DNA of 34,249 nt from the IMG/VR virus record IMGVR_UViG_3300042545_000493, positions 1 through 34,249 of that record; one strand, given 5' to 3'. Within the stretch, counting starts at the first letter, position 1. The number at the start of each line of letters is the position of its first letter. Of this stretch, positions 1 through 34,249 are shown one piece after another. This DNA is from a virus. A program made the translations under genes and the position numbers. Below the pieces are notes generated by a model, which had not been told where the DNA came from, searched no databases, and saw only the letters and a program-made list of their open reading frames with translations.

Positions 1-495
1 GTTGCACGTTGCAAGGCAAACGATAGGCGGCTTACCGTGCGCCTTATTCCAACTGCCGATACGTTCCTGCACTTTGTAAAACGTTACTTCCTGCAACTCG
101 TTTACCTCGTCCAAGCCCGCGCCGTTAATCTCTAAACCTCGAAAGCGATTTAAATCTTTGTCATCGTCGAAACTTTCAGCCATGAACATCAGCTCCGAAC
201 CGTTTGTAAACGTTATAACGTTTGTTTCGCGATTCCAGTTCTTAACGTAACTACTTACCCCGTCCATCATTATTGAGGCAAAGCTCGGGAACGTGGTACG
301 CTTTAAATCGGGTAGGCTCTTACGAATAACCGCCCATCGGCTGCGCGGGTACGTTAAACAAAGCGACGTTAAGGTTAAAAGTAACCAATAAGTTTTACCG
401 CCGCGAATCGCGCCGCCAAAAACTACAACTCTTTTGTTTCCTTTTAAAGCGTGCTTGTACGCTATTGTTTGCGTTTCGGTTAACTTAAACCTCAT
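1..495 (-). CDS. terL: Terminase large subunit, N-terminal ATPase part (C-terminus outside window)
   Basis: This is the motor ATPase that packages phage DNA into the procapsid. The window holds the first 165 residues; the gene continues past the left edge, so the nuclease domain is not visible. The Walker A motif is GGAIRGGKT (residues 27-35), the Walker B motif is GAGLDEVNE (125-133), and LATCN at 161-165 fits the coupling motif that follows Walker B in large terminases. The start ATG at 495 overlaps the stop of the small-terminase-like gene as ATGA, which indicates translational coupling. The identification rests on these motifs in the right order and spacing, and is strong. Confidence 0.95.
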   Translation of the reverse strand, partial: MRFKLTETQTIAYKHALKGNKRVVVFGGAIRGGKTYWLLLTLTSLCLTYPRSRWAVIRKSLPDLKRTTFPSFASIMMDGVSSYVKNWNRETNVITFTNGSELMFMAESFDDDKDLNRFRGLEINGAGLDEVNELQEVTFYKVQERIGSWNKAHGKPPIVCLATCN

Positions 496-806
496 TCATT
501 CGGCTGGCTCGGTTCGGTCAATACAATAACAAGCGGTTCGGTAGTTGTTATATTATTGTCAATGCTTTGTTTCGGCTTACCGTATGCGCGGTCTAACAAT
601 AGCTCCGCAGCCCTTACATCGCCTTTAGCGGCGCGCGCGCGTATTGCTTTTAATATCGCTTCGCCTGCTGTTACGCCGTCCTTTTCTTCGCCCAACACAT
701 CCGCTAATAGCTTGTCAAGTTCGGGTAGCTTGCGGGGTCGCCCGTTAGGATTTCCCGTTTGCCCTTTCTTGAACTTATGAGGTAATACGTTTTCAGGTTT
801 TGGCAT
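492..806 (-). CDS. terS: Small terminase-like protein (DUF5681 type)
   Basis: A 104-residue protein with the N-terminal basic motif FKKGQTGNPNGRP (about residues 12-24), the hallmark of the DUF5681 family, followed by a helical segment. DUF5681 proteins commonly sit directly before terL in phage genomes, as here, and are usually treated as the DNA-recognition (small) terminase subunit. The stop overlaps the terL start. The functional role is inferred from family and position; the DNA-binding motif is seen directly. It is shorter than many classical TerS proteins. Confidence 0.75.
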   Translation of the reverse strand: MPKPENVLPHKFKKGQTGNPNGRPRKLPELDKLLADVLGEEKDGVTAGEAILKAIRARAAKGDVRAAELLLDRAYGKPKQSIDNNITTTEPLVIVLTEPSQPNE

Positions 807-824
807 CGCTGTTTTATCGTTGTA

Positions 825-1655
825 TTATTTTGACCTTGGGTCTTTGTTGTTTGCCCTATTAACCGCTCTTTTAGTGGCTACTTTTTGCAACCTTTCGACT
901 TCCATTTTAAAAGGGTAGCAATGCTTCATGTTTTCTAAAGTGTAATACACTATTGACGCCCTATATGGATTTTCGCCCGTTTTGACAATTGGCATTACGC
1001 CGTGTATTTCGTTTTGCCCGTCAAAAATTGATAAATAGCTGTCGCTTTGTTCAAGCGCGAAACCGTATTCGGGGAAAACAAGCTCGCCGCCAATAATCCC
1101 GCCCCTTAAAACCAACACGTTAGATAAATTGCCTCTAAAATTGCCCGTGTCTTTATGGTACTTTATAGCGTGGTTTACGTTAATGTTGGCGGTTGCAAAA
1201 GGCTGATTTTGTTTTAATAAATAATCTTGGTTAACGTTTTCGTTTATTACTTGTAAATCGTGGTTGTATTGTTCGGGTAAGTATTTTTCGTATAGGCTTG
1301 ACAACACTTCAATAAACGTAAATAAGCGTTGGGCGTTTTTCTTTTCGTCTTTTGTTTTCGACGAAAACCTGCAAAAATCGTTTCTAACGGCTACTCTTGG
1401 TAAAGCCCCAAAAACGCTGGATTGTGTTGGGAGGGCTTTATGAACTCTAAACGATTTTACATATTTGGTTTCTAAAGCCGCCTTTCTTATTTCGTTAATC
1501 AATTCGTGTTTTATTTTTATATACACCCCTACGTTTTTGCCGTTTTTTGTAAATATAGTATCGCTATTAATTAAAGTATTGTAATCGCTTTTTAATGGCG
1601 TTTGCTTTATTAGTTCGCTACAATCACGTATTTTTGTAAGCTCAAATGTTTTCAT
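825..1655 (-). CDS. 2-oxoglutarate/Fe(II) dioxygenase of the TET/JBP type
   Basis: A 276-residue protein whose C-terminal half has the iron and 2-oxoglutarate ligand set of this superfamily: H167-x-D169, a distal His at 218 in the segment EIHGV, and Arg232 in YRASIVYY. Between them lies GGIIGGELVFPEYG (185-198), which fits the conserved core of TET/JBP oxygenases. Members of that family hydroxylate the methyl group of 5-methylcytosine or thymine in DNA, and phage members have been tied to DNA hypermodification. The N-terminal 150 residues are not recognised. The gene overlaps the ParB-like gene by 14 bases and precedes the terminase genes, so it is probably co-transcribed with packaging functions. 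A peptidyl or other 2OG hydroxylase cannot be excluded from sequence alone. Confidence 0.75.
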   Translation of the reverse strand: MKTFELTKIRDCSELIKQTPLKSDYNTLINSDTIFTKNGKNVGVYIKIKHELINEIRKAALETKYVKSFRVHKALPTQSSVFGALPRVAVRNDFCRFSSKTKDEKKNAQRLFTFIEVLSSLYEKYLPEQYNHDLQVINENVNQDYLLKQNQPFATANINVNHAIKYHKDTGNFRGNLSNVLVLRGGIIGGELVFPEYGFALEQSDSYLSIFDGQNEIHGVMPIVKTGENPYRASIVYYTLENMKHCYPFKMEVERLQKVATKRAVNRANNKDPRSK

Positions 1656-2223
1656 TTTCCATTAGTTTTAAAATTAACGTGCTGTTGTCTTCGCAGTTGT
1701 ATTTGGTTTGTTTTTCTTCAAACCACTTTACAACCTTTTCAAACGTTTCGTTTTCGTAAACTAAAAACATTCTCTTTAGTTCGGCGTTCATAAAATTATC
1801 CAACTGCGACAACTGGTCCAAACCTTCGTAATCTTTATTGTTTGTCATGTTGTCTTGAAAGTCGGGTATATCTAAACCCCACGCGTCAAGCTGCTCAGTG
1901 TCCCATTCGTTTTGCAACATCGCCCAATCCCAGTCGCCGCCGCTTACGTTGTCTTTAATAATAAATTCGCGCTTTTGAGCCTCTGTAAGCTCGCTTGCCT
2001 TCATAATGGGTACTTGCTTTAGTTTGGCAGCTTTGCACGCCTTAAAACGCATATTACCGCCTAAAATAACGTTGTTCTCATCCACAACTATCGGGCGATA
2101 CTTTAGCATATCGGGAAACTCCTTAATCGATTGAACCAGCTTTTCGAACTTTTCGTCCTTAATAATGCGCGGGTTATTCGGGTTAACCGTTAGCTCGGAT
2201 ATGTTTATTAGTTGTACGCTCAT
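1642..2223 (-). CDS. ParB/Srx-fold protein (ParB N-terminal-like domain)
   Basis: A 193-residue protein with a ParB-N-like domain: NPNNPR near residues 14-19, then RPIVVDENNVILGGNMRFKA (43-62), where GGNMR stands in place of the GERR/GGxxR motif, then the IKDNVSGGDWDW segment (89-100) common in phage ParB-like proteins. Such proteins are CTPase or nuclease-fold proteins. Phage copies often lie beside terminase or DNA modification genes, and a role in DNA transactions is likely, but the activity is not known. The start codon overlaps the stop of the small gene at 2220-2363 as ATGA. There is no helix-turn-helix DNA-binding half like that of chromosomal ParB. Confidence 0.85.
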   Translation of the reverse strand: MSVQLINISELTVNPNNPRIIKDEKFEKLVQSIKEFPDMLKYRPIVVDENNVILGGNMRFKACKAAKLKQVPIMKASELTEAQKREFIIKDNVSGGDWDWAMLQNEWDTEQLDAWGLDIPDFQDNMTNNKDYEGLDQLSQLDNFMNAELKRMFLVYENETFEKVVKWFEEKQTKYNCEDNSTLILKLMENENI

Positions 2224-2363
2224 TTCTTGTTTCTTGCTTTGCGGTATTTCTCGGCTTCGGCGTATGCTATCGCGGCGGCTTGCTCGTTTGAATAACCTTC
2301 GCTAACTAACTTGCGAATGTTCATGCTTATGATTGTCTGCGTATCTCCTTGAAATAGTGGCAT
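2220..2363 (-). CDS. Small conserved-type phage protein, 47 aa
   Basis: An uninterrupted 47-codon frame fits exactly between its neighbours. It begins at ATG 2363 and ends in an ATGA overlap with the ParB-like gene. Its core, NIRKLVSEGYSNEQAAAIAY, matches a short motif seen in many phage proteins (N-I-x-x-L-x-x-x-G-x-x-x-x-Q-A-x-A-I-A), usually of unknown function. A TAATTTTG box at 2371-2378, seven bases before the ATG, could be a -7 promoter element, but no good -33 element was found. The call as a real gene rests on the motif and on the overlap. Confidence 0.75.
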   Translation of the reverse strand: MPLFQGDTQTIISMNIRKLVSEGYSNEQAAAIAYAEAEKYRKARNKK

Positions 2364-2375
2364 AGTTTTACAAAA

Positions 2376-2759
2376 TTACAAATTATAAGTGTCGATTCGT
2401 TTTTTAACCATTTCAATAAATCGCTCCATCATTGCCGCGTAAAATCCGTTAAAGTCCTTATGACCTTCGGGCGCGTGTTCAAAGAGAACGTAAAGCGTTG
2501 CGCGTAACCTTTGACTCGGTGTTTTGCTACCGAGTTCGGCGGCATCGAGTTTAAGGTTATTTAGTAGCTGTTCATCGTTGTAATTGAATTGTTCGCCCTT
2601 AAACGCCATAACACCTACGCCGCCCATCCACTGGTTAAATAGCTCGCTCGTTTGCTCGGGCGTTAGTTCCTGCGTTCCGATTGTTACCTTAATCGTTTTA
2701 TCGCGGCGCGTGGCTACTGATTCAATCGCGCACGGTATAGTTAATAGTTTAGCACCCAT
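2376..2759 (-). CDS. Hypothetical phage protein, 127 aa
   Basis: Not recognised. The protein is mostly helical by composition in its C-terminal half (RLRATLYVLFEHAPEG, then a segment rich in Phe, Met and charged residues ending in MVKKRIDTYNL). It has no signal peptide or membrane segment. It overlaps the upstream DNA-binding-like gene by 11 bases and sits in a tightly packed run of small genes between the dnaB-like and ParB-like genes, which suggests a role in DNA metabolism or packaging; that is inference only. Confidence 0.8.
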   Translation of the reverse strand: MGAKLLTIPCAIESVATRRDKTIKVTIGTQELTPEQTSELFNQWMGGVGVMAFKGEQFNYNDEQLLNNLKLDAAELGSKTPSQRLRATLYVLFEHAPEGHKDFNGFYAAMMERFIEMVKKRIDTYNL

Positions 2760-2976
2760 ACTCGGGGTCGTGTTTCTTTGATTTGTATTCGAGCTTTAAT
2801 CCTTCGAGGTATGCGCGTACCATTGAGGTAATCTTTTCGCGGTGCGTTTGCGGTACGCGAAAGCATAACGTCGCGGTTTGTTCGCCGTATTGCTTCGACC
2901 TACCAGCACCCTCACGGCGACCGCCACGCTTCGAAATCGGTTTCGGTGTTGCTTCCATTGCTGCAAATATAGTCAT
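2749..2976 (-). CDS. Small basic, possibly DNA-binding protein
   Basis: A 75-residue protein with a basic, Gly/Arg-rich segment KRGGRREGAGRSK (about 16-28). This AT-hook-like motif is found at the start of many phage regulators and terminase-like proteins. It is followed by TLCFRVPQTHREKITSMV, which has the strand-then-helix look of a ribbon-helix-helix unit. The start at 2976 overlaps the previous stop as ATGA; an internal Met at residue 7 is an alternative start. DNA binding is inferred from the motifs; the target is unknown. Confidence 0.7.
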   Translation of the reverse strand: MTIFAAMEATPKPISKRGGRREGAGRSKQYGEQTATLCFRVPQTHREKITSMVRAYLEGLKLEYKSKKHDPEYGC

Positions 2977-3212
2977 TTTTTGATTACGTTTTGCAAATTA
3001 ATGCCGTGTTTTTTTAGCAGCTTTAACCAATCGAGCGAGCGGTTTAAATACAATCGGTAGGCTATCGAGGTGCGTGGCGCGTTCGTTAATTGAGCCGCGT
3101 AGCTTCTGTGCGTTTTAAGCGTGTCGGTATAATAGGTAACGCCCTCTTTAAATTCGCCTTGCTCGGGTTCGTAGTTTGTCATGTAATCGATTATTCGTTC
3201 TTCAGTTGTCAA
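2973..3212 (-). CDS. Hypothetical protein, 79 aa
   Basis: Not recognised. A small soluble protein, acidic at the N-terminus (TTEERIIDYM) and basic at the C-terminus (LDWLKLLKKHGINLQNVIKK). It overlaps both neighbours by 4 bases (ATGA-type junctions), so it belongs to the same translationally coupled string as the flanking genes. Confidence 0.75.
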   Translation of the reverse strand: MTTEERIIDYMTNYEPEQGEFKEGVTYYTDTLKTHRSYAAQLTNAPRTSIAYRLYLNRSLDWLKLLKKHGINLQNVIKK

Positions 3213-3613
3213 AACGGCTGGTCGTTAAATTCGTAGTCAATAATTCTTGCTTCGTTTTCGCTAATAACGGCTGTTATTGATTCGTAAACAAGTTTTACAT
3301 TATAAGCTAATTCATAAAACTCTAAGTCTTTTGCGTTTTGCAAAGCCCAAAAGCATATGTCTAAAAAATATTCGGTAGTTAGTTTAGAATTACCGCCCGA
3401 CGAATAGCCCATCCAAAACCCGTCCAAAAGACCCATAGCGTCATAATTCCAATCAATAAACCTATCGTTATGCCCTAATAAATTGTTTTTTAACATATCA
3501 AACGAAGCCCCGTCGGTCGGATAATTTTCATCATTTACGAAGTAAAACTGTTTATTAAACCAGCGCTTTTGTTCTTTTGGTACGTTCAATAATTTTATTT
3601 TCTTTTTTGTCAT
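3209..3613 (-). CDS. Hypothetical protein, 134 aa
   Basis: Not recognised. It has a basic N-terminus (MTKKKIKLL), an aromatic-rich middle (FDMLKNNLLGH, FWMGYSSGG) and an acidic C-terminus. It has no membrane segment or metal-binding cluster. It starts three bases after the dnaB-like gene and its stop overlaps the next gene, so it is very probably co-expressed with the helicase. Confidence 0.75.
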   Translation of the reverse strand: MTKKKIKLLNVPKEQKRWFNKQFYFVNDENYPTDGASFDMLKNNLLGHNDRFIDWNYDAMGLLDGFWMGYSSGGNSKLTTEYFLDICFWALQNAKDLEFYELAYNVKLVYESITAVISENEARIIDYEFNDQPF

Positions 3614-3616
3614 AAA

Positions 3617-5020
3617 TCAAAACGGTTCTTTGTCAAATTCGTTATTCGGCGTTATTGCGCTAATTAGTTTATCGGTTTGTGGCATCGGTAAAAAGGCGCT
3701 GCCGCCCGTGTTAACGCCGTTATCGCTAAAGTGAGTTAGCGTTTCGTTGTGCTTAAATCGTACTTCACCCGTTGAGCCTTGCCGATGCTTTTCGAACAAG
3801 TAAAACACATCGTTTGCGTATGGCGCGCCGTTATCATCGTTAAGCGCGTAGTAAGCTGGACGCCACACAAACATAACTGTATCAGCATCTTGTTCGATAC
3901 TACCCGATTCGCGAAGGTCCGAAAGTATCGGTCGTTTATCGGCTCTTTGTTCTACTTGCCTGCTTAACTGCGCAAGTGCTATAATCGGTATATTTAGTTC
4001 CTTTTGCGCTGCTTTTAGCGTTCGGCTTATCTCGGCTACTTCAGATTCTCTATTTCCGCCTTTAAAGCCCTCAATAGTCATTAACTGTAAATAATCGATT
4101 ATTGCCCACTTACAACGATTTTTACGTACCTCGCGGCGCAATATCCTTACGGCTTCATGAACGCCGCAACGCGCTTTATCGTAAATTAAAATAGGTAGCT
4201 GTTCGGTTTTGCCTATCGATTGTTCGAACGCGTGTAACTCAGGTTGTGTTAGATTACCATCGCGAAGGCGCGCGCTATTAATTAGACTTTCGCCGTGCTG
4301 CAATATAAGGCGCTGCGCTAACTGGCTGCGATTCATTTCGAGATTAAAATAAACACCCGCTTCGCCAAACTGCGCCGCGTGAAATAGCGCGATGGCTGTT
4401 TTACCCATCGAAGGGCGACCAGCTAAGATTATAAGTTCGGGATGAAAGCCACCCGTAAAACGATTCAAAGCGCTTAAGCCCGTGTTTAACCCACTCGTTT
4501 GCCCCGATTGAAACAAAGCGGCGCGGCGGTAATACGCTTGCCTTTCTTCGTCAGACAATTGAGCCATGTTAATTATGTTATCCGTCGGGCTGCTATCATC
4601 GATTAAAGAGTTGAGGCGCTTTATTATTTCGGTTGCTGTTTCAACGCCGCTGCGCATAGTTCCGACGCTTAGAGCCTGTTCGGTTAGTATTGCGCTTACA
4701 GAGCGCTTAATGTGTTCGTCCTTTAGAATTGCGATGTAATCGTTAACGGGTTCGTTGTACGACAACTCGTTGCCCCAGCTTGCAAGCTCTGAAATGTTTT
4801 GCGGGGTTAGGGTCTTTTCGGGTTTGTTATATTGGGCAACGGTTAAAAGCGTAGGCTGCTTTTCGTCTTTTATGATTGCCTTAATGAGTTTAAAACAACT
4901 TAGCGCGGTGGCGTCTTGAAACAGGTGCTCGCCCAACTGCGGCATTATCTCTTTATAGTTTTCGTCCGCGTTTAGGCAAAGGAATATTAAAGCCTGTTCG
5001 ATTTTTGGTAGCGGTTTCAT
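3617..5020 (-). CDS. dnaB: Replicative DNA helicase, DnaB-like
   Basis: A 467-residue protein of full DnaB length. Residues 1-150 correspond to the primase-interacting N-terminal domain. The RecA-like motor follows, with Walker A GRPSMGKT (201-208), Walker B AIIDYLQL (306-313), the family signature DLRESGSIEQDAD (368-380) and the late KHRQGSTG segment (411-418) that carries the arginine-finger region. It unwinds DNA at the phage fork as a hexamer. No primase or DNA polymerase is visible in the window, so either host enzymes are used or those genes lie outside. It starts one base after the preceding small gene ends. Confidence 0.95.
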   Translation of the reverse strand: MKPLPKIEQALIFLCLNADENYKEIMPQLGEHLFQDATALSCFKLIKAIIKDEKQPTLLTVAQYNKPEKTLTPQNISELASWGNELSYNEPVNDYIAILKDEHIKRSVSAILTEQALSVGTMRSGVETATEIIKRLNSLIDDSSPTDNIINMAQLSDEERQAYYRRAALFQSGQTSGLNTGLSALNRFTGGFHPELIILAGRPSMGKTAIALFHAAQFGEAGVYFNLEMNRSQLAQRLILQHGESLINSARLRDGNLTQPELHAFEQSIGKTEQLPILIYDKARCGVHEAVRILRREVRKNRCKWAIIDYLQLMTIEGFKGGNRESEVAEISRTLKAAQKELNIPIIALAQLSRQVEQRADKRPILSDLRESGSIEQDADTVMFVWRPAYYALNDDNGAPYANDVFYLFEKHRQGSTGEVRFKHNETLTHFSDNGVNTGGSAFLPMPQTDKLISAITPNNEFDKEPF

Positions 5021-5212
5021 TTAGTTACATTTTGCGTTAATCCATCCTTTACGCATCCACCGCGAAAATATTTTAGTATCATTCACTTTATGTACATTGT
5101 AATGCTCTGAATCGCGGTTTGAAATAATTATTATATCGCCAACCTTTGCAAATATTTTACCCTCTGATGTTGTTGTTATTTCAAATTCTGTTTTAACTGT
5201 TTTGCGTTCCAT
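5021..5212 (-). CDS. Small hypothetical protein, 63 aa
   Basis: Not recognised. The frame is open further upstream, but the start is placed at ATG 5212 (MERKTVKTEF) because the longer version would run through the hairpin at 5243-5259 and overlap the 47-residue gene at 5259-5402. The protein is mixed strand-like (AKVGDIIIISN) with a basic end (RWMRKGWINAKCN). It ends directly before the dnaB-like gene. Confidence 0.65.
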   Translation of the reverse strand: MERKTVKTEFEITTTSEGKIFAKVGDIIIISNRDSEHYNVHKVNDTKIFSRWMRKGWINAKCN

Positions 5213-5242
5213 AATATAAAATATTAAATATTTAAAAAGTTG

Positions 5243-5259
5243 GGCGGTTGTTAGCCGCC
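5243..5259 (-). terminator. GC-rich intercistronic hairpin
   Basis: The minus strand reads GGCGGCTAACAACCGCC, a perfect 5-bp or longer stem, followed by CAACTTTTTAAA. It lies immediately after the stop of the gene at 5259-5402 and 31 bases before the ATG at 5212. The T-run is short, so it may be a weak terminator, attenuator or 3'-end stabiliser. The sequence is nearly the same as the hairpins at 5431-5449 and 11094-11112. Confidence 0.6.
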
Positions 5260-5402
5260 TAAAATATTTCTTGCTTATTTGTTTTCCAGTTGATGTAATC
5301 GATAGCATCTTGTTGGTTAAAGAATACTGCAACTACTTCGTCGGTAATTTCGTCGCATACCTTGTATTCATTTCCTTGCAACGGTGTTCTAACGTAAAGC
5401 AT
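5259..5402 (-). CDS. Small hypothetical protein, 47 aa
   Basis: A 47-codon frame from ATG 5402 to TAG at 5259-5261, encoding MLYVRTPLQGNEYKVCDEIT and a further 27 residues that include FFNQQDAIDYINW. The pattern of a short beta hairpin followed by an amphipathic helix (QDAIDYINWKT) looks like a genuine compact phage protein. It is supported by a hairpin on each side and by the leader motif TTAAACCTTTAAAC just before the ATG. Function unknown. Confidence 0.65.
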   Translation of the reverse strand: MLYVRTPLQGNEYKVCDEITDEVVAVFFNQQDAIDYINWKTNKQEIF

Positions 5403-5430
5403 ATTTTGACTGTTTAAAGGTTTAAAAGTT

Positions 5431-5449
5431 GGGCGGCTGTTAACCGCCC
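5431..5449 (-). terminator. GC-rich intercistronic hairpin
   Basis: The minus strand reads GGGCGGTTAACAGCCGCCC, a 7-bp stem, then AACTTTT. It lies between the coiled-coil gene at 5459-5656 and the 47-residue gene, 29 bases before ATG 5402. It is a sister copy of the hairpins at 5243 and 11094. Confidence 0.65.
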
Positions 5450-5458
5450 GTTATTGTT

Positions 5459-5656
5459 TTAAAGTTCTGTCATTAACATTTGGCGCAGTTCGTACAACAT
5501 TCTTTGTACTTCTTCGGCGTTTACATAATTGTTTTCAAAGCCCCTAAATTTTTCGCTTTGCAAGTATGACAACTTGTTTACAATTTGTTTGTCAATAAAT
5601 TCGAATTGATTTTTTAGGTTTTCGTTTTCTGTTTTAAGTTTCGAAATGTAGTTCAT
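5459..5656 (-). CDS. Small coiled-coil protein, 65 aa
   Basis: A highly charged, helical 65-residue protein (KLKTENENLKNQFEFIDKQI near the N-terminus) with a heptad-like spacing of Leu/Ile/Phe. It is probably a coiled-coil dimer; function unknown. It is the first gene after a clear promoter (-7 box at 5685-5692) and is followed by the hairpin at 5431-5449, so it may be a separately expressed small transcript unit. Confidence 0.7.
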   Translation of the reverse strand: MNYISKLKTENENLKNQFEFIDKQIVNKLSYLQSEKFRGFENNYVNAEEVQRMLYELRQMLMTEL

Positions 5657-5684
5657 GGTTTTTTTTTTTAAGCGTTTGATGAAG

Positions 5685-5716
5685 CAAATTTAAAACGCTT
5701 TTTTTGATTTTGCAAA
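5685..5716 (-). promoter_or_regulatory. Bacteroidota-type promoter (TTTG-N20-TAAATTTG)
   Basis: On the minus strand TTTG at 5716-5713 is followed after 20 bases by TAAATTTG at 5692-5685, matching the Bacteroidota consensus TTTG/TAnnTTTG. The flanks (TTTGCAAA at the -33 side, TAAATTTGCTTCATCAAA at the -7 side) are shared with the promoter at 11385-11415. It drives the gene starting at 5656, with about 25 bases of leader. Confidence 0.8.
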
Positions 5717-5748
5717 CGTTTTCTTTCTTTTTTTAAAAACAATTTTTG

Positions 5749-6381
5749 TTACTCCATTTTTAACCCCATCGAAGCTCGTGTTATTGTTGCGTTTTTGGGT
5801 TGTTTGTCTGTGTCGCGTTTATTCCATGTAACCAACCTTCGCCCAGTATCCCAAGCGTCTTGAGAAGTCAAACGTATTTTACCGTTTGCGAGCGGCTCAG
5901 TCCAATAATTAAAGAAAGCGTTTAGAAGCTCTTTAGGGTATCTATCCTTGTAAGGCGTCATAGCTTCTATTAAATCTTGCTCGCTCCACTTTTTAAAATT
6001 GGCGTTAGCGTTAGCCTTTACATTTACATTTAAATTAGCATTAGCATTTACATTAGAGGGTTTGTTGGGGGTTTCTTGAGGGTTTTTAGCGGGTTTTGTT
6101 GGGGGTTTTGTTGGGTGTTTTTCGCTTCTTGGTCTACCGCCTTTTTTCCCGTGTTCAGCCCCTAAATACCCGTTGTTTTTACCAGCTATTGCCTTGCGGT
6201 TATTTGCTTCGATTTGAGGCTTAATAAGCATAAAAATAGTTTTACTTAACCCGCTCAGTTCAATTTCAACCCCGTTAAAACCTAACTCGAATATTGCCGC
6301 CCAAACCTCAATACGGTTTTGTTCGGGGACGCCGTTTAAGGCTTCGTAGAACGAGCGATAAATTACCATTGAATCCTTCAT
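5749..6381 (-). CDS. DUF6291-like phage replication protein
   Basis: A 210-residue protein. The N-terminal 60 residues (FYEALNGVPEQNRIEVWAAI, then IKPQIEANN) resemble the DUF6291 domain of Bacteroidota phages. A basic GKKGGRPRSEK segment (78-88), a Pro/Lys/Thr linker and an Asn/Ala/Val repeat (110-128) lead to a C-terminal module with FFNYWTEP (156-163) and WDTGRRLVTW (177-186). That arrangement is found in phage replisome-organiser-like proteins encoded near dnaB. A role in loading the helicase is inferred. The start is uncertain: ATG 6381 abuts the T-run of a hairpin, while AAGGA just inside the gene lies four bases before a second ATG at residue 5. Confidence 0.75.
   Translation of the reverse strand: MKDSMVIYRSFYEALNGVPEQNRIEVWAAIFELGFNGVEIELSGLSKTIFMLIKPQIEANNRKAIAGKNNGYLGAEHGKKGGRPRSEKHPTKPPTKPAKNPQETPNKPSNVNANANLNVNVKANANANFKKWSEQDLIEAMTPYKDRYPKELLNAFFNYWTEPLANGKIRLTSQDAWDTGRRLVTWNKRDTDKQPKNATITRASMGLKME
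5998..6054 (-). repeat. In-frame hexamer-like repeat encoding an Asn-Ala/Val tract
   Basis: About 57 bases built from AAYGYN-type dinucleotide codon pairs encode NVNANANLNVNVKANANAN in the linker of the DUF6291-like protein. The units are degenerate (GCT/GTA/GTT alternating with AAT/AAC), so it is an expanded short tandem repeat that keeps frame when units are gained or lost in sixes. Confidence 0.7.
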
Positions 6382-6456
6382 AAAAAAAAACGCCCTTTAA
6401 CGGCTGCGGTGGAAACGGCTCGGTTATTACACTTCGCCTCGCAGCCATCAAAGGGC
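6382..6456 (-). terminator. Large structured hairpin with T9 tract abutting a start codon (terminator/attenuator)
   Basis: On the minus strand GCCCTTT (6456-6450) pairs with AAAGGGC (6398-6392) and GGCTGCG/CGCAGCC (6446-6440 with 6408-6402) extends the stem around a 31-base loop. A run of nine T follows at 6390-6382, directly before the ATG at 6381. The plus strand also has a T-run after the hairpin (6463-6469), so it could terminate in both directions. No promoter was found between it and the next gene. Confidence 0.75.
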
Positions 6457-6514
6457 TTCAAATTTTTTTGATTCGTTCGGGTTTCCACGTCCAAACGGTT
6501 AAATGTACAAAAAT

Positions 6515-6907
6515 TTATTGGTCCAAATACTTTTCAATCGTTTCTATACACTCGTCTAACCCCGAGCAAAACAAAGCCTCGAAACCAGCGTATCTAAGCC
6601 GAGCAAGGACTTCAAATTGTTCTGTAAGGTGTTCGTCTTGCTTTAGCGTTCCATCGCGCTTAAACGGGTTAAAATCGCCTTTTTTGATTTCAATGAATAA
6701 ACCGCTAAAGTTTCCACGCGGGGCGGCTATAAATAAATCGGGGTAGCCTCGATGCGGGTTCATGCTTTTATGCACCCTTGCTTGCCCCATGCTCATTTTC
6801 GTTCCTGCGCTAAAGTCAAACCTAAAAAGTATTTCGGGGTGCTTTAGGCTCATGTAACGCGCAATCGCTGAATAAATATCGCTTTCGCGTGGCGGGCGGC
6901 GTTTCAT
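6515..6907 (-). CDS. VRR-NUC domain nuclease
   Basis: A 130-residue stand-alone VRR-NUC protein. It has the typical order: early helix with E8-D10, GYPDLFIA (54-61) with the catalytic Asp57, FIEIKKGD (71-78) with the E-x-K pair, then the Gln97 and GFEALFCSGLDE (108-119) segment. VRR-NUC proteins are PD-(D/E)XK-fold, structure-specific endonucleases; phage copies are thought to resolve branched DNA or process replication intermediates. It overlaps the next upstream gene by 4 bases. Confidence 0.9.
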   Translation of the reverse strand: MKRRPPRESDIYSAIARYMSLKHPEILFRFDFSAGTKMSMGQARVHKSMNPHRGYPDLFIAAPRGNFSGLFIEIKKGDFNPFKRDGTLKQDEHLTEQFEVLARLRYAGFEALFCSGLDECIETIEKYLDQ

Positions 6908-7167
6908 CGTTTGTAAATATTATTACAAACTATCATGTATTCAACCCGCCCCTTTAGTTCGGTTGTTTCGTCGTAAAGGTCTATTAAAATACTTCGATTG
7001 TTTTCGTGGTCGTTAAACACCTTACGATACTTAAAACAGCACTCGAGGTATTCGAAGCCGCAAGATAAAAGGTAAGAGGCTACGTTTTTGTAGGTGTGTC
7101 CGATAAACTCGGTAAGGTCTCCGAGGTCGTTAGCGTATGTAAGTGCCTCTTTCGATGATTTGCGCAT
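6904..7167 (-). CDS. Hypothetical protein, 87 aa
   Basis: Not recognised. It contains a Cys/Tyr-rich centre (SCGFEYLECCFKYRK, about 35-49). It overlaps the previous gene by 38 bases at its start and the VRR-NUC gene by 4 bases at its end. No later Met would shorten the first overlap sensibly, so the start is kept at 7167. Confidence 0.65.
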   Translation of the reverse strand: MRKSSKEALTYANDLGDLTEFIGHTYKNVASYLLSCGFEYLECCFKYRKVFNDHENNRSILIDLYDETTELKGRVEYMIVCNNIYKR

Positions 7168-7381
7168 TGAGTAAATTTATTAAGTCAGTTCGTTCAACTT
7201 TTAAAAGTATTGCAATCGTATTCGCTGGTATCGTTCCTTTATGCAGCCACCAAAACTCGGCGCACTTGGTTAACTTTTTTTGATACCCGACACCCGTTTC
7301 GGGCATCCATTTAATTAGCCTATCGAGTTGGCTAATTAGCTTTAGGTAATCAAATTTCGTTTGCTTAACGCGCTCCTTCAT
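7130..7381 (-). CDS. Hypothetical protein, 83 aa
   Basis: Not recognised. The protein is basic and helical (VKQTKFDYLKLISQLDRLIK at the N-terminus). Its second half (GTIPANTIAILLKVERTDLI) could form a small helix-turn-helix-like unit, but no strong signature is present. It overlaps the RecB-like nuclease gene by 17 bases and lies in the nuclease cluster. Confidence 0.65.
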   Translation of the reverse strand: MKERVKQTKFDYLKLISQLDRLIKWMPETGVGYQKKLTKCAEFWWLHKGTIPANTIAILLKVERTDLINLLNAQIIERGTYIR

Positions 7382-7946
7382 GGTTCAAGTAGTTAATTAT
7401 TAAATCCGTTGCGCTTGCGATTTCAGCCTCGTTATGGCGGTACAAATAGAGGTCGCTAAACTTACCCGACTTTTTAACCTTTGGCGGCACTCCGATATAG
7501 TAAAACTGCCGAGGGTCAAAGCCCATCAAAAGCGAATACCAAACCGCCTGCACGTGGTTGCAATGCGCTACCATATCGGCGGCGAAGGCTTTTATATTCT
7601 TTGCGCTCGTTGTTTTAACGTCGGCAATAATACCGCGCTCAAGCCAACACAAGTCCATCATTCCTTTACCTTCGACAGTTGTGCCACCAACGGTTACCGT
7701 GTTTAGGGTAATGTATTCGTGCTGCGATTTGTCAAATAGTTCGCCTAACATTTCGACCGCGTGAATCGCATTATAAACGTTTTGCGTGCTTGGTGGCATA
7801 AGCTCATACGGTTGCTCAAGTAAATCGAAATGAAACGCCGCGCCTTCGGTTAGCGCCTTTTGAGCGTAGCTTATGTCGCCCGTGTAAAATCGTTTTATTC
7901 GGCTTGCGCTTATTGCTTGGTGTTTAACGTATTCGTCGCGTGTCAT
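7365..7946 (-). CDS. RecB-like PD-(D/E)XK exonuclease
   Basis: A 193-residue nuclease of the phage RecE/lambda-exonuclease-like type. The N-terminal ISASRIKRFY (12-21) matches the family's S-x-S-x-L/I-x-x-F opening. G35-AAF-H39 is the conserved GxxxH motif. Asp98 in GMMDLC, then D109-V-K111 in IIADVKTT, form the catalytic core, and Q133-x-x-x-Y137 closes it. Such enzymes degrade one strand to create ends for annealing recombination. An ssDNA-binding-like gene lies nearby at 9565-10239, but no single-strand annealing protein was identified. Confidence 0.85.
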   Translation of the reverse strand: MTRDEYVKHQAISASRIKRFYTGDISYAQKALTEGAAFHFDLLEQPYELMPPSTQNVYNAIHAVEMLGELFDKSQHEYITLNTVTVGGTTVEGKGMMDLCWLERGIIADVKTTSAKNIKAFAADMVAHCNHVQAVWYSLLMGFDPRQFYYIGVPPKVKKSGKFSDLYLYRHNEAEIASATDLIINYLNHEGAR

Positions 7947-8224
7947 ATATTATCGCCCCTTAAATCTTCAAATTCTATCCACGTACCAACCCCTACATTG
8001 TGTTTACTTAAAAACATTTCCTTAGTAATTTGAGAAGGAAAAACATTATTATCATAACAAGCTCTGATTACATTTATAAGACGCGTTGAGGCGTTTACTG
8101 TTTTAATCCAGTCATGAATTAATAGCTCATTTGTTGCTTTTACTTTTTCTTTTTTTAGCCAACGCGCTAAGTGCCTTTTGTCCTCATCGGTAAAGCAATT
8201 GTGATATAAATTATATAGTTCCAT
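7943..8224 (-). CDS. Small protein resembling the RNA polymerase alpha C-terminal domain
   Basis: A 93-residue protein. The frame is open upstream of 8224, but the start MELYNLYHN at 8224 avoids a long overlap with the preceding gene. Residues 45-88 (NASTRLINVIRACYDN, then KHNVGVGTWIEFEDL) follow the order seen in the helix-hairpin-helix of bacterial RpoA C-terminal domains: a helix beginning S-T/V-R-x-x-N, then N-x-G-x-x-x-x-x-E. The resemblance is by eye only. The rest is helical and basic. The protein overlaps the nuclease gene by 4 bases. Confidence 0.65.
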   Translation of the reverse strand: MELYNLYHNCFTDEDKRHLARWLKKEKVKATNELLIHDWIKTVNASTRLINVIRACYDNNVFPSQITKEMFLSKHNVGVGTWIEFEDLRGDNI

Positions 8225-8234
8225 GTTTTGGTTT

Positions 8235-8447
8235 TTATTGGTTAAACGTTTCGTTGTAGTATTGTTCGGCTGATATACTTTTTTGCCCTTGCCCGTCAAT
8301 GTAGCCGCTATCGTGCGCGTCGATTATTTGCAGTTCTTCCATTGCTTTGGCGGTTACAAACGCTTCGGTATCTGTAATTTTTTGATTTCCGTAATACTTT
8401 TCAAGTTGAACGGCTAACCATTCAACGGCTGTTATTTTGTTTTTCAT
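8235..8447 (-). CDS. Hypothetical protein, 70 aa
   Basis: Not assigned a function. The start is placed at ATG 8447 (MKNKITAVEWLAVQLEKYYG) because it overlaps the preceding stop as TAATG and has a good Shine-Dalgarno-like GGAGG six to seven bases upstream, which is unusual in this window. The N-terminal A-V-E-W-L-x-x-Q-L helix and the later EAFVTAKAMEE segment form a pattern common in small proteins of Bacteroidota phages. Confidence 0.75.
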   Translation of the reverse strand: MKNKITAVEWLAVQLEKYYGNQKITDTEAFVTAKAMEELQIIDAHDSGYIDGQGQKSISAEQYYNETFNQ

Positions 8448-8842
8448 TAGATTTCCTCCCATTTTTCAACTCGTTTAGAAATCTTGTAGCCTGCGTCCTT
8501 AACCATTTTAATAGCGGTTTCGATGCTTAAAACGCCGTATGTTTGCTTTTCAACTGGCTTTGGTGTAAACTTAATTTCGATTTGTTCGGGCGAATTATCG
8601 AGCTTTTTGATTACCTCAATTACGCGGTTGTAAGATACCGAACTAAATCTTGTATTAATCAGCCATTTGTTTAAAGCGCATGAAGTATAGCCAGCCATTC
8701 GGCTAAACTCGGCTTTAGTTAATTTGTGGCGCTTGCGTGCCGTTTCGATTCGTTCGCATATTTCACTATGCGTTAATTGCGTGAAAGTGTACATAGGTTT
8801 TAAGTGTTTAACGTTTGTTATTGTATTGGTGTAATTGTTCAT
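8447..8842 (-). CDS. Helix-turn-helix protein, probable DNA-binding regulator
   Basis: A 131-residue protein with an XRE-like helix-turn-helix at about residues 28-81 (RIETARKRHKLTKAEFSRMA, then ALNKWL as the recognition helix region). The C-terminal part (GVLSIETAIKMVKDAGYKIS) forms a second small helical unit. It may act as a phage transcription regulator or replication accessory; there is no protease or oligomerisation domain like that of a CI repressor. It is coupled to the preceding gene by an ATGA overlap. Confidence 0.7.
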   Translation of the reverse strand: MNNYTNTITNVKHLKPMYTFTQLTHSEICERIETARKRHKLTKAEFSRMAGYTSCALNKWLINTRFSSVSYNRVIEVIKKLDNSPEQIEIKFTPKPVEKQTYGVLSIETAIKMVKDAGYKISKRVEKWEEI

Positions 8843-9510
8843 CGGATTACTTGGGTTTTATGTTCGTAAAGCTCAATACCTTCGATGTTATCAACGCCGA
8901 GTTCTTTCATTGCTTTGGGTAAGCCGTTTAGTAAATCTTCGGGCTTTAGGTTGTTAAACGCGAATTGAACTGAAAGCACCTTTACCCAGTTAACCTCTCC
9001 GCTAACACGCGCCTTAATCGTGCTGCGTACGTTTTTCGTTTGGGCGTTCTCTACTGTGGTGGCGTACAGCTTATCGGTAAACGCTGCGATAACGTCGCTA
9101 ACCGCTTCGGCTTCCTTTATGCTTTGCGCTGCTTCGGCTATTAACTTCGCTTCGGCTGCTTCCTGTTCCGCTTCGAGGCGTTCGTGGTATTCTACCATGC
9201 GTTTTTTAGCATCTTCGATAAAATCGATTAGCGGCGCGGTGGCATCCTTTTCGAGTTTAATAAGTTCCTTTTTGAAATGCTCGAGCGGTGTGGTAACCTC
9301 TTTACGGGCGGCTTCGATTGCCTTAACTGCATCGTTAACGTCTTTTACAGCGGCGTTCATGGCTGTATATTCGCTAACGTTTACAACGCTGTTAGCTTCG
9401 CCGCCTACTGAGTTGCGGGCTATTATTGCCTGCGCGTTTAATACTTGAGGCGAATTAATCGCTAAGTATATTTTTTCGATTGGTATTTGTACCTTTGCAA
9501 GTGTGTTCAT
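8839..9510 (-). CDS. Coiled-coil protein of the replication/recombination region
   Basis: A 223-residue protein with a long Ala/Glu/Lys-rich helix (about residues 45-150, including KAIEAARKEVTTPLEHFKKE and IEDAKKRMVEYHERLEAEQE). It ends in a compact domain (SGEVNWVKVLSVQFAFNNLK onward). Proteins of this build often lie beside ssDNA-binding and nuclease genes in phages and are presumed accessories to recombination. The specific function is unknown. It is followed by the HTH gene through an ATGA overlap and preceded by a hairpin at 9538-9556. Confidence 0.7.
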   Translation of the reverse strand: MNTLAKVQIPIEKIYLAINSPQVLNAQAIIARNSVGGEANSVVNVSEYTAMNAAVKDVNDAVKAIEAARKEVTTPLEHFKKELIKLEKDATAPLIDFIEDAKKRMVEYHERLEAEQEAAEAKLIAEAAQSIKEAEAVSDVIAAFTDKLYATTVENAQTKNVRSTIKARVSGEVNWVKVLSVQFAFNNLKPEDLLNGLPKAMKELGVDNIEGIELYEHKTQVIR

Positions 9511-9537
9511 GTATGTTTATTTATTTGGTAAGTTAGA

Positions 9538-9556
9538 GGGCGGCGCTTTGCCGCCC
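9538..9556 (-). terminator. GC-rich intercistronic hairpin
   Basis: The minus strand reads GGGCGGCAAAGCGCCGCCC, a stem of at least 7 bp. It lies nine bases after the stop of the ssDNA-binding-like gene and 28 bases before ATG 9510. There is no T-run, so it is unlikely to be a strong intrinsic terminator. It fits the hairpin-leader spacing seen elsewhere in the window. Confidence 0.5.
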
Positions 9557-9564
9557 TTTATCGT

Positions 9565-10239
9565 TTAATCCCACGGCAAGTCGTTAGCCGCTTTTTGCCC
9601 GAAAATATCGTCTATGTCGGGTAGTTCTTCAAAGTTCTGAGGCGGCTGCGTTTTATGCGTGAAATCGTTTTTAAAACTTGCCGTAGTCATTGCTTTGTAT
9701 TCGTCCGATTCCTTAATCTTATCTTGCAAAAACTCGGGTAGCTTTGCGAATACTTCCTGTTGATGCGCGGTCGGGGTGTAAGTAAACGCCTCGTTAATCG
9801 GCGCTGGACATTCGTACCCCTTCATAAGCGGCGCGAAGCTGATAATGTTTGCGTAAGTATTTTCGCCTTTGGTAACGTGGGCAATATTAACCATGCACGT
9901 TTTACCAAGCATCTTAAAAACATCGAGCTTTGAGGCTTCGCCGTCCGTTAACTTTTTGCCGAGCCACGCCGAAACGTCGCGGCGCAATAAAGCCTTTTCG
10001 TTCATCGATAGCGTGTAAATACTGCGAACGTAGTACGGCTGTTCGCCTTTGCTTTCATCGAATACCGCCTTTTCGGTTGGCAGCTCGAATAAAAATTGGA
10101 CTTTGCGTTTTTTGCCTGCATAAATACCGCCTTGTTCGGTCGTACCGAGGTCGATAATTTGATAGCAGCGCGCAGGGTAACTACCCTCGGGCGCGATTTG
10201 GCGGTTTGACGTACCGCCGACGGGTGCTGTTAAAGCCAT
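9565..10239 (-). CDS. Phage single-stranded DNA-binding-like protein
   Basis: The start is taken at ATG 10239 (MALTAPVGG), 224 residues, which avoids overlap with the upstream gene. The N-terminal half contains APEGSYPARCYQIIDLGT followed by GKKRKVQFLFELPT, the pattern of DUF669-like OB-fold phage ssDNA-binding proteins. The C-terminus is acidic and ends DIFGQKAANDLPWD, resembling the acidic tip by which SSB proteins recruit partners. It probably coats ssDNA during phage replication and recombination. The assignment is by pattern, not by search. Confidence 0.7.
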   Translation of the reverse strand: MALTAPVGGTSNRQIAPEGSYPARCYQIIDLGTTEQGGIYAGKKRKVQFLFELPTEKAVFDESKGEQPYYVRSIYTLSMNEKALLRRDVSAWLGKKLTDGEASKLDVFKMLGKTCMVNIAHVTKGENTYANIISFAPLMKGYECPAPINEAFTYTPTAHQQEVFAKLPEFLQDKIKESDEYKAMTTASFKNDFTHKTQPPQNFEELPDIDDIFGQKAANDLPWD

Positions 10240-10264
10240 TTTAAAAAGTGTTAAAGGGTTAAAA

Positions 10265-10564
10265 TTAAAGATTCTCAGATTCAAACGAGTGCACTAAGTT
10301 GCGATTAATACCGTCAACTACTTCGATAAACAGTTCGCTAAATTTGTTACGCTCAAGCGGTTCAAATAGTCGGTTTTCAACTGGTACGCCTTCGACTTGC
10401 TCGCGGTGAAACTTGCGCGATAAGTTTGCTGCGCCTGAATCGCAGCGTGTGTAAATTCCTTTCATGCATCCGTCGTTAACGAGCATTGTCATAACGCCGC
10501 TAAGATGGTCGTAAAAATAAAATTCTGTGTTTTGGTAATTGCGGAAAACGGTAACTGTGTCCAT
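10265..10564 (-). CDS. Hypothetical protein, 99 aa
   Basis: Not recognised. It has a mixed strand/helix character (FRNYQNTEFYFYDHLSG) and no cysteine cluster or membrane segment. It is preceded by the leader motif TTAAACCTTTAAAC shared with other small genes of this region, and is followed by the ssDNA-binding-like gene. Confidence 0.7.
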   Translation of the reverse strand: MDTVTVFRNYQNTEFYFYDHLSGVMTMLVNDGCMKGIYTRCDSGAANLSRKFHREQVEGVPVENRLFEPLERNKFSELFIEVVDGINRNLVHSFESENL

Positions 10565-10584
10565 GTGTACGATTGTTTAAAGGT

Positions 10585-10788
10585 TTAAAATTGTTCGTCG
10601 ATTCCAAGTATTTGGGCAAAGGTCATAGAACCCCCATCCTCGTCCTCAATCCAAGCAGATAGGCTTGCTTTGTCCTTTTTGCCAAGCCTCTTAAATGCGT
10701 CTTGAAAATCGCGCGCTTTGATGTTAAAAAATCCTAATCCAAATTCGGTAGTCTTCCAAATTTTGAACGTTTTTAGTTGTGCTTTCAT
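10585..10788 (-). CDS. Hypothetical protein, 67 aa
   Basis: The start is placed at ATG 10788 (MKAQLKTFKIWKT), because upstream sequence is leader and terminator (10811-10841). The protein has a strand-rich N-terminus, a helix DFQDAFKRLGKKDKASL and an acidic end (IEDEDGGSMTFAQILGIDEQ). Function unknown. Its leader contains TTAAACGTTCAAAC. Confidence 0.7.
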   Translation of the reverse strand: MKAQLKTFKIWKTTEFGLGFFNIKARDFQDAFKRLGKKDKASLSAWIEDEDGGSMTFAQILGIDEQF

Positions 10789-10810
10789 CGTGATTAATGT
10801 TTGAACGTTT

Positions 10811-10841
10811 AAAAAAATAGTAAGGGAGGACAACGCCTCCC
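10811..10841 (-). terminator. Intrinsic terminator-like hairpin
   Basis: The minus strand reads GGGAGG-CGTTGT-CCTCCC (10841-10824) followed by TTACTATTTTTTT. It lies just after the stop of the gene at 10851-11060 and 36 bases before ATG 10788. Confidence 0.75.
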
Positions 10842-10850
10842 CTTTTAAAA

Positions 10851-11060
10851 TTACTTGGTTATTGAGAGACCTAATTGTTTTGCAGCATAGTTAATGTGCT
10901 TCTGTGTGGTCATAGACCAATAACCTAATTGATGCAATTCACTTGTTCCGTAATTAATTTTAGCTACTCTTGTTGTGTAAGACATTACATAGTCTGCACC
11001 ATCATAGTTTACTACTCGCAAGTTCTGTTTGTACTTTGGGAATGTTCTTGTTGTGTTCAT
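10851..11060 (-). CDS. Hypothetical protein, 69 aa
   Basis: A 69-residue protein with VMSYTTRVAKI (25-35) and LGYWSMTTQKHINYAAKQLG (45-64). The Y-W-S-x-T-T-x-K-H core looks like a conserved small domain of unknown function found in mobile elements; the activity is not known. A terminator follows it, and an A-rich leader containing AAAACATTCAAAC precedes it. Confidence 0.75.
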   Translation of the reverse strand: MNTTRTFPKYKQNLRVVNYDGADYVMSYTTRVAKINYGTSELHQLGYWSMTTQKHINYAAKQLGLSITK

Positions 11061-11082
11061 ATGGTTTGGGTTTGAATGTTTT

Positions 11083-11112
11083 AAAAAAAGAAAGGGCGGT
11101 TATTAGCCGCCC
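11083..11112 (-). terminator. Intrinsic terminator
   Basis: The minus strand has GGGCGGCTAATAACCGCCC (11112-11094), a 7-bp stem, followed by TTTCTTTTTTT. This is a textbook rho-independent terminator ten bases after the stop of the gene at 11122-11346. Its U-tract runs directly into the leader of the next gene (ATG 11060) with no promoter seen between. Confidence 0.8.
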
Positions 11113-11121
11113 GTAAGGGGT

Positions 11122-11346
11122 TTATAATTCTACAAAAATTACTCGTTTGTTGTTGTCCGAGTTAGCTACCCACAAGTGATTTGAACCAAATCCAAAGTTA
11201 AAGGCGGTTGCTAAATCTGTTTGTGAAAAAAGTTTTGACATAACAACCACAATTTGACCCCGCGTTTCGCAGTCCAAAATTGCGTTTGTGATTTCGCCTA
11301 AAAATTCTTGGTTTCGGCTTGCTTTGTTTTCGATAATTGCTTTCAT
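11122..11346 (-). CDS. Hypothetical protein, 74 aa
   Basis: The start is placed at ATG 11346 (MKAIIENKASRNQEF), because a clear promoter lies at 11385-11415 inside the longer open frame. The protein is small and soluble (EITNAILDCETRGQIVVVMS, then a Gly/Asn-rich C-terminal part). Function unknown. Promoter, short leader, gene and terminator form a compact single-gene transcription unit. Confidence 0.7.
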   Translation of the reverse strand: MKAIIENKASRNQEFLGEITNAILDCETRGQIVVVMSKLFSQTDLATAFNFGFGSNHLWVANSDNNKRVIFVEL

Positions 11347-11384
11347 CGTTTGAGCGTTTAAGTTTGTTTGAATTTTTGATGAAG

Positions 11385-11415
11385 CAAATTTAAAACACTT
11401 TTTTGAATTTGCAAT
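11385..11415 (-). promoter_or_regulatory. Bacteroidota-type promoter (ATTG-N19-TAAATTTG)
   Basis: On the minus strand ATTG at 11415-11412 is followed after 19 bases by TAAATTTG at 11392-11385. The sequence around and between the boxes closely matches the promoter at 5685-5716, including TAAATTTGCTTCATCAAA. It drives the gene starting at 11346. Confidence 0.8.
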
Positions 11416-11470
11416 ACTTTTACAAAAAAAAGTAGCAAAAAAAGTTACAAATAACTGGTTTTGAACGCTC

Positions 11471-12115
11471 CTAATTTTGCGCCCGTGCGATACCGAAACC
11501 AATAAACGCACCGAATCCGACCTTCGCCGCCGTTGTTTCGTACCATTTTTTGCGCGGTTGCTCGATTACAAAGCTGCGCAGCCCTTCGGTTATCATATTC
11601 GGGTTATCGATTGCAACCCTAACCACGCTTTCACGCTTGCGAAACGGGAAAACGCCGCGTAAAGTGTCGCCTATACCTACCGAAATAGTCGCGGGGATGC
11701 TTAAGCTATCGATTTGAAGGTATCCGAGGCGGTTAATTTTGCCCGTAATACCAAACCAGCGCTCAAACTTTTGAAATTCACGCGGCAAAACAAGCGCGGG
11801 TATGGTATCGTGTATATAAATTGGGTCGCCTAAAGCTATTTTAGTCTTAAAAACTGTGCGCGTAACGACCTCGACCGCCGCTTTTGGCTTATCGATGCGC
11901 AGTTTTTCGGTTAAGTCCTTAAGTTCTGTTATTTGTTGCCCCTGAGTGTAAATCGTTAACGAATCGTTTAGGCGCGTTTTAACGAACTTTTGTTCGGTTA
12001 GTGCGGTTTGCGCTTGTTCGCTGCACGAACGTAGCAATAAGAGGCTTAAAACGGCTAAAAACAGCAATCTTTCAGCCCAAACGTAGCTTACTGATGTATT
12101 GGTCGATTCTTTCAC
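11471..12115 (-). CDS. Membrane-anchored protein of the lysis region, spanin-like candidate
   Basis: A 214-residue protein starting at GTG 12115, with an N-terminal membrane segment (RLLFLAVLSLLLLRSC, about 16-31), then a helical, periplasm-like region (ITELKDLTEKLRIDKPKA) and a strand-rich domain. A second weakly hydrophobic, Gly-rich stretch (KVGFGAFIGFGIARAQN) closes it. An anchored protein with a periplasmic helix next to holin and lysozyme genes suggests an inner-membrane spanin-like role, but no known spanin motif was recognised. It overlaps the 52-residue gene by 44 bases. Confidence 0.6.
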   Translation of the reverse strand: MKESTNTSVSYVWAERLLFLAVLSLLLLRSCSEQAQTALTEQKFVKTRLNDSLTIYTQGQQITELKDLTEKLRIDKPKAAVEVVTRTVFKTKIALGDPIYIHDTIPALVLPREFQKFERWFGITGKINRLGYLQIDSLSIPATISVGIGDTLRGVFPFRKRESVVRVAIDNPNMITEGLRSFVIEQPRKKWYETTAAKVGFGAFIGFGIARAQN

Positions 12116-12230
12116 GGCATTTAGCTTGTTCGTTTATAATTGCTTTTGCAACGTTGGGCGGCATTTCGCGTTCGGTTAGGTAAATCTTTAGAACTTTTAT
12201 GAGCCGCTTATCAATTTGCTTATCATTCAT
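12072..12230 (-). CDS. Small basic protein, 52 aa
   Basis: A 52-codon frame from ATG 12230, whose first four bases overlap the stop of the PAS-DHp gene as ATGA, to TGA at 12072-12074. The protein is helical and basic (DKRLIKVLKIYLTEREMPPN, then RERIDQYISKLRLG). Coupling to the sensor-like gene upstream supports that it is translated. It overlaps the following membrane protein gene by 44 bases. Function unknown. Confidence 0.6.
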   Translation of the reverse strand: MNDKQIDKRLIKVLKIYLTEREMPPNVAKAIINEQAKCRERIDQYISKLRLG

Positions 12231-12793
12231 ATTTGACGCGTTGCTTTTTTAACTAATACCCTTACGGCTTCGTCCAAATTTACAACCGATTCCTCTAACA
12301 TCCGCAAAAGGTCGGCGCGTTCGCTTTCTGAAATCGCTTTATTGTTGCTTATCAACTTAACCAAGCCACTAACCGAAGTTAAAGGCTGCCGTAACTCATG
12401 TGAAAGCATAAACCTAAATTCCTCAAGTAATACCCGTTGGCGTTCATGTTCGTGCGCCGTTATGCTTGTTACATCAACGAGCTGAAAGCCGATAAAATGC
12501 ACCGCGCCCATAATTGCATAAATATTCCAAACATTGAAACGCTCGGATAAATTTTTTTGCTTGGTTCGGGCGTAAACTCTCGAAGGTTCGGGCTGTTTAT
12601 CCTTTGCCCTTTTAACGGCTTCTATGAGCGTTTCTTTATCCTCGGGGCTGCTAACTATGTCAACAATGTTTTTCGGCTTTATATGGCTCGCGTAATGCTT
12701 AAAAAGTTCGTTAGTGCTTACTATTGTACCGTCGGTTTCGGTTACAACGTAAAACAAGTCTAATGAGTTTTCGAGTATGTACACCGTTGACAC
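12227..12793 (-). CDS. PAS domain plus histidine kinase dimerisation (DHp) domain, no ATPase domain
   Basis: A 188-residue protein starting at GTG 12793. Residues 1-112 have PAS character (VVTETDGTIVSTNEL early, VHFIGFQLVDVTSITAHE at the end). Residues 118-185 form a HisKA-like DHp domain with the H-box FRFMLSHELRQPLTSVSG, phosphoacceptor His132. The protein ends at residue 188 with none of the N, G1 or G2 boxes of the catalytic ATPase domain, and the next genes do not supply one. It could be a phosphotransfer intermediate, a decoy for a host kinase, or a sensor used in lysis timing. Kinases with truncated output are unusual in phages. A TATTTTTG -7 box lies directly before the start. Confidence 0.85.
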   Translation of the reverse strand: MSTVYILENSLDLFYVVTETDGTIVSTNELFKHYASHIKPKNIVDIVSSPEDKETLIEAVKRAKDKQPEPSRVYARTKQKNLSERFNVWNIYAIMGAVHFIGFQLVDVTSITAHEHERQRVLLEEFRFMLSHELRQPLTSVSGLVKLISNNKAISESERADLLRMLEESVVNLDEAVRVLVKKATRQI

Positions 12794-12797
12794 ATTG

Positions 12798-12805
12798 CAA
12801 AAATA
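12798..12805 (-). promoter_or_regulatory. Candidate -7 box (TATTTTTG) directly before a start codon
   Basis: TATTTTTG on the minus strand matches TAnnTTTG and ends four bases before the GTG at 12793, so the transcript could be nearly leaderless. The -33 region at the expected distance is only TTTA, so support is moderate. Confidence 0.45.
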
Positions 12806-12833
12806 AGCAATAGTGTTAAATTATACTAAACGT

Positions 12834-13229
12834 TTATACGTTTCGCAAATCGGTAATAAGCGAGCGCCACGCAGCGCCGCAACCGATTAAATACTTTGCC
12901 GAAAGCCAAAGCGTAAAACTAAAAACAACACCATTTAAAAGTATATCGTAATTCATAGGCGTTTCAAAATCTTGTGTATTTCTTACGGGTTGACTTTTGA
13001 GCGTGTAGGCTGTGGGCTTTGGGTATAATGACAAATCGCAGGGCTGAATGGTATCGAATGCGGTCAAAACTACTTCGGGCTTTGGATGAACATAAGCCCC
13101 CGAAATAATTGCCTCATACGATTCTTTGTTCGCGTTCACGAAAGTAGTGTCAACCTCATAGCTCATAGTGTCTACGTTGAGCTTATTGTGGCGCGCAATC
13201 TTGACGGTATCTCTACGAACTTGATGCAT
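12834..13229 (-). CDS. Hypothetical protein with C-terminal membrane segment
   Basis: A 131-residue protein with a hydrophilic N-terminal part and one hydrophobic segment near residues 94-116 (ILLNGVVFSFTLWLSAKYLI). It overlaps the holin-like gene by 17 bases and lies in the lysis cassette, so a role in lysis or as a membrane accessory is plausible. The family is not recognised. Confidence 0.65.
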   Translation of the reverse strand: MHQVRRDTVKIARHNKLNVDTMSYEVDTTFVNANKESYEAIISGAYVHPKPEVVLTAFDTIQPCDLSLYPKPTAYTLKSQPVRNTQDFETPMNYDILLNGVVFSFTLWLSAKYLIGCGAAWRSLITDLRNV

Positions 13230-13419
13230 CGTCTTTGGCTTTTGGAATATACCCTGCTGCGATTAGCGTTGCTACAATTGCAGCGAGGGTTTCGGTTGAT
13301 ATCACTTTAAAGATTAGCAAAAAGATTGAAACTAAAATCATAAGGCTTCCGATTGTGCTACGCCAATGCTTGACAATTATGTCTATGATTCGCCTCGGTT
13401 TTGTAGCACGTTTTCGCAT
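13213..13419 (-). CDS. Holin-like small membrane protein
   Basis: A 68-residue protein with a highly basic N-terminus (MRKRATKPRR) and two hydrophobic segments at about residues 22-40 (STIGSLMILVSIFLLIFKVI) and 44-57 (TLAAIVATLIAAGY), with a short polar tail. Size, topology and its position 46 bases after the lysozyme gene suit a class II-type holin that forms holes in the inner membrane. The assignment rests on topology and context, because holins share little sequence. Confidence 0.65.
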   Translation of the reverse strand: MRKRATKPRRIIDIIVKHWRSTIGSLMILVSIFLLIFKVISTETLAAIVATLIAAGYIPKAKDDASSS

Positions 13420-13465
13420 GAGTTAAAATACGCGAAACAGCAGCGAGTGTTTGGGCAATTGCGCC

Positions 13466-13924
13466 CTAAACTTTACAAAGCGAGAAATACAGATTCGCTT
13501 CTTCGCGTCTGCGATTGGTTAGCCCTGCCAACACTTTGCCGCCTGCCTTATTCCAGCGAAGGAACTCATCCAAGATGCTTGGGTCGGCATTGTTCGCTTT
13601 GGCTTTCTTAAGCAACGTGGATTTAATTAATGCACCCGCGCCGACATTGTAGGCAAAGCAGACCAAAGCATCGAACTGGCATTGATTGATATTTATTAGA
13701 TGCTTATTTACCGCAGCTTCAAAAGGCTCAAGTGTGGCAAGCAGCAGTTGAGTTGCTTCCTTTTCGCTTGCGAGCTTTTCTCCTAAAATTACCTTCTTAC
13801 CATTAGGATAACGAGTCGAACCATACCCAATCGTGACAACAGATGCAGGACAGAGGTACGCATTTAATCGCAATCCTTCATACTTCTTAATTAGATTTAA
13901 TCCAAGAGAAGATGTGGAGCGCAT
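13466..13924 (-). CDS. GH24 phage lysozyme (endolysin)
   Basis: A 152-residue muramidase. The N-terminal active site is IKKYEGLRLNAYLCPASVVT followed by IGYGS. The catalytic pattern E16-x8-C25-x5-T31 is the E-C-T variant of the usual E-D-T triad, and occurs in other GH24 endolysins. The later segments FDALVCFAYNVGAGAL and GLTNRRREEANLY are also typical of the family. It cleaves peptidoglycan between MurNAc and GlcNAc. There is no signal peptide, so it should depend on the holin for release. It abuts the fibre-like gene upstream. Confidence 0.93.
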   Translation of the reverse strand: MRSTSSLGLNLIKKYEGLRLNAYLCPASVVTIGYGSTRYPNGKKVILGEKLASEKEATQLLLATLEPFEAAVNKHLININQCQFDALVCFAYNVGAGALIKSTLLKKAKANNADPSILDEFLRWNKAGGKVLAGLTNRRREEANLYFSLCKV

Positions 13925-14874
13925 TATTCGTAGAAATAAACATCAATTGGACTTTTAGTTAAATGGTTGTCTGATAAATTGTTGTTTGATGGTTGCCTTG
14001 TAAATATTGTAATTGTAACGGTGTCATATGTAAACGCACCAATTATTTCTTGTTGAATTAATATTGAGTGAGATATACAAACGTGCGGTTCTTCACCTCC
14101 GCTTGAAATTATTTTTATCTTATCTGCCTGCGGAACAAAACCTAATGATTGAATCATTAAATACTTTATATCATAGCGACCTGTAGAAACGTATGATATC
14201 TGTTTAGTAACAATTCCGCTACCTACTTGAGTTTCGAATGCGGTTATTTCTTGTGGTGCATTAGTTCCGCTTTGAGAATAACTACAACTATCGATAAAGT
14301 AATGCGATGGTAATTTAGTTAGACCTCTATATGTACCGCTTCCATTAACCAAGTATTGTTTTAAATCAATACCTTTTGCAATAGTATTAAATTCAGCAGG
14401 TGCAGTTTGACCCGATTGATTAAAGCCATCGATGTAATTTATTTTGTTAGCAATCAATCCAAGTATTTGCCCAATAATCGCTCCCGTACCTTGTCCTGTA
14501 TCTACGTTTTCAATATACAAATCACCACCCCTATTATATAAATAAATAGTTTGATTTACAGACGCATTAAAAAATGACAATGCACTATATCCACCATAAT
14601 CTACACCAACCCCAATTATATCACCACTTGGGAATCGCAAAGTCATTACCCCACCTGCTGCAACATCTACCTCAATGTCTCCAGTAACTTGACCAAGACC
14701 TGTAAATGCAGTTCCTCGTAATGGAACGTATGCTAACAACGTGTCCAATGCTCCTGCGATAGTAGTAAGGTCTACTTGCTTGGATTGATTAGCAGAAGAA
14801 TCAACAACATAGAATATATCTGCTGCATCTGCCGTTGATAATGGTGGTAAATCGGTGACCTTAACTCCTGCCAT
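13924..14874 (-). CDS. Fibre-like structural protein
   Basis: A 316-residue protein. Its N-terminus MAGVKVTDLPPLSTADAADI followed by FYVVDSS is a pattern seen at the start of many Bacteroidota phage fibre or appendage proteins. The middle is Gly/Asn/Thr-rich (LRGTAFTGLGQVTGDIEVDV) and strand-like, and the C-terminal third is a separate strand-rich domain that could bind a receptor. It lies between the other fibre gene and lysozyme. It is probably a tail fibre or head decoration; the exact place in the virion is unknown. Confidence 0.65.
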   Translation of the reverse strand: MAGVKVTDLPPLSTADAADIFYVVDSSANQSKQVDLTTIAGALDTLLAYVPLRGTAFTGLGQVTGDIEVDVAAGGVMTLRFPSGDIIGVGVDYGGYSALSFFNASVNQTIYLYNRGGDLYIENVDTGQGTGAIIGQILGLIANKINYIDGFNQSGQTAPAEFNTIAKGIDLKQYLVNGSGTYRGLTKLPSHYFIDSCSYSQSGTNAPQEITAFETQVGSGIVTKQISYVSTGRYDIKYLMIQSLGFVPQADKIKIISSGGEEPHVCISHSILIQQEIIGAFTYDTVTITIFTRQPSNNNLSDNHLTKSPIDVYFYE

Positions 14875-14899
14875 AGTTGGTTGTTTTAGTTGTGCTAAT

Positions 14900-15127
14900 T
14901 TACAAATTATTAAGATACGCTAACGCATCATCTGAATTATCAAATTGTTGATTGTTAAAGGTGGTCGATGTGGTGGCAAATAAATATATCCCTTGCTCAC
15001 TTATTATGTGCAAACTTTGTTCGTCCACTATCTCCCAATTTGGAGCAATTAATTGCGCATCGATTTCTCCATCTGCCACAGAGGAATAAAATTGCACCGA
15101 TGTTTGTGTGATGTTTACGTTTATCAT
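14900..15127 (-). CDS. Small structural-region protein, 75 aa
   Basis: Not recognised. The protein is strand-rich and acidic (QTSVQFYSSVADGEIDAQLI) and ends in DNSDDALAYLNNL. It overlaps the large fibre gene by 4 bases (ATGA), so it is coupled to it. It may be a fibre accessory or chaperone; this is inferred from position only. Confidence 0.65.
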   Translation of the reverse strand: MINVNITQTSVQFYSSVADGEIDAQLIAPNWEIVDEQSLHIISEQGIYLFATTSTTFNNQQFDNSDDALAYLNNL

Positions 15128-16902
15128 AGTTTCTCGATTAAGTACATTGAGCCAAAGTTAGTATCTGATATGCTTGTAGATTGAATTGCAAATACAAAGT
15201 ATCTTGCAAGCGTCCAATTGATTGCTAAAGTTGAAGATACCGATAACCCATAATCGGTTGCAGAACTACCAATGGCTGCAATCCAAACTTCAGTATTGTT
15301 ATTGCTTGTTTTAATGGCAAGATGTCTTAAAATTTGATTTAGCAAAAAAGTATTTGCTCCAACATTTTGGTATCCACCAACTAATATAGGCGAACCACTT
15401 AAATTTGCCGTTGCGTTTACATAAATGCGCAATGTTTGATTACCGTTTGTCCCAGTTTTCCGAGTTCTATAAGTAACCTTAACAATGTCGCCTGCTGCAA
15501 AAGTGTTGTCAGGAATTAGCTGAGTGTAAACCACAGTATTTGTACTTCCTTGATACCCTATCGTGTCAGCAGTTGATTTATAAATTGTAGGCAATGTCGG
15601 TTTGTTTAGAATCTGTGCCAAACCGCTGGACGCGTTCCAATCTGAATTAATTTGCGCAGGAGGGATGGTAGGTTTATTTACAATCTCTGTCACACCACTT
15701 GTTGCGTTCCAATCGCTATTGACTTGTGGAGGCACATCCCCAATGGTTATAAATCCACTATCGTTTGTTAGGTCACTTGTGGCAGTTGGGATAGACGGTT
15801 TGTTTAAAATCTCACTTATACCGCTTGATGAGTTCCAATCAGAGTTAACTTGCGAAGGAGGAATAGACGGTGTATTGATTAAGTCTGCATAATCACCGCT
15901 TGTGGCTACTGCTGCAAGATTTGGTTTGTTTAGTATTTCAGATACACCGCTTGATGAATTCCAATCGGAATTAACTTGCGCGGGTGGAATCGTTGGCTTG
16001 TTTAATATCTGATTGTTGCCGCTTGTAGCGTTCCAATCTGAAGGCTGTTGAACCGTTGGAAAGCCTACGCCAAGATTAACCCAATAGCTCGTATTAGTTG
16101 GCAGTATTGAATCGTTCGCAGCGATGCAACTATAAACGTTACCGTTATACCAAACGATGTTACCAATTTCATAAGCGTTACCCGTTGCGCTTAAATGGTC
16201 GGTCGTAAACGGTAAGGCTATTAACGAACCGCCGCCACCACCGCCGCCAATTGCGATTAACGGGTCGGCTGGTGTACCGTTTCCGATTATTGTTGTGCCG
16301 TCAACATAAACCTCTGTTAAACAAGGGTTACACGGCAAAAAGTCGGGCGGTAATGGTAGGTCGCCCGTGTCGCAAATATCGTAGCACGTATCCTCTGAGC
16401 CGCTTACAATTTCAACCTCAACATCGATAACAACGGTTGCAAATTCGAAATTAGGCGGTAAAGTTTTGTCGCCTACCGTGTAACCGTTCGGGATTACTTC
16501 GTAGCTAACAACGTCGATAATATCTTTAAAACCATAATCGCGACCGCTTACCAACTTAAAAACGCGAGAGGCTACCCAGTCGCCCGCGTCCTCGCTATCG
16601 CATGGTAAATTATTTTTACGAACTACGGCATAAGCTGAAAGGTTAAATTTCGTCGAATACATTTGCTTGCATCCGCTAACCCTTAAATTTTCAACTTTTG
16701 AAATATTTACTTTGCCGCGCTTCGCCCAAAATAGCGTACCTACTTTAGCGTCGTAATCCGTAACGGGTAGCGCTTGCCCGTCGCCTATGTAGTAAATCCA
16801 ACCCTTATCGCCTGTAAGCTCACATAAACCGTATATGCGGTCGAATATATTACTTACTTCAATTCGTTGGTTTAAACGGTCTATAATGGTTTTTAAAATC
16901 AT
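15124..16902 (-). CDS. Tail fibre / receptor-binding protein with CBM-like module and repeats
   Basis: A 592-residue modular protein. Residues 1-195 form a Cys-containing head (CYDICD and CNPC near 173-194), probably the virion anchor. A poly-Gly hinge (219-225) leads to a CBM5/12-like segment YEIGNIVWYNGNVYSC (244-259) ending in YWVNLG. Then come about seven repeats, residues 288-437, of the form DWNxxSGxxxILNKP, two of them divergent, as in other phage fibres. A strand-rich C-terminal domain (about 440-592) probably contacts the host. Host-surface recognition is inferred from this architecture. It overlaps its neighbours by 4 bases at each end. Confidence 0.8.
   Translation of the reverse strand: MILKTIIDRLNQRIEVSNIFDRIYGLCELTGDKGWIYYIGDGQALPVTDYDAKVGTLFWAKRGKVNISKVENLRVSGCKQMYSTKFNLSAYAVVRKNNLPCDSEDAGDWVASRVFKLVSGRDYGFKDIIDVVSYEVIPNGYTVGDKTLPPNFEFATVVIDVEVEIVSGSEDTCYDICDTGDLPLPPDFLPCNPCLTEVYVDGTTIIGNGTPADPLIAIGGGGGGGSLIALPFTTDHLSATGNAYEIGNIVWYNGNVYSCIAANDSILPTNTSYWVNLGVGFPTVQQPSDWNATSGNNQILNKPTIPPAQVNSDWNSSSGVSEILNKPNLAAVATSGDYADLINTPSIPPSQVNSDWNSSSGISEILNKPSIPTATSDLTNDSGFITIGDVPPQVNSDWNATSGVTEIVNKPTIPPAQINSDWNASSGLAQILNKPTLPTIYKSTADTIGYQGSTNTVVYTQLIPDNTFAAGDIVKVTYRTRKTGTNGNQTLRIYVNATANLSGSPILVGGYQNVGANTFLLNQILRHLAIKTSNNNTEVWIAAIGSSATDYGLSVSSTLAINWTLARYFVFAIQSTSISDTNFGSMYLIEKL
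15592..16041 (-). repeat. Tandem protein-coding repeats in tail fibre
   Basis: Five clear copies of a unit encoding DWN(A/S)(T/S)SGxxx(I)(L/V)NKP and two divergent ones (ATSGDYADLINTPS and TSDLTNDSGFI), spaced about 20-40 codons apart. The DNA of the copies is also similar, so recombination between them could change fibre length. Confidence 0.8.
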
Positions 16903-17405
16903 GCTCCCAATTGTTTATTAATTTGCTCAGTTATTAACTGTGTGTGTATGCGTAAAAATTCCTTTTCTTCTTCCTCAGTTGGTATAAATATAATACCGTA
17001 ACCTCTAAAGAAAGTGTAACGCGGATTTACCTCTCTACCAAATTGTAAGCCTTGCGCCTTTGCGTATTCTAAATCATTAAGCATTAATGCAGCCGCTAAC
17101 CCTTGCTCGAGTATTGGCTCAGTTGAAAAGTTACGCCTTAAAAAGCCCGATAACTCAAGTGGTATCGGGCGGCGCTGTTTTAGCTTTGTATATGCGGGTG
17201 AATAAGGCGTACTGTAATTACCGCCACGCCTTGCGGGTAATGGAATTTTTTCGCCCGCCGTGTTAAGGTTACCGCCCGAAGTTTCAAAGATTCGAATACG
17301 CATTAACCTTTTTAATTCTTCAAGTGCTTCATAAAGTGGCGTAAAGTCTGATAGCCATTCATTATAAATTGCGTCGGTTCGCTTTTTAATTTCCTCGGGT
17401 GTCAT
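16899..17405 (-). CDS. Head-tail connector or tail completion candidate
   Basis: A 168-residue protein. Its segment YSPAYTKLKQRRPIPLELSG followed by FLRRNF resembles the region of HK97-gp10/virion-morphogenesis-type tail completion proteins where a Y-x-x-x-K-x-x-x-G/P-x-P-x-x-L-x-x-x-G-x-L pattern occurs. It is coupled by a 4-base overlap to the structural gene upstream and to the fibre gene downstream. The exact role is inferred. Confidence 0.55.
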   Translation of the reverse strand: MTPEEIKKRTDAIYNEWLSDFTPLYEALEELKRLMRIRIFETSGGNLNTAGEKIPLPARRGGNYSTPYSPAYTKLKQRRPIPLELSGFLRRNFSTEPILEQGLAAALMLNDLEYAKAQGLQFGREVNPRYTFFRGYGIIFIPTEEEEKEFLRIHTQLITEQINKQLGA

Positions 17406-18430
17406 GGTAACGCCGTAACGTATTTAATGTTTTTACGGCAATCGAAGCAATGGTTATCGTCGGGCAATCGCATATTTTGAAGCATCGCCGTTAACTCATT
17501 ATTGTATTGGTCGGCTGCAATATCGCGAGCGGTTGTTATGCCGCCTAAATCCTTTGCGCCCTTGTTAACGATTACGCTTGTGTTCGCCCGTTGGTTAGGG
17601 CTAACTGTTAGCGCGTAGTTATATATTTCAACCGCAGTAGCGTACGCCAAAGCTAAACTCATTTGATTACCTATTGAACACAACCAGCCCCGACGGTCGC
17701 AGCTTACCGAGTAATTCAAACTCATTCCCGTTGTGTACTTATTATTCGAACTACTTAACACGCTTACACCGTCGGTTGTTAGGTTAATGCCTATTGCGTC
17801 AACGAACGGGCAAATATGCGCCTCACGAACCGAACCGCCGCAATCATAGCAACTGCCCTTTTTAGGTATAAATTTTACGGTGTTCGTTGTTGATTCGTAA
17901 ACAAAAGCTAAATCCAACTTGCGGCGCTTTGCTGCGAACTCCTTACCGATATAATATTCGATGCCGCCCGCCGTGTACGTTATTGTATCGATAAGCTGCA
18001 ATGTAGTCATATCGAAAACCAATATAGGTACGTTCGTATTACTCGGGTCAATTGCAAGCGTTAAATCGCTTATAAATAGGTTTAGATAGCTTAACGTGTT
18101 CGGGCTTATCTTTACACGAATGCCGCCGTAATTTCCAACCCCTAACGCGGTTTGAATGTTACTGTAATCGGTAACTACTTGCCCGACGCGTTTTGATTCG
18201 ATAATAGTGTCGGCTTTCATCATTGGACTAAGCCGCGTTAAAACATCGCTGCTAAGTTTTTTCCACGCGAAGGCGCGTTTATCCTCGAACAACTCAACGC
18301 CGTTGTTGTATTGGTCGGTTATCAATTGCCCTAAAAAGGTATTGTTTATACCGAGTTCGTCGATATATAAGCCCGTCGTAGGTTCTGCGACGTTGCAATC
18401 GCGTAAGCCCAAAAGTGATTCGTAGCACAT
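17402..18430 (-). CDS. Phage structural protein, connector/neck region
   Basis: A 342-residue protein. The start is placed at ATG 18430 (MCYESLLGLRDC), because the alternative GTG at 18436 overlaps the -7 promoter box. It contains Cys pairs (CYDCGG about 197-202, CFDCRKN near the C-terminus) and is otherwise rich in strands. It lies directly after the major capsid candidate in transcription order and before the tail completion candidate, so it is probably an abundant head or neck protein. No specific family is recognised. Confidence 0.65.
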   Translation of the reverse strand: MCYESLLGLRDCNVAEPTTGLYIDELGINNTFLGQLITDQYNNGVELFEDKRAFAWKKLSSDVLTRLSPMMKADTIIESKRVGQVVTDYSNIQTALGVGNYGGIRVKISPNTLSYLNLFISDLTLAIDPSNTNVPILVFDMTTLQLIDTITYTAGGIEYYIGKEFAAKRRKLDLAFVYESTTNTVKFIPKKGSCYDCGGSVREAHICPFVDAIGINLTTDGVSVLSSSNNKYTTGMSLNYSVSCDRRGWLCSIGNQMSLALAYATAVEIYNYALTVSPNQRANTSVIVNKGAKDLGGITTARDIAADQYNNELTAMLQNMRLPDDNHCFDCRKNIKYVTALP

Positions 18431-18435
18431 AAGCA

Positions 18436-18443
18436 CAAAGATA
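18436..18443 (-). promoter_or_regulatory. -7 box TATCTTTG directly before start codon (leaderless promoter candidate)
   Basis: The minus strand reads TATCTTTGTGCTTATG, with the box ending five bases before the ATG at 18430. The same TATCTTTGTGCT string is found before the start at 21026. A TTTA 17 bases upstream, inside the terminator hairpin, could serve as a weak -33 element. Confidence 0.55.
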
Positions 18444-18471
18444 AAAAAAAAGAGGGGTAATAAACCCCTCT
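18444..18471 (-). terminator. Intrinsic terminator
   Basis: The minus strand reads AGAGGGG-TTTATTA-CCCCTCT (18471-18451), a perfect 7-bp stem, followed by a T-run of at least seven. It closes the capsid transcription unit and its T-run merges into the next promoter. Confidence 0.85.
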
Positions 18472-18575
18472 CATTCAGTTACAAGATTATCAAAACCATT
18501 TTGCGTCAATAGGTCTTCATCGGCTTGCGATAATAAACCTACCGACGCTATGACGGGTTTACAATCTCGATACAA
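18471..18575 (-). CDS. Possible 34-aa protein with TTG start overlapping capsid gene
   Basis: A frame opens after a stop at about 18576, with TTG 18575 as the only reasonable start, and ends at TGA 18471-18473, right before the terminator. It encodes CKPVIASVGLLSQADEDLLT and then QNGFDNLVTE, which looks like a real amphipathic peptide rather than random sequence. It overlaps the capsid 3' end by 28 bases. An alternative is that it is reached by frameshifting from the capsid gene. Function unknown. Confidence 0.4.
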   Translation of the reverse strand: MYRDCKPVIASVGLLSQADEDLLTQNGFDNLVTE

Positions 18576-19597
18576 TTAACGTAGTTGATGCCCGCGTATT
18601 TGTCGCCTGCTTCGTAAATGTCATCGGGCAATGTTACTAATTTGCCAGTATGAGTCAATACGATTGACAAATTACCGCAATCGTCCTTCATGGTTAAATC
18701 AACAGGCAAGCCCGCAGGGGTGAAAGCAATAGTCTTTGAATAATTGCTACCCGCTACTGGAGTAATACCCGCGTTCCATTCTGCCATGTTAAACGATAAC
18801 CATTGCATCGCTCCCGCTGTCGTTGCTAAGTTCTTTAGCTGCGAACCTTGAGCGGCTGCCAAACGTGCATCGTAAGCGAATCCGAAACCGTTTTGCTGCG
18901 AAATCGCTAACAAGTCGATACCGAATTGCGTGCAGCAACCCGCTTGCACCGCGTTGGCGTAACGCTGCATTTCAGCGCCACCAAACACAACGGGTGCGGC
19001 AGGGTAATTAGCCATGCGTGTAGCTTGAAGAATGTCAGCCAAAGCAAACTCGTTCAACGCTTGCCCGCCACTCTGACGAGTAGCAATGCGCAAGCAGTCG
19101 CCCGATACGGTGTAGTAACCGCTAACCTCGTCGCCCCAAGCGCCGATAGAAGCAACGGCTTGAGTAGCTGCGGCGCTTGCTACTTTGCGGTCCATTACGT
19201 CCATTAAACGCATGATAGACTCGAGAACGTAACGGCTGTTTTCTTGACAATGACGGGCGATTGCATCAGCCGCAATCAATTGGTCAGCAATATACGTATC
19301 GGTCGTTTCAAGCGTGTACGTAGTGGTGCTATCGCCGTAAGTGTTGGTAGCCGTACAAGTTAAGATGTTACCACCTTCCTCTACTTCAGTTTCAGGTAAA
19401 CGCTGAATCCAACGCGCCTCAACGGTTTTTAGCTTGCCATTTCCAGTAGAAACCTCTTGGCGAATTAGCTTTACGTTTTCAGGTGAGTTAAGAAATTCGA
19501 GAAAAGGCAACTGTTCGCGCTGCCCAACTTCGATAAATAGCTCCGAAAGGCTCATTTGCACGTTCGGGCATTCGGATAAAATGCGAGAAATTGACAT
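18548..19597 (-). CDS. Major capsid protein candidate
   Basis: A 349-residue protein, the likely major capsid or major structural protein. It lies two genes after the scaffold-like gene in transcription order, between two strong terminators, which suits high-level expression. The middle shows capsid-like features: a helical spine (RHCQENSRYVLESIMRLMDV) and a Gly/Ala-rich domain (VASAAATQAVASIGAWGD, FGGAEMQRYANAVQAG). No HK97 signature can be proven by eye. The start ATG 19597 follows an A-rich leader with a small hairpin (19636-19656). Confidence 0.65.
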   Translation of the reverse strand: MSISRILSECPNVQMSLSELFIEVGQREQLPFLEFLNSPENVKLIRQEVSTGNGKLKTVEARWIQRLPETEVEEGGNILTCTATNTYGDSTTTYTLETTDTYIADQLIAADAIARHCQENSRYVLESIMRLMDVMDRKVASAAATQAVASIGAWGDEVSGYYTVSGDCLRIATRQSGGQALNEFALADILQATRMANYPAAPVVFGGAEMQRYANAVQAGCCTQFGIDLLAISQQNGFGFAYDARLAAAQGSQLKNLATTAGAMQWLSFNMAEWNAGITPVAGSNYSKTIAFTPAGLPVDLTMKDDCGNLSIVLTHTGKLVTLPDDIYEAGDKYAGINYVNCIEIVNPS

Positions 19598-19725
19598 TTT
19601 GTTTTTAGGTTTAAGAGTTTACGTTTGCACTTAACAGGCGGCAAACATTAACGCCTAAAAATAATTTGTCATTTGAGCGCCGTAAATTTACGAAATATTT
19701 TTTATTTGCTTTGCTTAATTTAACG

Positions 19726-19760
19726 CATAAAAAAAGGACTGGAAGCGAAACCAGCCCTTT
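19726..19760 (-). terminator. Intrinsic terminator
   Basis: The minus strand has AAAGGGCTGG-TTTCGCTT-CCAGTCCTTT, a 10-bp stem with one G-U wobble that is perfect only as minus-strand RNA, followed by a T-run. It lies 46 bases after the stop of the 90-residue gene at 19806-20078 and upstream of the capsid gene. Confidence 0.85.
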
Positions 19761-19805
19761 CTAATTACCCTACTAAGTAATCACGTTATGAACGTTACAA
19801 ATATA

Positions 19806-20078
19806 TTAAGGTAAATCGATTTTACCAAAAAAAGGTTTGTCGCTTACCGACCTTCTACCCTCGCAGCTCCAAAGTTGACGCGCCCACCAATTAGCAGAAA
19901 AACGCGGCGAAGGGATGCCGTTACTACGGGCGCAGTAATTATTACCCGCGTCCGTGCCTACTTTTATTCGATAACCTGAAGCGCCGAAATGCACCTCGTT
20001 TCCTTCAGCGTCAACGGCTTTGTATTTCTTACCCTCGCGGTCGGATGCCGTTACATTATAACCTTCGTATATTGGCAT
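19806..20078 (-). CDS. Small conserved phage protein, 90 aa
   Basis: A basic 90-residue protein with VHFGASGYRIKVGTDAGNNY (29-48) leading to CARSNGI and later WARQLWSCEGRRS. The F-G-A-x-G-Y-x-I-x-x-G-T ... Y-C-A-R-S ... W-x-C pattern is shared by small proteins in many phages. Function unknown. It lies three bases after the scaffold-like gene and ahead of the capsid candidate, so it may be an assembly or decoration protein. Confidence 0.7.
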   Translation of the reverse strand: MPIYEGYNVTASDREGKKYKAVDAEGNEVHFGASGYRIKVGTDAGNNYCARSNGIPSPRFSANWWARQLWSCEGRRSVSDKPFFGKIDLP

Positions 20079-20080
20079 GG

Positions 20081-20905
20081 CTATTTAACAAAGAAACGAG
20101 GGTTAACGCCTTTAATTCTTTTCTCGGATTGTAACTCAAGCGGCGGTAAAATAGCTGCGCCTTGCCTGTTTAACGGCTTGCCAGCGTGCGGGTTCTTTTG
20201 AATGATACCCGCCGCAGTTGCTTCGGCTATAAGCACATCGTTAACACCTAAAAACGCGCCCGCCTTATCTTTGGATTTTAAGCGTTCGCCCGTCTTACGG
20301 TCTTTCACAAACGCGCTGCCATCGTCTTCTAAGTCGATTATAAACTTTTCGTTAATAGCCGATTTAAAGCCTTTAATAGTGTATTCGTTCACGGTCGGGT
20401 CTAACTTCAAAGCGCCGAGTTCGCGTTCAAATACGCTGCTTACCTTAATCGCTTTTTGTTCTTCGGCTGCTTGTGTTTTGTAGCTTTCGAATTGTGTTAA
20501 CGCTTCTTGCCGCGCTTGTTCAACTTCGCTGTATTTACGCTCAAGTGTTTTGTGTTTCTTTTCCCATTCGGCTACTAATTCAGCCGCGCCGTTACCAGTT
20601 GCTTTTTTTTCCCATTCATCGCGCTGCTTTTCGTATTCGCTTTTAGCGCGTTCGGCTGCGTTGCGAATTACGTCTAAGCTCTTTTGCTCTTTAAAATCTT
20701 CGTCGGTTAACGTAACGCCAAACGGTTCAAACGCACGCTTTACAACGTTCGCTATCGAGCCGTTAAGTTTACCGAGCGTCGCGGCGTGTTCTTTTTGGTC
20801 TATCCAGTTCGCTGTGAATTTTTCCTTCGCCGTTTCGAGGCTTTCGGCTTCGTCGAGGTTTAAGAACTTTATCAGTTCCATCGCCTCCTCGGGTTTCATT
20901 GCCAT
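20081..20905 (-). CDS. Scaffolding-like protein
   Basis: A 274-residue protein with a long charged coiled coil (about residues 80-155, RAKSEYEKQRDEWEKKATGN, then EKKHKTLERKYSEVEQARQE). The C-terminal third (FIIDLEDDGSAFVKDRKTGE to GAFLGVNDVLIAEATAAGII) matches the organisation of phage scaffold or DUF4355-type head assembly proteins. It sits between the portal/minor head genes and the capsid candidate, the usual place for a scaffold. Its start ATG 20905 lies inside the 3' part of the overlapping 85-residue gene. Confidence 0.75.
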   Translation of the reverse strand: MAMKPEEAMELIKFLNLDEAESLETAKEKFTANWIDQKEHAATLGKLNGSIANVVKRAFEPFGVTLTDEDFKEQKSLDVIRNAAERAKSEYEKQRDEWEKKATGNGAAELVAEWEKKHKTLERKYSEVEQARQEALTQFESYKTQAAEEQKAIKVSSVFERELGALKLDPTVNEYTIKGFKSAINEKFIIDLEDDGSAFVKDRKTGERLKSKDKAGAFLGVNDVLIAEATAAGIIQKNPHAGKPLNRQGAAILPPLELQSEKRIKGVNPRFFVK

Positions 20906-21026
20906 AAATTATAGGGGTTGGTATTTGTTTTAATTTCAATTCACGCGCTCCGCGTGTCATTAAATTACTTGCCACAACGTCGGACGCGTGTATAATCTTG
21001 CCGTCTATAAGTAACAAGTATTTCAT
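20769..21026 (-). CDS. Hypothetical protein, 85 aa, overlapping scaffold gene
   Basis: Starts at ATG 21026, six bases after a TATCTTTG -7 box. The N-terminal part (YLLLIDGKIIHASDVVASNL) looks like a genuine compact fold. The C-terminal 46 residues are read from DNA that also encodes the start of the scaffold in another frame, and are Arg/Lys-rich (KVLKPRRSRKPRNGEGK). Either the protein really extends through the 137-base overlap, or it serves as a short leader for the scaffold. Function unknown. Confidence 0.5.
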   Translation of the reverse strand: MKYLLLIDGKIIHASDVVASNLMTRGARELKLKQIPTPIIYGNETRGGDGTDKVLKPRRSRKPRNGEGKIHSELDRPKRTRRDAR

Positions 21027-21032
21027 TTAGCA

Positions 21033-21064
21033 CAAAGATAGTTAAATTGAAACTGCAAAACAAT
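21033..21064 (-). promoter_or_regulatory. Promoter ATTG-N20-TATCTTTG for the head genes
   Basis: On the minus strand ATTG at 21064-21061 is followed after 20 bases by TATCTTTG at 21040-21033, six bases before ATG 21026. It points into the scaffold-capsid genes and is divergent from the plus-strand promoter at 21090-21097. Confidence 0.7.
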
Positions 21065-21089
21065 TAATCAATTTTAAGCCTCTTTAAAC

Positions 21090-21097
21090 TAACTTTG
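21090..21097 (+). promoter_or_regulatory. Plus-strand -7 box TAACTTTG before glycosyltransferase
   Basis: TAACTTTG matches TAnnTTTG and lies 17 bases before ATG 21115. No clear TTG is present at the -33 position, so the assignment is moderate. It is divergent from the minus-strand promoter at 21033-21064. Confidence 0.5.
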
Positions 21098-21114
21098 ACT
21101 TTTATTTATTCATT

Positions 21115-22497
21115 ATGATAGGAGTAGCAATAACCACACATAATCGCAGAGATACCGCGCTGGAAACAGTTGCTAAATGGAAATCAACGCTGCCAAATGA
21201 AGCCGTTATTTTAGTCGTAGACGACGCAAGCGATGAACCATACCCAAACGCCGATTATCGTTTCGAGGTTAACGTAGGTATTGCCAAAGCAAAAAATAAG
21301 TGCATCGAGTTGCTAATTGAAAAGGGTTGTACCGAACTATTTTTAGCCGATGACGATTGCTACCCTACTTCGCCTGATTGGTGGGTAGCCTATACCGAAA
21401 GCCCTTACCCTTTGCTATCTTACACGTTTTCGGTTGTTGCAAAAAGAATACAAAACGGTAATAGATTAATAAAAAAAGACGGCGCGCATAAATGGTATTC
21501 AAACCCTTGCGGCTGCATGGTGTATATCAATAAAAGTGTAGTCGATAAAATAGGCGGTTACGATGCGAATTATTCGCTTTATGGTGATGAGCATTTAGAT
21601 TACGCTATACGCGCTAAAAACGTAGGGCTTATACCTTATGCTTATATTGATGTTTTTAACCCTCTTTTTTATTGCTTAGACGAAGCTGGTAATTATCGAA
21701 CCTCGCGTATCGACGCAGCCGCGCAAAGTTATTTAAGCCATAGGCGGCTATCGGAGCAAAAGCGTAGCACAGCTTTTATGCCTTACCACGAAACCAAAAA
21801 CGAATTACAAAAGCCTTACATTCTTTCGAGTTATTTCAATTACGCAATTGACCCACAAAGAAAAGTTAAGTGGGCTAATAGTATTACGCCGCTTTTGCCC
21901 TTAATGAATAGCTGCAAAGATTTAGGGGTTCGGCTGGTAATCTTAACTAATTGCGATTTTGAAAACGACGGAACGACTGAATTTATAAAAATAGAAAACC
22001 CCGATAATCAATTTAGCCCTAACGATTTTCGCTGGTTAATTCAGTTGGACTATATCCAAAAGAATACAGCAAGCCACGTATATTGCGTAGACGCGACTGA
22101 CGTTGAGGTTCTTCGTAACCCTTTCGAGGTTAATAGCAATTTGCTTTATGTTGGCTACGAAAAGGGGCAAACGCTTGCCAGCCCGTGGTTATGGTCGCAT
22201 CAATGGAGGCATACTAAAAACGCTAATTACTTTAATATGTTAAAAGCATCAAAGAGCTTTACTCTTTTAAACTGCGGCGTTGTAGGTGGCAGCTATTCTA
22301 TTGCCCTTAGATTCTTTCAACTCATGGCAAATGAAACTTATTTCAATGCTAAAAAAACACAAAGGGCTATGGATATGGCAAGTTTTAACTATGTTGTTTA
22401 TTCGCGCTTCGCTGATTCGTTTGTAACAGGCTCGGAAGTAGTTACCGAGTTTAAAGCGGACGAAAGAAATACCGTGTCAATGTTTAAACATAAATAG
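21115..22497 (+). CDS. Two-domain glycosyltransferase (GT2-type GT-A plus second GT-like domain)
   Basis: A 460-residue protein on the strand opposite to its neighbours. Residues 1-215 are a GT2-type GT-A domain: TTHNR (7-11), LVVDDAS (33-39), the DxD-type FLADDDC (76-82) and YGDEHLDYAIRA (156-167) as the catalytic acceptor-side motif. Residues 230-460 look like a second transferase, with VYCVDATDVEVLRNPF (322-337) as a DxD-like site and LLNCGVVGG (384-392). It may transfer two sugars in sequence. The acceptor may be a virion protein, modified DNA or host surface glycan; none is proven. It is flanked by its own promoter and followed by the small plus-strand gene. Confidence 0.85.
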   Translation: MIGVAITTHNRRDTALETVAKWKSTLPNEAVILVVDDASDEPYPNADYRFEVNVGIAKAKNKCIELLIEKGCTELFLADDDCYPTSPDWWVAYTESPYPLLSYTFSVVAKRIQNGNRLIKKDGAHKWYSNPCGCMVYINKSVVDKIGGYDANYSLYGDEHLDYAIRAKNVGLIPYAYIDVFNPLFYCLDEAGNYRTSRIDAAAQSYLSHRRLSEQKRSTAFMPYHETKNELQKPYILSSYFNYAIDPQRKVKWANSITPLLPLMNSCKDLGVRLVILTNCDFENDGTTEFIKIENPDNQFSPNDFRWLIQLDYIQKNTASHVYCVDATDVEVLRNPFEVNSNLLYVGYEKGQTLASPWLWSHQWRHTKNANYFNMLKASKSFTLLNCGVVGGSYSIALRFFQLMANETYFNAKKTQRAMDMASFNYVVYSRFADSFVTGSEVVTEFKADERNTVSMFKHK

Positions 22498-22565
22498 GTT
22501 TTACAATTTTATTAAGCACGTTTTCAGCAACTTGTAAAAATAATTGTACTTTTATTTTGATTTCG

Positions 22566-22596
22566 TTTGCAAATTCAAATAATTGTTTTACATTTG
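22566..22596 (+). promoter_or_regulatory. Bacteroidota-type promoter (TTTG-N19-TACATTTG)
   Basis: TTTG at 22566-22569 is followed after 19 bases by TACATTTG at 22589-22596, in the sequence TTTGCAAATTCAAA at the -33 side. It is clearly related to the minus-strand promoters at 5685-5716 and 11385-11415. It drives the gene starting at 22632. Confidence 0.8.
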
Positions 22597-22631
22597 CCAA
22601 ACAAAACAATCAAACTTTAAACATTCAAACT

Positions 22632-22892
22632 ATGAACACAACTAACTTAACGGCAAACGAAGTAGCAATGCTAACAAGAATCATCGGACAATACAACGAA
22701 GATTGTAACCTATGTTTTACCGCTGAATTGAACCAGTCAGAAAAGGGAATAATAGGCTCGCTTGTAAAAAAGGGTTTAATCTATGATTCGTTTGATGATG
22801 AATACCTAAAAGAAATAGATAGCGCGTACGATACCTACAATTTTTTTCCAACCGATGAAGCGATAGAACTAATAAACGAGGGGGCTTTGTAG
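22632..22892 (+). CDS. Small winged-helix-like protein, 86 aa
   Basis: The start is placed at ATG 22632 (MNTTNLTANEVAMLTRII), because the promoter lies inside the longer open frame. The order LTANEVAMLTRI, LNQSEKGIIGSLVKKGLIYD, TDEAIELI resembles the helix-helix-recognition-wing layout of MarR-like winged helices. Its leader contains CAAACTTTAAACATTCAAAC. It may regulate the island or the phage, or act on the host; the target is unknown. A terminator overlaps its stop codon. Confidence 0.7.
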   Translation: MNTTNLTANEVAMLTRIIGQYNEDCNLCFTAELNQSEKGIIGSLVKKGLIYDSFDDEYLKEIDSAYDTYNFFPTDEAIELINEGAL

Positions 22893-22905
22893 TCCCCGCT
22901 TTTTT
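22880..22905 (+). terminator. Plus-strand intrinsic terminator
   Basis: GGGGGCT-TTGT-AGTCCCC (22880-22897) forms a 7-bp stem with one G-U pair, followed by CGCTTTTTT. It includes the stop codon of the winged-helix-like gene and insulates the convergent minor head gene, which ends at 22904. Confidence 0.75.
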
Positions 22906-23815
22906 AATCGATAAATCCCTCAGAACGCGCCCGAGCCTTAACCGTTTCGGGTACTTTAGAAGCTGGCACGGGTACTAAAGTATGCCTACATTCCCATCCC
23001 CCTCGATTAACGAATATGGTTCTTTCATCTGTGTTATCTATTCTACCCGACCACGTTCCGTTTCTTATATCGTTTATTCCCGCGCTGTTTTCACCGCGCC
23101 CCCACGCCTCAATTTCTTTCTTATGAAATATTTGCCCTTGCCTATGTTCGCAGAACGGGCGCGTAGTTGGTATTTCGCCGCCTAAGTATTGAAACCATTG
23201 TATGCCGATTGCTTCATTAATTGCAGCCGAATAGCTATTATCTGCGATAGCTTGGGCGGTGCTTGCTACCGTTCTAACGTTCCTTAACAATTTGCCGTCG
23301 ATTTCTTTCGTTCCTATAATAGTTTGACTTAACGCTTTAACAGCGTCTCGAAGCTGCGCTCGTGCGGCTACGTTTGCCGTTAGCTGCTCTAAAAACGGCT
23401 GCGATACAACTTGCCTTAATCCACTACCAAAAAAACTATTAATCGCGTTCTGTTGGCTTATTTGAACTAAACGCCTTTGCGCTTCGGTAGGCTCAAAACC
23501 CGCCTCGAACTTTTGCGCTATTTCAGTCGATAGGTTTACGCCTTCTTGAATCTGAGTTAGGAACTTTGAAACCGCGTCTTTGTATTCGCCACCCGCTAAA
23601 ACCTTGTTTAGTTCGTCGGCTATTAATCCGATTCGATTTATGTTGGCATCGGTTTGAGTTATGTTACCATCGCTATCAACCTCCATATCGCGAAGCAACG
23701 GCTCAACGGTTCGCCACGCGTCGAGCTGCGCACGTTCCGCGCTCGTTGCCATATCCTTCGGTATCTGTTCAAATAACCGAATTTTACGCTTTATCAGTTC
23801 GTCAAGCGATGCCAT
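22904..23815 (-). CDS. Minor head / head morphogenesis protein
   Basis: A 303-residue protein. The N-terminal two thirds are helical. The C-terminal part has RPFCEHRQGQIF (219-230), KEIEAWGRG and GGWECRHTLVPVP (272-284), the Cys/His pattern found in phage minor head proteins of the Mu gpF/SPP1 gp7-like group. Such proteins bind the portal and enter the virion in few copies. It overlaps the portal gene by 14 bases, as is common for this pair, which supports the assignment. Confidence 0.85.
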   Translation of the reverse strand: MASLDELIKRKIRLFEQIPKDMATSAERAQLDAWRTVEPLLRDMEVDSDGNITQTDANINRIGLIADELNKVLAGGEYKDAVSKFLTQIQEGVNLSTEIAQKFEAGFEPTEAQRRLVQISQQNAINSFFGSGLRQVVSQPFLEQLTANVAARAQLRDAVKALSQTIIGTKEIDGKLLRNVRTVASTAQAIADNSYSAAINEAIGIQWFQYLGGEIPTTRPFCEHRQGQIFHKKEIEAWGRGENSAGINDIRNGTWSGRIDNTDERTIFVNRGGWECRHTLVPVPASKVPETVKARARSEGFID

Positions 23816-25712
23816 TTAATAAATCGCGTTGGGCGGTTTGAATTGGGTCTAATTGCTCGCGCACCTTTGACGCTGCAATGTTACGCAGCGCTACGACTTG
23901 CTCCTGTTGTGGTAAATCAGTAAACCTCGGTGCGTCCTCAGTTGGTATATAGTTACGGATTAATTCCATTACTAATTGAGGCGCGCTAAAGTGCAACACG
24001 TCTTGCCATTTTTCTACCGTACCATTTGCAACACGCGCAGCAATATCGGCGCTACTCATTAGTAAAAGTTCGTCGGCGTTTATAATCAAATCGTAAACAG
24101 CGGACGTTTCCTCGTCGGTATAGTGGATTGCTTTAATGTAATTGTAAACGTTTGAGAACGTAACCGAAGGCGGTACGCCCGCCGCGATACCTTCACCTAT
24201 TACAGCTAAGTAATCGCTCGGTGTGCTTATATCAAATGTCGTAGGATAAACCAACGTAACGCCCCCGAATAAGTCGCCATAACGCATCTTACCAGTCGTT
24301 ACCAATATAAACTCATACAAACTAAATAACTGGTCTGAAATAGGCTTTAAAAACGCGTATAAGCTACGCATCTTATTTAGGCTACCCGTAGCCGTTACAC
24401 CTTCGCCAACGCCTGCCAAACTATCACTCGTTGGTAGGTGTAAAATAGCGCGGGCTTTTTTCATTTGGTTATCGATTTCAACGCGCAAAAAGTTGAGCGT
24501 ATCCATAGGCGGCGAAACGAACTTTAAATATTCGCCACTTATACCGCTATCACCTTCGCTTACGGATGTCTTAGGCTTAATTAAAAGCATACCCGTAGGG
24601 CTAAAACGAGACTTCAAACCTCCACCGCTACACGAAGGGCAAGTACGATAGCCGCCGTTAATAGGGTCGAATAATTGCCCATCTACGCACTTATTACCTT
24701 CGCGGTCAATGAAGTCGCAAACTTCACCCAACGCAACCATAAAAGGAAATGCGCTCGTTGCTTTGCTTATTTGTAAATAGCTTTCATCTAATACAACTTG
24801 GTCTAAGAAAGGAACGGCGGTAATAAACGGCGATTGAAACGCTATTTCGTCGTTAATTAGCTGAGGCGTACCCATTAGTTTATGGCATGGCACGTACCCT
24901 AAATTGTGCTGAAAGTATAGCGCGGGTTCGCTAAACTCCATATCGGCTTTCTTGCCCGTTTGGTAAATCTTCCAAATATTATTATCGTCGTAAAGCTCTA
25001 AAACGATACCGCTTTTTTCCATCTTAGAACCGCTTTTTACATTGCTGTAATCGTCGGTTATAACTAAGTAGTATTCGCCGAAACTTTGCCCGACAATCGA
25101 CTTACACGAATAGTAATGCGGCATCGGCTTTAGTAGGTCGTTGCTTATTACTTCGCTATCGCCGCTTTCATCCGTTACCGTTTCAACGTCCTCAGGTTCA
25201 ACTGCGATAATCCCGTTGGGGTCTACAAGTTTTAAAGTCGGTAGCATCGTTTTAACGAACGTTTCAACGCTGCCAAATTTCTTTATTTCCTCGTTAACGA
25301 ACCGCTGGAAACTATCTTCGCCAAAACGTTCGTCCAATTCGGGGTAGTATTTAATACTCCAATTTTGGTCGGCGAACGCACGGCTTACCGTTGCCTTAAA
25401 ATCCTCGAATACGCTTAACGTAGTCGGCTTATAATTAGCCTTTATATACTGCGCTTGTACGTCGGTTTGATTCGGGGCGCGAACACTAAGCAAATGTTCG
25501 GGGTAAATATCGGGGCGCGTATGCGGCAAAATGCTATCGTACATCTTTGCCGCGTAGTTATACCCGTCCCAATATTCGGGGTATTGACTTACGCCTTGCC
25601 GCTGTTTTGTTATTGGGTTTAAAGGCGAACTGCGACTCGCTTCGCTCCAGCCCTTAAACTTAGCCGCAAAACGATTTACTACTTTGTTGATTTCCTCGGG
25701 TGTCAATGCCAT
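23802..25712 (-). CDS. Portal protein
   Basis: A 636-residue protein of portal size. Its centre and C-terminal part (EIDNQMKKARAILHLPTSDS, then EGVTATGSLNKMRSLYAFLK) match the helical stem region of phage portals. A zinc-ribbon-like insert carries C332, C342 and CPSC (358-361). Portal dodecamers form the DNA entry channel, bind terminase and nucleate head assembly. The gene precedes the minor head gene with a 14-base overlap. A hairpin lies 33 bases before its start. Confidence 0.85.
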   Translation of the reverse strand: MALTPEEINKVVNRFAAKFKGWSEASRSSPLNPITKQRQGVSQYPEYWDGYNYAAKMYDSILPHTRPDIYPEHLLSVRAPNQTDVQAQYIKANYKPTTLSVFEDFKATVSRAFADQNWSIKYYPELDERFGEDSFQRFVNEEIKKFGSVETFVKTMLPTLKLVDPNGIIAVEPEDVETVTDESGDSEVISNDLLKPMPHYYSCKSIVGQSFGEYYLVITDDYSNVKSGSKMEKSGIVLELYDDNNIWKIYQTGKKADMEFSEPALYFQHNLGYVPCHKLMGTPQLINDEIAFQSPFITAVPFLDQVVLDESYLQISKATSAFPFMVALGEVCDFIDREGNKCVDGQLFDPINGGYRTCPSCSGGGLKSRFSPTGMLLIKPKTSVSEGDSGISGEYLKFVSPPMDTLNFLRVEIDNQMKKARAILHLPTSDSLAGVGEGVTATGSLNKMRSLYAFLKPISDQLFSLYEFILVTTGKMRYGDLFGGVTLVYPTTFDISTPSDYLAVIGEGIAAGVPPSVTFSNVYNYIKAIHYTDEETSAVYDLIINADELLLMSSADIAARVANGTVEKWQDVLHFSAPQLVMELIRNYIPTEDAPRFTDLPQQEQVVALRNIAASKVREQLDPIQTAQRDLLNGIA

Positions 25713-25744
25713 TACGCGATTGCTTTAGAAGTTGGTTGGTTTAT

Positions 25745-25761
25745 GATGCGAGTGCCGCATC
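25745..25761 (-). terminator. Hairpin in the portal leader
   Basis: GATGCG-GCACT-CGCATC on the minus strand is a perfect 6-bp stem, 33 bases before the portal ATG at 25712. No T-run follows on the minus strand, but on the plus strand it is followed by TTTTATTT. It is probably a leader structure rather than a minus-strand terminator. Confidence 0.5.
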
Positions 25762-25788
25762 TTTTATTTCCGCAAAAGTTTAGCGTTT

Positions 25789-26367
25789 TCATAGTTTCTG
25801 TATTATTGATAAGCCACGCCCCTCGGAAGTGTTGAGCGTAACAACGTTATAATTATATTCTTTAACGTAGCGCATTAATTCGCTTACGTCGGCAATGTGC
25901 AGCGTATCATGGTAAGCAATTATACCGCCTTTTGCGATTATGCGCTCAATTTCTTTGAACTCGGCTAATATGTTTTCAAAACTATGGTCGCCATCAACAA
26001 AGATAAAATCGAAATGGTTTGCTGGCATTGATTGAATAACCGTTATCGATTGCCCTAAAATAAAATCAACAGCAACGCCGCTGCGCTCGAAATTATGCTT
26101 TCGGTAATCCGTTATATCTATGCCTGCATAATAACCGCCTATCGGTAGCGCCTCAATCATTTTAACCGAGGTTTCACCTTCGAATACTCCAATTTCTAAA
26201 ACCGCTTTAGCGCCTTGCATTTTAATTAACGAACCGATAAACTCGCACACATCAACTTCGCTATTCCATTCGTGGCGAATAGTTTCCCTTTCGGGCAACG
26301 GCTCAAGCCCGTATATTTCAATAGGCTGTTGACGGTTAGCGTTTTCCTGTAACATATTTATTTTCAA
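25789..26367 (-). CDS. SAM-dependent methyltransferase (class I, Methyltransf_24-like)
   Basis: A 192-residue class I methyltransferase. Motif I is VLEIGVFEGETS (56-67), the acidic residue after strand 2 is in GIDITD (82-87), motif IV region is DFIFVDGDHSFEN (120-132), and GGIIAYHDTL (147-156) follows. This is the pattern of Methyltransf_24-type O-methyltransferases often found in sugar and glycan biosynthesis. It lacks the (D/N)PPY or PC motifs of DNA methyltransferases. It overlaps the glycosyltransferase gene by 32 bases, so it probably methylates the sugar that enzyme adds. Confidence 0.85.
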   Translation of the reverse strand: MKINMLQENANRQQPIEIYGLEPLPERETIRHEWNSEVDVCEFIGSLIKMQGAKAVLEIGVFEGETSVKMIEALPIGGYYAGIDITDYRKHNFERSGVAVDFILGQSITVIQSMPANHFDFIFVDGDHSFENILAEFKEIERIIAKGGIIAYHDTLHIADVSELMRYVKEYNYNVVTLNTSEGRGLSIIQKL

Positions 26368-27262
26368 TTATTCGGTTAATGTAGTAAACGTGGGTTTTAC
26401 CATCTTGAGCGTTCCAAATCTTTAGCAATTTGTCTAACCACTGAATATAAAACATCGGGGTAAATCTTTGCCCGCCAAAGTAACCCATTAAATAAAAATC
26501 AGCTTCAATATCGCTAATATTCAATTCTTTTTTATGAGTAATGTAAACGCTCTTAATATGAATTGAGGCGTCTATGTTTAGCTTACACAAAGCTACGTTA
26601 GTGTATAATTCGTCGGGCTGCCCGTTGCCCCATTTGGCGCGTAGCTTATGTAAGGGTATCGGATTATTTAAAAACATATCCGAAGCCGTTTTAAATAACA
26701 ACTCGGATTGTTCGGATTTACGAATAAATTGAATCGATGAATTTATTGCGGGTAAAGTAGCGTCGTTATCTAAATTATATTGCTCCCAAATATCGTCAGC
26801 CCACGCCCATTGCATAGCGTTAAAATCGCGACCTTTGTCAATAGTGTGGCTACCTATTACCATAGTTTGGTAATCCTTATCAGCGTTAACTAAATGGTTT
26901 ATTAAAGGCTCAATATCTTTGAGGCATACCGCGTCGACATCTAAAAATAGATTATTATCGAACGGCAATAAATCGTACATTAATAGTTTAACCTTTGCGG
27001 GGTCAAACTTTTTGTTTAGATAAATGTAATCGTTTGTTAAGTCTACATAAGTATCGATTACCTCGCGTAATTCGGGGCAATAATAAACCGCGCCCTTATC
27101 TACTGGCGGGCTAATCAACGCAATTTTAATAGACTTGTTAAATCGCTTAATTGAATAAGCAAGATTGTAAGTAGCCCAATAATATTGCGGTTTACCAAAA
27201 GCGACAAGCACGACCCCTGTTGAGGTGTGCTTGTCGCTCTGAATTGGTGGCTCGGTATTCAT
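26336..27262 (-). CDS. Glycosyltransferase, GT8-like GT-A fold
   Basis: A 308-residue protein. The N-terminal strand GVVLVAFGKPQYYWATYNLA (16-35) and the later LLPFDNNLFLDVDAVCLKDI (98-117), with the DVD metal site at 108-110, fit retaining GT-A transferases of the GT8 type. It lies between the tail-type gene and the methyltransferase and overlaps both slightly. It probably decorates a virion protein or another phage-specific acceptor; the acceptor is unknown. Confidence 0.8.
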   Translation of the reverse strand: MNTEPPIQSDKHTSTGVVLVAFGKPQYYWATYNLAYSIKRFNKSIKIALISPPVDKGAVYYCPELREVIDTYVDLTNDYIYLNKKFDPAKVKLLMYDLLPFDNNLFLDVDAVCLKDIEPLINHLVNADKDYQTMVIGSHTIDKGRDFNAMQWAWADDIWEQYNLDNDATLPAINSSIQFIRKSEQSELLFKTASDMFLNNPIPLHKLRAKWGNGQPDELYTNVALCKLNIDASIHIKSVYITHKKELNISDIEADFYLMGYFGGQRFTPMFYIQWLDKLLKIWNAQDGKTHVYYINRIIENKYVTGKR

Positions 27263-27801
27263 TAATTAAAAATACCAGCAGGTGCATCGTACTGTGTAGG
27301 GATATCCTTATCGCGCCATGAGAACGTTACTTCGTAGCGCTGCAATTCATTATTTTGCTCGGGCAAAATAAAGTTAGCGCTCGTTGTAATACCCACAGGC
27401 GGGTCGATAAAAATAACCTTGCCACTATCACACATATACGCCATAATCCAACCGACGCGGCGGTTGTTAACATCGTTCCAAAAGAGGTTATTCTCATCTG
27501 TTACGTTGGCATCGTATAGTGTGGCGGTGCGGTCTTCGTTAATACGAATCGGCGTACCGCAGCCGATAGGAGAATCTACCGTTACAGGCGAACCAGCAGG
27601 CAGGGCGAAACGAATATCCTCAATTAAACGAGCGTCACCGCTCCCTAACAATAACGAAATTTCTACTGAGTTCGAAGGGTTCGCAACAGTTGTGTTACAA
27701 GCGCCTACGATAATAGCAGAAACGCCGCCGAGTTTATACTCGTTGCACTCCACCAAATTATGTTCGAGTAGCGATACATCGCAATAGGAAACGCATCCCA
27801 T
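27262..27801 (-). CDS. Tail-region structural protein, 179 aa
   Basis: A 179-residue protein with a Cys-rich N-terminus (MGCVSYCDVSLLEHNLVECN, C at 3, 7, 19 and 34) and a strand-rich remainder (ALPAGSPVTVDSPIGCGTPI). It lies between the tail-tip genes and the glycosyltransferase and has its own long leader, which suggests separate expression. Major tail tube protein is one option, but the family is not recognised. Confidence 0.6.
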   Translation of the reverse strand: MGCVSYCDVSLLEHNLVECNEYKLGGVSAIIVGACNTTVANPSNSVEISLLLGSGDARLIEDIRFALPAGSPVTVDSPIGCGTPIRINEDRTATLYDANVTDENNLFWNDVNNRRVGWIMAYMCDSGKVIFIDPPVGITTSANFILPEQNNELQRYEVTFSWRDKDIPTQYDAPAGIFN

Positions 27802-27883
27802 AATTTAAAAGGTGTTTATTGTTTCGGCTTCGGTTTGATAGGTCGTAAGCCTGACACCTAAAATGGATTGCTCAAATGTTACA

Positions 27884-27891
27884 CAAATTTA
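27884..27891 (-). promoter_or_regulatory. Candidate -7 box TAAATTTG
   Basis: TAAATTTG on the minus strand sits just after the stop of the preceding gene, about 83 bases before ATG 27801. No TTG was found at the expected -33 distance, so it is a candidate only. The leader between has two competing stems (27839-27860 and 27810-27859). Confidence 0.4.
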
Positions 27892-27896
27892 CAAAA

Positions 27897-29531
27897 TTAT
27901 TCTTGATATAAGTTAATCACATCTTGCGTAATTAAACGCTCGCTATCCTGCGTTAAAATAAACGGCTCTGAGTCGTTATCTAATATCGAAGGTAGGCAGT
28001 TAGCGTCCACGCCAACGCAAACCGTTTTACGCACCTTATCGCGCTTATTGTACAAGTCGATAGTTAACGCTCCTAAATCGTCCGCGTTATCGTATTCGAT
28101 AGTCGGAAACTCATTGTCGGCTGGAAAAACGGTGTCGCCGTTTATGTAGCAATTATCGAAGTAGAAAACAATCGAAAGAAAGTCTAAAACGTATTCGGGC
28201 AAGCGACCAAAATAATAGCTCAATTTCTTTTTACGGTCTACATAACTTGCCTGCCAACGCCCCGAAGCGTATCTAAACAAATCGGTATCGGTGTCGTATT
28301 GCGGTTGAAAGCGTCGCCCCTCTAATCGAATACCCGCTAAAAACGAAGTACCATAGAACGCTAAACCGAATTGATTTTCACCGTTACACCCTTCAATCTT
28401 AAAGAATCTGCAATCGTCCGAATAGTCGCCCACTTGTATAAGTTCACTATACTTATCGTACTTAGCCCAATTTTTATCAGCTCGCACGGTAATGCGTTTA
28501 ACAACTATATCGCCATCGAGCGAAGCACCGAACTGAGAACCAAACAAACTAACCGCGCCGCTTTGAGTTACTGTGATTGTAAAATTATAAACCCCTGCCG
28601 CGCTTATTCCGCTCCCGTAGTTAATGCCGTCAACTTGAAACCTTAGCCTTGCGTTGCTTATCGATTCGACTTCTATTTCGACATAGTAATCCGTATCCTC
28701 ACAAAGCTCAGTAATTGAAACAAGGTTCGCCGAACTGCCTAACGCGGTTAAATTAATACTCGCTTCTCCGCTTCCTATCGTCCAATTATCCGAGCCTATT
28801 GTTGGTACTGAAGCCCAACCGATAGGAATTCGCGGCGCGCTATTAAAATAAGGATTGTATATGAAGTATTGACCGCAAGTGTTGGCGCAATAATCGGCAA
28901 TTGCTAAACGATAACAACCCGCCTCAATATCATAATCGCTTAAATCAATTGCAGCGGTTAGATATTGTTGGCTCGTAGTAATTACAGGGTCTAACACTTG
29001 AACAACTGAAAGCGTTTGCGAATCAACTAAGCCCGCAAATAAAGCGCCGTTAGGAATAGGTTTAATCGTGTTAATTAAAAACGTGCCGTCAAACGGTTGA
29101 GAGCCGTTGCTAAAAGAAAATAAAATAAAATTATTTGTTAGGTCTGTAGTTCTAAAATGTAAAGTATGTACCCCTTGCGTAGAAACATCGCGAAAAGAAC
29201 CGTCAAGCATTGTAATTCGCAAAACGCCAATAATATCGCTAACTGTAATTCTAAGTTCAAAATCTTGAACTACGTCAAACCTTAAATAACTAATAAGATA
29301 ACCGCCTGTCGCTGTTCCACCCCCTGTAATACTACTGCCGTCCTGTGTCCACGGCGCGACTAACGTTTCGCCACCGTCCCCGACATTGCCGCATTGCCCC
29401 GCTTCGAGCTGCCAAAATAATTGGTCGTTAAAGTCGGCAAGTTGCGCAAAGGCGCTATTGCAGCCCTCGCATTGCTCGGGTAAAACGCTGTTAAATAATA
29501 TAGGTTGGTTCGGTATCGAAGTGTAACTCAT
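27897..29531 (-). CDS. Tail-tip / baseplate structural protein
   Basis: A 544-residue, strand-rich protein without recognised enzymatic motifs. Two Cys-containing segments occur (EQCEGCNSAF at about 19-28, YCANTCGQYF at about 213-222). The middle (ITELCEDTDYYVEIEVESIS onward) resembles a carbohydrate-binding-like beta sandwich. It shares the phrase LEAGQC with the neighbouring 677-residue protein. Its position directly after the tape measure and the larger tail gene suggests a distal tail or baseplate component; this is inferred. Confidence 0.65.
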   Translation of the reverse strand: MSYTSIPNQPILFNSVLPEQCEGCNSAFAQLADFNDQLFWQLEAGQCGNVGDGGETLVAPWTQDGSSITGGGTATGGYLISYLRFDVVQDFELRITVSDIIGVLRITMLDGSFRDVSTQGVHTLHFRTTDLTNNFILFSFSNGSQPFDGTFLINTIKPIPNGALFAGLVDSQTLSVVQVLDPVITTSQQYLTAAIDLSDYDIEAGCYRLAIADYCANTCGQYFIYNPYFNSAPRIPIGWASVPTIGSDNWTIGSGEASINLTALGSSANLVSITELCEDTDYYVEIEVESISNARLRFQVDGINYGSGISAAGVYNFTITVTQSGAVSLFGSQFGASLDGDIVVKRITVRADKNWAKYDKYSELIQVGDYSDDCRFFKIEGCNGENQFGLAFYGTSFLAGIRLEGRRFQPQYDTDTDLFRYASGRWQASYVDRKKKLSYYFGRLPEYVLDFLSIVFYFDNCYINGDTVFPADNEFPTIEYDNADDLGALTIDLYNKRDKVRKTVCVGVDANCLPSILDNDSEPFILTQDSERLITQDVINLYQE

Positions 29532-31561
29532 GGAAGTAGTTTGTTAGAACGTAATTCGAATTGCGCGCCCTTGCGCATTACTGATTCTATTTGAATGTTT
29601 TTAATGTAGGTAGGCGTAACCGCGAGGCTATCCTCTTTGCGCCCCAATAAAATAGGGTTCGATGTTTCGCTTGTTATCGCGTTTATCTCTGCCATGCTTA
29701 ACGGGCGTTTAAACTTGTATAAGTAGGCTTGAACGTCATTAATATCGACAGGCTCTAAAGTTGTTGGGGCGAATGGTACGCCTATTCCTGTAAAATAGGA
29801 TTGCCGCGCTATTGAGTTTATTGTTGCAGAATCTAAGAACCTTTGAATGTTAAAAAAGCTCGAGCCAGTTGCTCGTTTGACTTCAGCGTTAACCCTTATT
29901 TTGTCGCCTACGTTGCATACAAATACAGCGTTATTGATTTCACTCCACGCGTTTATATTTGAACTACCTGAGTTTGAAACAACGCGCTCGGAAACAAAAG
30001 CCCCCGCGCTATCATATTGCTGAATTAATATCTTTCTATCGCGCCCAAAGTTGTTAGGGTCGATAGGGTTAGCGCCGCCCGAATCCCTTGCGGCTTCAAA
30101 AATTAGCCCTGCGTTAAAAGTATAAATGCCAGTAAACGGTACGGTATAAGTGTCTAGATTAAAATAGCCGCTTGGGTTAATTACAGTTGTTAAATAAATA
30201 GCCCAATGCGAGGTATATGATTCAATCGAAACGTATGCAGTTTCATCGTATTGAACTTGATTTATTAGCGCTTGACCAGCGCCCAAGCCCATGTAAAAAT
30301 TAGTTTGCGCAGGGTCGAAAGCCTCAAAAAATGATTCTAAAGAATTTGGGTAGCCTGATAACCAATTAGCCGAAACGTATTCATTCGTAAAGATTCCGTT
30401 ATAAATAGCGTTACCAATGCCGTAAGGGTCGTATATCTTCGCCCTTGCTGTTAGCGCTCCATAAAACCCGTCCCAATCAGCCATTATAATAACACCGTTC
30501 GTATCGTAACCCTCGTTATTAAATTGTACAATATCTTGAATAAGGTTCGTATCGAATATTATTTCGCTCGTTTTAAGCTGCAATATGTTACTCGTATTGC
30601 ATTCGCCTATAAACCCAAAACGCTCACTTCTAAAGCCTCTAAACGGCGTTTGAATAAAGTTACACGAGGTGTTACCGTTATCGCATTGACCAGCCTCCAG
30701 CGTTTCATCGTTTCCAAAATCAGCGGCTTGATATAATCGACTTGTGTCGAATTGCATTTCAATATCGGGCTGGTCGTATAGGTTAGCTGAGGGCGTTGAT
30801 TGCTGAAAGTAGCTGGCAAGCTCAATCCGCAACAATGGTCTACCGTTAGCTTGCTTTTCAAAGCCCATCCCTAAATTTAATTTAGAGCGCATTGCTGCGT
30901 ATAAATCTTGAAAGGTGGCTAACACCTGAGTATTGTTTTTAATCCTTATTGATTCACCGTTAGTATAAAACGGTACTTCATTTTGCGGGTAGGTTGCTGC
31001 AAAGTAATTCGAAGCAAAATCAATTAACCCATCACCCATGCAGTTTACTAAATGCGCGAAAACATCGTAAACGGTATAACCAAAAGCGGGCGGATAAAAC
31101 GATACTGTTGGCGTTGGTCTAAACACCCATAACGAAACGTTATTCGGTGGCGTTATTGGTGTACCGTTTTTAGAGGTTGTAAGCCGCATCGAAAACGGTA
31201 TGCCCTTGTTATTATTTATCTTGGTGCTAAAGGTTTCATCGTAGAGCTTTGTTTTAACTTCGCAGCGGTCGAGTATAAAACCGCATTCAGTAACGATTAT
31301 ATACCCGTTAACTAAACGCTCCCAAGTTCCCGAGGCGCAAAGGTATTGCACCTCAACGCGAACCAATTCACAATAGCCCGAAGTTTCAAGTTTAGCGTAA
31401 AGGTAGCCGAACACATCGCCGCCAAAAGTAAGTTCATTATCGAACGAAACTATACGCGCTCCTATCGTATCGTCCTCGGTTATATTAATCCCAAAGTCTT
31501 CGGGGTTTAATGGTTGACCCCTATCGAGGTTATCGATTAAAAACTTTAATTCAGATGCCAT
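29528..31561 (-). CDS. Large tail-tip protein with C1q-like region
   Basis: A 677-residue protein. The N-terminal half is strand-rich with several Cys (CGFILDRCEVKTKLYDETF). Residues around 470-570 contain LDTYTVPFTGIYTFNAGLIF, a pattern typical of C1q/TNF-like jelly rolls in phage fibres. The C-terminal DINDVQAYLYKFKRPLSMAE segment resembles a domain that packs against the tail tip. It overlaps the tape measure gene by 16 bases and the next tail gene by 4. It probably forms the tail tip or central fibre. Confidence 0.7.
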   Translation of the reverse strand: MASELKFLIDNLDRGQPLNPEDFGINITEDDTIGARIVSFDNELTFGGDVFGYLYAKLETSGYCELVRVEVQYLCASGTWERLVNGYIIVTECGFILDRCEVKTKLYDETFSTKINNNKGIPFSMRLTTSKNGTPITPPNNVSLWVFRPTPTVSFYPPAFGYTVYDVFAHLVNCMGDGLIDFASNYFAATYPQNEVPFYTNGESIRIKNNTQVLATFQDLYAAMRSKLNLGMGFEKQANGRPLLRIELASYFQQSTPSANLYDQPDIEMQFDTSRLYQAADFGNDETLEAGQCDNGNTSCNFIQTPFRGFRSERFGFIGECNTSNILQLKTSEIIFDTNLIQDIVQFNNEGYDTNGVIIMADWDGFYGALTARAKIYDPYGIGNAIYNGIFTNEYVSANWLSGYPNSLESFFEAFDPAQTNFYMGLGAGQALINQVQYDETAYVSIESYTSHWAIYLTTVINPSGYFNLDTYTVPFTGIYTFNAGLIFEAARDSGGANPIDPNNFGRDRKILIQQYDSAGAFVSERVVSNSGSSNINAWSEINNAVFVCNVGDKIRVNAEVKRATGSSFFNIQRFLDSATINSIARQSYFTGIGVPFAPTTLEPVDINDVQAYLYKFKRPLSMAEINAITSETSNPILLGRKEDSLAVTPTYIKNIQIESVMRKGAQFELRSNKLLP

Positions 31562-34249
31562 GCGTACCGCGAATCGTTACCGTTAAAGTTTACAATAGTA
31601 CGCTGTTTGCTCATTGTCTTATTTAGCTTGTCGAGTTTTTTCTCCATGCCTTTACTATTCAACGAAGCGTTTACAATTACGTTTTTATCCTTTTTGCCCA
31701 TGTAGTAATTTAACGCAGGGCGAACGTAACGCTCATCTATTAAGCGCTTAAACGCCGCGCTCGATGTGTTTAAAGCGTCCAATTCGGAACGGTGGCGCGT
31801 TACTGCGTTACGGTTAACTACAAACTCACCGCGCTCGGCTTCGATTAAAGTACCGCCCGCGTCGTGGCTTCGACCGCCTACCATACCGCCTCGTTTAAAT
31901 TTAGGTATCGGTTGCGATGAAATAATCGCAACTTGAGCAAGCCCCGAAGCAAGCGCCAGCGCTTTTAATACGGGCGTAGTTGCTTTTGCAACGGCTACCG
32001 CAGTACCAATGATAGCGTTAAAAATAGCTGCTGCCCTATCGGCTTTGGCTTGCTTTGTTTTTTCAGCCGCTATCTTTTGTTGAGTTCTTAAATTTAAAGC
32101 CTCAATTTTTCTTTGTTTTTCGGCTTCGGATATTGTTAGCTTATTTATTGCTTCAAGCTCTTTAGTGCTGGTTGCGTTTATTTGTTCAATCCTTTTTGCT
32201 GATTGAGCTGTTTGCAACTCAATTATTTTACTAAATACTTCGGCAGTTGCCTGTGCTATTTGCAAAGCGTCATTGACCGCTTGCTCGGTTGTTTTCTTGC
32301 GTTCTTCGCGTATTGCTTTCTCTGTTTCGGCGTTGATTAGTTCGATTGCGCTCGAGCGTTCCTTTTCGTCTTTTATGCTGTTTGTAGCTGATAGCTTGCG
32401 CTGTTCAGCTTCTAAATTAATTAACTCAACGCGGCGCTCGAACGAGCTGCCCAGTTCGGTTTCTAATTCCTTAACTAAATTAATTTGGGTATTTATCGAG
32501 GATTCGGCGGCGGCTCGTTGTTCTTCGGCAATCTTTTCGGCGGCTTCCTTTTCTTTTGCAATCTTTTCTTCTAACGCCTTTTGGTCAATAGCTGCAATTT
32601 GCTTTGTCGCGTCCTCCTTAATAGATTGTATTGCGTTTTGTAATTTTATTTCTTCATCGCTACCCTTCTTAAACTTGCTATCAATAAACGCCTTTTCAAG
32701 TTCTGCAATTTTATTATTGCTTTCGTTAAGTATAGATTCACGTTCATCTAAAGACGCTTGTAAAGCATCGAGTTCTAACTTAGCTAAGTTTTCGCGGGCT
32801 TTGGCTAAGTCTTCAGCGGCTTTCTTTGCGTTTTCCTTTTCCTTTTCTTTTCGCTCGTTACTTATATTTATTATTTCTATTTCGGCTTGCGCTCGTAATT
32901 CCTTTTCTTTATTACTCCTTTCGGTTTCAATAGCGAGTAAATCTTTACCTAACTGTTCTTGGGTTGCTTTAGTAACTTTACCAAACGTTTTTATATCGAG
33001 GGCTTTTTGTTCTTCAAGCCTTTTAAGCGCTTCGGTTTCTTTGTCTTTAGCGCTAACAGCGGCATCGGATAAGCCCGTTTGTAATTCATTAAAAACTATT
33101 AAGCGTTTAGCCTGTTCTTCGGTTATTTTACCTTGCTTTTGTAACAACTCTATTTGAGCGTTACCCGCTTTAACTGCTGATTGCGTAGCCGTTCTATTTA
33201 AGTCGTCTATAACTTTTTGGTAATCCTTTGCCGCTTCGGCTGCTTCGTTTGTCGCTTCCTTGTTATCTAAGAATTTAGAGGCAAGCGTTCCAAGTATTGC
33301 CACAACAGCACCTATACCACTTGCCACTAACAAACCGCGCCAAATTTTAGTAGCCGTTGCAGCGCCGTTGGTAACAAACGTATAGGCTTTCATTGCCAAA
33401 CCAGCGATACCCGTTTTAGCCGCAAGCTGCTCCATGATAATAACGCGCCCCTGCTCGAGCGCTGACGTTATAGCCATGATTGCCTGCAACTTTACTAAAG
33501 TCTTTTGCAGTTCTTCGTTTTCTTTTCCTGTTAAAGCCGCCGCGCCTTCGACAGCTTGAAAAGCTACGCCAACTAATTCAACGCTTTGAACGAATCCCTT
33601 TAGTTTAGCGCCGCGTTGCGCAAGCGCGTCGACCTGCGCATCAGTTTCAATTACAGCACGCCTAACCGTTGCAACCTCTTTTACTAAGTCGTTAAACTCT
33701 TTGGTGTTTGCTTTTCCAGCTAAAGCTAAATCGTACAACTTATCTTCAAGCTCACCTATTCGACCCGTTGCGGCATCGGTTGACTTAGCGTATAAATCAA
33801 CAGCCCTATCGGCTGCAATAATAGCTGATTTATATTCGCCGACCGCCTTCGCAATATCTTTGAACTCGTCTGTGTTGCGCTGCCCTGCGACCGATAATTC
33901 GCGTAGCCTATCTTCGTACTTTGCAACGTCTTGAGCCGATTGAACTAATATTTTATTAGTCTTTTTTACTTCCTCGTCGAAATCTTTTAAGCTATCGGTG
34001 GTATTATCTGTTGCGCTATCAAACTTTTTTAAAGCGTCTACGTTTAGTCTTAACCCTGTTGTAAGACCAGCAACTTGAGTATTGAGGTTTTTAACCGCCC
34101 CCGCTAATTGTTGGTTAGCAAAAGCGTTTACTGCGGTCGCTCCTATTTTTTTAAATTCATCACCAACCCGCTTACTCGACTCCGTTGCGCTTTTAACTAC
34201 ATCGTCGTTAACCTTGTTTATCTTATTTACAATCGCCTCGAGGTCGCCC
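31546..34249 (-). CDS. Tape measure protein (N-terminus outside window)
   Basis: The frame is open to the right edge, giving 900 residues in the window; a TTG at 33738 is internal. Two copies of a 56-residue unit (YEDRLRELSVAGQRNTDEF and LEDKLYDLALAGKANTKEF) occur at 33918-33583. A membrane-like segment (LLVASGIGAVVAILGTLA) follows, then a very long charged coiled coil. A typical tape-measure C-terminal end closes it, with a hydrophobic stretch (AIFNAIIGTAVAVAKA) and GGMVGGRSHDAGGTLIEAER. Tape measure proteins set tail length and move into the host envelope during DNA entry. Confidence 0.9.
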   Translation of the reverse strand, partial: GDLEAIVNKINKVNDDVVKSATESSKRVGDEFKKIGATAVNAFANQQLAGAVKNLNTQVAGLTTGLRLNVDALKKFDSATDNTTDSLKDFDEEVKKTNKILVQSAQDVAKYEDRLRELSVAGQRNTDEFKDIAKAVGEYKSAIIAADRAVDLYAKSTDAATGRIGELEDKLYDLALAGKANTKEFNDLVKEVATVRRAVIETDAQVDALAQRGAKLKGFVQSVELVGVAFQAVEGAAALTGKENEELQKTLVKLQAIMAITSALEQGRVIIMEQLAAKTGIAGLAMKAYTFVTNGAATATKIWRGLLVASGIGAVVAILGTLASKFLDNKEATNEAAEAAKDYQKVIDDLNRTATQSAVKAGNAQIELLQKQGKITEEQAKRLIVFNELQTGLSDAAVSAKDKETEALKRLEEQKALDIKTFGKVTKATQEQLGKDLLAIETERSNKEKELRAQAEIEIINISNERKEKEKENAKKAAEDLAKARENLAKLELDALQASLDERESILNESNNKIAELEKAFIDSKFKKGSDEEIKLQNAIQSIKEDATKQIAAIDQKALEEKIAKEKEAAEKIAEEQRAAAESSINTQINLVKELETELGSSFERRVELINLEAEQRKLSATNSIKDEKERSSAIELINAETEKAIREERKKTTEQAVNDALQIAQATAEVFSKIIELQTAQSAKRIEQINATSTKELEAINKLTISEAEKQRKIEALNLRTQQKIAAEKTKQAKADRAAAIFNAIIGTAVAVAKATTPVLKALALASGLAQVAIISSQPIPKFKRGGMVGGRSHDAGGTLIEAERGEFVVNRNAVTRHRSELDALNTSSAAFKRLIDERYVRPALNYYMGKKDKNVIVNASLNSKGMEKKLDKLNKTMSKQRTIVNFNGNDSRYAWHLN

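Follow-up and report, generated by a model that had tools for sequence, protein, structure and literature searches.

The locus examined here raises the question of what a phage could do with a protein that resembles the sensor half of a histidine kinase and ends where the ATPase domain would begin. It lies in a 34,249-nucleotide stretch of viral DNA (IMG/VR record IMGVR_UViG_3300042545_000493, positions 1 to 34,249), which we call the window. A preliminary description made from the letters alone had placed a PAS plus DHp protein without an ATPase domain at positions 12227 to 12793. These coordinates were right, with the gene on the minus strand, and the product, as judged from profile matches and a structure model, is a predicted PAS fold joined through a DxT linker to a complete DHp/HisKA domain of two helices, without an ATPase domain (Table 1). 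A chance open reading frame was considered and rejected.

Table 1. Positions in the window of the PAS-DHp gene, its parts, and its neighbors.
Feature	Position	Strand	Remarks
Lysozyme (endolysin) of the phage	13466..13924	minus	PF00959, E 1.2e-39; PHROG endolysin, E 7e-52
Holin-like small membrane protein	13213..13419	minus	Weak PHROG holin match, E 0.063
gp12834	12834..13229	minus	Conserved; C-terminal hydrophobic stretch
TATTTTTG, Bacteroidota -7 promoter-type box (TAnnTTTG)	12798..12805	minus	Position -12 from the PAS-DHp start codon
PAS-DHp protein, 188 aa	12227..12793	minus	Sensor plus DHp, no ATPase domain; GTG start at 12793, TGA ending at 12227
PAS-fold region, residues about 11-106	12476..12763	minus	AlphaFold model and Foldseek; sequence matches weak
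DHp helix 1, residues 113-150	12344..12457	minus	AlphaFold model; with post-DxT linker and H-box
His132 codon	12398..12400	minus	Predicted phosphoacceptor; HE in 176/176 and HExxQ in 175/176 relatives
DHp helix 2, residues 156-187	12233..12328	minus	AlphaFold model; C terminus of the protein here
Small helical protein, 52 aa	12072..12230	minus	Overlaps PAS-DHp by ATGA; motif DxRL..Y..E..MP conserved
gp11471, spanin-like candidate	11471..12115	minus	N-terminal hydrophobic segment, then Cys, conserved (in LKSC, LRTC, or the like); C terminus hydrophobic and rich in Gly

The DHp assignment is carried by a Pfam HisKA (PF00512) match to residues 129 to 175, with 29.9 bits against a curated cutoff of 26.9 (E 5.9e-7), and all 46 diverse family members tested match HisKA at E up to 0.05, so the similarity to HisKA is real. 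Sequence matches to PAS models are weaker: PAS_9 falls below the Pfam threshold and is found in 2 of the 46 members (best E, 0.0071), and TIGR00229 (PAS) gives 16 bits, below its cutoff of 22.9. The NCBIfam PhoR model TIGR02966 aligns over residues 15 to 180, from the PAS region into the DHp domain (E 1.6e-7, far below the cutoff of that model), and the best PDB chain by profile is ThkA (3a0r). In an AlphaFold2 model computed from 46 family sequences (mean pLDDT, 78), which is a monomer with low confidence at the DxT hinge (residues 107 to 111), the PAS part contains strands at residues 13-18, 23-27, 71-78, 84-94, and 97-105 and helices at 29-34, 43-46, and 50-65, and the two long helices that follow (113-150 and 156-187) form a two-helix DHp hairpin. 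The top Foldseek matches of this model are LOV/PAS histidine kinases (E about 2e-6); for the PAS region by itself, superposition on ARNT PAS-B gives a TM score of 0.75 to 0.82 over about 105 residues. Pfam matches to IcmF-related, YqzH, and similar families were sub-threshold and were discarded.

We found no Pfam match to an HATPase_c/CA domain in the protein. In agreement with the preliminary description, its reading frame closes with DHp helix 2, where a full kinase would run on into the ATP-binding domain. As a yardstick, we sampled 21 viral contigs containing an SHELRTPLT-type box; 20 had an ATPase G-box downstream, and the remaining frame was short and contained no G-box. Thus, the lack of an ATPase domain is not usual for kinases on viral contigs, and because it has none, the PAS-DHp protein cannot autophosphorylate.

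The assignment of the H-box, SHELRQPL, and of His132 within it (codon 12400 to 12398) was also correct, and this segment is the most conserved part of the protein. IMG/VR contains several hundred PAS-DHp relatives, with 375 confirmed in one scan, and the 176 distinct complete proteins from the loci that we fetched are 188 aa (149 proteins) or 189 aa (27 proteins) long. Among these 176, His132, Glu133, and Arg135 are invariant, and residue 136 is Gln in 175 and His in 1. The H-box reads HELRQPL in 162, HEIRQPL in 13, and HELRHPL in 1, all of which fit HE(L/I)R(Q/H)PL, and 18 of the 24 positions from 122 to 145 are at least 98% conserved. The most variable parts of the DHp domain are the hairpin and helix-2 regions, which help to set DHp pairing and partner specificity. 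Across the 46 diverse members we saw a single indel, one residue long and located in the loop of the DHp hairpin; the PAS-linker-DHp unit is free of indels, as expected if the PAS domain passes a signal to the DHp domain.

Measured against the window gene, the median dN/dS is 0.056 for the PAS-DHp gene, compared with 0.16 for gp11471, 0.11 for gp12834, and 0.08 for the lysozyme gene. Even the most remote syntenic relatives retain 57 to 58% identity in the PAS-DHp protein, while the holin-like protein and gp12834 are near 25 to 31% in one clade. Throughout the fetched loci, we found the recurrent order lysozyme, holin-like gene, gp12834, PAS-DHp, small gene, gp11471, with the most diverged neighbors sometimes below detection. 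These loci had been found with the PAS-DHp gene itself, and we therefore ran reverse searches from gp9565 and gp17402. With gp9565, the PAS-DHp gene was present in all loci whose stretch reaches the region; with gp17402, it was in the same place in 47 of 47 loci that have the lysozyme gene and at least 1.6 kb beyond it. Every close relative that we examined thus has the gene, always at the same position, and it belongs to the core genes of this viral group. One 52-kb record, IMGVR_UViG_3300044695_002763 (L273 and L276), contains gp9565 both at one end and inside, a pattern that a redundant end or more than a single genome length would give. Searches of 50,697 phage records with the portal, gp17402, DnaB, and glycosyltransferase proteins as queries returned no close named phage relative, and we found no description of the PAS-DHp family in the open-licence PMC literature.

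These data bear on the proposal that the protein is the decayed remnant of a full histidine kinase. Truncation would explain the missing ATPase domain, but 176 distinct proteins share a common end point at 188 or 189 aa, the gene is under strong purifying selection and present in 47 of 47 loci, and no ATPase remnant was found in the 20 phage records checked. Moreover, we saw neither a full-length, ATPase-bearing ancestor nested in the phage group nor frameshifting of the gene in many relatives. We see no sign of decay and regard this explanation as extremely improbable.

The preliminary description had placed the gene inside a lysis cassette, between holin-side genes and a spanin-like gene. 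The position stands, with the order conserved across hundreds of contigs and the gene following those for lysozyme, the holin-like protein, and gp12834; cassette membership stands only in part, since a promoter box immediately precedes the PAS-DHp gene in the majority of relatives. On the far side, gp11471 has no Pfam or PHROG match. It is a possible unimolecular spanin (u-spanin), a type marked by a lipobox and a C-terminal transmembrane segment: in its family, a Cys follows the hydrophobic segment in 137 of 162 sequences (about 85%), but the K/R at -2 is atypical for a lipobox, and the C-terminal segment exceeds the hydropathy cut in some sequences only.

The promoter box, TAnnTTTG, is the -7 box of the Bacteroidota primary sigma factor (PMC7366714). 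It occurs in the interval from -60 to -1 before the PAS-DHp gene in 81 of 135 distinct upstream sequences (60%; the sequences are related and so do not count as independent events), compared with 3% in shuffles, and is located at -12, -13, or -15 from the start codon. The spacer letters vary (TC, AA, TT, and TA), so the fixed letters of the box are kept while the free letters change. The L052-like clade has no box at this gene. Because the box is so close to the start codon, the message is suggested to be leaderless or nearly so, which is uncommon in Bacteroides, where about 3.7% of 5' untranslated regions are under 10 nucleotides (PMC7366714). The count of TAnnTTTG boxes before the holin-like, lysozyme, and gp12834 genes is 0, and since the box is present before PAS-DHp and absent before these three, the PAS-DHp gene probably heads its own transcription unit, running into the small gene and gp11471.

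Directly 3' of the PAS-DHp gene, relatives carry an open reading frame of 52 to 69 aa, with the ATGA (-4) overlap in 145 of 173 distinct loci; 15 loci were scored as lacking the small gene under a narrow pattern, and several of these show a start codon and a related motif by eye. The proposed coupled 52-residue protein comes from a real, conserved gene. Its supposed basic character is not general: the protein is basic only in the clade of the window, so charge is not its conserved property. A model of the small protein has three helices, and neither fold nor sequence searches gave a significant match.

The gene order and the small partner invite an explanation without phosphoryl chemistry, in which the DHp domain, as an adaptor or switch, signals a cue sensed by the PAS domain to the small or the spanin-like protein, for example, to time lysis. 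The fixed place between the holin and lysozyme genes and the spanin-like gene and the start-stop overlap with a conserved small partner agree with such a role. However, the His, Glu, and Arg residues do not vary among 176 proteins, which argues for phosphoryl chemistry or for a docking face for a receiver or ATPase domain, and a promoter box at PAS-DHp that is absent before the lysozyme, holin, and gp12834 genes argues, if weakly, against strict late coregulation with the lysis genes. We consider the adaptor unlikely, and the lysis-timing role is a guess from gene position.

The box before the PAS-DHp gene points to a Bacteroidota host, and the viruses that carry this gene probably infect Bacteroidota. 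Further TAnnTTTG boxes on the minus strand, at 18436-18443, 19798-19805, 21033-21040, and 5685-5692, fall within intergenic gaps or at their borders, and relatives retain the box ahead of gp17402 and gp13924 as well, so the phage appears to use host-type promoters widely. Elsewhere in the window, a DNA hypermodification pathway is suggested by genes for a Tet/JBP oxygenase (825-1655, minus), a ParB-N protein (1642-2223, minus), and a TET-associated-type glycosyltransferase (21115-22497, plus; PHROG 1579, E 1e-97). No other large annotated gene than that of the glycosyltransferase lies on the plus strand. An O-methyltransferase gene (25789-26367, minus; PF01596, E 3e-17) is located among the structural genes, and PADLOC gave no defense-system match.

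To ask which proteins the DHp domain could work with, we searched 20 phage records for Response_reg and HATPase_c. Neither was found in any of the 20, while control genomes were positive; most of these records are 34 to 40 kb and IMG/VR records may be incomplete, so this absence is strong, not absolute. We therefore rejected an ATPase domain hidden elsewhere in the phage, and any two-component partner must be made by the host. A search of cellular genome contigs with the family alignment gave no cellular relatives, and a stricter H-box pattern in these contigs found one full kinase, in an Alcaligenaceae metagenome-assembled genome. Weak HisKA matches in "Listeria phage" records trace to a kinase region that is also in Listeria records of the plasmid collection.

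Among plasmids, the best match to the PAS-DHp protein is Emticicia oligotrophica WP_015031188.1 (E 1e-4), a 445-aa protein with three PAS domains and a DHp domain that ends the protein. A search with its tail led to further CA-less DHp proteins in Bernardetia and Persicobacter. Bernardetia WP_338815577.1 has the layout GAF-PAS-PAS-DHp and ends 7 residues past the HisKA match; the 368-aa protein on a Persicobacter sp. JZB09 plasmid (L416, 2030-3136), with domains read by eye, is receiver-DHp-receiver without an ATPase domain, a layout that suggests a phosphotransfer role as a one-chain middle piece of a phosphorelay. Thus, Bacteroidota encode DHp domains without an ATPase engine, for which these three plasmid records are examples rather than a survey; we found no description of the function of such proteins. 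Like the phage protein, those of Emticicia and Bernardetia place sensor domains before a terminal DHp domain, and the Emticicia and phage DHp domains share about 35% identity. In contrast to the phage protein, they are longer, have several sensor domains, and are encoded on cell plasmids, and the Emticicia protein has Leu after the His where the phage protein has Glu. The Persicobacter protein also uses a DHp domain without an ATPase domain, but flanks it with two receivers in one chain and has no PAS domain, while the phage has no receiver. Because an acidic residue after the His is missing in two of the three cellular proteins, their chemistry may differ from that of the phage protein.

We tentatively favor, at somewhat below even probability, a DHp homodimer under PAS control that lacks intrinsic kinase activity and targets two-component proteins of the host. 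The preliminary description had offered, as possible roles, interception of phosphoryl groups from host kinases, timing of lysis to host state, or an adaptor; of these ideas, action on host two-component proteins has indirect backing in the lack of phage receivers and HATPase domains, the invariant phosphoacceptor region, and the CA-less DHp proteins of Bacteroidota cells, one of which has a receiver on either side of its DHp domain. The dimeric DHp bundle would dock the receivers of host response regulators, and receiver phosphorylation would be lowered or redirected. His132 might take the phosphoryl group, serving as a drain or a relay in the fashion of a phosphotransfer domain, and/or the DHp domain might promote water-assisted dephosphorylation of host receivers. 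The PAS domain would gate this activity, and the coupled small helical protein may modulate or present it. It counts against this reading that DHp domains usually depend on specific receivers.

The phage protein shares with HisKA sensor kinases such as PhoR, ThkA, and YF1-type LOV/PAS proteins a PAS core with a DxT end, a linker helix, a Pro-containing H-box, and a two-helix DHp domain. It differs from them in lacking an ATP-binding domain and a membrane segment and in having Gln rather than Thr or Asn at +4 from the His. The canonical HisKA phosphatase motif is HD/E-x-x-T/N, and in HisKA kinases the His assists dephosphorylation (PMC7005713). Even without an ATPase domain, a DHp domain can bind receivers, take up phosphoryl groups, and dephosphorylate. 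HK853 stripped of its CA domain is reported to keep phosphatase activity in vitro (PMC7005713), and the siphoning and dephosphorylation by which RetS lowers GacS signaling (PMC12189002) are a further precedent for action on host receivers; EnvZ without its catalytic domain is the case of Zhu et al. 2000, taken here as cited in PMC7005713. The phage family does not match the motif, with Gln at +4 in 175 of 176 proteins and His in 1, which makes phosphatase action a less secure proposal than docking or phosphoryl transfer.

A different course would be interference with host kinases, in which one or more host PAS kinases pair with the phage DHp domain as heterodimers, or phosphorylate it in trans, and have their output blocked or diverted by it. 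The DHp domain is a dimerization domain, the H-box face is nearly invariant, and there are precedents in PIT4 of Pseudomonas phage LSL4, which binds the histidine kinases FleS, PilS, and PA2882 (PMC10714779), and in RetS, which lowers GacS signaling by inhibition, siphoning, and dephosphorylation (PMC12189002). PIT4 offers a parallel in being phage-encoded and directed at two-component systems of the host (PMC10714779), but it belongs to the early proteins and its binding sites are kinase domains, with no DHp domain or PAS-DHp architecture reported. RetS is likewise a kinase-like DHp protein that lowers the phosphorylation of another system (PMC12189002), but it is a cell-encoded hybrid kinase. 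In addition, the hairpin and helix 2 are the most variable parts of the phage DHp domain, and one fixed host partner should constrain them. We consider such interference improbable, ranking it below action on host receivers and above the nonchemical adaptor. For the small protein, Sda, a small protein acting on sporulation kinases (PMC12189002), offers an analogy only, as the phage protein has no sequence or fold match.

In its broader form, the action on host receivers that we favor would mean that a kinase-less PAS-DHp protein, with its cognate small regulator, is what an entire group of Bacteroidota phages needs to rewire a host phosphorelay during infection, a proposal that we consider possible but rather doubtful. 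If it is true, a CA-less DHp domain is the working unit of a viral signaling device for host takeover. Phages are known to bind or inhibit host signaling kinases; a conserved core sensor that retains its sensory and phosphoacceptor parts without an engine would instead tap host phosphorelays directly. The finding also draws attention to the CA-less DHp proteins of Bacteroidota cells, and His132 provides a simple genetic test of what half-kinases do.
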